Below, one piece after another: positions 1-64,000 of a DNA stretch of 64,000 nt. The DNA is from Celeribacter persicus (GTDB lineage Bacteria; Pseudomonadota; Alphaproteobacteria; Rhodobacterales; Rhodobacteraceae): assembly GCF_003050785.1 (NCBI RefSeq), contig NZ_QAOH01000003.1, positions 1-64,000 on the forward strand, written 5' to 3'. The translations under genes were made by a program, and so were the position numbers. Under the pieces are notes generated by a model. That model was given only the letters and a program-made list of their open reading frames with translations, ran no database searches and was not told where the DNA came from. Position 1 is the first letter of the stretch. Each line of letters starts with the position of its first letter.

Positions 1-95
1 GGCGTATCTCAAACACGCTGGAAGCAGAGTTTTGCGTCGATGCGCTGAACGAAGCCATCCATAAGTTCGGCCCGCCAGAAATTATGAACACCGAC

Positions 96-381
96 AGTCA
101 TACGATTGATACCAGTTCTCGGATGGTTTGACTCAAACACTGATCGACCATTCGCTGGGTTGGTGCCGCATGGCTTCTCGGTTTGGTTTGACCCAAACAG
201 CGACCGACCTGACACGTGTCTTTCCCTGGACCTGTCGATCATCCGGGAACGCCTGCGGCGAGCTTGTCTCAAAGGTGCTGCCGTGACCCAAGAAGGGCCT
301 GACCATCCGGTCTCATGACTGTCCTGTCCCTGCATTCATCGAGGCGATGCTCGTTCTCTTGCCGCAGAAAAGGATCGTCAA
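96..381 (+). ncRNA. candidate IS110 bridge RNA region (left-end noncoding segment)
   Basis: IS110-group elements are known to encode a structured bridge RNA in the noncoding DNA upstream of the transposase that guides target and donor pairing. This segment has the right place and size. It holds two imperfect direct repeats of about 25 bp (near 125-149 and 186-210), each starting with a small hairpin (GTTTGACTCAAAC and GTTTGACCCAAAC). AACAGCGACC at 196-205 matches 9 of 10 bases of the reconstructed left target AACACCGACC, and GCTGCC at 277-282 is complementary to GGCAGC in the right flank. These matches are short and could be chance. The RNA ends are unknown. Confidence 0.35.
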
Positions 382-1461
382 ATGGCCAACAACCCAGAAA
401 CGTCTCACGTCGTCGGAGGCGTAGATACCCACAAGGATTTACATGTTGCAGCTGTCGTAGACCATTACGACCGGGTGCTCGGCACCGAGAGCTTTCCCAC
501 GACCCGTCATGGCTATCGCTTGATGTTGAACTGGATGCGGTCTTTCGGGGATCTGCAACGCGTCGGCATCGAATGTTCGGGCAGCTATGGCGCAGGGTTA
601 CTGCGCTATTTGCAGACAGCTGGCGTCGAAGTTCTGGAGGTGGTTACTGCCCCTGACAAAAATGAGCGCCGTCGCCGCGGCAAGAACGACGACTTCGACG
701 CAGAAAGTGCGGCCCATGCCGCCTTCACCGAACGGCGCACTGTCACACCGAGAAGCCGTGACGGTATGGTCGAAAGCCTCCGTGTTCTAAGGGTTTGCCG
801 AAAGACAGCCGTTCAGGCGCGCCGCATTGCTTTGCAAATGATCCAGACGACGATCGTCTGTGCCCCCGACAGATTGCGAGAACCCCTGCGTAAGATGACG
901 CGAATGCAGTTAATCCGCACACTGGCAGCTTGGCGGCCCGATCTCACGGCCTTTCGGCAGATCGAAGAAGCCTATCGCATCGCGCTCAAATCCCTGGCGC
1001 GGCGTTACCTCGAACTGCATGACGAGATCGCCGATCTGGATGACATGATTGAAGCCATCGTCAAGGACCTTGCTCCTGAGCTGCTCAAACAGACCGCGAT
1101 CGGCCTGAACAGCGCGGCGCAATTATTGCTGACGGCTGGCGACAATCCAGAGCGGTTGAAATCCGAAGCCAGCTTTGCCGCCCTTTGCGGCGTCAGTCCC
1201 GTGCCAGCGTCTTCTGGCAAAACTGTCAGGCACAGGTTGAACAGAGGCGGTGATCGCGCAGCCAATAGCGCGATCCACATTATCGCCATCGGACGTTTGC
1301 GACTGGACCCACGCACTCAAGCCTACGTTGCCAAACGGATCGCTGCCGGAAACTCAAAGCTGGAAGCCATTCGCAGCCTCAAACGTTACATCGCGCGCGA
1401 AGTCTTCGGCATCATCATGCGCCGCTACAAAGAGATCAACCAGACACAAATCGCCGCTTGA
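382..1461 (+). CDS. IS110-family transposase
   Basis: A 359-residue recombinase of the IS110 family. The N-terminal DEDD (RuvC-like) domain shows D15 in GGVDTHKD, E64 in GIECSGSYG and D103/D106 in KNDDFDAE. The C-terminal Transposase_20 domain carries the catalytic serine in ASSGKT (about residues 276-281), followed by HRLNRGGDRAANSAIH. Length and both domains are normal for the family, so it is probably functional. The start at ATG 382 has AGGA upstream. It is the only gene of the element and reads in the same direction as the disrupted IS3 transposase. Confidence 0.95.
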   Translation: MANNPETSHVVGGVDTHKDLHVAAVVDHYDRVLGTESFPTTRHGYRLMLNWMRSFGDLQRVGIECSGSYGAGLLRYLQTAGVEVLEVVTAPDKNERRRRGKNDDFDAESAAHAAFTERRTVTPRSRDGMVESLRVLRVCRKTAVQARRIALQMIQTTIVCAPDRLREPLRKMTRMQLIRTLAAWRPDLTAFRQIEEAYRIALKSLARRYLELHDEIADLDDMIEAIVKDLAPELLKQTAIGLNSAAQLLLTAGDNPERLKSEASFAALCGVSPVPASSGKTVRHRLNRGGDRAANSAIHIIAIGRLRLDPRTQAYVAKRIAAGNSKLEAIRSLKRYIAREVFGIIMRRYKEINQTQIAA

Positions 1462-1830
1462 CTCTTAGAAGGGCGTCCAGGGCAGCCAGTTCACGTCATT
1501 CGCCTGGACGGACCGGTTGCGCCGATCCGGCGTGCGTATCTCCATGGATGGCAAGGGGCGGTTCCTCGACAACATCTTCGTGGAACGGCTCTGGCGATCT
1601 CTGAAATACGAATGCGTTTATCTGCATGCATGGGAGACCGGATCAGAGGCCAAAGCTGGCGTCAGTAAGTGGATCGCGTTCTACAACCACAAGCGCCCTC
1701 ATTCCGCCCTTGGCGGCCAACCACCCGCTGTGATCTATTGGCAGCGAAATGAAACAACCCAACCCGATCAGCAGGTGCAAAGAGTAGCTTAAACTACGCC
1801 AGATATTGTCCAATATATGGGGAGTAGCTC

Positions 1831-2220
1831 ATTTTCTCTGGCCCTGATGAGTTTGAGTGGTACAATCCTGGCGTCGAGATCATTCCCACGGTTGCATCAA
1901 ATGCGGAGGACTATGTTGGTGACGCTATGTTCTCCCTGCTCACGCATGGAGCAGCCGTTTTTGCCGATGGCCGCATCATTACTGTAGGTGATGTATTTGA
2001 TTATGCCGATGGAATCAGTACATCCATTCCGTATCTCTTGGGTGATGGATATGACGGAGGAAGCGATTTCTCCAGCGCTTCAGATGTATTTGTGAATGAA
2101 AATGGGCTTTATAACAGTGGCCTCCTCATCAATGAGGCTGCGTATTTCATGACACCCCATTCCCAAATCCCGTTCATGTACCACTCGGGCCAGACCCTTT
2201 GGGAGGGCGTTTGGGTATGA
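1831..2220 (+). pseudogene. unknown protein, 5' end removed by the IS3 element
   Basis: The frame is open from the IS junction (first residues FSGPDEFEWYNPG) to the TGA at 2218-2220, giving about 129 residues with no start codon until ATG 1927. An in-frame stop inside the IS end (1825-1827) shows that the original N-terminus is missing. The remaining chain is rich in G, D, S and aromatic residues (GDGYDGG, SDFSSASD) and looks like a secreted or surface protein. I do not recognise the family. It overlaps the next gene by ATGA, so the two formed an operon. Base composition is less GC-rich than in the ribosomal block downstream, which suggests acquired DNA. Confidence 0.6.
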
Positions 2221-2960
2221 AACCTGATTTGTTCCGCAATTGGAGCCAAATCGCAATCTGCGCATTCGGGCTCGCGCTCACGGATGTCGCTGCGCATGCA
2301 GAGCAGAATGAGACCTCGACTTTACCTGACGGGCTTATTGAGTCTCACATCCTCGCAGGCCCAAAAGCAGCCAGAGAACGACAAAGTGAGCCTCCCGAGG
2401 GATACCAACCCGCACACTCTGCGCTCAACATGAAAATGAGCACTCGTCAGCTTTCCGGCAAACCGCCGATGGTCGTTTCCGACGCCATCATCGAAAGCGG
2501 CGACAAGATATGGTTCCCGCATGGGGTATATCAGTTTGATAATCTGACCATTTCCATGGATGCGGATATCGCCTTCGACGGCACACTGACGATCTTTACC
2601 GATTACATTGACTTGAGCGAAGCACGTCGTGCCAAAAACGCTGTTTTCGAAAAGAATGGAGGGCGACTGGTAAGATATCACGCCTGTCGCTTAGATCCGA
2701 GAACCCATATTACCGTCGAGAACCTGAAAATTATCGGCACGGGAACATCTCCTTTCCGAATGAACCCCCAGATCAGTGGAGATGAACTTTCCAGGTGCGG
2801 ACAAGTGGTGCCCATGTTTGTACTGATTGCCAAAAACGGGCGGGTCAGAATGCAGGATAACTATGGCCGCTATTTTGAAACCTATGTTTCCGAACTGAAT
2901 ACCGAGGCCCTCTCCTACATCGAATACACCATAGATCCCCTTTTGCCGGAGGGCGAATAA
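2217..2960 (+). CDS. secreted protein of unknown function
   Basis: A 247-residue product. ATG 2217 overlaps the stop of the preceding gene (ATGA), which supports this start over an in-frame GTG-type start at 2199. Residues 1-28 form a signal peptide ending AHA before EQN, so the protein is exported. The mature part contains alternating short beta-strand-like stretches (IWFPHGVYQF, IAFDGTLTIF, ITVENLKIIG) that recall beta-helix or surface polysaccharide-associated proteins, but no family is recognised. Two cysteines (in HACRLD and SRCGQ) could pair. It lies next to the IS nest and in lower-GC sequence. Its upstream partner is broken, so its expression is doubtful. Confidence 0.6.
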   Translation: MKPDLFRNWSQIAICAFGLALTDVAAHAEQNETSTLPDGLIESHILAGPKAARERQSEPPEGYQPAHSALNMKMSTRQLSGKPPMVVSDAIIESGDKIWFPHGVYQFDNLTISMDADIAFDGTLTIFTDYIDLSEARRAKNAVFEKNGGRLVRYHACRLDPRTHITVENLKIIGTGTSPFRMNPQISGDELSRCGQVVPMFVLIAKNGRVRMQDNYGRYFETYVSELNTEALSYIEYTIDPLLPEGE

Positions 2961-3100
2961 AGTCTTTCGCAGAAGGCGGAAAAGCTCTTCACGTGTTCAT
3001 TTCCGGCCCGGGTTCTCGGGACACCTTTGGCTTTGTCAAAATACCCTGCCACCCGCGGCTTGCACCATTGCCTGGCTTCCTAAACGGGATCACGCCTTCG

Positions 3101-3131
3101 CAAAAGAAAAGGCTCCGCGTTTGCGGAGCCT
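3101..3131 (-). terminator. rho-independent terminator of tuf1
   Basis: On the minus strand the stem GGCTCCGC, loop AAAC, stem GCGGAGCC is followed by TTTTCTTTT. It lies about 95 bp after the tuf1 stop and ends the rpsL-rpsG-fusA-tuf1 transcript. An identical copy sits after tuf2. Confidence 0.9.
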
Positions 3132-3225
3132 CTCTATTCTCAACCGGAGTGGGTTCTCGTGATCTTTTGCGAGCAAAAGACACTGTCACCCACCGGTCAG
3201 AGTTTCTTACAGAAACTCGACCCGA

Positions 3226-4401
<1,176 letters not shown>

Positions 4402-4428
4402 ATCGTGGCCTCCTGTGTAATTCGTGGT

Positions 4429-4451
4429 GGGGACCGGATAATCCGGTCCCC
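4429..4451 (-). other. perfect hairpin between fusA and tuf1
   Basis: GGGGACCGGAT and ATCCGGTCCCC form an 11-bp perfect stem around a single central base. It lies between the fusA stop and the tuf1 start. No T-run follows on the minus strand, so it is more likely an mRNA processing or stabilising element than a terminator. It lies outside the tuf repeat and is absent upstream of tuf2. Confidence 0.6.
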
Positions 4452-4460
4452 GTGTTGGGC

Positions 4461-6578
4461 TTAGGCGTATTTCGCCTGGATTTCTTCCGAGATGTTGCTC
4501 GGCACCGGTTCGTAATGGTCGAACTGCATCGTAAACTGCGCGCGGCCCGAGGACATGGAGCGCAGGGTGTTGATGTAGCCGAACATGTTGGCGAGCGGCA
4601 CGAAGGCGTTGATCGCCACCGCGTTGCCGCGCGGTTCCTGACCGGTCACCTGCCCACGACGGGAGGTGAGGTCACCAATGATGCCACCGGTGTATTCTTC
4701 CGGAGTGATCACTTCGACTTTCATCATCGGCTCGAGCAGTTTCGCGCCGGCCTTTTTGAGACCTTCACGCATGCACATACGAGACGCGATTTCGAACGCC
4801 AGAACCGAGGAGTCGACGTCGTGGAACTTACCATCGAGGAGCGCCACCTTGAAGTCGATCACCGGGAAGCCCGCGAGCGGACCGGAGTCCATCACGGATT
4901 TGATGCCTTTTTCGACACCCGGGATGTATTCCTTCGGCACGGCACCGCCGACGATACGGGACTCAAAAGAGTAGCCTTCGCCCGGCTCGGTCGGAACGAT
5001 CTCCAGTTTCACCTCAGCGAACTGACCGGAACCACCGGACTGTTTCTTGTGGGTGTAGGAGTGCTCGATCTTGTGGGAGATGGTCTCACGGTAGGCCACC
5101 TGAGGCGCACCGATGTTGGCTTCCACTTTGAACTCGCGCTTCAGACGGTCCACGAGGATGTCGAGGTGAAGTTCGCCCATGCCCTTCATGATGGTCTGAC
5201 CGGACTCGAGGTCGGTTTCGACGCGGAAGGACGGGTCTTCGGCGGCAAGACGCGCCAGACCTGCGGACATTTTCTCCTGGTCACCCTTGGTTTTCGGCTC
5301 GACCGCAATCTCGATCACCGGATCCGGGAAGGTCATGGTTTCGAGCACGACCGGATCCTTGGCGTCGCAAAGCGTGTCACCGGTGGTCGTGTCTTTCAGA
5401 CCGGCCAGAGCGATGATGTCGCCGGCAAAGGCTTCCTCGATCTCCTCACGGTTGTTGGAGTGCATCATCATCATACGACCGATGCGCTCTTTCTTACCTT
5501 TGGTGGAGTTCAGGATGCTGTCGCCTTTGTTCATCACGCCGGAGTAGATCCGGGTAAAGGTCAGCGAACCCACGAACGGGTCGTTCATGATTTTGAACGC
5601 GAGACCGGCGAAGGGCATGTTGTCGTCCGCACGGCGGGCGATGTTGCGCACCTCTTCCTCGTCGCCCGGTTTGAAGCCCATGTAATCCGGGACATCCAGC
5701 GGGGACGGGAGGTAGTCGATCACGGCGTTCAGGAGCGGCTGCACGCCTTTATTCTTGAACGCGGACCCGCCGAGCATCGGCACGAAGGACATCGACAGGC
5801 AGCCCTTGCGGAGCAGCGCGCGGAGCGTCGGAACGTCCGGCTCTTCACCTTCGAGGTAGGCCATCATCGCGTCGTCGTCCATTTCGACGGCGGCTTCGAT
5901 CATCTTGCCACGCCATTCGTCGGCCTGATCCTGAAGCTCCGGACGGATGTCTTCGAGAACCCAGGACGCGCCGAGGTCGTCGCCTTTCCAGAGCCATTCC
6001 TTCATCAGAACGAGGTCGAGGAGGCCCTCAAGCTCGGTCTCGGCACCGATCGGGATTGCAACCGGAACCGGACGGGCACCGGTGCGGTCTTCGATCATGC
6101 GCACGCAGTTGAAGAAGTCGGCACCGATCTTGTCCATCTTGTTGACGAACACGATACGCGGAACCTTGTAGCGGTCGGCCTGACGCCACACGGTTTCGGT
6201 TTGCGGCTCAACACCGGCGTTGGCGTCGAGCACGGCAACCGCACCGTCGAGCACGGCGAGCGAACGTTCCACCTCGATGGTGAAGTCCACGTGGCCGGGG
6301 GTGTCGATGATGTTGAAGCGGTGCTTCGGGGTCTGGGCGGTTTCACCGTCTTCGGTGCGCTCCCAGAAAGTGGTCGTCGCAGCCGAGGTGATGGTGATGC
6401 CGCGTTCCTGCTCCTGCTCCATCCAGTCCATGGTGGCTGCACCGTCGTGCACCTCACCGATGTTGTGGGACTTCCCGGTGTAGTAGAGGATGCGTTCCGA
6501 CGTGGTGGTCTTGCCAGCGTCGATATGCGCCATGATACCGAAGTTGCGGTACCGGTCGAGGGGATAATCGCGTGCCAT
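4461..6578 (-). CDS. fusA: elongation factor G
   Basis: A 705-residue ribosomal translocase GTPase. The N-terminus has the P-loop AHIDAGKT, the switch I region with [15 protein letters not shown], and NKMD, followed by EF-G domains II to V ending with [15 protein letters not shown]. Length is normal. It is third in the str operon (rpsL-rpsG-fusA-tuf), with a 23-bp gap from rpsG and a 59-bp gap to tuf1. It acts in the cytoplasm with GTP to move tRNAs and mRNA, and with RRF in ribosome recycling. It will share the strong rpsL promoter. No anomaly is seen in the sequence. Confidence 0.98.
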
Positions 6579-6601
6579 GGGGCTCGTGTCCTTCGGTTTT
6601 G

Positions 6602-7084
<483 letters not shown>

Positions 7085-7456
7085 TTACTTCGGACGCTTC
7101 GCGCCGTATTTCGAGCGACGCTGTTTACGGTCTTTGACGCCTTGGGTGTCGAGGACACCACGGAGGATGTGGTAACGCACACCCGGAAGGTCTTTTACAC
7201 GGCCGCCGCGGATCAGAACCACGGAGTGTTCCTGAAGGTTGTGGCTTTCACCGGGGATGTAGGAGATGACCTCGAAACCGTTGGTCAGGCGGACCTTGGC
7301 AACTTTCCGCATAGCGGAGTTCGGTTTCTTCGGGGTGGTGGTGTAGACGCGCGTGCAGACGCCGCGCTTCTGGGGGCATTGTTCCAAGTGCTGCGACTTG
7401 GAAACCTTACGTTTGGGCTGACGCGGTTTGCGGATCAGCTGCTGAATCGTCGGCAT
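7085..7456 (-). CDS. rpsL: 30S ribosomal protein S12
   Basis: A 123-residue decoding-centre protein, first gene of the str operon. The two loops that contact the A site are intact: [12 protein letters not shown] (lysine 43 region) and [13 protein letters not shown] (lysine 88 region), both in the streptomycin-sensitive form. It starts [12 protein letters not shown], as in homologues. It is preceded by a leader of about 220 nt and a near-consensus promoter at 7687-7715. The gene is followed at 12 bp by rpsG. Confidence 0.98.
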
Positions 7457-7686
7457 AGGGCTCTTTCCCGTTTCCTAGACTTCTGTGAACCTCGGCTTTT
7501 GCCGGGGCGATTACGTTGGTTGTGTCACGCGACATGCGCATAACACGAAAACCCGCAATCGTTCCCATTCCGAGGCGAACGACGCGGTGAGTTCCCAGAG
7601 GATGAGAGCCTCAAAGTGGCTCGCATCTTGATCACTACGATTTGAGAGTCGGCAAACAGAGTCAGACCCTGAGCCGGATGGGGCGC

Positions 7687-7715
7687 GGTATAGGTAGAGT
7701 CGACAGGCTTGTCAA
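7687..7715 (-). promoter_or_regulatory. sigma-70-type promoter of the rpsL-rpsG-fusA-tuf1 operon
   Basis: On the minus strand TTGACA (7710-7715), a 17-bp spacer and TATACC (7687-7692) form a near-consensus promoter. Transcription would start near 7680, giving an untranslated leader of about 220 nt before rpsL. The -35 box contains the TGA stop codon of the upstream DMT transporter gene (7712-7714), so the promoter is embedded in that gene's end. Confidence 0.75.
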
Positions 7716-8626
7716 CAGCCGCCGCCCTCTCTTCCTGCCCGGCGTTTCAACCGCGCCTCGCGTAGCACCGTGTAGATGCCCGTCGCTGCAATCGTGCCCG
7801 CGCCTGCCAGCGCCAGAAGGTTCGGCCATTCCCCGAAGGCGAAGAAGCCGATCACCAGCGCCCAGATCAGCGCGGTATAGCGAAACGGCGAAATGAAAGA
7901 CATCTCCCCCACCCGCATCACCGCGACGGAAAGCACATAACCGACGAGGACAAAGGCGGCGGAGCCGAAGAGCTGCACGGAGGTTTTCACCGTCATCGGC
8001 GTCCAGTCGATGCCCAGAGACAAAAAGCCAGTGATAATCCCGACCGCCACGATCGCACCGAAGGTCACCGTGGAATTGGGTACGCTCTGATGCATCTTGC
8101 GCACGATGATATCGCGCAACGTGACACAGAGCATCGCCGCCACGGCCCAAAGCCCATAGGCGCTGAACCCGTCCGTTCCCGGTTGCACGATCATGAGCAC
8201 CCCGAGGAACCCGATGAAGATCGCAATCATCCGCCGCCAACCCAAAGGATCGCGAAACAGCAACCAGCCCGCGATGGTGATCGACAGTGGCATGGTTTGC
8301 ATGATCGCCGTGGCATTGGCCAGCGGCACATGTTTGAGCGCGGTGAGAAAACACATCGCCGCCCCCACTTCGGCCATAGAACGCAGGATGACCAACGCCC
8401 AGTCACGACGGGAGAGGTCAAACCGCACCGGCCCGATGATCAGCGTGAGCACAAGATAAAGCATCGCAAGGTTCAACACCGCGCGCAAAAACAGCGCCTG
8501 AAACAGCGGCACCTCGACAAGAACGCCCTTCATGAAACTGTCATTGGTGGTGAAGGCCGCCATGGAGAGCGACATGAGCACCGCACCGCGGGTGTTGTCG
8601 GGCAAGCGTGAGAGCAGGGTCATCAT
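7712..8626 (-). CDS. DMT-superfamily (EamA) membrane transporter
   Basis: A 304-residue inner-membrane protein with about ten transmembrane segments in two EamA repeats, as in drug/metabolite transporters (RhaT/YdcZ type). It begins MMTLLSRLPDNTRG with the first helix around residues 13-35, and shows the repeated glycine/proline-rich helices typical of the family (FLGVLMIVQPG, ALAGAGTIAATGIY). The substrate cannot be predicted. It sits between rpsL and a divergent glycosyltransferase gene, and its stop codon overlaps the rpsL promoter. It may be an insertion into the ancestral rpoC-rpsL spacing. Confidence 0.88.
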   Translation of the reverse strand: MMTLLSRLPDNTRGAVLMSLSMAAFTTNDSFMKGVLVEVPLFQALFLRAVLNLAMLYLVLTLIIGPVRFDLSRRDWALVILRSMAEVGAAMCFLTALKHVPLANATAIMQTMPLSITIAGWLLFRDPLGWRRMIAIFIGFLGVLMIVQPGTDGFSAYGLWAVAAMLCVTLRDIIVRKMHQSVPNSTVTFGAIVAVGIITGFLSLGIDWTPMTVKTSVQLFGSAAFVLVGYVLSVAVMRVGEMSFISPFRYTALIWALVIGFFAFGEWPNLLALAGAGTIAATGIYTVLREARLKRRAGREGGGC

Positions 8627-8767
8627 GAAGCGTCCTTTCCGCCCCCCGCTATCATCGACCGACAGGCCAGAAAAGAGGGATCGTCACAGAGCGAATACGC
8701 GCGGCTTGCTCTCCGCAGGAGGCCATGCATAGTGAGGCACGGAAGAGTGCGATTTCAGGTGGGGTAA

Positions 8768-9766
8768 ATGGGCGAGCGTCTCGTCGTCACGACCATGCGC
8801 AACGAGGGACCGTTCATCCTTGAGTGGGTGGCCTGGTATCTCATGCTGGGCTTCGATCATCTGGTCGTGTTTTACAACGATTGCACCGATCATTCGCCGG
8901 AGTTGTTGCAGGCCCTCGACGCGGCCGGCGTCATCACCGCCGTGCCCTATGTCCCGAAGCCGGACCGCCCGGTGAAACAGACGACGCTGAAGCTGATGTC
9001 GGATCACCCGCGCATCCGGGCGGCGGAATGGGTGTTCAACATCGACGTGGACGAATTTCTGGTGGTACATGTGGGCGACGGGCTGCTCGACGATCTTCTG
9101 GCGACGTTCGATATGGCCGAGACCCATGCAATCGCCGTGCACTGGCGCTGTTTCGGCGACAGCGGTCAGGTGCGCTGGACAGACGATCTGACCCATCGCA
9201 GGTTCCTCCGGGCCTCGGAACGGCGCCACAAAGGCAATGTCTTTTTCAAATCACTGGTGCGCTGGCCGATGGATTTCTGGCGGCTCGGCGTGCATTCCCC
9301 AAAAGGCTGGCGGGGCAAGGGGGCCTGGGGCGCGCGGCCCAATCAGCTCAAACGCTGCGACGGGGCGACCATGCGGCGGTATCATCCGAAAGATAACCCG
9401 GTGATGATGACAAAATCCCGCTGGATCACCCATGATTACGCCCAGCTTAACCATTACGCCTCGCGCACATGGGAAAGCTTCGCGCTCAAGATGGGCACGC
9501 CCTCCTCCGTGGCAGGCAAGGATCGCTATACCGAGACGTTTTTCAAGGGCAAGAACCGCAACGAGGAACTGGACGAAAGTGCGCTGAAATACTCGGAGCG
9601 GTTCGATGCGGTTTATGGCGAGTTCACCCGCGAGCCGGAACTGATGCGGCTACACCATCTGTGCTGCATGGATTACGTCGAACGACTGGCCGAGGTACAC
9701 GGGTTCGAGGCGGAGGAAGACCCGCGGTGGGTTCATCACCGGGACGAAGCAGTGCGGTTGGGGTGA
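8768..9766 (+). CDS. glycosyltransferase family 2-like protein
   Basis: A 332-residue cytoplasmic protein resembling the Glyco_tranf_2_4 group common in Rhodobacterales. It starts MGERLVVTTMRNEGPF, a nucleotide-sugar binding fold entry, followed by WVAWYLMLGFDHLVV and the metal-binding NIDVDEFLVV (DxD-like) near residues 95-104. No transmembrane segment or signal peptide is seen. It is divergent from the DMT transporter and stands alone between that gene and the broken small gene at 9830. The donor and acceptor are unknown; a cell-surface glycan role is a reasonable guess. A related protein is encoded at 20098-21012. Confidence 0.82.
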   Translation: MGERLVVTTMRNEGPFILEWVAWYLMLGFDHLVVFYNDCTDHSPELLQALDAAGVITAVPYVPKPDRPVKQTTLKLMSDHPRIRAAEWVFNIDVDEFLVVHVGDGLLDDLLATFDMAETHAIAVHWRCFGDSGQVRWTDDLTHRRFLRASERRHKGNVFFKSLVRWPMDFWRLGVHSPKGWRGKGAWGARPNQLKRCDGATMRRYHPKDNPVMMTKSRWITHDYAQLNHYASRTWESFALKMGTPSSVAGKDRYTETFFKGKNRNEELDESALKYSERFDAVYGEFTREPELMRLHHLCCMDYVERLAEVHGFEAEEDPRWVHHRDEAVRLG

Positions 9767-9829
9767 ACCAAGCTATCAAGCGATTAAAACCAGAAAGCAA
9801 ACAATTCGAGCAATCGGGAAAGTCGAGAT

Positions 9830-10047
9830 ATGAGCGACAAAGACAGGCTTGAAGAACTCATTCATTTGACCAACGGCGGTGGATTGGGTGATACAGAAGT
9901 ACGTGAGTAATACGAGCGCGAGAAATCAAGCATCTACAATTTAAGTTCGCTCAGCATAACAACATTAAAATCGGTATTTTTGCTGCGCTTATAGGTGCCG
10001 CAACGACAGTTATCTCATCTTTGCTGATTAAGCTTTTCTTTGGCTAA
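9830..10047 (+). pseudogene. small membrane protein, probably broken by a stop and a frameshift
   Basis: ATG 9830 opens MSDKDRLEELIHLTNGGG and runs 26 codons to TAA at 9908. Just after it, the frame shifted by two bases reads on without stops as REIKHLQFKFAQHNN followed by a hydrophobic helix (GIFAALIGAATTVISSLL) and a basic tail, ending TAA 10045-10047. Changing the first stop to a sense codon and removing two bases of the gaga stretch near 9920 would give one protein of about 70 residues with a soluble coiled N-part and a C-terminal membrane anchor. No family is recognised. It could instead be two unrelated chance frames, so confidence is modest. Confidence 0.4.
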
Positions 10048-10104
10048 TATCCTCCCGCCCTCACAAAGAAGGTGTATGCGTCAAATTGGAATTTACCCAA
10101 ACCC

Positions 10105-10134
10105 AAAAGGCCCCGCGTTTCCGCAGGGCCTTTC
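10105..10134 (-). terminator. rho-independent terminator after rpoC (probably bidirectional)
   Basis: AGGCCCTGCG, loop GAAA, CGCGGGGCCT, then TTTTGGG on the minus strand; it lies just after the rpoC stop. On the plus strand the same hairpin is followed by TTTCGTTTTT, so it can also stop transcription from the glycosyltransferase side. Confidence 0.85.
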
Positions 10135-10155
10135 GTTTTTCCATACCGGATCGAC

Positions 10156-13100
10156 TTATTCGTCGGAACCTTCCGGGGTCTCGACGAAGAGCGTGTCTTC
10201 GGTGTCGTCGCCCATCACATCCATGACCGGGGCCGCCAGCTGTGCGGCGGCTTCGGCCTCTGCACGGGCTTCCTCGATCACCACGTTGTCGCGCTCGGCG
10301 GCAATACGGCGGACGCGTTGGGTGGCGCCACCGGTGCCGGCCGGGATCAGGCGACCCACGATGATGTTCTCCTTGAGACCGACAAGCTTGTCGCGTTTGC
10401 CCTGAACGGAGGCCTCGGTGAGAACACGGGTGGTCTCCTGGAACGATGCCGCCGAGATGAAGGAGCGCGTTTGCAGCGAGGCCTTGGTAATCCCGAGGAG
10501 GATCGGCTGACCTTTCGCCGGACGCCCGCCCTTGCTTTCCGCTTTCTCGTTGGCTTCGTCGAACTCGACCTTATCGACCGCTTCGCCCTTGAGCAGAGTA
10601 GTGTCCCCAGAGTCGAGGATTTCCCATTTCTGCAGCATCTGGCGCACGATGACTTCGATGTGCTTGTCGTTGATCTTAACGCCTTGCAGACGATAGACCT
10701 CCTGCACCTCGTTGATCATGTAATCGGCTAGAGCCTCGACACCCATGATCGCGAGGATGTCGTGCGGCGCCGGGTTGCCGTCCATGATATAGTCGCCCTT
10801 GTGCACGAAGTCGCCTTCGGCCACCGGGATGTGCTTGCCTTTCGGCACCATGTATTCGACGGGCTCCTTGGTGTCGTCCGACGGTTCGATGGTGATGCGG
10901 CGCTTGTTCTTGTAGTCCTTGCCGAAACGCACGTAGCCGTCGATCTCCGCGATGATCGCGTGATCTTTCGGACGACGGGCTTCGAAAAGCTCGGCCACAC
11001 GCGGCAGACCCCCGGTGATGTCCTTGGTCTTCGCACCCTCGCGCGGGATACGAGCAACCACGTCACCGGCCTGGATGTCCTGACCGTCCTCAATGGAGAG
11101 GATGGCGTCCACGGACATCAGATAGGTCACAGGGTTGCCAGCTTCATTGCGCACCGGTTCGCCATCTTCGCCGAGGATCAGGATCTCCGGTTTCAGATCG
11201 CCGCCACGCGGCACGGAACGCCAGTCGGACACGATCTTCTGGGTCATGCCGGTCGCATCGTCGGTCTCGTCACGGACGGAAAGGCCCGTAATGAGGTCGA
11301 CGAATTTCGCCTTACCGGATTTTTCAGCGATGATCGGAAGCGTGTACGGGTCCCATTCGAACAGTTTTTCGCCACGACCGACAGTCTGACCATCGGTGAC
11401 GAAAACCTTGGTGCCGTAACCGAGTTTGTAGGAAGCGCGTTCCACACCGTTCTCGTCCATGATCGCAAGCTTCATGTTGCGGCCCATGACGATCTGCTCC
11501 CCATGCTTGTTCTCAAGCAGGTTCGCATCACGGAACTCGATCTTGCCTTCCTGGTTGGATTCCTGGAAGGACTGCTGACCACCCTGGGCAACGCCGCCGA
11601 TGTGGAAGGTCCGCATCGTCAGCTGCGTGCCCGGTTCACCGATGGACTGGGCCGCGATGATACCGACGGCTTCACCCTGGTTCACCAGAGTACCGCGGGC
11701 AAGGTCACGACCGTAACAAGCGGCACAGACGCCCTCTTCGGCTTCACAGGTCAGCGGGCTGCGGATGCGCAGCGACGCCACACCGGCGGCCTCGATCGCG
11801 TCGGCCTTGCGTTCGTCGATCAGCTCGTTCTTGGACACCAGCACCTCGTCGGTGCCCGGACGCAGAACGTCGTCGGCGGACACACGGCCAAGGATACGTT
11901 CGGCAAGCGTCGCCACGACCTCACCGTCGTTAACGGCGGCTTCCGCGGTGATCGCGTTTTCGGTGCCACAGTCGACTTCGCGCACGATGCAGTCCTGTGC
12001 CACGTCAACGAGACGACGGGTCAGGTAACCGGAGTTCGCCGTTTTAAGCGCCGTATCCGACAGACCTTTCCGCGCGCCGTGAGTCGAGTTGAAGTACTCG
12101 AGCACCGACAGACCCTCTTTGAAGTTCGAGATGATCGGCGTTTCGATAATCTCGCCCGAGGGTTTCGCCATCAGGCCGCGCATCCCGCCCAGCTGTTTCA
12201 TCTGGGTCACGGAACCACGGGCCCCGGAGTGGGCCATCATGTAGACCGAGTTCGGTTCCTGTTCGGCTCCGTTCTCGTCGTACTTCGGCGCCGAGATGGT
12301 GTTCATCATCGCCTCGGTGACCTTGTCGTTACACTTGGCCCAGGCATCCACGACCTTGTTGTACTTTTCGCCCTGGGTAATCAGGCCATCCATGTACTGT
12401 TGTTCAAAGTCTTTCACCTGATCGCGGGTGCCATCGACGATGGTCCACTTGTTGTCCGGGATCACCATGTCGTCCTTGCCGAAGGAAATCCCGGCCTTGA
12501 ACGCCTCTTTGAACCCGAGCGACATGATCTGGTCACAGAAGATCACCGACTCTTTCTGGCCGCAGTAACGGTAAACGGTGTCGATGACGCGCTGCACGTC
12601 TTTCTTCCGCAGAAGCTGGTTGACCAGTTCGAACGGCGCTTTCGCGTTGAGCGGCAGAAGCGAACCGAGACGCAGACGACCCGGAGTGGTCTCGTAGCGT
12701 TTCCAGACTTCCTGACCGTGCTCGTCGATCTGCTTGATCCGCGCGGTGATCTTGGCGTGCAGGTGCACTTCACCGGCGGTCAGAGCGTATTCGACTTCCT
12801 CGATGTCGGAGAAGACCATGCCTTCGCCCTTCATCCCCTCACGCTGCATCGTGATGTAATACAGGCCGAGGATCATATCCTGCGACGGCACGATAATCGG
12901 CGCGCCGTTGGCGGGCGACAGCACGTTGTTCGTGGACATCATCAGGACGCGGGCTTCAAGCTGGGCTTCAAGGCTCAGCGGCACGTGAACGGCCATCTGG
13001 TCACCGTCGAAGTCGGCGTTGAAGGCCGAACACACGAGCGGGTGAAGCTGAATGGCCTTGCCTTCGATCAGCGTGGGTTCGAACGCCTGAATGCCGAGAC

Positions 13101-14400
13101 GGTGCAGCGTGGGCGCACGGTTCAGCATGACCGGGTGTTCGCGGATCACCTCGTCGAGGATATCCCACACTTCCGGACGTTCTTTTTCCACCAGTTTCTT
13201 GGCTTGCTTCACGGTCGAAGACAGTCCTTTGGCCTCAAGCCGCGAATAGATGAACGGCTTGAACAGTTCGAGCGCCATCTTCTTCGGCAGACCACATTGG
13301 TGCAGCTTCAATTCTGGCCCGGTCACGATGACCGAACGGCCGGAGAAGTCGACGCGTTTGCCCAAAAGGTTCTGACGGAAGCGACCCTGTTTGCCTTTGA
13401 GCATGTCGGAGAGCGACTTCAGCGGGCGTTTGTTCGCACCGGTGATGACGCGGCCACGACGACCGTTGTCGAACAGAGCGTCAACGGATTCTTGCAGCAT
13501 CCGTTTTTCGTTGCGGACGATGATGTCCGGCGCACGCAGCTCGATCAGGCGTTTCAGACGGTTGTTCCGGTTGATCACACGACGGTAGAGATCGTTGAGA
13601 TCGGAGGTCGCAAACCGGCCACCATCGAGCGGCACCAGCGGGCGGAGTTCCGGCGGGATCACGGGGATCACGGTCAGAATCATCCACTCCGGGCGGTTGC
13701 CGGATTCGAGGAAGCTCTCGACGATTTTCAGACGCTTGATGATCTTCTTGGGCTTGAGCTCGCCGGTCGCTTCCTTGAGGTCTTCCCGCAGTTGTTCCGC
13801 AGTGGATTCAAGGTCGATGTTGGCGAGCATCTTACGGATCGCTTCGGCGCCGATGTCGGCTTCGAACGCATCCATGCCGTAGAGATCCTGCGCGTCCATG
13901 TACTCTTCTTCGGTCATCATCTGACCGTAGGAGAGGTCCGTCAGACCCGGTTCGATCACCACGTAGTTTTCGAAATAGAGCACACGCTCCAGATCGCGCA
14001 GCGTCATGTCGAGCATGAGGCCGATCCGGCTCGGCAGCGATTTCAGGAACCAGATGTGGGCGACGGGCGCGGCCAGTTCGATGTGGCCCATGCGCTCGCG
14101 ACGCACTTTCTGGAGGGTGACTTCAACACCGCATTTTTCGCAGACAACGCCGCGATATTTCATGCGCTTGTATTTACCGCAGAGACATTCATAGTCTTTG
14201 ATCGGGCCAAAGATACGCGCACAGAACAGACCGTCACGCTCCGGCTTGAACGTCCGGTAGTTGATGGTCTCGGGCTTTTTGATTTCCCCGTAGGACCACG
14301 ACAGGATGCGCTCCGGGGACGCCAGAGAGACCTTGATCTCATCGAACGTCGAGGGCTGCGCCAGCGGGTTGAACGGGTTGGTTGTGAGTTCCTGGTTCAT
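10156..14400 (-). CDS. rpoC: DNA-directed RNA polymerase subunit beta'
   Basis: A 1414-residue largest subunit of RNA polymerase. The N-terminal zinc-binding cysteines ([19 protein letters not shown]), the catalytic NADFDGDQM that holds the active-site magnesium, and the second cysteine cluster ([13 protein letters not shown]) are all present, followed by trigger-loop and jaw regions. Length agrees with alphaproteobacterial RpoC. It is co-transcribed with rpoB (56-bp gap) and ends the rplJ-rplL-rpoB-rpoC unit at a strong terminator. The C-terminus (ETPEGSDE) is acidic. No anomaly is seen. Confidence 0.99.
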
Positions 14401-14437
14401 CTATTGAGTTCCTCAGATTGTCTCGAAAAGGGAGGGA

Positions 14438-14456
14438 GAGTAAGGGCGCTAAGCCC

Positions 14457-14462
<6 letters not shown>
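14438..14462 (-). other. perfect 10-bp hairpin straddling the rpoB stop codon
   Basis: GAGTAAGGGC and GCCCTTACTC pair around five bases. The left arm of the transcript includes the rpoB TAA stop, and the hairpin lies 38 bp before the rpoC start. No T-run follows, so a role in rpoB termination, coupling or mRNA processing is more likely than transcription termination. Confidence 0.55.
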
Positions 14463-18593
<4,131 letters not shown>

Positions 18594-18785
18594 AAGCGTC
18601 TAAACCTTTCGAATTTTCGCGAGCGACAATCACCGTTGGGTGCCGGCGGCTGTGCCCTGACGAAACAGAGGGGTTCGGTCTATTCCTGCCCCCGACCCAA
18701 AGGGGGCTCCCGACCTTTGAACCTCTCCTGAGAAAACACCCTTTCACGCGGCGCTGCCGCAAAGGCCCTTTCTAAGACAGGTTAA

Positions 18786-18814
18786 GCTGGACCCGGGAAC
18801 ACCCCGGGTCCAGC
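18786..18814 (-). other. attenuator-like hairpin between rplL and rpoB
   Basis: GCTGGACCCGGG and CCCGGGTCCAGC form a perfect 12-bp stem with loop GTGTT on the minus strand, about 33 bp after the rplL stop. The following bases (TTAACC) are not a full T-run, which fits a partial terminator or RNase III site. In E. coli a comparable spacer lowers rpoBC expression relative to rplJL. Confidence 0.7.
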
Positions 18815-18846
18815 CCATGATTTCATTGGCCCTGAGGCCGAGGCAA

Positions 18847-19224
18847 TTAGGCCAGCTCGACGGTCGCGCCAGCGGCTTCGAGTTTGCCTTTGATGTCTTC
18901 GGCTTCGGCTTTGTCGATGCCTTCTTTGATTTTGCCGCCGGCTTCAACGAGCTCTTTGGCTTCTTTGAGGCCCAGGCCGGTGATGCCGCGGACTTCTTTG
19001 ATGACGTTGATTTTGGAAGCGCCAGCGTCTTTGAGAACGACGTCGAATTCGGTCTTCTCTTCAGCAGCAGCACCGCCAGCGTCGCCAGCCGGGCCGGCCA
19101 TCATCACAGCGCCGCCAGCAGCGGGCTCAATGCCGTATTCTTCTTTGAGGATTTCTTTCAGCTCTTGAGCTTCGAGAAGGGTGAGACCAACGATCTCTTC
19201 AGCAAGTTTCTTCAGATCAGCCAT
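18847..19224 (-). CDS. rplL: 50S ribosomal protein L7/L12
   Basis: A 125-residue stalk protein that recruits GTPase factors such as EF-Tu and EF-G. It begins [16 protein letters not shown], followed by a flexible Ala/Gly hinge (about residues 35-52) and the C-terminal factor-binding domain ([30 protein letters not shown]). ATG 19224 has GGAAAC upstream and matches all homologues; an upstream in-frame start would add 18 unrelated residues. It is 72 bp after rplJ in the same operon and followed by the rpoB attenuator. Confidence 0.97.
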
Positions 19225-19296
19225 TGTACTGTTTCCGTTCGTTTGAGTGTGTTCCAACATGGTGCCTTTGCGGCCCACGCAGGTTCAAAGGGTTGC

Positions 19297-19809
19297 TCAG
19301 GCAGCCTTTTCCTCGATGGTGGAAAGGATGCCCGCGATGTTCGAAGCGGGTGCGCCAATTGCGCCTGCGATGTTGGCTGCCGGTGCGCCGATGCAGCCCA
19401 CGATCTGAGCCAGAAGCTCTTCGCGGGACGGCATTTTGGACACACGGGTCACACCGTTGGCGTCAAGACCTTCGCCGCCCATTGCGCCACCGAGAATTTC
19501 GAGTTTCTCGTTTTCTTTGGCGTAATCCACGACCACTTTCGCAGCTGCGACAGGGTCTTCGGAATAGGCGAGAACGGTCATGCCGTTGAGAAGATCGCTG
19601 ATCGGTTCGTTCGGCGTTCCTTCAAGGGCGATTTTGGCGAGCCGGTTCTTGGCAACGCGAACTGCACCACCTGCGTCACGCATTTTCGCGCGCAGATCCT
19701 GCATTTCAGCAACCGTAAGACCTGCGTAGTGTGCAACGACGACCACGCCAGAGCTTTCAAAGATCTGACCGAGTTCCTCGATCACCTTTTCTTTTTGTGC
19801 TCTATCCAC
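19297..19809 (-). CDS. rplJ: 50S ribosomal protein L10
   Basis: A 170-residue stalk base protein that binds L7/L12 dimers and 23S rRNA. I place the start at GTG 19809 ([15 protein letters not shown]) because GGAGT lies six bases upstream and homologues start with the same sequence; the in-frame upstream extension is leader RNA. The N-terminal rRNA-binding domain contains [12 protein letters not shown]; the C-terminal helix carries L12 sites. It is the first gene of the rplJ-rplL-rpoB-rpoC operon. L10 or the L10-L12 complex usually represses translation from the leader, which here is about 230 nt. Confidence 0.95.
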
Positions 19810-20076
19810 AGTTTTACTCCAAGTATGGGAGGGTCGCCCCTCCCGGCTCAATTCTACCTCCGCCATATGGCATCGGCTCGAAGTCCGTATACGGGGCTGC
19901 GCCAAAGTCGCCCGAGGAACACCTCGGAGAAACTTATCGTCTTTCCCGTCTCAGGCAGGAATTATGAGCGGCATATTCCGATCACCCACCGTCTAGGACG
20001 AAATGCAAAACAGCGCACGACGAATCGCACGCTGGGCTGCATGAGGGTGTTTAGAGGGGATTAATGGGGAGTGCAA
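19810..20076 (-). promoter_or_regulatory. rplJ promoter and L10-type leader
   Basis: On the minus strand TTGCAC (20071-20076), a 17-bp spacer and TAAACA (20048-20053) make a candidate promoter in the gap after the glycosyltransferase gene. The leader that follows, about 230 nt, has several stem-loops, including GGGAGGG, loop GCGA, CCCTCCC directly before the rplJ ribosome binding site. Position and length fit the autoregulatory L10 leader known in bacteria, but I have not aligned it to the covariance model. Confidence 0.5.
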
Positions 20077-20097
20077 GGGACTGTTTCCAGCACCTTG

Positions 20098-21012
20098 CTA
20101 TCTCATCGCCTCCGCGAACATCCGCCTTGCCGGAACTTCCAGGCAATCCTCGATCACGATAAGCGCGCCCTGATCACGCAGGCGCTCCAATTTTTCCGCA
20201 TCGGCACGGAAGAATGCGCTGTAAATCTCGGCAAGAACCGCATCGCGCTCCGCAGTTTCCAGAGCAGCCTGAATGTGCTCCTTGATCGCCGGGGCGAAGC
20301 CCCAACTGTCCATTCTCCACGCGATCTTGTCTTTCCAAACCACCTCATCCTCGCCCAGAAGATGGATCAACATCGCATCTTCGCCGGCTGGAACCAGGCG
20401 CTCGCGGAAGGCCTCCCCTTCGCGTGGCGCGGGCCAGTGCTGTCTTAACTTTCTCACGTCAAGACCAGAACGAATAACCGATTTACCCTCTGGATGACCA
20501 ACCAGACCGCCCCGGAAGCGAGCAAAATATTTTGCCTCTTCGCCATACACCGTCTTGAGCGCATCCCGATCCATTTGCGCCCGCAGACAGAGATGCGCCT
20601 TTCCCTCAGACAACAGAAGCTCCACCGGCCCGATACGCACGTAATCGGCATCTTTCGGCTGTTCCGCCAAGAAAGCGTCCATTCCCTTCGCGATGTACAA
20701 CAACTCATCGGCATCGACGTTGAGCAACCAATCCTGCTTCGTTCTTCGATAGATATACGTAATCCCGGCATTCTGGCGCCGGGTAAAGCGCGCTTGAGGC
20801 CGTACTCCGACCTCTTTTTTCCAAAAATCCTCCGTGCAGGGCAGACACTCGACGCGAGGCATATCCCTCAATATCTCGATCGCTGGATCATTCGGGTCGT
20901 CGAACAATAGAGTGATCCGGTCGGCCCCCATATCGAGGTACCAGGCCACAAAGCGCAAGGTAACCTGGAGGTCTTCTTTCAAAATACAGGCAACCTGCCA
21001 TGTCTCGCGCAT
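20098..21012 (-). CDS. glycosyltransferase family 2-like protein inserted between rplA and rplJ
   Basis: A 304-residue protein of the same broad Glyco_tranf_2_4 type as the one at 8768-9766: RFVAWYLDMGADRITLLFDDP aligns with the WVAWYL segment there, and WLLNVDADELLYI holds the DxD-like metal site (near residue 96). No membrane segment is seen. It lies between the rplA terminator and the rplJ promoter, on the same strand, so it is probably its own transcription unit. Ribosomal operons usually have no such gene here. Donor and acceptor are unknown; action on surface polysaccharide is inferred. Confidence 0.8.
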   Translation of the reverse strand: MRETWQVACILKEDLQVTLRFVAWYLDMGADRITLLFDDPNDPAIEILRDMPRVECLPCTEDFWKKEVGVRPQARFTRRQNAGITYIYRRTKQDWLLNVDADELLYIAKGMDAFLAEQPKDADYVRIGPVELLLSEGKAHLCLRAQMDRDALKTVYGEEAKYFARFRGGLVGHPEGKSVIRSGLDVRKLRQHWPAPREGEAFRERLVPAGEDAMLIHLLGEDEVVWKDKIAWRMDSWGFAPAIKEHIQAALETAERDAVLAEIYSAFFRADAEKLERLRDQGALIVIEDCLEVPARRMFAEAMR

Positions 21013-21120
21013 TATCTACCGCCTCACTCACATTTGACGCGACACTAACATAGCCGTCCGACCTGTAAAGCTACGCCCAATTCCAAAGAGCATCCCGAGA
21101 GCAATCTTAACGCACAAAAG

Positions 21121-21145
21121 AAAAGGCGCCCCGAAGGAGCGCCTT
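21121..21145 (-). terminator. rho-independent terminator after rplA
   Basis: On the minus strand AAGGCGCTCC, short loop, GGGGCGCCTT, followed by TTCTTTTG. It lies about 25 bp after the rplA stop and separates rplKA from the glycosyltransferase gene and rplJ. The stem needs a G-U pair that exists only in the minus-strand RNA. Confidence 0.85.
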
Positions 21146-21170
21146 TCAAATCTTAAACCAAGCGTAAAAC

Positions 21171-21869
21171 TCAGTTGCCGGTCGCGGAGTCCACGGACAC
21201 CGAAACACCCGGACCCATCGTCGAAGAAAGGGAGACTTTCTTCATGTAGGTGCCTTTGGCGCCGGTCGGCTTGGCTTTCTGGACCGCATCCACGAAAGCG
21301 CGGATGTTCTCAGAAAGTTTGGCGGCGTCAAAAGATGCTTTGCCAACGCCACAGTGCACGACACCGGCTTTCTCGGCCTTGAACTGCACTTCGCCGCCTT
21401 TGGCAGCTTCGACAGCCGCTTTGACGTCCATGGTCACGGTGCCGACTTTGGGGTTCGGCATCAAGTTGCGCGGGCCGAGGATCTTACCCAGACGGCCGAC
21501 GATCGGCATCATGTCCGGGGTCGCGATGCAGCGATCGAACTCGATGGTGCCGCCCTGGATGGTTTCCATCAGGTCTTCGGCGCCCACGATGTCTGCACCG
21601 GCTGCGGTCGCTTCGTCGGCTTTCGGGCCACGGGCGAACACGGCCACACGGACGGTTTTGCCGGTGCCGTTCGGCAGGGACACAACGCCGCGGACCATCT
21701 GGTCTGCGTGGCGCGGGTCGACGCCGAGGTTCAGCGCGATTTCAACGGTCTCGTCGAATTTGGCGGTCGCGTTGGCTTTGATCAGCTCAACGGCTTCCTC
21801 GACGGTGACGTTCTCTTTGCCGGCGAAAGCTTCGCGGGCCGCACGGGTACGTTTGCCAAGTTTCGCCAT
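21171..21869 (-). CDS. rplA: 50S ribosomal protein L1
   Basis: A 232-residue protein of the mobile L1 stalk of the large subunit that helps release E-site tRNA; in other bacteria it also represses its own mRNA. It begins [15 protein letters not shown] and contains the conserved [23 protein letters not shown] 21869 shares its A with the rplK TGA stop (TGATG), indicating translational coupling. An extra GTG one codon upstream is not needed. It is followed by a terminator. Confidence 0.97.
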
Positions 21870-22318
21870 CACTTCACCTCGATGCCCATGGATTTCGCGG
21901 AGCCGACGATGATCTGCATTGCGCCTTCGATGTCGTTGGCGTTCAGATCTTTCATCTTCGCTTCGGCGATCTCGCGCACCTGCGCAATGGTCACGGAAGC
22001 GATGGTTTCACGACCCGGAAGCGCCGCACCTTTGGGGCGGTTGCGTTTGCCGACGGGTTTGAGACCGGCAGCCTTCTTGAGGTAATAGGACGCCGGCGGC
22101 GTCTTGATATCCATCGAGAAGGATTTGTCGGAGTAGTAGGTGATCACGGTCGGGCACGGCGCACCGGCTTCCATATCCTGCGTCTTGGCGTTGAACGCCT
22201 TACAGAATTCCATGATGTTGATACCACGCTGACCGAGCGCCGGACCCACGGGCGGGGACGGGTTCGCCTGACCGGCGGGCACTTGCAGCTTCATCTTGCC
22301 TGCGAGTTTCTTAGCCAT
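21869..22318 (-). CDS. rplK: 50S ribosomal protein L11
   Basis: A 149-residue protein of the GTPase-associated centre. It starts [16 protein letters not shown] and carries the proline-rich [16 protein letters not shown] loop and the [14 protein letters not shown] segment that contact 23S rRNA helix 43/44. L11 also mediates activation of stringent-response RSH enzymes on stalled ribosomes; the RSH gene of this organism is at 56724. It follows nusG after a 124-bp spacer with two hairpins and overlaps rplA by one base. Confidence 0.97.
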
Positions 22319-22336
22319 TGGCTTTTCCTTTCCAAC

Positions 22337-22436
22337 GGTCGCAAAACGCGTCTTGCGACCACTTCGTTGTGTGGTCTGGTCCGGACGACGCGTCGCCCTC
22401 GCCTCCCACGGCTCACATGCGGACCATAAGGTCCGC
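22337..22436 (-). other. two hairpins in the nusG-rplK spacer
   Basis: GGTCGCAA/TTGCGACC (22337-22360) pairs over 8 bp, just upstream of rplK. GCGGACC, loop, GGTCCGC (22419-22436) pairs over 7 bp and lies six bases after the nusG stop. Neither is followed by a T-run on the minus strand. They probably shape or process the nusG-rplK transcript; an L1 binding target in this leader is possible but not shown. Confidence 0.45.
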
Positions 22437-22442
22437 CGTCAT

Positions 22443-22976
22443 TCAGGCCCGTTTGTTGACCTGAGTGAATTCCAGTTCGACCGGGGTGGCCCGGCCAAAG
22501 ATCGACACGGAGACTTTCAGACGCTGGTTGGCGTCGTCCACCTCCTCGACCATCCCGTCGAAGCCCTCGAAAGCACCCTCGGCGACGGAGACCTGCTCGC
22601 CGACCTCGAAGGTGATCGTGGAACGCGGCTGCTCCGCGTTTTCCTCGACACGGCCCAGGATCGCCTGAACCTCACTGTCACGCATCGGCATCGGCTTGCC
22701 GAAGGACCCGAGGAAGCCGGTCACCCGGTTGATCGAGTTGATCAGGTGGTAGCCCTGATCGGTCATTTCCATGCGGACGAGCACATAGCCCGGCATGAAA
22801 CGACGCTCAGTCGTCACCTTTTTGCCCCGGCGCACCTCGATGACCTCTTCGGTCGGCACCAGAACCTCTTCGATCTGATCCTGCAGGCCCTTTTCTTCCA
22901 CGGCCGTCTTGATCGCTTCGGCGACTTTTTTCTCGAAGTTCGAGAGAACGCTCACCGAATACCAACGCTTCGCCAT
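22443..22976 (-). CDS. nusG: transcription termination/antitermination protein NusG
   Basis: A 177-residue factor that binds RNA polymerase and links it to Rho or to the ribosome. The NGN domain starts MAKRWYSVSVLSNFEKK and includes RRFMPGYVLVRMEM; the C-terminal KOW domain contains GEQVSVAEGAFEGFDGMVEEVD. Length is normal. It is separated from secE by a flavin-oxidase-like gene instead of being adjacent, and is followed by rplK. A possible promoter overlaps the stop of that intervening gene. Confidence 0.97.
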   Translation of the reverse strand: MAKRWYSVSVLSNFEKKVAEAIKTAVEEKGLQDQIEEVLVPTEEVIEVRRGKKVTTERRFMPGYVLVRMEMTDQGYHLINSINRVTGFLGSFGKPMPMRDSEVQAILGRVEENAEQPRSTITFEVGEQVSVAEGAFEGFDGMVEEVDDANQRLKVSVSIFGRATPVELEFTQVNKRA

Positions 22977-23116
22977 GGTGCCTTTGCCTTTTCGTTTCTC
23001 CGGCTTTCACCGGGTCTCGTTAATTCCCAACCGCAGCTTGCGCTGCGTCTCTGCGAAACAATAAAGCGGCGCGCAACTCGAATCGCTGCACGCCCGTCTC
23101 GCAAGAGTGCGCCCGC

Positions 23117-23143
23117 TCTATACGCTCACGGACACAAGTTCAA
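23117..23143 (-). promoter_or_regulatory. candidate nusG promoter
   Basis: TTGAAC (23138-23143) and TATAGA (23117-23122) on the minus strand with a short 15-bp spacer. The -35 box contains the TGA stop of the preceding gene, as also occurs at the rpsL promoter. The short spacer keeps this tentative. Confidence 0.35.
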
Positions 23144-23715
23144 CCCTTTAGGCTGTCAGCGACCGCCTCGAACCCGGTGGGCAAACCGTCCTGCGATACG
23201 AGATTTTTCTGTTCGAGATATTCTGCGATTTCGGCATCGCTTTTGCGTTCGCTCCAATCGCGCAATGTCGACCGCTCGCCGGTATACTCAAAAAACGGCA
23301 CACCGTAGCCGCAGGAGCTTTGTGTCTCCTCCACGGTCAGCACAACGATCTGTCGACTGCCCGGCAAATCTTTGCCATCAAAATAATTGTTCAGAAGCGT
23401 GTCGAACTCTTCCGTCCCTTTCAGAACCGAGCGCCCCGTGCCGAAAAAGCGGATGATCATCGGCTGTTCCTCGAAGGAACAGAACATCATGGTCATCCGA
23501 CCGTCCGCCCGTAAATGCGCAGCGGTTTCCGCTCCAGAGCCTGTCATATCGAGATACATCGCCTCGTTCGGCCCGGTGATCCGCAACGTATCGGCGGTCG
23601 GACGAGGTGAGACGTTCACCCGTGCGCCTTCGGCGGCAGTCGCCACAAAGAAAATCCTCTGGCGCTCGACAATACGGCGCAGAGTATCCGTGATGGTTTT
23701 GAAAAACTTGGCCAT
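23140..23715 (-). CDS. pyridoxamine 5'-phosphate oxidase-fold (PNPOx-like) protein
   Basis: A 191-residue protein of the split-barrel flavin-binding family. It begins MAKFFKTITDTLRRIVERQ, and the barrel includes FFVATAAEGARVNVSPRP and PNEAMYLDMTGSG followed by DGRMTMMFCSFEEQP, typical of PNPOx-like proteins of unknown substrate. ATG 23715 has AAGGAG six bases upstream, so an in-frame start eight codons earlier was not used. It sits between secE and nusG, which are adjacent in many bacteria. Flavin (FMN) or F420 binding is inferred from the fold only; no specific reaction is claimed. Confidence 0.82.
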   Translation of the reverse strand: MAKFFKTITDTLRRIVERQRIFFVATAAEGARVNVSPRPTADTLRITGPNEAMYLDMTGSGAETAAHLRADGRMTMMFCSFEEQPMIIRFFGTGRSVLKGTEEFDTLLNNYFDGKDLPGSRQIVVLTVEETQSSCGYGVPFFEYTGERSTLRDWSERKSDAEIAEYLEQKNLVSQDGLPTGFEAVADSLKG

Positions 23716-23754
23716 GCGAAACTCCTTCCGAGTTCGCATATAGCCGAAACGGAC

Positions 23755-23955
23755 TTATCCGAACAGGTTCAGGAAACCCGTCAGACCGGTGCGGATGATC
23801 AGGTCCACGAGGAAAAAGAAGGTCGCGGTCAGCGCGGCCATGATAAACACCATCAACGTGGTCAGCATCACCTCGCGACGTGTCGGCCAAACGATCTTCG
23901 CCGCCTCTGCACGCACCTGCTGGATGAACTGAATCGGGTTGGTTTTCGTGGCCAT
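23755..23955 (-). CDS. secE: preprotein translocase subunit SecE
   Basis: A 66-residue single-helix SecE, the essential clamp subunit of the SecYEG channel in the inner membrane. An amphipathic cytoplasmic helix (FIQQVRAEAAKIVWPTRREV) with the conserved VWPTRRE precedes a transmembrane helix (about residues 33-55). This is the minimal form usual in alphaproteobacteria, lacking the two extra N-terminal helices of E. coli. It lies just downstream of tRNA-Trp and shares its promoter. Confidence 0.95.
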   Translation of the reverse strand: MATKTNPIQFIQQVRAEAAKIVWPTRREVMLTTLMVFIMAALTATFFFLVDLIIRTGLTGFLNLFG

Positions 23956-24063
23956 CTTTTCGTCCTGAACCTCTGATTACCCGGCGCAGATACGCGAGCG
24001 GGACGGCAATTTCAAGCCCGCATGCCCGCCGCACGTACATATTGAGAATAATGTCCGGTGAAA

Positions 24064-24139
24064 TGGCAGGGGCAGCAGGGTTCGAACCCGCGACCTACGG
24101 TTTTGGAGACCGTCGCTCTACCAGCTGAGCTATACCCCT
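24064..24139 (-). tRNA. tRNA-Trp (anticodon CCA)
   Basis: On the minus strand a full cloverleaf folds: acceptor AGGGGTA with TGCCCCT, D-arm GCTC/GAGC, anticodon stem ACGGT/ACCGT around CTCCAAA (anticodon CCA), T-arm GCGGG with TTCGAAC, and an encoded 3' CCA after discriminator G. It lies upstream of secE, the usual trnW-secE-nusG arrangement. Confidence 0.97.
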
Positions 24140-24152
24140 AAGGCCGAGCGAT

Positions 24153-24181
24153 GAGATAGACAAGCCGCACGCCCTTTGCAA
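24153..24181 (-). promoter_or_regulatory. candidate promoter of tRNA-Trp and secE
   Basis: TTGCAA (24176-24181), a 17-bp spacer and TATCTC (24153-24158) on the minus strand. The -10 box ends 13 bases before the tRNA 5' end, so transcription would begin just upstream of the mature tRNA. Confidence 0.5.
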
Positions 24182-24218
24182 GCCCGTTTTCGTGGCTTTT
24201 CGTTTCTCACCTTCCATC

Positions 24219-25244
24219 TCAGGCCAAAAGCACCAGCGTCAGCCCCAGCACCGAGACAAAAACCCAGGCCACAGCCCCAAGCATCAACGGGCGCACGCCC
24301 TTTTGCCGCAGCCGCGCAACATGGGTTTCAAGCCCCATCCCCGCAAGCGCCATGGTCAGGAAGAAGGCCGTGACATGGGCAAGCGCCTGGCTTGCCATCG
24401 GCGGCACGTCGACCAGAGAGTTAAGCACCACCACGGCGATGAAGCCGAAGACGAACCACGGCATGGGCGCCCGCCCACCTGACACACCTTCGTCCTGTTG
24501 CGCCAGAGCGCCAAGCGCAAGGATCAGTGGCGCGAGCATCAGGACCCGGCTGAGTTTCGCGATTGTCCCCGCCTGTCCGGCGGCATCGCCATGGGTGAAG
24601 GCCGCGCCCATCACCTGTGCCATTTCATGCACCGTCGCCCCGACCCAAAGCCCATAGCTCTCCGGTGCCATTGCCAGAAATCCGCCCATCACCGGCATGA
24701 TCAGCATGGAGAGCGTGCCGAAAACCGTGACACAGGCAATGGCATAGGCCACATCCTCGTCCTCGCCCCCCGTCACCGTGTTGACCGCGATCACCGCCGA
24801 CGCGCCACAGACCGAGGTGCCCGCCGCGATCAACTCGCCCAGCTTGCGTTCGACACCGAGCACGCGGGCCATCGCTTTGGTGAATATGAACGTCGCAGCC
24901 AGCACCACGACGACGATCAGGACACCATTCAGACCAATGCCCTCAAGCTGGCCCAGCGTGAGTTGAAACCCCATAAGCACGATCCCGGCACGCAGGATTT
25001 TCCTGACCGAGAGGCTCACCCCCGGCACGAGCACCGATGCGAACCCAAATGCGTTGCGCAGCACGATCCCCGCCACCATCGCCAGAACCATCGGACTGAG
25101 ATAAGGCACCCCGATCCAGCGCTGAGCCAAAATCGCCAGCGCCGCCAAAGCCCCTGTCGCCATCAGCCCCGGCAGGTAGTGCCAGAGCCTCGCCATCCGG
25201 TTGTCCCGGTTGTCAGGGAATGTGATCTCGCTTGCATCCGCCAT
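24219..25244 (-). CDS. YeiH-family putative sulfate exporter
   Basis: A 341-residue inner-membrane protein of the UPF0324/YeiH family with about ten transmembrane segments. After a polar N-terminus it shows PYLSPMVLAMVAGIVLRN and the signature GTSVCGASAVIAVNTVTGG, then a second hydrophobic half ending VLGLTLVLLA. Members are annotated as sulfate exporters, but direct proof is limited. ATG 25244 has AGGAG upstream. It is divergent from a LysR regulator with a dyad operator in between, as with yeiE-yeiH in E. coli, which suggests regulation by that neighbour. Confidence 0.88.
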   Translation of the reverse strand: MADASEITFPDNRDNRMARLWHYLPGLMATGALAALAILAQRWIGVPYLSPMVLAMVAGIVLRNAFGFASVLVPGVSLSVRKILRAGIVLMGFQLTLGQLEGIGLNGVLIVVVVLAATFIFTKAMARVLGVERKLGELIAAGTSVCGASAVIAVNTVTGGEDEDVAYAIACVTVFGTLSMLIMPVMGGFLAMAPESYGLWVGATVHEMAQVMGAAFTHGDAAGQAGTIAKLSRVLMLAPLILALGALAQQDEGVSGGRAPMPWFVFGFIAVVVLNSLVDVPPMASQALAHVTAFFLTMALAGMGLETHVARLRQKGVRPLMLGAVAWVFVSVLGLTLVLLA

Positions 25245-25293
25245 GGCTTGCTCCTCTGTTCAAAGGGTATGCCATTGCTATGCCGCATTACGT

Positions 25294-25341
25294 TTCATAA
25301 ATCTAAACGATTATTATTGTTATTTCGTTCGATTTTATGAA
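25294..25341. promoter_or_regulatory. long dyad between yeiH-like and lysR genes (LysR operator)
   Basis: TTCATAAATCTAAACGA (25294-25310) is mirrored by the reverse complement TTCATAAAATCGAACGA (25325-25341), nearly perfect inverted arms around an AT-rich centre. LysR regulators bind such dyads to control their own gene and the divergent target. The right arm reaches the first possible lysR start codon (25337), which favours the ATG at 25352. Confidence 0.6.
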
Positions 25342-25351
25342 TGAATTAACC

Positions 25352-26278
25352 ATGACCTTTGAGCAGCTCCGCATATTTCTCGCCGTCGCCGCGCGCAGCC
25401 ATGTAACACAGGCGGCGAGCGCATTGAATCTGACGCAATCTGCCGTGTCCTCCGCGATTGCCACGCTTGAAGCGCAGCATGGCGTGAAGCTTTTCGACCG
25501 GATCGGACGTGGCATCGTGCTGACGGAAGAGGGGCGGTTGTTCCTGCCCGTTGCGCAACGTGTGTTGACCGAGGCGGAAACCGCGCGGAATGCGCTCGAC
25601 GATCTGGCGGCAGAACCACGCGGCACGCTTCGGGTCTTTGCCAGCCAGACGGTCGCGAGTTATTGGCTACCGCCGCGCCTGATGGCGCTTCATGCGCGAC
25701 ATGCTGGCCTCAGGATCGCGCTAACCGTCGGCAACTCGACACAGGCGGCCAAGGCGGTGAGTGAAGGCACCGCCGATCTGGGTTTTGTCGAGGGTCCCCT
25801 GCCCGAAAGCGATCTTCAACACCAGGTGGTGGCCCGCGACGAATTGGTTCTGGTGATGCGCGACACACGTTCCATGGCCGGGTGTGAGAGTTTCTCCACC
25901 GACGATTATCGCGCCTTCACATGGGTGCTGCGCGAGACCGGTTCGGGTACACGTTCGGAAAGCGAGACGCATTTGTCCGGGATGGGATTGTCGGTCGATC
26001 AGCTCGATGTGGCACTGGAATTGCCCTCGAACGAGGCCGTGCTAGCGGCCATTGCCGCCAGCGATGCCGTTAGCCTTGTCTCACACCGTGCCCTGCGGCA
26101 CTCTGCGTTCGGCCATGTGAGAGGGCATCGCATCACATGGACCGCCCCCTCTTTACGCCCTTTCGCGATGATCACCCATCCGCACCGGCATCGCACTCGT
26201 GCGGCAAGCGCCCTCATTACGGTGATTTCAGAGATGCGCGGTGACGCTGGGTCAACAAGTGAGCTGCCTCGTTCTTAG
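25352..26278 (+). CDS. LysR-family transcriptional regulator (YeiE-like)
   Basis: A 308-residue regulator from ATG 25352; an alternative ATG at 25337 adds five residues but falls in the dyad operator and matches homologues less well. The N-terminal winged helix (MTFEQLRIFLAVAARSHVTQ, then LTQSAVSSAIATLEAQ) is followed by the coinducer-binding domain (about residues 90-290, with LRVFASQTVASYWLPP). Its divergent pairing with a yeiH-like exporter recalls YeiE of E. coli, linked to sulfite/iron responses. The ligand here is unknown. Confidence 0.88.
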   Translation: MTFEQLRIFLAVAARSHVTQAASALNLTQSAVSSAIATLEAQHGVKLFDRIGRGIVLTEEGRLFLPVAQRVLTEAETARNALDDLAAEPRGTLRVFASQTVASYWLPPRLMALHARHAGLRIALTVGNSTQAAKAVSEGTADLGFVEGPLPESDLQHQVVARDELVLVMRDTRSMAGCESFSTDDYRAFTWVLRETGSGTRSESETHLSGMGLSVDQLDVALELPSNEAVLAAIAASDAVSLVSHRALRHSAFGHVRGHRITWTAPSLRPFAMITHPHRHRTRAASALITVISEMRGDAGSTSELPRS

Positions 26279-26420
26279 GAGAGGGTGTCTTTCAGTTTGC
26301 TTTGAAGTGACCTCGCCCACCGCGGCCCCGGGTTCTCGGGACACCTTTGGCTTTGTCAAAATACCCTGCCACCCGCGGCTTGCACCATTGCCTGGCTTCC
26401 TAAACGGGATCACGCCTTCG

Positions 26421-26451
26421 CAAAAGAAAAGGCTCCGCGTTTGCGGAGCCT
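26421..26451 (-). terminator. rho-independent terminator of tuf2
   Basis: Same hairpin as at 3101-3131: GGCTCCGC, AAAC, GCGGAGCC, then TTTTCTTTT on the minus strand. It ends the tuf2 transcript before the convergent LysR gene. Confidence 0.9.
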
Positions 26452-26545
26452 CTCTATTCTCAACCGGAGTGGGTTCTCGTGATCTTTTGCGAGCAAAAGA
26501 CACTGTCACCCACCGGTCAGAGTTTCTTACAGAAACTCGACCCGA

Positions 26546-27721
<1,176 letters not shown>

Positions 27722-27812
27722 ATCGTGGCGCCTCTTGGTTTGAAGGGCCGGAGAACTGGCCCGAAATTAACATCGCGGGCTAGGTAGTGGCTTCGGACAG
27801 GAAAATCAAGCG

Positions 27813-28454
27813 TCAGTTGCCATTTGCGACCTCACTCGCCGCCTCGGGTGCGAGAACTTCGAGGGCAGCTCTGGCTTCGTCCGCATCCGAGCTCTCCGCC
27901 TCGACCGGATCGACCCCGAACCACTGGCCATTTTCCTGCAGCCAGCGCTCGACTTTCATCGCCGCATTGCGGCTCAGAATCTCGAGCTGTTCCTCTTTCG
28001 TGCGGGTCAGACCGGAGCCGACGAGAGTGGCCCCGGAAGCGCCTTCGAACACGGTCAACAGCTTGGGCTTGTCGGTGAGTTTCTTGGCCTGCGAATCGTC
28101 CCAGACATTGACCGACAGCACGAAGACGGATTTCGGCGTGAACAGAACCGGGATGCCGGGCGCAGCCAGACCGTAAGCATCCACCTTGATCCCGATGTGA
28201 TAGAGCTTGTCGCCATCGTAGCGGCCAAGCCGCGCCTGCATCGCGGATTTCAGTGCGGTTTCGATTTCCTCCTCGGTGGCGGTGCGCGAAAAGGCTGCTT
28301 TCTGCGCATCCTTGGCGACCACCACGTTATGTCCGAAGGAAAAATCGCCGAGGTTCACCAGTGGCGTCTCATCCGTTACCGCCTTGGCGTCCGCGCAAGC
28401 GGTCAGGGCGAGAAGCGTGAGGCCTAGAAATGCGCGACGGGCGGTATGGAACAC
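27813..28454 (-). CDS. predicted lipoprotein of unknown function
   Basis: A 213-residue product from GTG 28454, chosen because AGGAGGAT lies seven bases upstream; longer in-frame starts lie inside the M48 protease gene. The N-terminus is a lipoprotein signal (RRAFLGLTLLALTAC) with the lipid-carrying cysteine at about residue 20. The rest is soluble, with an acidic C-terminus. I do not recognise the family. It is third in the operon DUF898-M48-lipoprotein and probably faces the periplasm, where the M48 protease domain may also act. Confidence 0.75.
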   Translation of the reverse strand: MFHTARRAFLGLTLLALTACADAKAVTDETPLVNLGDFSFGHNVVVAKDAQKAAFSRTATEEEIETALKSAMQARLGRYDGDKLYHIGIKVDAYGLAAPGIPVLFTPKSVFVLSVNVWDDSQAKKLTDKPKLLTVFEGASGATLVGSGLTRTKEEQLEILSRNAAMKVERWLQENGQWFGVDPVEAESSDADEARAALEVLAPEAASEVANGN

Positions 28455-28503
28455 GAAACAGATCCTCCTGATGGGTCGGTGCAAAGTGGTAACGGCAAAG
28501 CCG

Positions 28504-29706
28504 TCAGGGCGCAACGCTGTTGCTTTTGCTCTTTTTATCACTGCTCTCATCGCCGCAGATCGCCCGCAACTCGCGCCATGCGAGCGGGGACATAAACGGC
28601 GCATCGCTGGCTTCGAAACCCACGGCAGCCTCTTCGGCCCGCGTCACGCGGTCGCCAAGCTTCGGGTGAGAGGCAAGATGGGAGGCAATCCCTTCGCTGT
28701 CGCCGTATTCCTCCCGCAACCGCTCGAACAACGGGGCCAGCGCGCCCGGAGACACCCCGGCTTTGGGCAAAAGCGCATGGGCATAGGCGTCGGCGGCACT
28801 TTCGGCACCTTGGGAATATTGCGCATTCACCAGTTGGTTGACCCCCAGAAGCACCACCGTGCCCCCCGCGAAATCGCCGAACACCAGTGACAGCACCCCA
28901 AAGGTCCCGACCGAGCGCAGGGCGTGGCGGGTGGGATCGCGGTGGGCGACATGACCCATCTCATGCGCGATTACGGCGGCCACCTCCTCGGGCGCTTCAG
29001 AGGCGTCGATCAGCCCGCGCATGACAACGATCCGCCCACCCGGAAGCGCAAAGGCATTGATCATGTCGTGATCGAGAACGGTAAGCTGTACCGCCTCACG
29101 GTCGAGATCGGACACCGCAAGGAGTTTGGCTTCCATTTCCCTGAGCGCCAGAACACCCCTTTTTCCAGTACACTCGTTCAGCGGCAGGACCGTGCCGAGA
29201 CTGTCGCGCACCTGCTGGTAGGTCTTGTCCCCCAACGCACGCTCTCCCTCGATCGGCAGGCCCGCCGCAAGTTGATCCGCGATCAGCGGAATGAGCACGA
29301 AGACGATGAAGGCGACAGAGGCCACCGCCCCGGCGATCAACCCCGCCAAACGTCCCTTTCCGGTCATCGGCGTCTTACGCCGGAGATTCGGCGCATCCGT
29401 CTCAAGTGCCGCCCGCAGACGCCCGTCGCGCACATAGAGCCGCGCGGTCGGCGTCATCACATTGGTATAAACCCCCAACGGTGCCTGCCCCCATTTCAGA
29501 TCGCTCTGTCCCTCGACATGGCGCAGATGCGACAAGGGCCAGTTCCAGCGCAACTCGACGCCTTGCTCGTTCGTGTAGGACAGATCGAGCGCCGCCTCAC
29601 CTTCTCGCAGGAGCGCATAGACCACATGGCGGGCTGCCGTCTTGCCATCGACCAACTCGCAACGCACCCCCTCGGGGATCGGCGCCCAGGGACCCGCGCC
29701 ACTCAT
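28504..29706 (-). CDS. M48-family metalloprotease with N-terminal extension
   Basis: A 400-residue zinc protease. Residues 1-115 form a soluble domain of unknown type rich in beta-strand patterns, residues 118-143 a transmembrane helix, and the peptidase domain carries HEMGH at 248-252 with the third ligand glutamate in GAESAADAYA near 303. The arrangement (membrane anchor, then catalytic domain) resembles YcaL/LoiP-type or HtpX-like proteases of envelope quality control, though the N-terminal domain is extra. It overlaps the DUF898 gene by ATGA and precedes a lipoprotein gene. Substrate unknown. Confidence 0.88.
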   Translation of the reverse strand: MSGAGPWAPIPEGVRCELVDGKTAARHVVYALLREGEAALDLSYTNEQGVELRWNWPLSHLRHVEGQSDLKWGQAPLGVYTNVMTPTARLYVRDGRLRAALETDAPNLRRKTPMTGKGRLAGLIAGAVASVAFIVFVLIPLIADQLAAGLPIEGERALGDKTYQQVRDSLGTVLPLNECTGKRGVLALREMEAKLLAVSDLDREAVQLTVLDHDMINAFALPGGRIVVMRGLIDASEAPEEVAAVIAHEMGHVAHRDPTRHALRSVGTFGVLSLVFGDFAGGTVVLLGVNQLVNAQYSQGAESAADAYAHALLPKAGVSPGALAPLFERLREEYGDSEGIASHLASHPKLGDRVTRAEEAAVGFEASDAPFMSPLAWRELRAICGDESSDKKSKSNSVAP

Positions 29707-30950
29707 ATCGCCGCCCCCAGATCGAAGGCCTCTGCGATGCCCTCCGCCTGTCCCGCCTCATCTCGGTCACGTTGACGGATTTGCGCCAGATGTTCCCCAC
29801 CGGTCAGCGACAGCGTGCTGGCGTAATGGCGCCATGTGGGAAAGACGACGAAACACTGGCGGAAAACGGAAAAGAACAGGAAGGTCACCATATAGAGAAA
29901 CAAGGCGAAAAAGACGGTGATCTCGGCGGAGGGCATACCCTCCTCACCGATGGAGGTGCCCTCGGACACTGCGCCGGAGGCGAAAATGCCGAAATCGGAA
30001 AGCCCCGGAAAAATCACGACAAGGATGAGGGAGGCCAGAGCGCCAACGACGAAGGTCGCCGCCGCCGTCGCGAGGTTCGTGAGGATATAGCCGCCGAGGT
30101 TGATGCCGAGAATGCTCGGAAAGGACAGGTTTGAGATCAACCCGACGCTCCCCGCCGTCTTGTGATTGGCGAGATAGCGCAGAGCAACGACCCGGTAGCG
30201 GGTGTAAAAGAACAGCGCAGCGAGCATCCCAAGGAAGATGAGAAACGGGATCAGACCGATCATCAGGGCATCGTCTTCCGTCATATCAGAGAACCGCCAA
30301 GCGATGAGTCCGCCAGCAATCGCGGGTCCCCAGACGCTAAGCAAAACCGGCAGGAAGGGTGGCAGAAGCCCGGTCCACTTGCCACCCTGCTGCAAACGCT
30401 GATCGCCGAAAAACGTGCGATCCGTGCGGAACTTCTCCAGCTTGAACGTCATCCGTGGCCACAGGAGACCAAGGCTCACGAGCGTCAGAAGAAGATGCCC
30501 CATGGCGACAAGCGCATATTTCCCCGCCGCCGGTTCCAGCGCGAAGCGGATGCCCCGCCAACGGGTGCGCGCGTAGACGTAGCGCTTGGCACGATAGGAG
30601 GCGAAATAGATCAGCGGCACGGCGATCAGAGCCGCCACCAGATAGGCCTCGAAATCCTCGTTGAACAGGACATAGGAGGCATAGACCAGCAAGAGCGCCA
30701 GCACCCCGATCAGCAACGCCAGAAACACGAGCGCGATGAGGAAACCGGTGAATTTCTCGATCCCCTTGCCGACATATTCAAGCGGCGTGCCGTCCGGACG
30801 CACGGCGGCCCAGAAATGCCGCCGGAGCCGGGTTTTCATCCAGAAGCGGTAAAATCCCAGCGTGAACACGGTGAAGATCGCGGTCCAGAGCGACAGCCGC
30901 AAAACTGGCCCCACCCGTCCCTCGAATTCCGTGTTCAACAACTGCGCCAT
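29703..30950 (-). CDS. YjgN/DUF898-family inner-membrane protein
   Basis: A 415-residue polytopic membrane protein. It begins MAQLLNTEFEGRVGPVLRLSLW and shows the family pattern of TLGFYRFWMKTRLRRHFW after the first helix and a related pattern near residue 165 (LGLLWPRMTFKLEKFRTDRTFFGD), with several further helices. Members of this family (YjgN in E. coli) have no established function. Start and end overlap or adjoin neighbours: 34 bp after parC and ATGA overlap with the M48 protease. Joint occurrence with M48 suggests that the two act together in the envelope. Confidence 0.85.
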   Translation of the reverse strand: MAQLLNTEFEGRVGPVLRLSLWTAIFTVFTLGFYRFWMKTRLRRHFWAAVRPDGTPLEYVGKGIEKFTGFLIALVFLALLIGVLALLLVYASYVLFNEDFEAYLVAALIAVPLIYFASYRAKRYVYARTRWRGIRFALEPAAGKYALVAMGHLLLTLVSLGLLWPRMTFKLEKFRTDRTFFGDQRLQQGGKWTGLLPPFLPVLLSVWGPAIAGGLIAWRFSDMTEDDALMIGLIPFLIFLGMLAALFFYTRYRVVALRYLANHKTAGSVGLISNLSFPSILGINLGGYILTNLATAAATFVVGALASLILVVIFPGLSDFGIFASGAVSEGTSIGEEGMPSAEITVFFALFLYMVTFLFFSVFRQCFVVFPTWRHYASTLSLTGGEHLAQIRQRDRDEAGQAEGIAEAFDLGAAI

Positions 30951-30984
30951 TTAAATCACCTGTCTGCAATCACCCGTTATGCTC

Positions 30985-33345
30985 TCAGCTGAACTTGTTG
31001 TCCCGCGGGAAGCCATGCGGCGGTGCCTTACCGACACCGGCGCGTTTGCCGAGCCACTGGGTCAGGTCTTTCTCGGTGCGGGTGTTGCCCCCGCCCATGG
31101 TCCAGCTCAGCCCCTGCTCCCAATCGAAAGTCGTCAGATCGCTGAGGCCGCCGTCAAGCTCAAGCATGCCCTGCGCGCCCCGCGCCTGATTGTATTTCTG
31201 AAGCCGCACGCCCTTGCCGCGCCCGAGTTCGGGCACCTCATCGAGCGGGAAGACAAGGAAGCGGCGGTTCTGCGAACAGACGGCGACGTGATCGCCCTTG
31301 ATTCGATGAACGATCACCGCTTTTTCGTCGTCCTTGACGTTGAGCACCTGCTTGCCCGTTCGGGTTTGGGCCACCACGTCTTTCTCGGCGATCTGGAAGC
31401 CGTTGCCCGCATTCGAGGCCACGAGCAGCTTGCCTTCGGGATCGTGTTTGAAGATGTCGACGATCTCCACCTCGTTGGGCAGGTCAATCATAAGTCTAAC
31501 TGGCTCACCCATACCCCGCCCACCGGGCAGGTTGGCAGCCGACAGCGTATAGAATCGCCCGGTCGAGCCCATCAGAATGAGTTTGTCCGTGGTCTCCGCA
31601 TGGAAGAGAAAACGCGGGCCATCGCCGTCCTTGAACTTCAACTCGCGGGTCAGGTCGATGTGACCCGACATCGCCCGAATCCAACCCATTTGCGACAGCA
31701 CGACAGTGATCGGCTCGCGCTCGATCATTGCTTCCAAGGGCACGTCCTCGACCTCGGCAGCCTCGGCGAATTGCGTCAGACGCGCGCCGCGGGGGCCGTA
31801 ATCCTTGCCGAAGCGCTTCTTGGTTTCTTTCAGCTCATCGGAAATGCGCACCCATTGCAGCTCTTCCGATCCGAGCAATTCCACCAGCCCGGCCTTTTCG
31901 GCCAAGAGCGCATCACGTTCGCGGATCAGTTCGATCTCTTCGAGACGGCGCAGAGAGCGCAGACGCATGTTGAGAATCGCCTCGGCCTGCACCTCGGTCA
32001 GTTCTCCCTGCCCTTCAGGCGCAGGCAGCGGGCTTATGTAATCCTTCTCCGACATGGCGCGCGGCACGTCGCGGCCCCAGATTTCCGCCATCAGGGCGGC
32101 TTTCGGGTCGTCGTCGTAACGGATGATGTCGATCACACGATCCAGATTGAGGAAGGCGATGATGAAGCCTTCGAGCACCTCAAGACGGTGGTCGATCTTT
32201 TCCAGACGGTGCGTCGCGCGGCGCTGCAAGACGACACGGCGGTGATCGAGCCAGGCACGCAGCACCTCCTTGAGCGAACAGACTTTCGGCGTCCGCCCGT
32301 CAATCAGCACGTTCATGTTCAGAGAGAAGCGCGTCTCAAGATCGGAGTTGCGGAACAGCGTGTTCATCAGCACGTCCGGATCGACGTTTTTCGACTTGGG
32401 CTCAAGGATCACGCGAATGTCCTCGGCGCTCTCGTCGCGCACATCGGCCAGAATCGGCACTTTCTTGGTCTGGATCAGTTCGGCCAGTTTCTCGATCAGC
32501 TTCGATTTCTGAACCTGATAGGGAATCTCGGTCACGACAATCTGCCAGACACCGCGACCCAGATCCTCGACCTCCCACTTCGCCCGCAGACGGAACGATC
32601 CGCGCCCGGTGGCATAGGTCCTCGCCATGCTCTCGCGCGGCTCAACGATGATGCCGCCGGTGGGGAAATCCGGACCTTTGACATAATTGAGCAGCGTATC
32701 GTCGCGCACGTCCGGCACTTTGATCATGTGCAGAGACGCGTCGATCAACTCGGCAATGTTGTGCGGCGGGATGTTCGTGGCCATACCGACCGCGATCCCG
32801 GACGAGCCATTGGCCAACAGGTTCGGAAAGGCGGCGGGCAGGACCTCCGGCTCGCGCAGCGTGCCGTCGTAATTGTCGCGATAATCGACCGCGTCCTCGT
32901 TGAGCCCTTCGAGCAGCGCCTCGGCGGCAATCGTCATCCGCGCCTCGGTGTAGCGCGAAGCCGCCGGGTTGTCGCCGTCGATATTGCCGAAGTTCCCCTG
33001 CCCGTCCACCAGCGGGTAACGGACGTTGAAGTCCTGCGCCAGGCGCGCCATTGCGTCATAAATCGCGGCATCGCCATGCGGATGATAGTTGCCCATCACG
33101 TCGCCGGAAATCTTGGCGGATTTGCGGAAGCCCCCGGTCGCGGACAGGCGCAGTTCGCGCATCGCGTAAAGGATGCGCCGGTGCACAGGTTTCAAACCGT
33201 CGCGCGCATCGGGCAGTGCCCGGTGCATGATCGTAGAGAGCGCATATTGCAAATAGCGCTCACCGATCGCACGGCGCAAAGGCTCGAAGCTTTCGCCCAG
33301 CGGCGCGTCTTCGTGTTCGGGGTCTTGGGTCAAATCACTGCTCAT
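30985..33345 (-). CDS. parC: DNA topoisomerase IV subunit A
   Basis: A 786-residue type IIA topoisomerase subunit that unlinks daughter chromosomes with ParE. The breakage-reunion domain includes [17 protein letters not shown] and the active-site tyrosine Y132 in AASRYTEAR; the C-terminal beta-pinwheel is present but short, as in ParC rather than GyrA. Alanine at the position of E. coli S80 also occurs in other alphaproteobacterial ParC proteins, so it is not evidence of acquired drug resistance. It is the first gene of a minus-strand run that continues with DUF898 and M48. Confidence 0.95.
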
Positions 33346-33501
33346 GAGGATGATGAATAGCCGCCCCTCCCGGACCGGGCAAGCGCATCTGATCCCACCC
33401 CACCCCAGAAATCAGGTTAGGTGGAAGAAAGCGGAACTTTTCCCCATTCGGCGCGTTCACTCATCAGATAGTTTACAAAAACCGAAACGGGGGGCCTGAC
33501 G

Positions 33502-34119
33502 GTGTTACGGATTTTGAGTCTGACGACAATGACCTTATTGGGTCTATGGACCGCCTTGATGGTCTTTGGTCGCGATTTGTCTGCCGAAGAACAGGCAGAA
33601 TACGACGCGCGGCGAGCCGTCAGGGTTTCCCTTGTGTCACAAATGTCGGACACATTTTACGAGACTTTTGTCGGGCCGAGCAAACGTCAGGGCGACTATG
33701 TTCCCACTCTGGCCGAATTGAGAGCACAGACCCCCGACCGCATTGCGCGCAACAACACAGCGCCCGGAACCGTACAATTGGCGAGCCTCAATGCCGATGA
33801 GGAAATGGTGCGCGCAGCAATCGTCGTCAATGCCGCGACAACCGTTGTAAGCGATCCGTCGAAAATGGCCGGCTTCCTGGCCTCGCCGCAACCGACCCCG
33901 TCCCCGGCTCAGGACCTCGTCCTGAAAGAAGTGACCGGAAGCCGTGTCAACGTCCGCTCCGGCCCCTCCACAACCAATGAAGTTCTGGGGCAGGTGATAC
34001 GCGCGGAGATCGTCCGGGTGATCTCCCCGGTGGAGAATGGCTGGGTCAAAATCTCCGTCGAGGGCGACGGGGTGGAAGGGTACATGTCCGCGAAATTCCT
34101 TGCCGAAGTCTCCCACTGA
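33502..34119 (+). CDS. SH3-domain protein with N-terminal membrane anchor
   Basis: A 205-residue protein. GTG 33502 is preceded by a G-rich stretch; ATG 33529 is an alternative start. The first 22 residues form a signal peptide or anchor. The middle (about 23-140) is low-complexity and unrecognised. The C-terminal 60 residues are a bacterial SH3 domain (VTGSRVNVRSGPSTTNEVLGQV, ending VEGYMSAKFLAEV), used in many periplasmic proteins to bind peptidoglycan or peptides. It is divergent from parC and followed by two hairpins before the next gene. A cell-wall function is inferred. Confidence 0.8.
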   Translation: MLRILSLTTMTLLGLWTALMVFGRDLSAEEQAEYDARRAVRVSLVSQMSDTFYETFVGPSKRQGDYVPTLAELRAQTPDRIARNNTAPGTVQLASLNADEEMVRAAIVVNAATTVVSDPSKMAGFLASPQPTPSPAQDLVLKEVTGSRVNVRSGPSTTNEVLGQVIRAEIVRVISPVENGWVKISVEGDGVEGYMSAKFLAEVSH

Positions 34120-34136
34120 GACTGTAGTTATCAGGC

Positions 34137-34200
34137 GAAAGTCGTTTCCTTCGGCGACTTTCATAAGGTAAGCCTTTCCCGACCCTCTCGGGAAAGGCTT
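34137..34200 (+). terminator. tandem hairpins after the SH3 gene; second overlaps the SDR ribosome binding site
   Basis: GAAAGTCG/CGACTTTC (34137-34162) is an 8-bp stem. AAGCCTTTCCCGA/TCGGGAAAGGCTT (34170-34200) is a perfect 13-bp stem with loop CCCTC. The second ends four bases before the SDR start codon, and its right arm holds GGGAAAGG, the only Shine-Dalgarno-like sequence there. It may act as a terminator, a translational switch or both. The following T-run is weak. Confidence 0.6.
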
Positions 34201-34204
34201 TCTC

Positions 34205-35029
34205 ATGCGCACCATTTTGATCACGGGCTGCTCCAGCGGCATCGGGTATCATGCGGCCCATCATCTGAAATCGCTAGGCTGGCGGGTATTTGCCACCTGC
34301 CGGGCAGAGGAGGACGTGGCGCGTCTGAACCAGGAAGGGCTGGAAAGTCTGCGGCTCGATTACGAAGAGCCCGCTTCGATTGAGGCGGCCTGGACCGAGG
34401 TCATGCGACGCACCGACGGCACGCTCGACGCACTATTCAACAACGGCGCCTATGCGATCCCCGCACTGATCGAGGACCTGCCCGTCGTCGCCCTGCGCCA
34501 GCATTTCGAGGCCAATCTCTTCGGCTGGCACGATCTCACGCAACGCGCCGTCAGAGTGATGCGGGAGCAGGGACATGGGCGGATCGTGCAATGTTCCTCT
34601 GTACTGGGCTTCATGACCACGAAATTTCGCGGTTCCTATTCCGCGACGAAACATGCGCTTGAGGCGATGACTACCGCTCTGCGTCTGGAAATGCGCGGCA
34701 CGGGGGTGCATGTCTCGCTCATTCAACCCGGCCCGATCCGTACCGATTTCCGGCTCAATTCCCGCAAGCAATTCGACCGCTGGATTGACTGGCGGGCCAG
34801 CCCGCAATCCGCGCGCTACGACAAACTCACTCAACGGCTTTATGCCGAGACCGCAAAACCCGACGCCTTCGAGCTTGGCCCCGAGGCGGTCACAGAAAAA
34901 CTGCTGCGCGCGCTTGAGGATCACAATCCAAAGGCCCGTTATCCGGTGACGAAAGTCACGGTGTTCACGGCGCTCGCCCTGCGCGTCCTGCCCGCGCGTC
35001 TCAGCGAATGGATGATGTCCAAAGGCTAG
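34205..35029 (+). CDS. short-chain dehydrogenase/reductase (SDR)
   Basis: A 274-residue classical SDR. The Rossmann NAD(P) motif TGCSSGIG (residues 6-13), NNGAY near 80 and the catalytic SYSATKHALE (YxxxK) near 145-155 are present. It starts MRTILITGCSSGIGYH at ATG 34205, immediately after a perfect hairpin. The substrate is unknown; sequence features fit steroid/retinol-like or generic reductases of this size. It is followed by the small HIG1 gene on the same strand, with a gap of about 77 bp. Confidence 0.88.
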   Translation: MRTILITGCSSGIGYHAAHHLKSLGWRVFATCRAEEDVARLNQEGLESLRLDYEEPASIEAAWTEVMRRTDGTLDALFNNGAYAIPALIEDLPVVALRQHFEANLFGWHDLTQRAVRVMREQGHGRIVQCSSVLGFMTTKFRGSYSATKHALEAMTTALRLEMRGTGVHVSLIQPGPIRTDFRLNSRKQFDRWIDWRASPQSARYDKLTQRLYAETAKPDAFELGPEAVTEKLLRALEDHNPKARYPVTKVTVFTALALRVLPARLSEWMMSKG

Positions 35030-35106
35030 GCTCCGACGCGCAAACGCGCTATCTCTGAGGAAACGCCCCTGAAATCGACAGGGAAATCAGCGAGGAGGAG
35101 CCGCTC

Positions 35107-35310
35107 ATGTCCGATACATTTCTTTATGTCATTGGCGCCGCCTGTCTCGTCGTCGTGCTGATTCTCGCCTTTGGCATCGCCCAGTTCGGACGCGGCGGTG
35201 TCGAGGGGGCGAAACGCTCCAACAAACTCATGCAGGCCCGTATCCTCGCGCAACTGGGCGCGGTGATCCTTGTGGTGATTTACGTGGCCCTGCGCCAATC
35301 TGGAAACTGA
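35107..35310 (+). CDS. HIG1-domain twin-transmembrane protein
   Basis: A 67-residue protein with two transmembrane helices (about residues 5-25 and 46-62) around a short basic loop (GRGGVEGAKRSNKLMQARI). This is the HIG1-type arrangement; related mitochondrial proteins associate with respiratory supercomplexes. In Rhodobacterales the gene commonly precedes the cobalamin adenosyltransferase gene, as here, where only one base separates the stop from the next ATG. GAGGAG upstream supports the start. A role in respiration is inferred from the family only. Confidence 0.82.
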   Translation: MSDTFLYVIGAACLVVVLILAFGIAQFGRGGVEGAKRSNKLMQARILAQLGAVILVVIYVALRQSGN

Positions 35311-35311
35311 C

Positions 35312-35890
35312 ATGGTTGTTCTGAACAAAATTTACACCCGCACCGGCGACAAGGGCGACACCTCTCTGGGCGATATGTCCCGCGCACCGAAACATTCGAC
35401 ACGCGTGTCCTCCTACGGCACTGTGGATGAGGTGAACTCGGTCCTCGGTCTCGCCCGGCTTCATGCCCAGGGTGACACGGACGCGGCCCTTTCCCGCATT
35501 CAAAACGACCTGTTCGATCTCGGCGCGGACCTGTCACGCCCAAAGATGGAAAAGGACGGCGAGGCGGGCTATCCGGTATTGCGCATCGTCGACGCACAGG
35601 TCACACGACTGGAGACCGAGATCGACGCGATGACCTCCGTGCTCGAACCGCTCAGGAGCTTCATCCTTCCGGCGGGATCGCCCCTGTCGGCACATCTGCA
35701 CCATGCCCGCACCGTCGCACGGCGCGCCGAGCGGATCGCGACCGAACTCTCCGCCGAAGAAAACAACGACGTGAACCCGGCCGCGATCAAATATCTCAAC
35801 CGGCTATCCGATTGGCTGTTCTGCGCCGCGCGCATGGCGAATGACGATGGCCGGGCGGATGTTCTCTGGGTTCCGGGGGCGAACCGGTAA
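35312..35890 (+). CDS. cob(I)alamin adenosyltransferase (PduO type)
   Basis: A 192-residue trimeric enzyme that transfers the adenosyl group of ATP to cob(I)alamin. The N-terminal ATP-binding signature IYTRTGDKGDTSLGD (residues 7-21) and the later conserved KYLNRLSDWLFCAAR (with the RxSD-like active-site run) are intact. Product AdoCbl is the cofactor of ethylmalonyl-CoA and methylmalonyl-CoA mutases, enzymes of the same carbon pathway as Mcd at 48553. It is coupled to the HIG1 gene. Confidence 0.95.
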   Translation: MVVLNKIYTRTGDKGDTSLGDMSRAPKHSTRVSSYGTVDEVNSVLGLARLHAQGDTDAALSRIQNDLFDLGADLSRPKMEKDGEAGYPVLRIVDAQVTRLETEIDAMTSVLEPLRSFILPAGSPLSAHLHHARTVARRAERIATELSAEENNDVNPAAIKYLNRLSDWLFCAARMANDDGRADVLWVPGANR

Positions 35891-35914
35891 GCCATTTCCC
35901 CGAAATGACGCTGC

Positions 35915-35942
35915 GACACAAAATGTCCCGAACGTGACGTTC
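35915..35942. promoter_or_regulatory. two small palindromes upstream of etfBA
   Basis: GACACAAAATGTC (35915-35927) and GAACGTGACGTTC (35930-35942) are short inverted repeats placed back to back in the 165-bp region before etfB. They look like operator sites, but no regulator can be named and no clear -35/-10 pair was found. Confidence 0.3.
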
Positions 35943-36055
35943 AGGATGCGTCTTTTTGCCGTTAGGGGCTATTTTCTGCAAAAGCAAACGGCTAACAACA
36001 GGGCCGGAGAGCTTTTTAGCGCCCTGCGGGGCAGACAGCTATAGGGAGTTTGCTC

Positions 36056-36808
36056 ATGAAGGTATTGGTTCCCGTGAAACGGGTTATTGACTACAACGTG
36101 AAAGTCCGTGTGAAGGGTGACGGGACGGGTGTCGATCTTGCGAATGTGAAGATGTCGATGAACCCGTTCGACGAGATTGCGGTTGAGGAGGCCATTCGTC
36201 TGAAGGAGGCGGGTGTTGCCAGTGAGGTTGTGGTTGTTTCGATCGGCGAGAAGAAGGCGGTGGACACGCTGCGCAACGCGCTCGCGATGGGGGCGGATCG
36301 CGGCATTCTCGTGACCGAGGATCAGGGCGTCGAGATCGAGCCTCTGGCGGTCGCGAAGATCCTCGCGAAGGTGGTCGCGGAGGAGGCGCCCGAGTTGGTG
36401 ATCCTCGGCAAGCAGGCGATCGACAACGACATGAACGCCACCGGTCAGATGCTCGCGGCGCTTCTCGGCTGGGGTCAGGCGACCTTTGCCTCCGAGGTGC
36501 TGATCTCCGAGGGCAAGGCGGTCGTGACCCGTGAGGTGGACGGCGGGTTGCAGACCATTTCCGTGGGCTTGCCGGCGATTGTGACCACCGATCTGCGTCT
36601 CAACGAGCCGCGCTATGCCTCTTTGCCGAACATCATGAAGGCGAAGAAGAAGCCACTCGATGAGAAAACCGCCGCTGATTACGGCGTCGACACCACGCCG
36701 CGCCTGACGGTGGTGAAGACCGAGGAGCCCGCCGCGCGTGAAGCCGGGATCAAGGTCGGCTCGGTCGATGAACTCATTGCGAAACTCAAAGAGGGAGGTC
36801 TCGTCTGA
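36056..36808 (+). CDS. etfB: electron transfer flavoprotein subunit beta
   Basis: A 250-residue subunit of the ETF heterodimer that takes electrons from acyl-CoA dehydrogenases and passes them to ETF-quinone oxidoreductase. It starts [20 protein letters not shown] at ATG 36056 with GGGAG upstream (a TTG two codons earlier was rejected). The AMP-binding and recognition-loop regions ([30 protein letters not shown]) are conserved. Stop TGA shares A with the etfA ATG, so the two are translationally coupled. Confidence 0.97.
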
Positions 36809-37722
36809 TGGCTGTTCTTTGTCTTGCGGAAGTGGCGGGCGGCGCGGTTGCGCTCGACGCCACCGCGAAAGCCGTGTCGGCTTCGGCGAAACTGGGCGAT
36901 GTGACGCTTCTGGTCTGTGGCGCAGCAGGCGACGAGGCCGCGAAACTGGCGGGCGTGTCCAGGGTTCTGGTCACGGAGGATGCCGCCTATGCCCATGGGC
37001 TGGCGGAAAACCTGGCCGCACTGATCGTGTCGCTGGCGGGCGATTATGCGCATATCACCGCCCCCGCGACGACCACGGGCAAGAATGTCCTGCCGCGGGT
37101 TGCGGCGCTTCTGGATGTGATGGTTCTGACCGATGTGACCTCCGTGGTGGATGCGGATACGTTCCAGCGCCCGATCTATGCCGGCAACGCGATTCAGACG
37201 GTACGCTCGAAAGATGAAAAAAAGGTTATCACCTTCCGTACCTCGACGTTCGAGGCGGCGGGCCAGACCGGTTCCGCGGCTGTCGAGGCGACGGCGGGCG
37301 CGGGCGACACCGGCCTGTCGGCCTTTGTCGAGGACAAGGTGGCGGAAAGCGACCGCCCGGAACTGACCTCGGCGAAGATCGTCGTCTCCGGCGGGCGCGG
37401 GGTCGGCTCCGAAGAGGACTTCGCGATCATCGAGAAGCTCGCCGACAAGCTCGGCGCGGCCGTGGGCGCATCGCGCGCCGCCGTCGACAGCGGGTTTGCC
37501 CCGAACGACTGGCAGGTCGGCCAGACCGGCAAGGTCGTGGCCCCCGAACTCTACATCGCCTGCGGCATCTCGGGCGCGATCCAGCACCTCGCGGGCATGA
37601 AGGACTCCAAGGTCATCGTCGCCATCAACAAGGACGAAGAGGCCCCCATCTTCCAGGTCGCAGACTTCGGCCTCGTCGCCGATCTCTTCCAGGCCGTACC
37701 CGAATTGACTGAAAAGCTCTGA
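36808..37722 (+). CDS. etfA: electron transfer flavoprotein subunit alpha
   Basis: A 304-residue FAD-binding subunit. The N-terminal domain starts [19 protein letters not shown]. The C-terminal FAD domain carries [43 protein letters not shown] and the [11 protein letters not shown] signature, ending with [14 protein letters not shown]. Length is standard. It forms an operon with etfB and ends at a strong terminator. Likely partner dehydrogenases include Mcd encoded at 48553; the quinone oxidoreductase is not in this window. Confidence 0.98.
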
Positions 37723-37743
37723 ACCTCAGAGCGACAACAAAAC

Positions 37744-37773
37744 AAGAAGCCCGCCGTTCTGGCGGGCTTCTTG
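37744..37773 (+). terminator. rho-independent terminator after etfBA
   Basis: GAAGCCCGCC, loop GTTCT, GGCGGGCTTC, then TTG, 22 bp after the etfA stop. The upstream A-rich stretch (ACAAAACAA) lets it work also for the convergent DUF6473 gene. Confidence 0.85.
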
Positions 37774-37796
37774 CTGTCCGGCTTGCTCTTTGGTGT

Positions 37797-38624
37797 TTAC
37801 ACATAGGGGGCAAGCGCATCCTGAAGCGCTGTTGCAACCTTGGAATGAACGACGGGGCCCAGCATCTCGCGGGCCGCCGGAGCATCCAGATCGGAATAGA
37901 CCATGAGATCGTAACCCTGCTCAATCTCCTCGTGTGTGGCGATCACCTCCACCACGTCTTTGACCAGAGGGCGAATTTCCTCAATCATCTTCCGATTGAC
38001 GAAAAGCGGATCGGCACCGATGGCCTCGCAAGCCACCTCATCATCCGCCGAATGGTCGGAAATCCAGAGCAACACAATCTCACCGCGAAGCTTGTCCGCC
38101 ATGGTGCGCATCCGTGCCACCCAGGCGTCGCGCAGTTCCTGACGCACCATGACGAATTTCTGCTCTGACACATGAGCCAGCGCCTGAAGCAAATGGCGCG
38201 TGAAGTTGAAATCGGTAAAATCGACCCCGCGATAGATCGTTTGCAACAGGGTCGAAGCACGCAGAAAACGGTCGTTGCGGCGCTGATGCACGGTATAGAA
38301 GCGGTTCGACATGCTCTGTGCGCCGGGGATTTGCAGCACAGTTATTTTCGCTTTCTTGCAGATGTCGAGTACGGTTTCATCGCTCAGAAAGGCATCCACG
38401 CCAGCATTGACGCAGCCGAGGTTTACGGTCTCGATGCCCGCGCCCGCCTCGATCAAATCGGCAAAGGGCATTTCGACATATTTGCCATAGGTTTCCGTCC
38501 CGCCAAGCAAAGCAACATAGGGCTCGTTGAGGTCCTTTTGCGGCCCCCGAAACAGAAGCTTCGATGTGCCATAGCGGCACGGATTGTAGTTCAGGGCCCC
38601 TTCGCCCATGTTCTGGTAAGCCAT
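37797..38624 (-). CDS. DUF6473-family protein
   Basis: A 275-residue protein that I match to the DUF6473 family of Rhodobacterales, with no known function. It starts MAYQNMGEGALNYNPCRYGT at ATG 38624, with GGGTGG upstream; the in-frame GTG four codons earlier is less likely. The chain contains LLFRGPQKDL, YVALLGGTETYGKY and VNLGCVNAGVDAFL, a glycine-rich start that resembles SGNH-hydrolase-like or sulfotransferase-like folds, but no catalytic triad is clear to me. It is a single gene convergent with etfBA. Confidence 0.7.
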   Translation of the reverse strand: MAYQNMGEGALNYNPCRYGTSKLLFRGPQKDLNEPYVALLGGTETYGKYVEMPFADLIEAGAGIETVNLGCVNAGVDAFLSDETVLDICKKAKITVLQIPGAQSMSNRFYTVHQRRNDRFLRASTLLQTIYRGVDFTDFNFTRHLLQALAHVSEQKFVMVRQELRDAWVARMRTMADKLRGEIVLLWISDHSADDEVACEAIGADPLFVNRKMIEEIRPLVKDVVEVIATHEEIEQGYDLMVYSDLDAPAAREMLGPVVHSKVATALQDALAPYV

Positions 38625-38814
38625 ATGTCCACCCACTGGTTCGTATTTTCACCCGGAGACCAGAATCGCAGACACAGGTTGCGAAATCGCTAAACAGACA
38701 ATTCGTCATGTATTTTACAGGTCAGTCTCGCTGTCTTACCCCTTGAACCCGGCGCGACGTGGAGCGTAAGCTCTGGCCAAATTGTTACAGCGAGAAGTGT
38801 CTGGGAGAAGCGGC

Positions 38815-39690
38815 ATGAGCATCAGCAAAGTGGGCGTCGTAGGCGCCGGTCAGATGGGCAACGGGATCGCGCATGTCTTCGCGCTCGCGGGCTATGATGT
38901 GCTCCTGAACGACATCTCGCAGGACGCCCTCGACAAGGCGATCATCACCGTAACGCGCAACCTCGACCGGCAGTTGTCGCGCGAAAAAATCACGCAGGAC
39001 GAACGTGATGCCGCGCTTGCACGGATCGCTACGACGCTCAAGCTCGAAGAACTCGGACAAACCGATCTGGTGATCGAGGCGGCGACCGAGCGTGAGGACG
39101 TCAAGAACGCCATTTTCGAGCGCTTGCTGCCGCATCTCAAACCCGAAACGATCCTGACCTCGAACACCTCGTCTATCTCGATCACGAGGTTGGCCTCGCG
39201 CACCGACCGGCCGGAGAGATTCATGGGGTTTCACTTCATGAACCCGGTGCCGGTAATGAAGCTCGTCGAACTCATCCGCGGCATCGCCACAGATGAAGAG
39301 ACCTATCAGACGCTTCTGGGGGTGGTCGAATCGCTCGGCAAAACCGCCGCCTCCGCCGAGGATTTCCCGGCCTTCATCGTGAACCGCATCCTGATGCCGA
39401 TGATCAACGAGGCGGTTTATACGCTTTATGAAGGGGTCGGATCGGTCAAATCCATCGACGAGTCGATGAAGCTTGGCGCGAACCATCCGATGGGGCCTTT
39501 GGAACTGGCGGATTTCATCGGGCTCGACACCTGTCTCGCGATCATGAACGTGCTCCACGACGGGTTGGCGGACACGAAATACCGACCCTGTCCGCTTTTG
39601 ACGAAATATGTCGAGGCCGGGTGGCTCGGGCGCAAGACCCAGCGCGGGTTCTACGATTACCGAGGCGAAACGCCGGTGCCGACACGGTAA
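38815..39690 (+). CDS. 3-hydroxybutyryl-CoA dehydrogenase
   Basis: A 291-residue NAD(P)-dependent enzyme interconverting acetoacetyl-CoA and 3-hydroxybutyryl-CoA. The Rossmann motif GVVGAGQMGNGIAHVFALAG lies at residues 7-26; the catalytic His region FHFMNPVPVMKLVE and the C-terminal domain with NRILMPMINEA and ANHPMGPLELADFIGLD are intact. ATG 38815 has GGGAGAAG upstream; an in-frame start 11 codons earlier lacks support. It feeds polyhydroxybutyrate or the C4 steps shared with the ethylmalonyl-CoA pathway. Terminator follows. Confidence 0.95.
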   Translation: MSISKVGVVGAGQMGNGIAHVFALAGYDVLLNDISQDALDKAIITVTRNLDRQLSREKITQDERDAALARIATTLKLEELGQTDLVIEAATEREDVKNAIFERLLPHLKPETILTSNTSSISITRLASRTDRPERFMGFHFMNPVPVMKLVELIRGIATDEETYQTLLGVVESLGKTAASAEDFPAFIVNRILMPMINEAVYTLYEGVGSVKSIDESMKLGANHPMGPLELADFIGLDTCLAIMNVLHDGLADTKYRPCPLLTKYVEAGWLGRKTQRGFYDYRGETPVPTR

Positions 39691-39692
39691 AG

Positions 39693-39719
39693 AAAAGGGG
39701 CCTAAGAGGCCCCTTTTTT
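39693..39719 (+). terminator. rho-independent terminator after the hydroxybutyryl-CoA dehydrogenase gene
   Basis: AAAAGGGGCC, loop TAAGA, GGCCCCTTTTTT. The A-run on the left arm gives a T-run on the other strand, so it also ends the convergent acyltransferase transcript. Confidence 0.92.
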
Positions 39720-39750
39720 ACGACCGAATGGTCGTCGGGATCAGGGTTAG

Positions 39751-40641
39751 TCAATCCGTACGCCCGCCCAGAGCCAGCGTATGCAAACGCATCCAGTCCA
39801 TGAACTCGCGGGTCTTCGATTGCCACGGTTCCAGATCGACAGGCGTCAGCGGATCGCCGATGATCGGGGATTGCGGCTTGTCGAGCGCATGGGCGATCTC
39901 ATGCAGCAACAACCCCTGACGGAAGCTCGCGGAAATCTTGTCCGCGATCTGATAGAGTCGCGTGTTGCGGCCCGGGAAATAGATCGGCAGCACGGTCGCG
40001 CCCGATTTCAACACCATTTTGGCGGTGAACGGATTCCACGGCTTTTCCTTCACCGGCCCCCACCAGGTTTCCGACGAGGCCACAGCACCGGCGGGGAAGA
40101 GAATGATCACGCCGCCCGCCTTGAGCGTCGCCATCGCCTCGTTGCGCATCTTGATCGACTCGCGGTGACTGTCGGGCTCGTGCGGGAAAGGCACAGGCAA
40201 CATGAATGGGTCGATCTCCTGAATACCGGTCAGAAGCGAGCGGGTCAGGATTTTGTAATCGGTGCGCACCTGGCCGATCAGTTCGGCCATCACCAACCCG
40301 TCCACCAGACCGTGCGGGTGGTTTGCGACCACCACAAGCGGTCCGGTTGCGGGAATCTTGGCGATCTGCTCGGACGGCGTCTTGACCTCGATACCCATGA
40401 CCTTCAGCGCCTGGGTAAAGAACGGCTGACCCATCGGCGTCCCCATCCGCTCGAACCGGCGGATACGGCGCAAGAGGGGCAATTTGCCGGTCAGCCATTC
40501 GATGGTCCGGATGATCGCAACTTTCGAAGGGTCGGAAAAGGTCCCGGCATAGGACAGTTTGCGCCCGTCATAGCGCACGAAATCGGGATCACCGGGTTTT
40601 GGGGCGTGGATCTCCGTCCCTTGGTCTTCGGGGTGAGACAC
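39751..40641 (-). CDS. lysophospholipid acyltransferase family protein
   Basis: A 296-residue PlsC-like acyltransferase, cytoplasmic or peripheral on the inner membrane. The catalytic block is VVVANHPHGLVDG (about residues 103-115), with spacing as in the OlsA/Lpl-like group rather than classical PlsC. FPAGAVASS near 188 is the acceptor-site motif. GTG 40641 is chosen because GAGGAT lies seven bases upstream and it starts one base after the HPr stop; a TTG six codons earlier is less likely. It closes the chvI-chvG-hprK-rapZ-EIIA-ptsH run. Substrate is a lysolipid by family inference. Confidence 0.85.
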   Translation of the reverse strand: MSHPEDQGTEIHAPKPGDPDFVRYDGRKLSYAGTFSDPSKVAIIRTIEWLTGKLPLLRRIRRFERMGTPMGQPFFTQALKVMGIEVKTPSEQIAKIPATGPLVVVANHPHGLVDGLVMAELIGQVRTDYKILTRSLLTGIQEIDPFMLPVPFPHEPDSHRESIKMRNEAMATLKAGGVIILFPAGAVASSETWWGPVKEKPWNPFTAKMVLKSGATVLPIYFPGRNTRLYQIADKISASFRQGLLLHEIAHALDKPQSPIIGDPLTPVDLEPWQSKTREFMDWMRLHTLALGGRTD

Positions 40642-40642
40642 T

Positions 40643-40918
40643 TTACATATCCTCGCCAAATCTGTCCTTGATCAGGGCTTCAAGCGCATCGGCCAGAGCC
40701 TCCGCATCGGCACCCGTCGTGGTGACGTCAATAGTCGTTCCTTTCGAGGCTGCCAACATCAAAAGCCCCATGATGCTGTCACCGCCGGTGCTCAGACCGT
40801 CTTTCGAGACATGAGCCTCGGCGTCGAATTCCTCGACCGTTTCCACGAATTTCGCCGACGCCCGGGCATGCAGCCCCTTCACGTTCACGATCTCATGAGT
40901 GCGTGTCACAGACGTCAT
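40643..40918 (-). CDS. ptsH: phosphocarrier protein HPr (nitrogen-PTS type)
   Basis: A 91-residue HPr. The phospho-accepting histidine is H17 in VNVKGLHARASAK. The regulatory serine region is GDSIMGLLMLAASKG (serine near residue 48), the site phosphorylated by HprK. In alphaproteobacteria HPr works with EI-Ntr, a mannose-type EIIA and HprK without sugar uptake. Gene order hprK-rapZ-EIIA-ptsH supports that role. It is 28 bp after the EIIA gene and followed directly by the acyltransferase. Confidence 0.95.
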   Translation of the reverse strand: MTSVTRTHEIVNVKGLHARASAKFVETVEEFDAEAHVSKDGLSTGGDSIMGLLMLAASKGTTIDVTTTGADAEALADALEALIKDRFGEDM

Positions 40919-40946
40919 GTGCTCTCCTCAGCCTGTTCTTCTCCGG

Positions 40947-41339
40947 TCAGCGGCCCTGCACATCGAAACTGTCGATGTATTTCCGTCCGGCATCCAACGC
41001 GTTGCCGACCGCTTCCGCAACCGATTTGTGACGCGATTTGGCGAGCTTGATCAGCATTGGCAGGTTCGCGCCGTAAATGATTTTCCTGTCGTCGTGATGA
41101 CAGGCCATCAGGGAGAGGTTCGACGGGCTGCCCCCGAACATATCGGTGACAACGACGACACCGTCGCCGGTGTCGACCTCATCCGCCGCTTTGCAGATCT
41201 CGCGCTGTTTCATGGAGCGGTCGTGATCCGGCTCGATGGAAATCGCCTCGATCCCCGTCTGCTTGCCCACGACATGCTCTACGGCGGCCAGATATTCTCT
41301 GGCCAGCCCCCCATGCGCGACGATGACGATTCCGATCAC
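40947..41339 (-). CDS. PTS mannose-type EIIA protein
   Basis: A 130-residue EIIA-Man domain protein. GTG 41339 (VIGIVIVAHGGLAREYL) is the likely start because an upstream in-frame start would overlap the rapZ end and homologues begin here; GGGGT lies about six bases upstream. The phospho-histidine is in IVAHGG (residue 9). GVVVVTDMFGGSPSN is the conserved second motif. It receives phosphate from HPr; its output targets are unknown but may include neighbours in the regulatory PTS. It sits between rapZ and ptsH. Confidence 0.92.
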   Translation of the reverse strand: MIGIVIVAHGGLAREYLAAVEHVVGKQTGIEAISIEPDHDRSMKQREICKAADEVDTGDGVVVVTDMFGGSPSNLSLMACHHDDRKIIYGANLPMLIKLAKSRHKSVAEAVGNALDAGRKYIDSFDVQGR

Positions 41340-41352
41340 GCCCTTACCCCGA

Positions 41353-42254
41353 TCAGTTGCCGCCCTGGCGGCGTTCAAGTTCCCTGTGTCTTATTGACAC
41401 CGGCCAATTGTGTTCCGCAAGGGCTTTGGAGAGAATTTCAGCCAGCGTTACCGATCTGTGTTGTCCTCCGGTACAGCCGAACGCAATGGAGAGATGCTTT
41501 TTTCCTTCTTCCTTATACGCCGGTAGCAAAAGGAGCGTCAGTTCCAGCACCTTGTTGAAGAACGCCGTAAACCGCGGGTCGCTCTGTACGTAGTCCTGAA
41601 CCTGCGCATCCGTCCCGTTGAGCCTACGCAGACTCTCGTCCCAATAGGGATTCGCCAGAAAGCGCACGTCGAACACCATATCGACACCGCGCGGCATGCC
41701 ACGTTTGTAAGAGAAACTGTGGACGGAGACAGCCATTTCCGCCTCCCGCCCCTCGGCGAACCAGCGCTCGATCTCGTCACGCAACTGATGCGGCGTCATC
41801 TCGGAGGTGTCGATCAGGATATCGGCCCGCGCCCGGACCGGCACCAGAAGGTCGATCTCCCGCGCCACCCCATCCTGCACGGTTTCGGCAGGCGCGAGCG
41901 GATGGCGGCGGCGGGTTTCGGAATAGCGCCGGATCAGCATCTCGGACGAACAATCGAGATAGAGCACCTCCGCCTCGTAGCCGGGGTTCCGGCTCAGATC
42001 GTCGATCACCTCGATCAGCCCGTTGACGGAGAAATCGCGGTTGCGCACATCGAGACCCAGCGCCAGAGGACGGCTCAGCCCTTCACCTTCGAGCAGGCGG
42101 GGCAGGATCGACATCGGCAGGTTGTCGATCACCTCGTAGCCGAGATCCTCCAGCGCATTGATCGCAGTCGATCGCCCGGCACCCGACGGGCCGGTGATCA
42201 GAACCACACGCTGCGGCGTTTTGGTCTGGGCGATCTGGCCATCGCTGGGCATGT

Positions 42255-42258
<4 letters not shown>
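41353..42258 (-). CDS. rapZ: RNase adapter protein RapZ (YvcJ family)
   Basis: A 301-residue nucleotide-binding protein. The Walker A motif is [11 protein letters not shown] (about residues 21-31), and the C-terminal RNA-binding domain contains [21 protein letters not shown] and [18 protein letters not shown] 42258 overlaps the hprK stop (GTGA), with AGGAGG nine bases upstream, so this start is preferred to later ATGs. In enterobacteria RapZ directs small-RNA decay; in alphaproteobacteria its task is less clear. It lies in the chvGI-hprK-PTS cluster. Confidence 0.92.
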
Positions 42259-42698
<440 letters not shown>

Positions 42699-42701
42699 GG
42701 C

Positions 42702-44435
42702 TCAGACCGGCAGACCGACGACGAAACGCGCGCCCAGCGGATCGGAGGTGATATCGGCATCGGTCGGACGGATGTTCTCCGCCCAGATCACGCCGCCATG
42801 CGCCTCCACAATCTGTTTCGAGATCGCGAGACCCAGGCCCGAGTTGTTGCCGAACTGGCCCGCGGGACGCTCCGAGTAGAAGCGTTTGAAAATCTTGGTC
42901 AGTGCCTCTTCGGGAATACCCGGACCGGTGTCCTCGACCACGATCAGCACGCGGTGATCGCGTTTGCGGACCCAAACCCGGATCGCGTCGCCATCCTCGC
43001 AGAACGAGATCGCATTGGTGATCAGGTTGACGAAGACCTGTGCCAGACGCGCCTCAAGACCGGAAATCACAATCGGCTTGTCGGGCATGTCGGAGATGAA
43101 TTCGACACCTTTCTCCTGCGCTTCCTGCGACAGGTAGTCGATCAGGTTGGTCAGCATCTGGATCAGGTTGAACTCTTCTTCCTCCTCTTTCACCAACTCG
43201 CTGTCGAGGCGGGAGGCATTGGAGATGTCGGAAACCAGACGGTCAAGGCGGCGCACGTCATGTTCGATCACATCGAGCAACTTGGCACGGTGTTCCTCTT
43301 TCTTGATCATGCGCAGCGAACCCACGGCGGAACGCAGCGAGGCCAGCGGGTTCTTGATCTCATGCGCCACATCGGCGGCGAATTGTTCGTTCGCGTCGAT
43401 CCGGTCGTAAAGCGCGGAAACCATGCCACGCAGCGCCGAAGACAGCCGTCCGATCTCGTCGGGGCGGCCCGAGAGGTCGGGAATGCGCACACGACCCGGC
43501 GCCACCTTGCGGCTGTTCTTGTCACGACCGATTTCGGCGGCGGCCGCGAGATCGGCCAGCGGATTGGCGATGGTGGAGGCCAGAACGAGGCTGAGTCCGA
43601 TGGAGACCAGGATGGCGATGACGAAGACCTGAAGGATCTGTTCACGCTCGACCCGGACCAGATTGTCGATCTCGCCCTCGCCGGAGGTCAGACCAATGGC
43701 ACCGATGGTCTTTTCCCCTTCGGCGGTGTCGACGGTGATCGGCGCGGCAACCGTGAAGACGGTGAATCCCTCGGCATTGACGCTGGTGTTGACGTGAATT
43801 TCGTTGTTGAGCGCCTGGCTTGCAAAGTCCGCGACGTGATCCGAAACGTCGGAATTCGCTTCGCCCTGCGGCTCTCTGGCAAAGGTCACGGCAGACCAGA
43901 TACGGTTGAGGAAATCGGAAATGACGGTGGAACGGTCGCCACGATCAACCCCGGCAACCTGAGCCATTTCGACGCGAGCCAAACCCTCCGTCGACGCAAT
44001 CAGCGTGCCGGTTGCATCATAGACATAAACATGTTCGCGCGGGGGCAACTCCAGCACCTCCAGAACGGAGATGATATCATCCGTGCCCTCATCCTCCGCA
44101 ACGAGCACCCCGTCCTTGCCCACAGTGAGCTCCAGCATGTCGGCGACTAGCGCCGCCTCGGTGACCATGGCCATTTCGCGCTGGGACACGAGGCTGTCGC
44201 GGAACGGGTTGAGGTAAAGAATACCCGCAACCATCAGGATGATTGCGACGAGGTTGAAGGTAATGATCTTCTGCGCCAGCGGAGAGCGGTTCACGGCAAT
44301 GAAACGACGGCGTTCGCGCTTGGCCCGCAACTCGGCATCTAGTGTGCGCGGCGCAACCCAGTCGTCGCCGAGCACGACATCCATGTCATCGGTGCTGCGC
44401 TTGCCTGCGCGATCCATGCCGGAAGAAAGCGACAT
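42702..44435 (-). CDS. chvG: sensor histidine kinase ChvG
   Basis: A 577-residue inner-membrane kinase. A cytoplasmic N-tail (1-55), TM1 (about 58-75), a long periplasmic sensor (about 80-265), TM2 (about 268-290), HAMP, the H-box FAADVAHEIKNPLA with H358, and an HATPase domain with NLITNAI and DTGPGIPEE are all present. It controls acid, envelope and exopolysaccharide responses in alphaproteobacteria, usually with the periplasmic regulator ExoR (not in this window). It overlaps chvI by one base (TAATG). Confidence 0.95.
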   Translation of the reverse strand: MSLSSGMDRAGKRSTDDMDVVLGDDWVAPRTLDAELRAKRERRRFIAVNRSPLAQKIITFNLVAIILMVAGILYLNPFRDSLVSQREMAMVTEAALVADMLELTVGKDGVLVAEDEGTDDIISVLEVLELPPREHVYVYDATGTLIASTEGLARVEMAQVAGVDRGDRSTVISDFLNRIWSAVTFAREPQGEANSDVSDHVADFASQALNNEIHVNTSVNAEGFTVFTVAAPITVDTAEGEKTIGAIGLTSGEGEIDNLVRVEREQILQVFVIAILVSIGLSLVLASTIANPLADLAAAAEIGRDKNSRKVAPGRVRIPDLSGRPDEIGRLSSALRGMVSALYDRIDANEQFAADVAHEIKNPLASLRSAVGSLRMIKKEEHRAKLLDVIEHDVRRLDRLVSDISNASRLDSELVKEEEEEFNLIQMLTNLIDYLSQEAQEKGVEFISDMPDKPIVISGLEARLAQVFVNLITNAISFCEDGDAIRVWVRKRDHRVLIVVEDTGPGIPEEALTKIFKRFYSERPAGQFGNNSGLGLAISKQIVEAHGGVIWAENIRPTDADITSDPLGARFVVGLPV

Positions 44436-45136
44436 TATTCCTCGTTATACCTGTAGCCGATGCCGTAAAGCGTCTCGATCGCAGAGAAATCCGGGTCCGC
44501 AGAGCGCATTTTCTTGCGCAGGCGCTTGATGTGGCTGTCGATGGTCCGGTCGTCGACATAGACCTGATCGTCATAGGCGACATCCATCAACTGATCGCGG
44601 GATTTCACGAAACCCGGGCGTTGCGCCAACGCCTGAAGCAGCAGGAATTCGGTGACAGTCAGGGTCACATCCTTGCCTTTCCAGGTCACGGCATGGCGCA
44701 GCGGGTCCATTTCAAGCTCGCCTCGCACCATGACCTTGGTATCCTCGGTCTCGGTCACGTCGATGCCGGCAATCGCCTCCTGACGGCGCAGGAGTGCCCG
44801 GATACGTTCGACCAGAAGACGCTGGGAAAACGGTTTCTTGACGTAATCGTCGGCGCCCATGCGCAGACCCAGCACCTCGTCGATTTCATCGTCCTTCGAG
44901 GTCAGGAAGATCACCGGCATGTTGGTTTTCTGACGCACGCGCTGCAACAGATCCATACCATCCATACGCGGCATCTTGATGTCGAATACCGCCATATCCG
45001 GCAGACGCTTGTTGAACGCATCCAAAGCCGATTGGCCGTCGTTATAAGTCTCTACTTCGAAGCCTTCGGCCTCAAGAGTCATGGACACGGAGGTCAGGAT
45101 ATTCCGGTCGTCGTCAACCAAGGCGATACGAGACAT
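44435..45136 (-). CDS. chvI: response regulator ChvI (OmpR family)
   Basis: A 233-residue regulator. The receiver domain has the acidic pocket VDDD (7-10), phosphoacceptor D52 in [11 protein letters not shown] and lysine in LTSKDDE; the C-terminal winged helix (about 140-230) includes [17 protein letters not shown]. It forms an operon with chvG and hprK and is divergent from pckA. In related bacteria ChvI acts on exopolysaccharide, motility and metabolism genes. Which genes it controls here is not visible. Confidence 0.96.
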
Positions 45137-45340
45137 GGTCGGTTCCCTTCAACTGCTCAACTGGTTCATTTTTTTGTGCCATACTCCGTGTTTCGTCAGG
45201 TCAAATCAAGCGAAACCGCGAATCAGTTACGGCACTGAGAGCCATGGGAAGACAAAAAACACAAGGAATGACTAATATGTCTCACCGCACCACTTTGACT
45301 GCATGCATTTTATGCCTGCATCAGAAGGGGATGGATCTGT

Positions 45341-45414
45341 TTGCGCTACCTCGCCCATGGTTGCGCTAACCTTGACCTGTGTCCTGTTTACGACAGGGAC
45401 AACCGTGATATAGC
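45341..45414 (+). promoter_or_regulatory. pckA control region: two TTGCGCTA repeats and a candidate promoter
   Basis: TTGCGCTA occurs at 45341-45348 and 45361-45368, exactly 20 bp apart (two DNA turns). The second lies in GGTTGCGCTAACC (45359-45371), a partial palindrome of LacI-family operator style. Downstream, TTTACG (45387-45392), 16 bp and TATAGC (45409-45414) are a weak promoter, with GTCCTGTTTACGACAGGGAC as an imperfect dyad around the -35. CceR, a LacI-type regulator, controls pckA in Rhodobacter; this could be its site, but that is inference. The rest of the 379-bp gap shows no supported gene. Confidence 0.45.
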
Positions 45415-45515
45415 ACACCCGTCGGGCGCGAAGCCGCCCGGGCGCGAATGGCCCTTTCGCGCCATCGAATTTTATCCACAAACGCCGTCAAGGACACGGC
45501 GAGGGAGCTTTGCAC

Positions 45516-47114
45516 ATGACGACCGGACGCGTGAACCCGGCTTTCACTCTTGAGGACCAAGGCATTACCGGGCTTGGCAATGTCTATTACAACCTGCTTG
45601 AGCCCGCGCTGATCGAAGAAGCGATCAAACGTGGCGAAGGCGAGCTTGGCCAGGGGGGCTCTTTCCTCGTGAGCACCGGCGAACATACCGGTCGTTCCCC
45701 CAAAGACAAATTCGTGGTGCGCACCCCGGACGTGGAAGACACGATCTGGTGGGAAAACAACAAACCGATGGATCCGGCGAAATTCGATGTGCTCTATGCC
45801 GACATGATTGAGCACATGAAGGGCCGCGACTTCTTCGTCGAGGATCTCTATGGCGGGGCCGACCCGGAGAACCGCCTCGACGTGCGCACGATCACCGAGC
45901 TTGCATGGCACGGTCTGTTCTGTCGCACCATGCTACGCCGTCCGGAACTCAATGAGCTGGACGATTTCACTGCCGATTTCACCGTCATCAATTGCCCGTC
46001 CTTCAAGGCCGATCCGGAACGTCACGGTTGCCGTTCGGAGACCGTCGTCGCGCTGAACTTCGAGAAAAAGCTGATCCTGATCGGCAACACCGAATATGCC
46101 GGCGAGAACAAGAAGGGCGTGTTCACGCTTCTCAACTACATCCTGCCGGGCAAAGGCATCATGGCGATGCACTGCTCCGCCAACCACGCCCCGGGCAACC
46201 CGGTCGACACGGCGATCTTCTTCGGTCTCTCCGGCACCGGCAAGACGACGCTTTCGGCCGACCCGTCCCGCGTGCTGATCGGCGACGACGAACATGGCTG
46301 GTCCGACAAGGGCACCTTCAATTTCGAAGGTGGCTGCTATGCGAAGACAATCAACCTGTCCGCGGAAGCGGAACCCGAAATCTACGCCACGACCTTCAAA
46401 TTCGGCACCGTGGTCGAGAACATGGTTTACGACCCGCACACCAAAGTGCTCGATTTCAAGGACAGTTCTCTGACCGAGAACATGCGCTGTGCCTACCCGC
46501 TGGAGTATATCTCCAACGCGTCTGAAACCGCGATGGGTGGCCATCCGAAGAACATCATCCTTCTGACCTGTGACGCGTTCGGCGTTTTGCCTCCGATCGC
46601 ACGCCTGACTCCGGCGCAAGCGATGTATCACTTCCTCTCCGGCTTTACCTCGAAGACTCCGGGCACCGAGGTGGGCGTCGTGGAACCGATCCCGACCTTC
46701 TCCACCTGCTTCGGCGCGCCGTTCATGCCGCGTCGTCCGGAAGCCTACGGCAACCTGTTGCGCGAAAAAATCGCGAAGCACGGTGCGACCTGTTGGCTCG
46801 TGAACACCGGCTGGACCGGCGGTGCCTTCGGCGTCGGGTCGCGGATGCCGATCAAGGCGACCCGCAACCTGCTGCACGCGGCGCTCGACGGCTCGCTGCA
46901 TGACGTTGAATTCCGCACCGACCCGAACTTCGGCTTCGAAGTGCCGGTTTCCGTGCCGGATGTGGCCGACGTCCTGCTCGACCCGCGCAAGACTTGGAGC
47001 GTGAACGAGGAATACGACGCGCAAGCCGAAAAGCTCGTGAAAATGTTCAAGGAGAACTTCGAGCAGTATCTGCCCTATATCGACGACGACGTGAAAGCCG
47101 CCGCGATCAAGTAA
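45516..47114 (+). CDS. pckA: phosphoenolpyruvate carboxykinase (ATP)
   Basis: A 532-residue enzyme that converts oxaloacetate and ATP to PEP and CO2, the entry step of gluconeogenesis. The start [15 protein letters not shown] at ATG 45516 has GGGAG upstream; a TTG two codons earlier was rejected. The kinase-1a motif [15 protein letters not shown] and the following DDEHGW metal site are intact, as is the ATP-type C-terminus. The gene is divergent from chvI, a linkage seen across Rhizobiales and Rhodobacterales. Terminator follows at 47139. Confidence 0.98.
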
Positions 47115-47138
47115 TCCTTGCCGCACGGCAACATTCTG

Positions 47139-47171
47139 CGCCCCGGTTCTTTTGGACCGGGGCGTTTTCTT
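47139..47171 (+). terminator. rho-independent terminator of pckA
   Basis: CGCCCCGGT, loop TCTTTTGG, ACCGGGGCG, then TTTTCTT, 25 bp after the pckA stop. Confidence 0.92.
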
Positions 47172-47228
47172 GTCGGGCACGCGGAGCGGCGTCACCGAAT
47201 TGTCACCGCGCTCTGGCAATAAGGAAGT

Positions 47229-47558
47229 ATGAAATACCTGCTCGCTTTCACAGTTTTCGCCCTGCCGGTCCTCGCGCAGGAGGTTGATCTTTCGGACCCT
47301 GCCCTGATTGCGACGGGGCAGCAGGCGTTTCTGGACTATTGCTCCGCCTGTCACGGCGAGGAAGCACTGGGGGAAAACGGGCCGGATATTCAGGGGTCGA
47401 TCCTGAAAGACGTCAGGCAGGCGGTGAAGGGCATCGACCAGATGCCTGAAATCTGGCTTGAGGACGGCGAACCGGAGGCGATCACGGCCTTTCTCATGTC
47501 GCTCAACCCGAAGGTGGCGGAAATCAAGTTGCGGCTGGAAGCGGCGAAGCGGAATTAA
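47229..47558 (+). CDS. small c-type cytochrome
   Basis: A 109-residue periplasmic protein. Residues 1-16 are a signal peptide ending in VLA before QEV. The heme-c motif is CSACHGE (CxxCH at about residues 38-42), and the axial methionine is probably M62 in GIDQMPEI or M81 in AFLMSLNP. This is the size of a class I cytochrome c domain. It lies between pckA and the convergent TauE gene, alone on its strand. Electron donor and acceptor are unknown. Confidence 0.88.
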   Translation: MKYLLAFTVFALPVLAQEVDLSDPALIATGQQAFLDYCSACHGEEALGENGPDIQGSILKDVRQAVKGIDQMPEIWLEDGEPEAITAFLMSLNPKVAEIKLRLEAAKRN

Positions 47559-47576
47559 AGCGCTTCGCGTAAAGTC

Positions 47577-48347
47577 TTAGAACAGCCCGCGCCGGATCAG
47601 GTTCGCCCCCGCGATCAGCAAGACGAACAGCGTCGCGCGTTTGAATTTCTTCTGGTCCAGCCGATCCTGAACCCATTGTCCGAGGGTCATGCCGAGAAGC
47701 GCCGGAACGAGCAACATCGCGGAAAGCGGGATGGTCTGGGCATTGAGCACACCGGAATGCAGATGCGCCAGAAGCAGCGTCACGGCCCCCGCACCGAAGA
47801 TCACGCCAGTGATCTTGATCTGGAGCTTTTTCGGCGTGTTCACGGCGGTCAGATAAGCCACGGTCAGCGGCCCCCAGACCCCGGCGATACCGCCGATTAC
47901 GCCGGAAATCGCGCCAAGGCCCAGATCGTAGAAACTGCGGTGATGCTCAGGGATATGCAACGCGCGCCCAATGAGCAGGTAACTCGCCAACACCACGACA
48001 ATGATGCCGAGCGAAAGAAAGACCACGGATTGCGGCAGGATCACCACGAGCTGCGCCGAGAGGACGATCATCACCAGAAGAGCGCCGATGTAGAGCTTGT
48101 AGCGGACCGCAGCCTCCACCGCCTCTCCCACGCCGCCACGCAACGCCTGCCAGACATTAGAGACGACGGTCGGAAAAATCAGCCCCGCCAGAGCCAACTC
48201 CGGCGACAGGAAGGAGCCAAGCCCGGAGAGAATAATCATCGGCATGGCAAAACCTGTGGCGCCCTTCACGAAGCCCGCCAGAAGTGCGATGGCGATGGCT
48301 GCAAGGACCTGCGGAAAGGAAAGGAGTGTCAGGAGGCTGTCGATCAT
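47577..48347 (-). CDS. TauE/SafE-family membrane permease
   Basis: A 256-residue polytopic membrane protein (about 7-8 helices) of the sulfite exporter TauE/SafE family. From M at 48347 (GGGGG upstream) it begins MIDSLLTLLSFPQVLAA, followed by the family GFVKGATGFAMPM and, in the second half, GAISGVIGGIAGVWGPLT, the repeated glycine-rich signature. A TTG start 14 codons upstream is possible. The substrate (sulfite, sulfoacetate or other anion) is not known. It is divergent from mcd. Confidence 0.82.
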   Translation of the reverse strand: MIDSLLTLLSFPQVLAAIAIALLAGFVKGATGFAMPMIILSGLGSFLSPELALAGLIFPTVVSNVWQALRGGVGEAVEAAVRYKLYIGALLVMIVLSAQLVVILPQSVVFLSLGIIVVVLASYLLIGRALHIPEHHRSFYDLGLGAISGVIGGIAGVWGPLTVAYLTAVNTPKKLQIKITGVIFGAGAVTLLLAHLHSGVLNAQTIPLSAMLLVPALLGMTLGQWVQDRLDQKKFKRATLFVLLIAGANLIRRGLF

Positions 48348-48450
48348 GCCCCCTGATAGAACCGGAACGTCACCGCTGTACAGGGCCAACCCAACCCCCC
48401 ATGCGTCCAGCAGCCCGGTTTTATTGGTCCAGAGACAAGAATCAATTCAA

Positions 48451-48505
48451 TGCGACACATTAAGTCGCAAAAAAACATTTAGTGAAAATATTATTGCGCT
48501 GCGAC
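48451..48505. promoter_or_regulatory. TGCGAC motifs in the tauE-mcd divergent region
   Basis: TGCGAC (48451-48456), 7 bp, GTCGCA (48464-48469) form an inverted repeat, and a third TGCGAC lies at 48500-48505, in the AT-rich 160-bp region before mcd. The spacing suggests an operator for mcd or the divergent permease. No regulator is assigned. Confidence 0.35.
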
Positions 48506-48552
48506 TGCGAAGAGATTAGACAGGCACAAGACCCCGAGGAGGAGAGATTCCC

Positions 48553-50226
48553 ATGGCCCTTGATCAACAGGAGCTGACCATGTCGAACCCGATTTTGCCC
48601 GATCTTCTGACCCTGACGGCGGCCTCCGTCGGTCCTGCCGAAGCGCTTCTGGACCGTGCCCGCGCCGCTCTGCGCACGGAATTTCTGGACGGTGAACGGA
48701 TCTCGGGGCGCAAACTGGAGGCCAATCAGACCGCGGCACATGGGCTCGCGTGGCTCGCCACCTATGTCGAGAGCCTGCGGCAGATGCAGAAATGGGCCGA
48801 GGCCCTGTCAGGGGAAGGTAAATTCGGCGAGATGGAGCAACTGATCCATCAAATCGCCTTCGGGGAATATCTCAGCCAGATTTACGGCGGCATCCCGATG
48901 AATCAGGGTGAGATTTGCCGCCTGGTCGATCTCGGTCTCGGCATCGTGCAGCCGAGCCATAACGAGGTGGTCAAGCTGATGCTCGACGGAAATTCCATCG
49001 GCGCGCGCACACGGCTTGTGGAACTGATGCGGGACAATTCCGGCCACGCGACCTTTGGAGCTTCGGGACTCGGTGACGAGCTTGAAATGATCCGCGACCA
49101 ATTCCGCCGTTTTGCCGATGAAAAGGTTGTGCCTTTCGCACATGAATGGCACCTCAAAGACGAATTCATCCCGATGGAGATCATCGAGGAGCTGGCGGAG
49201 CTTGGCGTCTTCGGCCTCACCATCCCGGAGGAATACGGCGGGTTCGGCTTCCCGAAAGCGGCGATGGTTGTCGTTTCCGAAGAATTGTCGCGCGGCTATA
49301 TCGGCGTCGGCTCTCTTGGCACGCGCTCGGAGATCGCAGCCGAGTTGATCCTTGGGGGCGGCACCGAAGAGCAGAAACAGCAATGGCTGCCGAAACTCTC
49401 CTCGGCGGAGATTCTGCCGACCGCTGTTTTCACCGAGCCGAACACCGGATCGGACCTTGGAAGCCTGCGTACCCGCGCGGTGAAAGAGGGCGAGACCTAC
49501 ACGATCACCGGCAACAAGACTTGGATCACCCACGCCGCGCGCACCCATGTGATGACGCTTCTGGCGCGCACCGACCCAAACACCACGGATTACAAAGGCC
49601 TGTCGATGTTCCTCGCCGAGAAGACGCCCGGCGATGACGAAAACCCCTTCCCCACCCCTGGCATGACCGGTGGTGAGATCGAGGTGCTGGGCTATCGCGG
49701 GATGAAAGAATACGAGCTGGGCTTTGACGGGTTCAAGGTGAAGGCCGAGAACCTTCTGGGGGGCGAAGAAGGCAAGGGTTTCAAACAGCTCATGGAGACG
49801 TTTGAGTCCGCCCGCATCCAGACTGCCGCCCGCGCCATCGGTGTGGCACAGAACGCGCTTGAGGTCGGGATGCAATATGCCGAGGACCGCAAGCAGTTCG
49901 GCAAGTCCCTGATCGAATTCCCGCGCGTGTCGGGCAAGCTCGCGATGATGGCGGTGGAGATCATGGTGGCGCGTCAGCTCACCTATTACTCCGCCTGGGA
50001 AAAGGATCACGGCCATCGCTGTGATCTCGAAGCCGGGATGGCGAAGCTTCTGGGCGCGCGGGTCGCGTGGGCCGCGGCGGACAATGCGTTGCAAATCCAT
50101 GGCGGCAATGGGTTTGCGCTCGAATATCAGATTTCCCGCATTCTCTGTGATGCGCGCATTCTGAACATCTTTGAGGGAGCCGGGGAAATTCAGGCGCAAG
50201 TGATTGCGCGGCGTTTGCTAAACTGA
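48553..50226 (+). CDS. mcd: (2S)-methylsuccinyl-CoA dehydrogenase
   Basis: A 557-residue acyl-CoA dehydrogenase with an N-terminal extension of about 170 residues before the usual fold, the mark of Mcd in the ethylmalonyl-CoA pathway. The ACAD core has FTEPNTGSDLGSLRTRAVK, TITGNKTWITHAAR, the FAD/CoA region ESARIQTAARAIGVAQNAL and the catalytic FEGAGEIQ glutamate. It oxidises methylsuccinyl-CoA to mesaconyl-CoA and passes electrons to ETF (genes at 36056). ATG 48553 has GGAGGAG upstream; ATG 48580 is a second possible start. A terminator follows. Confidence 0.9.
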   Translation: MALDQQELTMSNPILPDLLTLTAASVGPAEALLDRARAALRTEFLDGERISGRKLEANQTAAHGLAWLATYVESLRQMQKWAEALSGEGKFGEMEQLIHQIAFGEYLSQIYGGIPMNQGEICRLVDLGLGIVQPSHNEVVKLMLDGNSIGARTRLVELMRDNSGHATFGASGLGDELEMIRDQFRRFADEKVVPFAHEWHLKDEFIPMEIIEELAELGVFGLTIPEEYGGFGFPKAAMVVVSEELSRGYIGVGSLGTRSEIAAELILGGGTEEQKQQWLPKLSSAEILPTAVFTEPNTGSDLGSLRTRAVKEGETYTITGNKTWITHAARTHVMTLLARTDPNTTDYKGLSMFLAEKTPGDDENPFPTPGMTGGEIEVLGYRGMKEYELGFDGFKVKAENLLGGEEGKGFKQLMETFESARIQTAARAIGVAQNALEVGMQYAEDRKQFGKSLIEFPRVSGKLAMMAVEIMVARQLTYYSAWEKDHGHRCDLEAGMAKLLGARVAWAAADNALQIHGGNGFALEYQISRILCDARILNIFEGAGEIQAQVIARRLLN

Positions 50227-50242
50227 TCGCGCCTGAATGACC

Positions 50243-50986
50243 CTAGAAAGGCGGTGCGTCCTGCACCGCCTTTTTCGCGAGCCGGTCGAGAAAGCGATCA
50301 CGGGCGGCAGGCAAGGCCTTGTCGGACAGCTCCGCAGCGATCCTGGCGAGGAAATGACCCGTGGTCAGGAGCCCCTGCCCAAGCTCGGTGAAATCCAAAG
50401 ACGACTGCCCCAAAAGACATTGCGGCAAGGGCAACAAACGATCCGCCCAGTCCCCCGCCCCCTGCCGCGACACAGCACGACCGGTTTTGGGAGAAACGTA
50501 GATCAGATCGTCCGGCGATCCGGTCACGGCACAGGAGGAGAGATCGAGACCGAACCCCAGTTCTTCGAGCAGAGACACCTCCCAATGCAGATAGGCCAAT
50601 GGCCACATCGGATCGGTGCCGATCCGGTCGAACAGTGCAAGACTGTCGACATAGAGATAGCCATGAGGTTCGCGCTCCGGCAAAAGCTGCGTGAGCATGG
50701 CGGTCATCGCACTCATGCCGGCCAGAGCCAGAGGATCACTCAACACATGCGCGCGGCTTTTCACGGGCTCAAAGGTGAAGGCCCCCAGATGATCTTCAAT
50801 CCGGGCTTTCCACGTCACCGCAACCTGCCCGCCCGGTTGCAAATGCGGCGTCATCTTGCGCGAGATACCACCGCGCACCACGCCCGCATGGCGCCCGTGA
50901 TCGGGGGTAAACACCTCGACAATCACCGAGGTCTCGCCATGTTTTCGGACGGACAGGACCACCCCTTCATCGCGCCACTCGATCAT
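50243..50986 (-). CDS. recO: DNA repair protein RecO
   Basis: A 247-residue recombination mediator that loads RecA with RecR and RecF. The N-terminal OB fold starts MIEWRDEGVVLSVRKHGETS and includes HAGVVRGGISRK; the middle is helical. The family's zinc cysteines are not obvious, as in many alphaproteobacteria. It follows DUF1491 on the same strand with a 73-bp gap and ends the era-linked gene group. No anomaly apart from the terminator in its final codons. Confidence 0.93.
   Translation of the reverse strand: MIEWRDEGVVLSVRKHGETSVIVEVFTPDHGRHAGVVRGGISRKMTPHLQPGGQVAVTWKARIEDHLGAFTFEPVKSRAHVLSDPLALAGMSAMTAMLTQLLPEREPHGYLYVDSLALFDRIGTDPMWPLAYLHWEVSLLEELGFGLDLSSCAVTGSPDDLIYVSPKTGRAVSRQGAGDWADRLLPLPQCLLGQSSLDFTELGQGLLTTGHFLARIAAELSDKALPAARDRFLDRLAKKAVQDAPPF
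50247..50275 (+). terminator. bidirectional terminator between mcd and recO
   Basis: AAAGGCGGTGC, loop GTCCT, GCACCGCCTTT, then TTCG. It overlaps the last codons of recO, so it serves mcd on the plus strand and recO on the minus strand. Confidence 0.85.
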
Positions 50987-51059
50987 ACGCCTGCTTCTTC
51001 TTGCTTGAAATACTCAATCAAGCCTGACCCGCCACGGGCGGAAGGTCAATCGGAGAGGC

Positions 51060-51392
51060 TCAGTCACTCAGCCCCGGCTCATCCAATAGTGTGCGGCCCT
51101 GTCGATCCTCCACCTCGATGATCCAGAGATCGGGGTCGAAACTGCGCTGTTTCGCCAAAGAAGCGTCCACCGCGCGTTCCTCGCCCTCGGCGAGCAGAAC
51201 CCATTCACGGCGATCTTCCATCAGGTTGAATTCACGCTGAAACGCCTTGGCCTGCCCATCGAGCGTGTTGAGTTTGACCATCACAGCGCCCGCCGTAGCA
51301 TCGCCCTTTTTCACCACAAAAGCGGGGATATCGGCCAATCGCAAACGTGTCAGATAGGCAGAGACCCAGATGTCGGCGGTTAGTCGCGCCAT
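51060..51392 (-). CDS. DUF1491-family protein
   Basis: A 110-residue protein of the alphaproteobacterial DUF1491 family, function unknown. It begins [21 protein letters not shown], with strand-rich segments (GAVMVKLNTL, EWVLLAEGEE, DLWIIEVED) and the usual length. Its ATG shares A with the era TGA stop (TGATG), so it is translated with era. Its position between era and recO is conserved in Rhodobacterales. A role connected with RNA or ribosome maturation is possible only by association. Confidence 0.85.
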   Translation of the reverse strand: MARLTADIWVSAYLTRLRLADIPAFVVKKGDATAGAVMVKLNTLDGQAKAFQREFNLMEDRREWVLLAEGEERAVDASLAKQRSFDPDLWIIEVEDRQGRTLLDEPGLSD

Positions 51393-52318
51393 CAGTTACC
51401 GTCTTTGAAATCGAGACCCATTTCGCCGTAGCGCTCGGCCTCTTCGAGCCAGTTCGGGCGCACTTTCACCTGAAGAAACAGGTGAACCTTGCGGCCCAGA
51501 AACTCCGAAAGCTCTTCACGGGACGCGCGTGAAATGCGTTTGATTGTCTCGCCCCCTTTGCCAAGGATGATCCCCTTGTGGCCGTCCCGAGACACGTAGA
51601 TCACCTGATCGACACGGGCGGAACCGTCCTTGCGCTCCTCCCATTGCTCGGTCTCGACGGTGAGCTGGTAGGGCAATTCCTGATGCAGGTTGAGGGTGAG
51701 TTTCTCGCGGGTGATCTCGGCGGCGATCATGCGCATGGGCAGATCGGCGATCTGATCTTCGGGGTAGAGCCACGGCCCCTCGGGCAGCTCGCGGGCGAGC
51801 CATTTGCGCAGGTCGTCGACACCACGACCCTTCTCGGCAGAGATCATAAAAGTCTCCACGAAGGTACGGCGCTCGTTCATGTCCTTGGCAAGGGCGAGAA
51901 GCTTTTCCACGTCCACCATGTCGATCTTGTTGATCGCAAGGGCGATTTTCTGTTTCGGGTTCGAGTGCTCATCCAAAGCGGCCAAAATGGCCTCGACACC
52001 TTCGGTGATACCCTTATGCGCCTCGATCAGAAGCACAACGACATCGGCATCGGCGGCCCCGCCCCAGGCGGCACTGACCATGGCGCGGTCGAGGCGGCGT
52101 TTGGGTTTGAAAATACCAGGCGTGTCGACGAAGACGATCTGGCTGTCGCCTTCCATCGCAACACCGCGAATGCGGGCGCGGGTGGTCTGCACCTTATGGG
52201 TGACGATGGAAACTTTTGCACCCACCATGCGGTTCAAAAGCGTGGATTTCCCGGCATTGGGTTCGCCGATCAGGGCGACAAAGCCCGCGCGTGTGGTCTC
52301 AGCCATTTGATCAGCCAT
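51392..52318 (-). CDS. era: GTPase Era
   Basis: A 308-residue GTPase for 16S rRNA maturation and cell-cycle coupling. G1 is [11 protein letters not shown]3 DTPGIF, G4 NKID, and the C-terminal KH domain has [21 protein letters not shown] 52318 has GGAGG six bases upstream and overlaps the rnc end by eight bases; longer in-frame starts lie deep in rnc. Coupling to rnc, as in most bacteria, gives balanced RNase III and Era output. Confidence 0.96.
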
Positions 52319-53000
52319 GTGCGGCCTCCAGTTTTTGCAAAAGCGCCTTGGCGGCGGCTTGTTCGGCCTGACGTTTGGACGGAGCCTCGGAGCGCTCAGT
52401 TTCACCGCTTTCCAGCGTCACTTCTATGGTGAAGACCGGCGCGTGATCCGGCCCCTTGCGAGAAACCTCGACATATTTCGGCGGCTTCTGGCCCCGGGCC
52501 TGCGCCCATTCCTGAAGCGCGGTCTTGGCGTCGCGAGCGTCGTCCTCGACCCGGTCGATGCGCTTGCCCCAAAGCCTGCGCACGAGAGCTTTCGCCACAT
52601 CGAAACCTGCATCGCGATACACAGCCGCGATCACCGCCTCCATCGCGTCCGCCAGCAAAGCCTCCTTGCGGCGCCCGCCCGACATCATCTCGGAGCGACC
52701 GAGTTTGAGCACAGCACCAAGGTCGATCTGGCGCGCGACATCGGCACAGGTTTCCTTGCGAACCAAAGCATTGAAACGGGGCGCAAGCTGGCCTTCGGAG
52801 GCGGTCTTGTCGGCCTCGAACAGCGCCTCCGCCATGGTCAGGCCCAACACCCGGTCACCCAGAAATTCGAGGCGCTGGTTGTCGGGCCGGGTCGGTGAGG
52901 AGATCGAGCTGTGGGTGAGGGCGCGCAGCAGCAATTCGGGCTGAGAGAACTCATGCCCGAGCCGCGTCTGGAACGCCTGGATATCGGCGGAAATCTTCAC
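52311..53000 (-). CDS. rnc: ribonuclease III
   Basis: A 229-residue double-strand RNA endonuclease. The catalytic signature is [12 protein letters not shown] (about residues 43-54), and the C-terminal dsRNA-binding domain shows [25 protein letters not shown]. It processes rRNA precursors and structured mRNAs; perfect hairpins reported elsewhere in this window would be possible substrates. It overlaps lepB by four bases and era by eight. Confidence 0.97.
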
Positions 53001-53779
53001 TGCAACGCCTTAAAGAAGCGGTCTTTGCGCCAAGTCCAGAAATAGACGAGGCGAGAGCCGGCGGAAGAGAACATCACGCGGCTGACCTTGCCGATCAGAT
53101 ATTCTTCGGGCACGAACCCGACGCCACCCGCCGATTGCGCCAGACGGCTGTCGGCGGAGTTGTCACGGTTGTCTCCCATGAAGAAATAATTGCCTTCCGG
53201 CACGGTGTAGACCGGCGTGTTGTCCAGCGAGATGTTGCGGATATTCAGGACGGAATGCTGACGCCCGCCCGGCAGGGTTTCGATATATTTTTCCTTCACG
53301 CAGTCGCCACCCTCGCCCGGGGTGTTGGAGCAGGCCGGGTAACGCCCCGCCGCGCCTTGCTTTTCGAAGGTCTCGACGAAAGCGCCATCGGGGGTCTGCG
53401 GAACTTCTTCACCGTTAAGGAAAATCACGCCATCACGAAGCTGCACCTGATCGCCGGGCAGGCCGATCAGGCGTTTGACGAAGGTGCGGTGCTGGGTCGG
53501 ATGCTCGAAGACGACGATGTCACCACGCTCGGGCTCGGAGTCGAGGATGCGCCCGGAGATCGGGCAGAGGAAATTCACCAGCTTCGGACAGGACCATTTC
53601 GAATAACCGTAGCTCATCTTGTTGACGAACAGGAAATCGCCGATCAACAGCGTGTCCTTCATCGACGAGGACGGGATGAAGAAGGGCTGAAAAAACAGCG
53701 TGCGGAAAATCCCCGCGATCAACAGCGCGTAGACCACGGTTTTAATGGTTTCGACCAGACTGTCCTTGGTGCTGCTCAT
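52997..53779 (-). CDS. lepB: signal peptidase I
   Basis: A 260-residue membrane protease that removes signal peptides at the periplasmic face. One N-terminal helix (about 12-30) precedes the catalytic serine in PSSSMKDTL and the general-base lysine in [23 protein letters not shown] is the third signature. The order lepB-rnc-era is conserved. It overlaps rnc by ATGA and follows acpS after a 100-bp gap. Confidence 0.97.
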
Positions 53780-53879
53780 CTTCTCGTCCTTAAGGGAAAC
53801 GGTTTTGCGTCATGCGGGATATGAAAGGCGCGCGGGAGGGAGTCAAGGCAAACGCCCGTGAAGGCGAGGTTTTAAAGGT

Positions 53880-54284
53880 TCAAGCCGCAATCCGGCGGGC
53901 CTCGATCACCACGAAGGCCTGCGCCCAGGGGTAATCGTCGGTGAGCGTGACATGGATGATCGCCTCATGACCCGGAGGCGTCATCTCGTCGAGCCGCTCT
54001 TTCGCCCAGCCTGTGACCTCCATCACCGGTTGCCCGGTGCGGAGGTTTTTGACCGCCATGTCCTTCCAGGAAATCCCCATGGCGAGGCCGGTGCCCAGCG
54101 CCTTGGAACAGGCTTCCTTGGCAGCCCAGCGTTTGGCGTAAGTGCCCGCCACATCACGGCGACGCTCGGCCTTGGCCTGTTCAACCTCGGTGAACACACG
54201 GTTTTTGAAGCGCTCGCCAAAGCGCTCAAGCGTCGCGGAGATGCGGTCGATATTGGCAAGATCGGAACCGATGCCGAGGATCAT
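53880..54284 (-). CDS. acpS: holo-[acyl-carrier-protein] synthase
   Basis: A 134-residue AcpS that transfers phosphopantetheine from CoA to ACP. It begins [20 protein letters not shown] with the magnesium aspartate D8, and the second motif [14 protein letters not shown] holds the second acidic ligand. Length is standard. It overlaps the following-upstream periplasmic protein gene by four bases (ATGA) and is normally coupled to pdxJ; here two small genes intervene. Confidence 0.95.
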
Positions 54285-54727
54285 TGGCCGCGCACCTCTT
54301 CGGAAACGAAGAGATCGGGTGTGCTCTGGTCGATCCGCACGGTGAGGATCACGGAAACGGCCTCTTCCCCCCTGTATCTCTCCCCCGGAAGGCGCAGAGT
54401 CAGACCGGTCGCGGGATCATACTCCCCGCTCAGTGACGCAAAATCGAGTGTGGTATAGCCGGTGTCCTTCTCTGCCGAAATCACATGGCACTGCCGCTCA
54501 CCGAGTGCGGTGTAGGGCGGGGTCAGGACCAGAAGATGAAAAGCCGCAGCCGCCGGTTCGACCGTATCGAGAAGCGCCACCCGGATCGCACCATTGGCGA
54601 AGCCGCGGCTGTTGTCTTCCCACGGTTCCACCAGAGCCGCGCTGGACGCGCGCCAGTCGCAGGGTGTGATCTCCGCGGCAAGGGCGGGAGAGGCAGCAAG
54701 GGCAAGGAGCAGAGAAAGCTGTTTCAT
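54281..54727 (-). CDS. exported hypothetical protein
   Basis: A 148-residue product from ATG 54727, chosen because [17 protein letters not shown] is a clean signal peptide; an in-frame start 16 codons earlier would bury it. The mature part has two cysteines (CDWRASS, RQCHV), which may form a disulfide, and beta-rich stretches. No family is recognised. It lies between a membrane protein and acpS, overlapping acpS by ATGA. A periplasmic location is likely. Confidence 0.7.
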
Positions 54728-54771
54728 GGCGTTCAATCTATCGCGCTGCAAAAGCCGGGGAAACGGCAAAC

Positions 54772-55200
54772 TCAATCCTGCGATTGCGCGCGCTTCCTGG
54801 CATCCGCCTTGAGCCAGTTCTTAGCCGTTTGAGCGAAAAACCACCCGCTTGCATAGTAAACCACCAGAAGCAGCACAAGCGACACAGCGGCCATGATGAG
54901 CAACACGCTCGGTTCTCGCAACTCCGGCATGGCAAAAGCCACGAACCACACCACGACGACGCCAAAGATCAGATTCACCAGCGTTGCCATACGGGCAAAC
55001 GCACGTTTCTCCGATTTGTCAGGAACGCGACTTTCTTTCTTGGCAAAGAAATTACCCTCGAAAGAAGCCGCACCGATAACCGCAGCGATCCCGGCCGCAG
55101 AACCGCCGTTGAAACCGAGCAGGCTTTCCAGAAACGTCAGGACAAGCCCAACCAGAATGGAGAGCCCAATCAGAATTCCAGTGTAGCGTAAAATCTTCAT
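54772..55200 (-). CDS. small four-helix membrane protein (ABZJ_00895-like)
   Basis: A 142-residue hydrophobic protein with helices at about 7-25, 33-48, 73-92 and 98-120. The pattern G-FNGGSAAGIAAVIGAASFEGNFFAK recalls the ABZJ_00895 family, but I cannot be sure from sequence alone. Function unknown. It starts MKILRYTGILIGLSILVGL and lies between pdxJ and the exported protein, on the same strand, an insertion into the common pdxJ-acpS order. Confidence 0.6.
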   Translation of the reverse strand: MKILRYTGILIGLSILVGLVLTFLESLLGFNGGSAAGIAAVIGAASFEGNFFAKKESRVPDKSEKRAFARMATLVNLIFGVVVVWFVAFAMPELREPSVLLIMAAVSLVLLLVVYYASGWFFAQTAKNWLKADARKRAQSQD

Positions 55201-55221
55201 ATCGTTACCCTTTTTTACGTT

Positions 55222-55968
55222 TTAACCTGCACGTACCTCGTCCATCAGGCGGCGCATTTCCTGAATGGCCTGAATGATACCGCGAAAAATCGCTTCGCCG
55301 ATCAGGAAATGCCCGATGTTCAGCTCGGCGATCTCCGGCAGAGCGGCGATCGGCTTCACCGTGTCATAGGTCAGGCCGTGACCTGCGTGCACTTCAAGCC
55401 CGAGCGAATGCGCGAAGGCAGCCATATCGGTCAGGCGTTTCAACTCGTCGTCACGCTCAGCGAATTTGCCCTCTGCATGGAGATCGCAATAGGCGCCGGT
55501 GTGCAGTTCGACCACGGCAGCGCCGATGCGATGCGCCGCTTCGATCTGTGGCTGATCGGCGGCGATGAAGATCGAAACACGCGATCCGGCGTCGCGCAGG
55601 GGTGCGATGAAATGAGCAAGACGATTTTCCTCGCGGGCGACTTCCAGACCGCCTTCGGTGGTGCGCTCCTCGCGCTTCTCGGGTACGAGACAAATCGCAT
55701 GGGGTTTGTGGCGCAGGGCGATCTGCTGCATCTCGTCGGTCGCGGCCATTTCGAGGTTCAAAGGCACGGAGAGGTTCGAGACCAGCGCCTCGATGTCCGC
55801 ATCGGTGATGTGGCGACGATCTTCGCGCAAATGTGCGGTGATGCCATCGGCCCCCGCCTCCTCGGCGAGTTTCGCCGCACGCACCGGGTCCGGGTAGGCC
55901 GAGCCGCGCGCATTGCGCACGGTAGCGACGTGGTCGATGTTCATGCCAAGACGGAGTTTCTCACTCAT
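55222..55968 (-). CDS. pdxJ: pyridoxine 5'-phosphate synthase
   Basis: A 248-residue TIM-barrel enzyme that condenses aminoacetone phosphate and deoxyxylulose phosphate in vitamin B6 synthesis. It begins [22 protein letters not shown] with the active-site [10 protein letters not shown] motif; [24 protein letters not shown] and the later [11 protein letters not shown] are conserved. Length is normal. It lies upstream of acpS with two small genes in between. Confidence 0.97.
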
Positions 55969-56052
55969 GATCTTATTCCCAGACGGTTTGCGTTCGAGCG
56001 GACCATAGCGCGCGGGTCGGGAAAGAAAACCGACAATTTCTGATGAGGACGA

Positions 56053-56703
56053 TCAGGGCTTGTGCGAAGCCTTCTTGGCCTGCTTCTTACGGCGCAACTC
56101 CTCAAGTTTGGCCTTGAGCTTACCACGTCGGCGCGCCTGATAAGCGGTGATCATCGGCAGGGTGATGTAATAGGCGGCCAGCCCCGCCAGAAGACCCGGA
56201 ATGATACCACCGACGAGATAAGGGAAGAAAATCTCGTGCAGAAAGCGGATCAGCGCATCCCAGTTTGTATCACGGTCGGTAAACAGCGCGAGAAAGTTAC
56301 GCCAAAAATCGTCGGCGGCATCGAAGAACTTGCCGATAAAACTGCGCTCATGATGCGGATCGAACCGGGTGCCGAGCAGGAAATGCCCCATCTTGAGCGA
56401 GAGCACCCCGATCGGCACATAGGTCAGTGGATTGCCCACGAAGGTCGCCAGAAGGGCGGCGATGACATTGCCGCGCATCAGCTTCGCGAGAAGAGCGGCG
56501 ATGATGAAATGCAGACCGAAGAACGGGGTGAAGACGGTGAAGACGCCGGCAAAGACACCGCGGGCAATTTTATGGGGCGTGTCGGGCAGACGGTGTAGTC
56601 GGTGTTTCATATAACGTGCGGCCCGCCCCCAGCCGCGCTTCGGCCAGAGGGCTTGCGCCAGCCATTGCTGCGGCGTCAGCTTATCCCGGCGTTTGAAAAC
56701 CAA
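56053..56703 (-). CDS. DUF2062-domain membrane protein
   Basis: A 216-residue protein with three to four transmembrane helices in a DUF2062 domain. It starts MVFKRRDKLTPQQWLAQALWPKRGWGRAARYMKHRL, then shows the family's ARGVFAGVFTVFTPFFGLHF with GNPLTYVPIG and a very basic C-terminus. Function unknown; homologues often follow rsh genes, as here (20-bp gap). It may assist envelope or lipid processes, which is a guess. Confidence 0.85.
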   Translation of the reverse strand: MVFKRRDKLTPQQWLAQALWPKRGWGRAARYMKHRLHRLPDTPHKIARGVFAGVFTVFTPFFGLHFIIAALLAKLMRGNVIAALLATFVGNPLTYVPIGVLSLKMGHFLLGTRFDPHHERSFIGKFFDAADDFWRNFLALFTDRDTNWDALIRFLHEIFFPYLVGGIIPGLLAGLAAYYITLPMITAYQARRRGKLKAKLEELRRKKQAKKASHKP

Positions 56704-56723
56704 TGTCTCTCCCGTAGCGCCCG

Positions 56724-58841
56724 TCAGGGCCGCCTGTCCAAGTTCCTGTACCGGCGCACCCGTGCCACGTCACTTTCCGCTTCGAGTGCCAGCATCACCG
56801 CATGGAGATGCTCCACATCCCGAAGGTCCACGTCCACGATCAGACGATAGAAGTCGGGCTTGCGATCCTCAAAGCGCAGATCGGAAATATTCGCCTTCTG
56901 CTCACCGATCAGCGTGCATATCCGCCCCAGCACCCCGGTGTCGTTCGAGATCGTGATGTCGAGCGACACGGTATAATCTGGTGCGTGCGGCCCCGAATGC
57001 CATTGCAGGTCGATCCAGCGGTTGGTCTCCGTCTCAAGTTCTTCGAGACAGGGGCAGTCGATGGCATGGATCACCACGCCCTTGCCGCGATAGGTGATGC
57101 CGACGATACGTTCGCCCGGGACCGGTTGGCAACATTGCGCACGGTTGTAGCTTTCGCCCTCGGAAAGACCCAAAATCGCACGCTTCGAATCGATTGCCGC
57201 ACTTTCGCGCACCAGTTCCGGGTAAACCGTGCGCACCACGTCGGAGGCCGCGAGTTCAGCGGAGCCGAGCCGGGCCAGCAATTCCTCGGTGGTCCCCAGA
57301 GACATCTGCTTCGCCGCTGTCGCGAGCGCCTTCTCAGACGCTTTCTTGCCGACATGTTCAAATGCAACACGGGCCAGTTCACGCCCCAGCTTGACGAAAC
57401 GCTCGCGGTCCTCTTCACGCAGGGACTTGCGGATCGCCGCCTTGGCCCGTCCCGTCACAACGATGTCGAGCCATGTGCCCTGCGGTCGCTGCCCCTCCGC
57501 GGTGAGAATTTCCACCGACTGACCGTTCTTCAGCCGGGTCCAAAGCGGCACACGGATACCGTCCACTTTGGCGCCGACACAGCTGTCGCCGATGCGGGTG
57601 TGGATCGCGTAGGCGTAATCCAACGGTGTCGCGCCTTTCGGCAGGGACACCACCTCTCCCTTCGGCGTGAAGGTGAAGACCTTGTCGGAATACATCTCCA
57701 GCTTGACGTGTTCGAGGAATTCGGAGTGATCCTCCGCATTCTCGAAGCGCTCGGTAAGCTGGGCCAGCCATTTCGCCGGATCGACGGCAAAGGGGTTCTG
57801 CGCCCGCACCCCGTCACGATAGGACCAGTGCGCGGCCACGCCACTTTCGGCCACTTCGTGCATCTGGCGGGTGCGAATCTGCACCTCCACCCGCTTGCCG
57901 TCCCGACCCGACACCGTGGTGTGGATCGAGCGGTAGCCGTTGGATTTCGGCTGGCTGATGTAATCCTTGAACCGGGTCGGCACGGCGCGCCAGCGTTGGT
58001 GAATCACACCGAGGACACGGTAACAATCCATCTCCGAACGAGTGATGACACGGAAACCGTAAATATCGGAGAGGCGGGAGAAACTTTGCTGTTTCTCCTC
58101 CATCTTGCGCCAGATCGAATAGGGTTTCTTCGCCCGCCCGAACACGTCGGCGTCGATGTCCTCACGCTCCAGTTCGGCACGGATGTCATTGGTAATCTTG
58201 TGGATCACATCGCCGGTTTCGCGTTGCAACGTGATAAAGCGACGGATGATCGAGTTGCGCGCCTCCGGGTTGATCACCCGAAAGCTCAAGTCCTCGAGTT
58301 CCTCACGCATCCATTGCATCCCCATGCGACCGGCAAGCGGCGCGAAGATATCCATGGTCTCGCGCGCTTTCTGGAGCTGTTTTTCGGGACGCATCGACTT
58401 GATCGTCCGCATGTTGTGCAGACGGTCGGCGAGTTTCACGAGGATCACCCGCAGGTCCTTCGACATGGCCATGAACAGTTTGCGGAAGTTCTCCGCCTGT
58501 TTGGTCTCCGTCGAAGAGAGTTGCAGGTTGGTGAGTTTCGTCACCCCATCCACCAACTCGGCGATCTCTTCGCCGAACTTGCGCGCGACTTCGCTGTACG
58601 AGGCGCGGGTGTCCTCGATCGTGTCGTGCAACAGCGCCGTGATGATCGTCGCATCGTCGAGCGATTGCTCGGTCAGGATGGCGGCAACGGCAACGGGATG
58701 GGTGAAATAAGGTTCGCCGGAGCGGCGAAACTGCCCCTCATGCATCTCACGCCCGTAGGCATAGGCCTCGCGGATCAGATCGGCATTTGTCTTGGGGTTG
58801 TAGTTGCGGACCAGCGCGATCAGGTCTTCGACGTCGATCAT
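56724..58841 (-). CDS. bifunctional (p)ppGpp synthetase/hydrolase (RSH)
   Basis: A 705-residue Rel/SpoT homologue that makes and degrades the stringent-response alarmone. The HD hydrolase domain carries TALLHDTIEDT with the HDxxED motif. The synthetase domain shows YGFRVITRS and SNGYRSIHTTV. TGS (VFTFTPKGEVVSLPKGAT) and ACT (about 630-700) domains follow. Both activities look intact, so it is bifunctional, as usual where it is the only long RSH. It is downstream of rpoZ and precedes DUF2062. Confidence 0.95.
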   Translation of the reverse strand: MIDVEDLIALVRNYNPKTNADLIREAYAYGREMHEGQFRRSGEPYFTHPVAVAAILTEQSLDDATIITALLHDTIEDTRASYSEVARKFGEEIAELVDGVTKLTNLQLSSTETKQAENFRKLFMAMSKDLRVILVKLADRLHNMRTIKSMRPEKQLQKARETMDIFAPLAGRMGMQWMREELEDLSFRVINPEARNSIIRRFITLQRETGDVIHKITNDIRAELEREDIDADVFGRAKKPYSIWRKMEEKQQSFSRLSDIYGFRVITRSEMDCYRVLGVIHQRWRAVPTRFKDYISQPKSNGYRSIHTTVSGRDGKRVEVQIRTRQMHEVAESGVAAHWSYRDGVRAQNPFAVDPAKWLAQLTERFENAEDHSEFLEHVKLEMYSDKVFTFTPKGEVVSLPKGATPLDYAYAIHTRIGDSCVGAKVDGIRVPLWTRLKNGQSVEILTAEGQRPQGTWLDIVVTGRAKAAIRKSLREEDRERFVKLGRELARVAFEHVGKKASEKALATAAKQMSLGTTEELLARLGSAELAASDVVRTVYPELVRESAAIDSKRAILGLSEGESYNRAQCCQPVPGERIVGITYRGKGVVIHAIDCPCLEELETETNRWIDLQWHSGPHAPDYTVSLDITISNDTGVLGRICTLIGEQKANISDLRFEDRKPDFYRLIVDVDLRDVEHLHAVMLALEAESDVARVRRYRNLDRRP

Positions 58842-58886
58842 TTTGGTCCGCGAACTCCGTGGATTGGGGCCTTGAGGCCCCGCATC

Positions 58887-59240
58887 TTAATTCTGCCCCT
58901 GCGCTTCCATCAGCGCGCGCAGCAGTTTCTCTTCGGACATATCGTCCTCGGCCGGTTTGTCGGCCTCCTGCCCCATGAGAAGCGCCATCTGATCGTCTTC
59001 CGGCTCATCGACCTCGATCTGGGTCTGGTGGCTTTCGATCATCCGTTCGCGCAGCGCATCGGCGGACTGGGTTTCCTCGGCGATCTCGCGCAGGGCGACA
59101 ACCGGGTTTTTGTCGTTGTCGCGATCCACGGTCAGCGCCGAGCCTGCGGCGATCTCGCGCGCACGGTGGGCCGCGAGCATCACGAGCTCGAAGCGGTTCG
59201 GAACCTTGTCGACGCAATCTTCAACGGTCACGCGGGCCAT
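58887..59240 (-). CDS. rpoZ: DNA-directed RNA polymerase subunit omega
   Basis: A 117-residue omega subunit. It begins [20 protein letters not shown] at ATG 59240; an in-frame extension upstream would add 19 residues without support. The core ends with [12 protein letters not shown], and an acidic tail of about 50 residues follows, a usual alphaproteobacterial extension. Omega aids polymerase assembly and is part of a ppGpp site; its proximity to rsh (45-bp gap) fits. Promoter proposed at 59283-59311. Confidence 0.96.
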
Positions 59241-59282
59241 GGGATCTCCAATCGTTCGGACGGGGGTGCAATTCAAAGGCTC

Positions 59283-59311
59283 TACATAGGCGAGCACGAA
59301 GCCCTTGACAA
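59283..59311 (-). promoter_or_regulatory. candidate rpoZ-rsh promoter
   Basis: TTGTCA (59306-59311), a 17-bp spacer and TATGTA (59283-59288) on the minus strand, leading to a leader of about 35-40 nt before rpoZ. Confidence 0.5.
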
Positions 59312-59335
59312 GCGCCCTTTCCCGTCATTCTACCC

Positions 59336-59944
59336 CTAATCGACGAGGATTTCGATGCCTTCGAGGGGTTTCACCTCGGATTTTTCCGCCTCAGGACGGG
59401 CCGCGAGCATCTTCGCGACGGTTTTACCGAGGATCGGATGCCGCCAGTCCGGAGCGAGATCGGCAAAGGGAATCAGCATGAAAGCCCGGTCCTGGATGCG
59501 TGGGTGCGGCAGGATCAACCGATCCGGGGCACGCACGCTTTGTTGTGCCAAGGGCAGCTCGATCCAGCTGCTCACCGAGGCCACATCGGGAAAAACCTCA
59601 TCCTCGAAGGCCATCAGATCCAGATCAATCGGACGCCCGGCCCAACGGGTTTCGCGCACTCGCCCGAAGGAATGCTCTACTTCATGCAACAGGGCGAGCA
59701 GTTCTTCCGGGGCCAAAACCGTCTCAATCTCTGCGGCAAAATTGATGTAATCCGGTCCGGCACCCTCGGGAAAACACGGGGTCTCGTAAATCCGGCTGAT
59801 CGCACTGATCCTGCTCCCCTTGCTCTGCAACGCATGCACAGCCGCGCGTAACGTCTCCAGCGGGGCTCCGGCACTTGAAGGCAGATTCGCCCCGAACGCG
59901 ATCCATGCGCGTCTTTTTGCCCAGTCTCCGGTTTGTTTACCCAC
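59336..59944 (-). CDS. folK: 2-amino-4-hydroxy-6-hydroxymethyldihydropteridine pyrophosphokinase
   Basis: A 202-residue HPPK that pyrophosphorylates the pterin in folate synthesis. I choose GTG 59944; a TTG ten codons earlier would give a non-conserved N-terminus. The fold starts AWIAFGANLPS, then SRIYETPCFPEGAGPDYINFAAEI, RWAGRPIDLDLMAFED (catalytic and magnesium aspartates) and LPHPRIQDRAFMLIPF. It is upstream of rpoZ on the same strand with a 95-bp gap. Confidence 0.93.
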   Translation of the reverse strand: MGKQTGDWAKRRAWIAFGANLPSSAGAPLETLRAAVHALQSKGSRISAISRIYETPCFPEGAGPDYINFAAEIETVLAPEELLALLHEVEHSFGRVRETRWAGRPIDLDLMAFEDEVFPDVASVSSWIELPLAQQSVRAPDRLILPHPRIQDRAFMLIPFADLAPDWRHPILGKTVAKMLAARPEAEKSEVKPLEGIEILVD

Positions 59945-60082
59945 TGCCCCCGTCCGCCCTATATATTTAGACAAGTGTTGATTTCGCCGATTTCATACTA
60001 TCTCACTGTGCAGAAAGCCAAGAACAACTGACGTGCCGTGGCCACGGCACATCCAAAAAATACAAGACAAAAGGACCTTTAG

Positions 60083-60643
60083 ATGTTTTACAAAGATGAA
60101 CGGCTTGCCTTGTTCATCGATGGTTCGAACCTTTACGCGGCCGCGAAATCGCTTGGGTTCGATATCGATTACAAACTTCTCCGACAGGAATTCATGCGCC
60201 GCGGCAAGCTGCTGCGCGCCTTCTACTATACCGCCCTGCTGGAGAATGACGACTACTCGCCGATCCGTCCGCTGGTCGACTGGCTGAACTACAACGGCTT
60301 CACCATGGTCACCAAACCGGCCAAGGAATTCACCGACTCGATGGGCCGCCGCAAGATCAAGGGCAACATGGACATCGAACTCGCGGTCAACGCGATGGAA
60401 CTTGCCCCGCATGTCGACCACATCGTGCTGTTCTCCGGCGATGGCGATTTCCGCCCGTTGGTCGAAAGTCTGCAACGTCAGGGTGTGCGCGTCTCCGTGG
60501 TCTCCACGATCAAGACCCAGCCGCCGATGATCGCCGATGAGTTGCGTCGTCAGGCCGACAATTTCATCGAGCTGAACGATCTCAAGGATGTGATCGGACG
60601 CCCGCCGCGCGAACCCCGCGACGACGACGGTTACGACAACTGA
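60083..60643 (+). CDS. NYN-domain (LabA/DUF88-type) protein
   Basis: A 186-residue PIN-like protein. The NYN fold starts RLALFIDGSNLYAAAK with the first acidic residue D14; KGNMDIELAVNAMEL and VLFSGDGDFRPLVESLQRQG carry further metal-binding aspartates. Such proteins are putative RNases of small size. The C-terminus is acidic and disordered (PPREPRDDDGYDN). It is divergent from folK and ends at a terminator. Target RNA unknown. Confidence 0.9.
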   Translation: MFYKDERLALFIDGSNLYAAAKSLGFDIDYKLLRQEFMRRGKLLRAFYYTALLENDDYSPIRPLVDWLNYNGFTMVTKPAKEFTDSMGRRKIKGNMDIELAVNAMELAPHVDHIVLFSGDGDFRPLVESLQRQGVRVSVVSTIKTQPPMIADELRRQADNFIELNDLKDVIGRPPREPRDDDGYDN

Positions 60644-60660
60644 TCCCGGCAACCGAATGC

Positions 60661-60684
60661 AAAGCCCCCCACGCGGGGGCTTTT
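60661..60684 (+). terminator. rho-independent terminator after the NYN gene
   Basis: AAAGCCCCC, loop CACGC, GGGGGCTTT, then T, 18 bp after the NYN stop. Confidence 0.88.
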
Positions 60685-60748
60685 CCCCTCCCGGTCGTTG
60701 CACTCCTGCACGTTCGCCGCTACCTCTGAACAAGATCAGGAGCGCGCC

Positions 60749-61711
60749 ATGACCGATACGACCCCCAAGCCCCCACTCACCCTCTATCTCGCAGCCCCTC
60801 GCGGGTTCTGCGCCGGGGTGGACCGCGCCATCAAGATCGTGGAAATGGCAATTGAGAAATGGGGCCCGCCGGTCTATGTCCGCCATGAGATCGTGCACAA
60901 CAAATTCGTGGTCGACGGGCTCAAGGCCAAGGGCGCAATTTTCGTCGAGGAGTTGAACGATTGCCCGGATGACCGCCCCGTGATCTTTTCCGCCCATGGC
61001 GTGCCGAAAGCCGTGCCTGCCGAAGCCGCCAAACGCGAAATGGTTTATGTCGATGCCACCTGTCCGCTGGTGTCCAAAGTGCACATCGAGGCGGAACGCC
61101 ATCACGCCGACGGCTTGCAGATGATCATGATCGGCCATGCCGGTCACCCGGAAACCATCGGCACCATGGGTCAACTGCCCGAGGGGGAGGTTTTGCTGGT
61201 CGAAACGCCCGAGGATGTGCCGGGGCTTGAGGTACGTGATCCGGAACGGCTTGCCTTCATCACGCAAACCACGCTGTCGGTCGACGATACGGTCGATGTG
61301 ATCGCGGCGCTGCGCGCGCGTTTCCCGAACATCGCCGGCCCGCACAAGGAAGACATCTGTTACGCCACCACCAACCGGCAGGCGGCAGTCAAGGCCATCG
61401 CATCACATATAGACGCTCTTTTGGTCATTGGTGCACCAAACAGTTCAAATAGCAAACGTCTTGTCGAAGTCGGCAAGGCCAATGGCTGCGCTTATTCCCA
61501 GCTTGTGCAGCGTGCGGCCGATATCGACTGGCGCGCACTTGAAGGGATCACTTCAGTGGGAATCACTGCCGGAGCTTCCGCGCCCGAGGTTCTGGTGAAC
61601 GAGGTGATCGACGCCTTCCGCGCCCGTTATGACGTAACCGTGGAACGGGTCGAAACCGCGCAGGAAAACGTCGAATTCAAAGTGCCCCGTGTCTTGAGAG
61701 AGACCGCATGA
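60749..61711 (+). CDS. ispH: 4-hydroxy-3-methylbut-2-enyl diphosphate reductase
   Basis: A 320-residue iron-sulfur enzyme, last step of the MEP isoprenoid pathway. The three cluster cysteines are in [20 protein letters not shown] and the later [12 protein letters not shown] region with [13 protein letters not shown] 60749 has AGGAG upstream; a start 17 codons earlier is inside the preceding spacer. It overlaps the methyltransferase gene by ATGA. Length is typical. Confidence 0.97.
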
Positions 61712-62301
61712 GCGAGGCGGATCGCACCATCCCGATCTACGACGCGCAGGCGGGTGCCTATGCTGTGCGCAATGCCGAACTATACGAGTTGCCGCAAGCG
61801 CAGGCCTTCGCGGGCGGGTTGCCGTCAGGAGCACACATTCTCGATTTCGGCTGTGGGCCGGGGCAATATGCAGAATGGTTCGCCACGCAAGGATTTGAGG
61901 TCGAGGCATGGGATGCCTCGGCGGAAATGCTCGCACTTACAGCCCGGCATGAGGGCGTTGCAACGCGGCTTGCACGGTTCGATGCGTTGGAGGCGAAAGA
62001 GGTTTACGATGGCATCTGGGCCAATTTCAGCCTGCTGCATGCGGAGCGTCAGGAGCTACCCGATCTGCTCCACCGCATTCACCGGGCGTTGAAACCCGGA
62101 GGTGTCTTTCACATCGCCATGAAGCTCGGAGAGGGTGCCGGACCGGACAAGCTTGGGCGGTATTATACCTATTACGGCGAGGCGGAACTCGAAGACCTGC
62201 TGCACGCAGCGAGGTTTACCGTCCAGGATCGGCGGCTGTTTGGCGGCGTGGGGCTTGACGGCACCGCCGGGCACTATATCACCCTGCTCTGTCATGGCTG
62301 A
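61708..62301 (+). CDS. class I SAM-dependent methyltransferase
   Basis: A 197-residue methyltransferase. The SAM-binding motif I is [12 protein letters not shown] (about residues 45-56), followed by [11 protein letters not shown] and a motif [10 protein letters not shown]. Substrate unknown. It overlaps ispH by ATGA and rnhA by eight bases, so it is translationally coupled to both. No further domain is present. Confidence 0.9.
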
Positions 62302-62755
62302 ATTCTACGCATATACCGACGGAGCTTGCTCCGGAAATCCCGGTCCCGGCGGGTGGGGCGCTTTGCTCGTCGCAAAAGACGGAGACAAGGTGCTCAAAGA
62401 GCGCGAACTCAAGGGCGGCGAGGCGGAAACCACCAACAACCGGATGGAGCTTCTGGCCGCGATCACCGCGCTCGAAACGCTGGAGCGCCCCTCGCACATC
62501 ACCGTCGTGACCGACAGCGCCTATGTGAAAAACGGCGTCACCGGCTGGATTCACGGCTGGAAACGCAACGGCTGGAAAACCGCCGCGAAAAAGCCGGTGA
62601 AGAATGTCGATCTCTGGCAGAGGCTCGACGATGCGCAAAAGCGGCACGATGTAACTTGGGAATGGGTCAAGGGCCACGCCGGTCACCCGGAGAACGAGCG
62701 CGCCGATGAACTGGCCCGCGCAGGCATGGCACCGTTCAAGAAGGCGACGTCATGA
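62294..62755 (+). CDS. rnhA: ribonuclease H
   Basis: A 153-residue RNase HI that degrades RNA in RNA-DNA hybrids. It begins [22 protein letters not shown] with D9 as the first catalytic residue; [20 protein letters not shown] and [11 protein letters not shown] hold the other acidic ligands. ATG 62294 overlaps the methyltransferase end; the longer in-frame start lies inside that gene. It overlaps the TRIC gene by ATGA. Confidence 0.96.
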
Positions 62756-63375
62756 CCCCTCTCGCGGCTCTCGATTATGCCTCCGTAATCGTCTTCGCGA
62801 TCTCCGGTGCACTCGCCGCCTCCCGCGCCCAGCTCGATCTTGTCGGCTTCGCCTTTGTCGCCTGTCTGACCGCCGTGGGTGGCGGCACGCTGCGTGACGT
62901 GCTTCTCAATCGCGATGCGGTGTTCTGGATCGCCGATCCGGCCTATATCGTCATTGCCTGTCTCGTGGCTGCCGTCGTGTTCTTTACCGCGCATCTGTTC
63001 GAGAGCCGCCAGAAAGCCCTGATGTGGGCCGATGCCGTGGCGCTGTCCGTCGCCGTCGCCGCAGGTGCCGGGGTCGCGCTCAAGCTCGGGCAGCCCCCGG
63101 TGATCGTCGCGCTCATGGGGGTCGCGACCGGCTGTTTCGGCGGGCTGATGCGGGATGTGGTCTGTAACGAGGTACCATTGGTGCTTAAGCAAGGCGAACT
63201 TTACGCCTCGGCCGCACTGGCCGGAGCGCTCGCCCTGCTTTTTGCATCCTACATAGAACTTCCGAGCATTTTTGAATTCATTTTCTGTGGTATTCTGACA
63301 TTTACGCTGCGGGCAGGTAGCATGATCTGGGGCTGGTCTCTGCCTGTCTACAAATCACGCCCCCCTAAAAACTGA
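62752..63375 (+). CDS. trimeric intracellular cation channel (TRIC/UPF0126) family protein
   Basis: A 207-residue membrane protein with seven helices in two UPF0126 repeats. Each repeat shows the glycine kink motif ([13 protein letters not shown] and [13 protein letters not shown]), the signature of bacterial TRIC channels that conduct monovalent cations. It starts [19 protein letters not shown] and overlaps rnhA by ATGA. The gene is convergent with the small membrane-protein genes that follow. Confidence 0.92.
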
Positions 63376-63379
63376 GCTC

Positions 63380-63517
63380 TCACGCCTTGATATACCAAGT
63401 TGCCGCCACTGCGAGACAACAGGCGACGAACCATCCTCCGGGGCGGAACATGAGCCAGAGCGCGAGGCTGAAGAGCACGCGCGCGATCATCCCCGGGATG
63501 GACAATAACCAGATCAT
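63380..63517 (-). CDS. tiny two-helix membrane protein
   Basis: A 45-residue product, MIWLLSIPGMIARVLFSL then FRPGGWFVACCLAVAATW, with two hydrophobic helices separated by FRPGG. The ATG overlaps the stop of the next gene upstream (ATGA), which supports translation despite the small size. No family is recognised. It is convergent with the TRIC gene. Confidence 0.6.
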   Translation of the reverse strand: MIWLLSIPGMIARVLFSLALWLMFRPGGWFVACCLAVAATWYIKA

Positions 63518-63753
63518 TTCCGGCCCGTGATCGCTTTCCACGCCCAGATCAGCGCCATCGCCCCAAGGATCGCACCGACGAAACCCGCAGCTATGCCCGA
63601 GAGCATCAGCAGGAAGCGCAACACCAGCCCGCCGATCAGTGCCCCGAGCATGCCGATGACAACCGTGGTGATCAGATCGGTTTTCAAATCCATGACACGG
63701 GTCGCAATGAAACCCGCCGCAGCGCCGACAATGATCAGGAAGAGAACGGGCAT
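63514..63753 (-). CDS. GlsB/YeaQ/YmgE-family small membrane protein
   Basis: A 79-residue protein with three helices. The family pattern is clear: GAAAGFIATRVMDLKTDLIT, TVVIGMLGALIGGLVLRFL and GIAAGFVGAILGAMALIWAWK. Members are stress-inducible membrane proteins of unknown function. It overlaps the tiny gene downstream by ATGA and follows another family member 9 bp upstream. Confidence 0.8.
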   Translation of the reverse strand: MPVLFLIIVGAAAGFIATRVMDLKTDLITTVVIGMLGALIGGLVLRFLLMLSGIAAGFVGAILGAMALIWAWKAITGRK

Positions 63754-63762
63754 GGGTGCCTC

Positions 63763-63990
63763 CTATCTTTTCCGCCAATGGGTCGGTACGATGATCAGCG
63801 CACCGATTGAGGAGGCGATGGCATTCAGCCCCGGTGAGCCGAATCCGATGCCGAACATCAGCCGGACAAAATAGGCCAGAAACGCGCCGCCCACACAGAT
63901 GATGATCGAGGGCAGGATGCCGTTGCGGGTGAAACCGGTCCGCTCGCTGGCGTAGCCGACGATGCCCGCGATCACGATGGTGCCGATCAT
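63763..63990 (-). CDS. second GlsB/YeaQ/YmgE-type small membrane protein
   Basis: A 75-residue protein, MIGTIVIAGIVGYASERTGFTRN, with three helices and the family pattern GFTRNGILPSIIICVGGAFLAY. ATG 63990 is used; a GTG directly before it is also possible. Upstream sequence is cut by the window end. It is the first of three small membrane-protein genes here, so the unit may be an operon starting near the window edge. Confidence 0.65.
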   Translation of the reverse strand: MIGTIVIAGIVGYASERTGFTRNGILPSIIICVGGAFLAYFVRLMFGIGFGSPGLNAIASSIGALIIVPTHWRKR

Positions 63991-64000
63991 CACTGGAAAC

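What the first reader, a model, noticed from the sequence alone, without database searches (positions are those of the whole stretch)
96..381. Possible bridge RNA with repeated hairpin modules and target matches
The noncoding left end has two imperfect 25-bp direct repeats, each with a GTTTGAC-CAAAC hairpin. AACAGCGACC (196-205) matches 9/10 bases of the left target, and GCTGCC (277-282) pairs with the right flank. This could be the target-binding loop.
Basis: partly seen in the sequence, partly recalled or inferred. Interest (0 to 1): 0.55.

Follow-up and report, generated by a model that had tools for sequence, protein, structure and literature searches.

The report
Bridge RNA with two target guides
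This is the guide RNA of a bacterial jumping gene (IS110 family, ISEc21 group) that homes on the active-site codons of other transposase genes; unusually, it seems to carry two interchangeable copies of its left target-reading segment, so one RNA may direct insertion into two kinds of site.

Summary
Window 96-1477 is a complete IS110-group element (Tnp 68% identical to ISEc21) inside an IS3-family transposase gene, at AACACCGAC|CAGGG. Its left end encodes a bridge/seekRNA: a known kind. The proposed right guide (277-282) fails across 44 copies (p=0.85); the right guide is 224-229 (46 copies, p<5e-5). Missed: the repeat is two left target guides, M1 (136-144) and M2 (196-204). In relatives M2 is usually 'HSD-type' and M1 often 'NTD-type'. 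Among copies with HSD-type M2, targets are 22 NTD, 6 HSD when M1 is NTD-type, but 0 NTD, 26 HSD otherwise. Two identical copies in one genome sit in one site of each kind. M1 tracks NTD targets (p=0.0002) where M2 does not (p=0.34); M2 tracks HSD targets. The 5' strands of both modules keep covarying complementarity to one shared 3' strand, suggesting two mutually exclusive target loops sharing one right guide. My searches found no description of this. Nothing here is experimental, copies share ancestry, and only 3-4 independent contrasts exist on the tree, none against.

The parts
96..1477 (+). Complete IS110-group (ISEc21 group) insertion sequence, 1382 bp, LE AGTCAT... to RE ...AGAAGGGCGTC
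   Evidence: LE and RE junctions recur across relatives; flanks are two halves of an IS3-type rve gene
1..95 (+). Left part of interrupted IS3-family transposase gene; left target = 87-95 AACACCGAC
1478..1792 (+). Right part of the IS3-family transposase gene (Pfam rve_3); right target CAGGGCAGCC
382..1461 (+). IS110-type DEDD recombinase, 359 aa; D15, E64, D103, D106 and S277/S278 invariant in an alignment of 13
   Evidence: Pfam PF01548 and PF02371; 68% to ISEc21 Tnp; invariant columns; profile matches IS621 8wt6 E=5.6e-16 and ISCro4 9t56 E=1e-15
111..115 (+). 5' stem-loop closing strand ACCAG, pairs with 160-164 TTGGT
   Evidence: RNAalifold on 40 copies
116..132 (+). Module 1 5' strand (5A), complementary to the shared 3' strand 234-249
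   Evidence: 94.3% of cells paired, 35 double-change cells vs 9.4 in shuffles, 0/500; duplex energies
136..144 (+). Module 1 left target guide (LTG1) AACACTGAT
   Evidence: tracks NTD-type flanks; 9 of 9 with wobble to this copy's own flank
166..174 (+). Outer stem of module 2 target-binding loop, pairs with 251-258
   Evidence: window fold
175..192 (+). Module 2 5' strand (5B), alternative partner of 234-249
   Evidence: with the outer stem: 93.0% paired, 63 double-change cells vs 19.3, 0/500
196..204 (+).
   Evidence: 8 of 9 to this copy's own flank; M2 tracks flanks over 57 copies, p=5e-5, and HSD-type flanks in particular
211..220 (+). Self-complementary GACACGTGTC between left and right guide; possible inner hairpin
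   Evidence: sequence; GTGT part invariant in 40 relatives; not the pairing chosen by the folds
224..229 (+). Right target guide (RTG) CCCTGG, pairs with CCAGGG of the target
   Evidence: 46 copies, 4.22 of 5 pairs vs 3.83 shuffled, 0 of 20000
234..249 (+). Shared 3' strand of the target-binding loop stem, pairs with 5A or 5B
291..298 (+). Left donor guide AGAAGGGC, identical to RE 1467-1474
   Evidence: extended motif AGAAGGGC-N-TGAC found in 52 of 58 copies; nearly invariant, so covariation was not tested
315..320 (+). Right donor guide ATGACT, reverse complement of the LE start AGTCAT (96-101)
   Evidence: 57 copies: last 5 nt pair 4.93 of 5 vs 4.51 shuffled, 0 of 20000
1458..1463 (+). TTGACT, candidate -35 of a promoter formed when RE and LE join in the circle
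   Evidence: position by sequence; junction promoter reported for ISEc21 by others (PMC11187229); inferred here

Best explanation
The left end of this ISEc21-group IS110 element is transcribed as a bridge/seekRNA. It pairs with the target through a left guide (same sense as the top strand up to GAY) and a right guide (224-229), and with the element's own ends through donor guides (291-298, 315-320). The RNA holds a second left-guide module (M1, 136-144), paralogous to the ordinary one (M2, 196-204), inside its 5' stem-loop. The 5' strands of both modules are complementary to the same 3' strand (234-249). The RNA can therefore form one of two mutually exclusive target-binding loops, M1+RTG or M2+RTG, and so recognise two left-target sequences. 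In many relatives these are two codon forms of the IS3-family catalytic motif, AAY-ACN-GAY (NTD) and CAY-TCN-GAY (HSD). Supported by sequence statistics: both modules act as left guides. Inferred: transcription through M1, the loop switch itself, and whether it occurs by refolding or by processing of a long RNA (with M1) to a short one (M2 only). In the window's own copy both modules are NTD-like, so its two guides are close variants.
For: Target class follows M1. With HSD-type M2: M1 NTD-type, 19 NTD and 5 HSD; M1 not NTD-type, 0 NTD and 25 HSD; p=2.3e-9. With five copies found afterwards: 22/6 vs 0/26, p=5e-10. With the right guide held at CCCTGG/CCTTGG: 19/5 vs 0/6, p=0.0008. Double dissociation: for NTD targets (n=22) M1 tracks the exact flank (p=0.0002), M2 does not (p=0.34); over HSD targets with HSD-type M2 (n=32) M2 tracks the flank (0 of 20000 shuffles). 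L149 and L150, identical over 1382/1382 bases in one genome, sit in HHSD|RGSQY and FNTD|QGSQF. Host genomes do not favour NTD sites: 10 of 12 insertions NTD vs 5.95 expected, P=0.010. Both helices covary. In L010, L011, L091 and L136, where M1's guide is broken, its helix is weak (-8.6 to -13.8 kcal/mol against a 40-copy mean of -19.0). A and B states lie within 8 kcal/mol in 30 of 35 copies with unbroken M1.
Against: Copies are related: on the recombinase tree (quick method) M1 type differs in only 3 independent contrasts on starred branches (4 on all); target goes the same way in 2.5 on average, the other way in 0, no difference in 0.6; sign test median p=0.25. The Fisher values overstate independence; several rows share a record or near-identical RNA. 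M1 also shows a weak signal within HSD targets (n=17, p=0.023). L092's record has 5 NTD and 0 HSD free sites but its insertion is HSD although its M1 is NTD-type. L138 has a broken M1 but a strong M1 helix (-22.2); L141 has an intact M1 and an NTD target but a weak one (-10.3). M2 matches NTD flanks at about 6 of 9, which may be tolerated. Folds favour the M2 state in 26 of 35 copies; the M1 loop would lose the outer stem or need a pseudoknot. The RNA of 96-381 folds no better than shuffles (z=-0.91; 100-280 gives z=-2.46). A 58-nt RNA suffices for ISEc21, which has no M1. No RNA or transposition data exist here for M1-bearing elements.
Confidence: 0.73

Rival explanations
1. Ordinary single-guide bridge RNA: only M2 (196-204) plus the RTG select the target. 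M1 is a leftover of a tandem duplication, or structural RNA in the 5' stem-loop, and its likeness to targets is inherited from M2.
For: ISEc21 works without M1 and other relatives lack it; M2 matches NTD flanks at about 6 of 9; M1 lies in the 5' stem-loop; in the window M2 alone matches the target 8 of 9; folds mostly favour the M2 state.
Against: In the 58 copies, NTD insertions occur only with an NTD-type M1 or NTD-type M2; M1, not M2, tracks NTD flanks; the M1 helix fits the 3' strand where 5B fits poorly, e.g. L085, L098, L135; identical copies in both site types.
Confidence: 0.17
2. M1 is mainly a promoter element (-35-like TTTGAC/TTGACT) for the bridge RNA and the guide likeness is a by-product.
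For: M1 carries TTTGAC; distant relatives without a guide-like M1 (L024, L028) keep TTGACTC followed by an AT-rich stretch here.
Against: Conservation continues through AACACNGATCGACC, where a spacer would be free; several M1-bearing copies read TTTGTC or TTTGCC; ISEc21 forms a promoter at the RE-LE junction and the window has TTGACT in RE; it does not explain the link with target class.
Confidence: 0.05
3. Target class is set by the right guide or by host supply of IS3-type genes, and M1 type is only correlated through descent.
For: The copies with broken M1 L010, L091 and L136 also have a changed RTG (CCGCGG), and L010 and L091 sit at CGCGG sites; few independent contrasts; free-site pools are small.
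Against: RTG-matched comparison still 19/5 vs 0/6, p=0.0008; whole-genome host pools do not favour NTD sites, P=0.010; L096's record has 3 NTD and 0 HSD free sites but the insertion is HSD, L142's likewise 2 and 0.
Confidence: 0.09

Closest known systems
ISEc21 / ISMch6 group of IS110 (seekRNA; Siddiquee et al. 2024, PMC11187229, sections 12-14 read, other passages by search)
   Same: 68% identical transposase; RNA in the upstream noncoding region; bottom-strand guide 5' of top-strand guide; same RE end AGAAGGGCGTC; target at the codons around the second D of IS3-family DDE transposases. L096 is annotated as ISMch6 family.
   Different: ISEc21 has one left guide (CACAGCGAT, L143) and no module 1; the paper text seen does not mention a duplicated guide. 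The ISMch6-family copy L096 does have a module 1 (CACAGCGAT) beside its M2 (CACTCTGAT).
IS621 bridge RNA (Durrant et al. 2024, PMC11208160, sections 6, 7 and 12 read plus passages; Hiraizumi et al. 2024, PMC11208158, passages)
   Same: 5' stem-loop, target-binding loop with LTG/RTG, donor-binding loop with LDG/RDG; DEDD recombinase with a profile match to IS621.
   Different: IS621 has one target-binding loop with one LTG and a CT core shared by target and donor; here left flanks end in GAY and the right end in GTC or similar, with no shared dinucleotide visible, and there are two LTG modules.
ISCro4 transposase (PDB 9t56)
   Same: Recombinase profile match E=1e-15.
   Different: Its RNA was not compared here.

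Membership tests
IS110 family recombinase | DEDD RuvC-like domain (PF01548) plus Tnp domain (PF02371) with catalytic serine | tested here: met
   Pfam 73.7 and 56 bits, above cut-offs; D15, E64, D103, D106, S277 and S278 invariant in 13; profile hits IS621. Which of S277/S278 is catalytic was not tested.
IS110 group (not IS1111) | Long noncoding end upstream of tnp, short right end, no long subterminal inverted repeats | tested here: met
   286 nt before the CDS vs 16 nt after its stop; lengths only, no inverted-repeat search was run
ISEc21 group | Transposase related to ISEc21 and insertion at the second-D codons of IS3-family genes | tested here: met
   68% identity; target AACACCGAC|CAGGG in an rve gene; same RE end
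Bridge RNA / seekRNA | Left and right target guides complementary to target flanks, covarying with them across copies | tested here: met
   M2 vs LT, 57 copies, p=5e-5; RTG vs RT, 46 copies, p<5e-5
Bridge RNA / seekRNA | Donor guides complementary to the element's own ends | tested here: met
   RDG vs LE start, 57 copies, p<5e-5; LDG matches RE but is nearly invariant
Bridge RNA / seekRNA | RNA expressed, bound by and required for its recombinase | not testable with these tools
   needs RNA-seq and transposition assays
Bridge RNA (IS621-type) | Single target-binding loop with a single LTG | tested here: not met
   two LTG modules, both with guide-flank statistics and both with covarying stems; statistical, not experimental
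Bridge RNA (IS621-type) | Core dinucleotide shared by target and donor | tested here: inconclusive
   left flanks end GAC or GAT, right ends mostly GTC or ATC; the circle junction was not observed
Rfam RNA family | Match to a curated covariance model | tested here: not met
   no match at gathering score in the element; two weak unrelated hits, E 0.21 and 5.6

The most novel reading that the evidence does not exclude
A naturally bispecific, switchable bridge RNA. One guide RNA carries two left-target guides that compete for one shared 3' strand and one right guide, so the element has two programmed targets. Long RNA (with M1) and processed short RNA (M2 only) could encode different specificities, making RNA processing a target switch. 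The guide pairs would cover alternative codon sets of one conserved active-site motif (NTD/HSD; in the ISMch6-family copy L096, the Halomonas copy L103 and the Microvirga copy L128, AGY-serine and TCN-serine forms), keeping the element able to live in diverse IS3 hosts.
Probability: 0.55. Interest if true: 0.85.

Novelty: new variant of a known kind. Interest (0 to 1): 0.74.

Why it matters
Bridge RNAs are being developed as programmable recombination tools; the published RNAs seen here have one target loop each. A natural RNA with two alternative left guides would show that target choice can be multiplexed within one molecule, would explain why one element is found in two kinds of site, and gives a ready test of whether a bridge RNA can switch loops by refolding or processing. 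It also suggests how a transposon living in other transposons widens its range by guide duplication.

Tried and rejected
Rejected: right guide at 277-282. Rejected as main structure: a stand-alone module 1 hairpin (120-128 with 146-154): 89.2% paired, but double-change cells 9 vs 5.8 shuffled, reached by 56 of 500. Rejected as a conserved feature: GTTTGAC-CAAAC hairpin in module 2, 4 of 40. Rejected: M1 as an imprint of the flank, since the same M1 recurs beside different flanks.

Led nowhere: Rfam; single-sequence PDB search; viral contig scans; a screen for similar repeats in 33 more distant IS110 left ends gave two p=0.01 cases (L037, L067), about as chance would (plain shuffles); a literature search for bridge recombinases from 2025 on.

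Rows counted and dropped: of 158 loci held, 63 were counted (58, five more), 14 were repeats by the script's key and 81 were left out. Left out: the more distant relatives (about 45% identity), copies cut by contig ends, and of close relatives L021, L076, L084, L117 and L139 (left junction lost or unreadable), L119 and L151 (left end not found by my pattern, not pursued), L146 and L153 (cut), and L144, L145, L147, L154, L155 (seen again from another source). L157 and L158 are the EF-Tu loci. L011 counts as 'other' target. One search keeps 80 of 112 relatives; the plasmid search showed 60 of 1233 records, of which I fetched 21. Guide CACAGCGAT and targets CACAGTGAT and CATAGCGAC were assigned to the HSD class by hand, by codon. 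The extraction pattern demanded GAY before the left end; a pattern without that demand gave GAC or GAT in 73 of 75 matches, repeats included, the two others being second matches in L016 and L142. L102's right guide was misread (which lowers the score) and corrected. L020's M1 counts as NTD-type but its helix is weak; with it moved, 22/5 vs 0/27, p=2e-10. In one search rows under 200 residues were left out of the tree, and L140 is a long, unreliable branch; L140's left end is also atypical.

Full report
WHAT IS THERE. The window's left edge holds an IS3-family transposase gene interrupted by an IS110-group insertion sequence. The element runs from 96 (AGTCAT) to 1477 (AGAAGGGCGTC), 1382 bp. Left flank AACACCGAC (87-95) and right flank CAGGGCAGCC form the NTDQGS codons of the IS3-type gene. 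The single gene, 382-1461, encodes a 359-aa recombinase with both IS110 Pfam domains, D15, E64, D103, D106 and S277/S278 invariant in an alignment of 13, and a profile match to IS621 and ISCro4 structures. It is the only match in its draft genome.

KNOWN RELATIVE. The transposase is 68% identical to that of ISEc21 (ISEc21 locus L143). Siddiquee et al. 2024 (PMC11187229; sections 12-14 read) report that ISEc21 targets the codons around the second D of IS3-family DDE transposases, that its upstream RNA is required, and that a 74-nt seekRNA (58 nt suffices) carries a bottom-strand match 5' of a top-strand match. They note ISMch6 as a naturally redirected relative; locus L096 here is annotated as ISMch6 family. 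So the kind of system is known, and the window element is a new member of that group.

GUIDES, CHECKED ACROSS COPIES. I gathered 80 loci from a one-genome-per-species collection, plasmid loci, and loci from whole-genome searches. Left end and left flank were read for 58 copies, later 63. Donor guides: AGAAGGGC (291-298) equals the RE terminus (motif in 52 of 58), and ATGACT (315-320) is the reverse complement of the LE start and changes with it in relatives (57 copies, 4.93 of 5 pairs vs 4.51 shuffled, 0 of 20000). Right target guide: CCCTGG (224-229) against the right flank, 46 copies, 4.22 of 5 vs 3.83, 0 of 20000. The left guide at 196-204 (M2) is supported: over 57 copies M2 matches its own left flank better than shuffled flanks (7.33 vs 6.87 of 9, p=5e-5). 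Matches allow RNA U with target-strand G and RNA G with T.

THE REPEAT IS A SECOND LEFT GUIDE. The 125-149 / 185-209 repeat (21/25, 0 of 150 shuffles) is a duplicated module: 5' strand, TGACYC or similar, 9-nt guide, CGACC. In many relatives M2 reads CAYTCCGAT and M1 reads AACACYGAT. These are the HSD (CAY TCN GAY) and NTD (AAY ACN GAY) forms of the IS3-family motif. Among copies with HSD-type M2: M1 NTD-type, 19 NTD and 5 HSD targets; M1 of HSD-type, broken or absent, 0 NTD and 25 HSD (Fisher p=2.3e-9). Five more copies found after the idea was formed fit it (22/6 vs 0/26). Holding the right guide at CCCTGG or CCTTGG gives 19/5 vs 0/6, p=0.0008. Where M1 is degenerate but M2 has become NTD-type (L014, and the near-identical L100 and L106), 3 of 3 targets are NTD. 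In L001 (window), L027, L086, L087 and L135 both modules are NTD-type and 5 of 5 targets are NTD.

DOUBLE DISSOCIATION. Within NTD targets of elements with HSD-type M2 (n=22), M1 tracks the exact flank (8.05 vs 7.87, p=0.0002) while M2 does not (p=0.34). In the slightly larger set with any M2 (n=27) the whole M1 signal lies at the codon third positions (p=0.0004). Over HSD targets with HSD-type M2 (n=32), M2 tracks the flank (8.06 vs 7.63, 0 of 20000); M1 shows a weaker signal there (n=17, p=0.023). In the 28 copies with NTD-type M1 and HSD-type M2, M1 is the better match for 22 of 22 NTD targets and M2 for 6 of 6 HSD targets, which partly follows from how the classes are defined.

ONE RNA, TWO SITES. 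L149 and L150 are two copies in one genome of the family sampled around the host of L010, a Rhizobium. They are identical over all 1382 bases. L149 sits in CATTCCGAC|CGCGG (HHSDRGSQY when the flanks are joined), L150 in AACACCGAT|CAGGG (FNTDQGSQF). L150's left flank equals M1 9 of 9; L149's matches M2 8 of 9.

HOST SUPPLY. Free sites were counted in 46 host genomes or records with exact patterns. Fourteen copies with NTD-type M1 and HSD-type M2 lie in whole genomes counted there; two of these (L004, L005, both NTD) have no free site. For the other 12, 10 insertions are NTD where pools (occupied site added) predict 5.95, P=0.010. Plasmid records were not used in this test. L096's record (3 NTD, 0 HSD free) and L142's (2, 0) carry HSD insertions, as their guides predict; L092's (5, 0) also carries an HSD insertion, with NTD-type M1 and HSD-type M2, so M2 can win where NTD sites abound. 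The pools are small.

STRUCTURE. On 40 distinct M1-bearing left ends, the module 1 5' strand (116-132) pairs with 234-249 in 94.3% of cells, with 35 double-change cells against 9.4 in shuffles (0 of 500). The module 2 5' strand plus an outer stem (166-174/251-258) pairs in 93.0%, 63 vs 19.3 (0 of 500). The number of pairs with any double change is less striking (5 vs 3.4, reached by 71 of 500; 9 vs 7.0, reached by 51 of 500). Sliding the partner drops pairing to at most 55.9% and 48.6%. Both helices use the same 3' strand, so they exclude each other (a pseudoknot keeping the outer stem is possible). Mean duplex energies are -18.97 (M1) and -17.34 (M2) kcal/mol, against -8.9 and -8.4 with shuffled strands and -16.4 and -14.1 with other copies' 3' strands. 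In L010, L011, L091 and L136, with broken M1 guide, the M1 helix is weak (-8.6 to -13.8). Exceptions: L138, broken by one base, keeps it (-22.2); L141, intact with an NTD target, has a weak one (-10.3), as does L020 (-6.6). Constrained folds put the two states within 8 kcal/mol in 30 of 35 copies with unbroken M1; 26 favour M2 and 9 favour M1. RNAalifold prefers the M2 loop and places M1 in a 5' stem-loop closed by ACCAG/TTGGT. The 286-nt window RNA as a whole folds no better than shuffles (z=-0.91); 100-280 gives z=-2.46 and 156-260 z=-1.94.

PROPOSED MECHANISM. Transcription from a promoter formed by joining RE (TTGACT, 1458-1463) and LE in the circle, as reported by others for ISEc21, would place M1 in the RNA. 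The RNA would form either loop M1+RTG or M2+RTG. A short processed RNA like the ISEc21 74-mer would keep only M2, so length could set specificity. Transcription, loop formation and switching are inferred. That both modules act as guides rests on the statistics above.

LIMITS. Copies share ancestry: the recombinase tree gives 3 independent contrasts on starred branches (4 on all branches); over random pairings the target goes the predicted way in 2.5, never the other way, and does not differ in 0.6; too few for significance (median p=0.25). Some rows come from the same record or have near-identical RNA. Classes were set by consensus distance by me, three strings by hand. No expression or transposition data exist here for M1-bearing elements. 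My confidence in the best explanation was lowered by 0.01 on recheck for the L092 and L141 cases.

LITERATURE. Searches: bridge RNA/IS110 terms, IS110 in IS3, ISEc21, bispecific or two-guide terms, bridge recombinase 2025 on (no paper). Read: PMC11187229 sections 12-14 and passages; PMC11208160 sections 6, 7, 12 and passages; PMC11208158 passages. None of the text seen describes two left target guides in one RNA. Supplementary files and subscription papers were not seen, so prior description cannot be excluded.

Noticed in passing
window 3226-4401 (-): An EF-Tu (tuf) gene is interrupted by one in-frame TAA after residue 145. A second tuf copy with an open frame lies at 26549-27280 (-), 99% identical over the 244 residues compared. 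Pseudogene or sequencing error; not resolved.
   Followed up: partly
window 18625-18716 (-): Rhodo-rpoB leader RNA (RF03074, 58.1 bits); besides a tRNA at 24067-24139 (-) the only Rfam hit in the window at gathering score.
   Followed up: no
   Followed up: yes
L110, L114, L118, L121, L128 (Microvirga lotononidis plasmid): Multi-copy relatives. Four have guides CACGGCGAT/CACGCTGAT and three of these sit in CACGCGGAC sites, which looks like natural retargeting; L128 (M1 CACAGCGAT) sits in CACAGTGAT.
   Followed up: partly
L010, L011, L091, L136: Rhizobium, Ochrobactrum and Agrobacterium copies with broken M1 guide and right guide changed to CCGCGG; where the right flank is known it is CGCGG (L010, L091) or CGAGG (L011).
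   Followed up: partly
left and right junctions of relatives: Left flanks end in GAC or GAT while the element's right end is mostly GTC or ATC, so no shared core dinucleotide of the IS621 kind is visible.
   Followed up: partly
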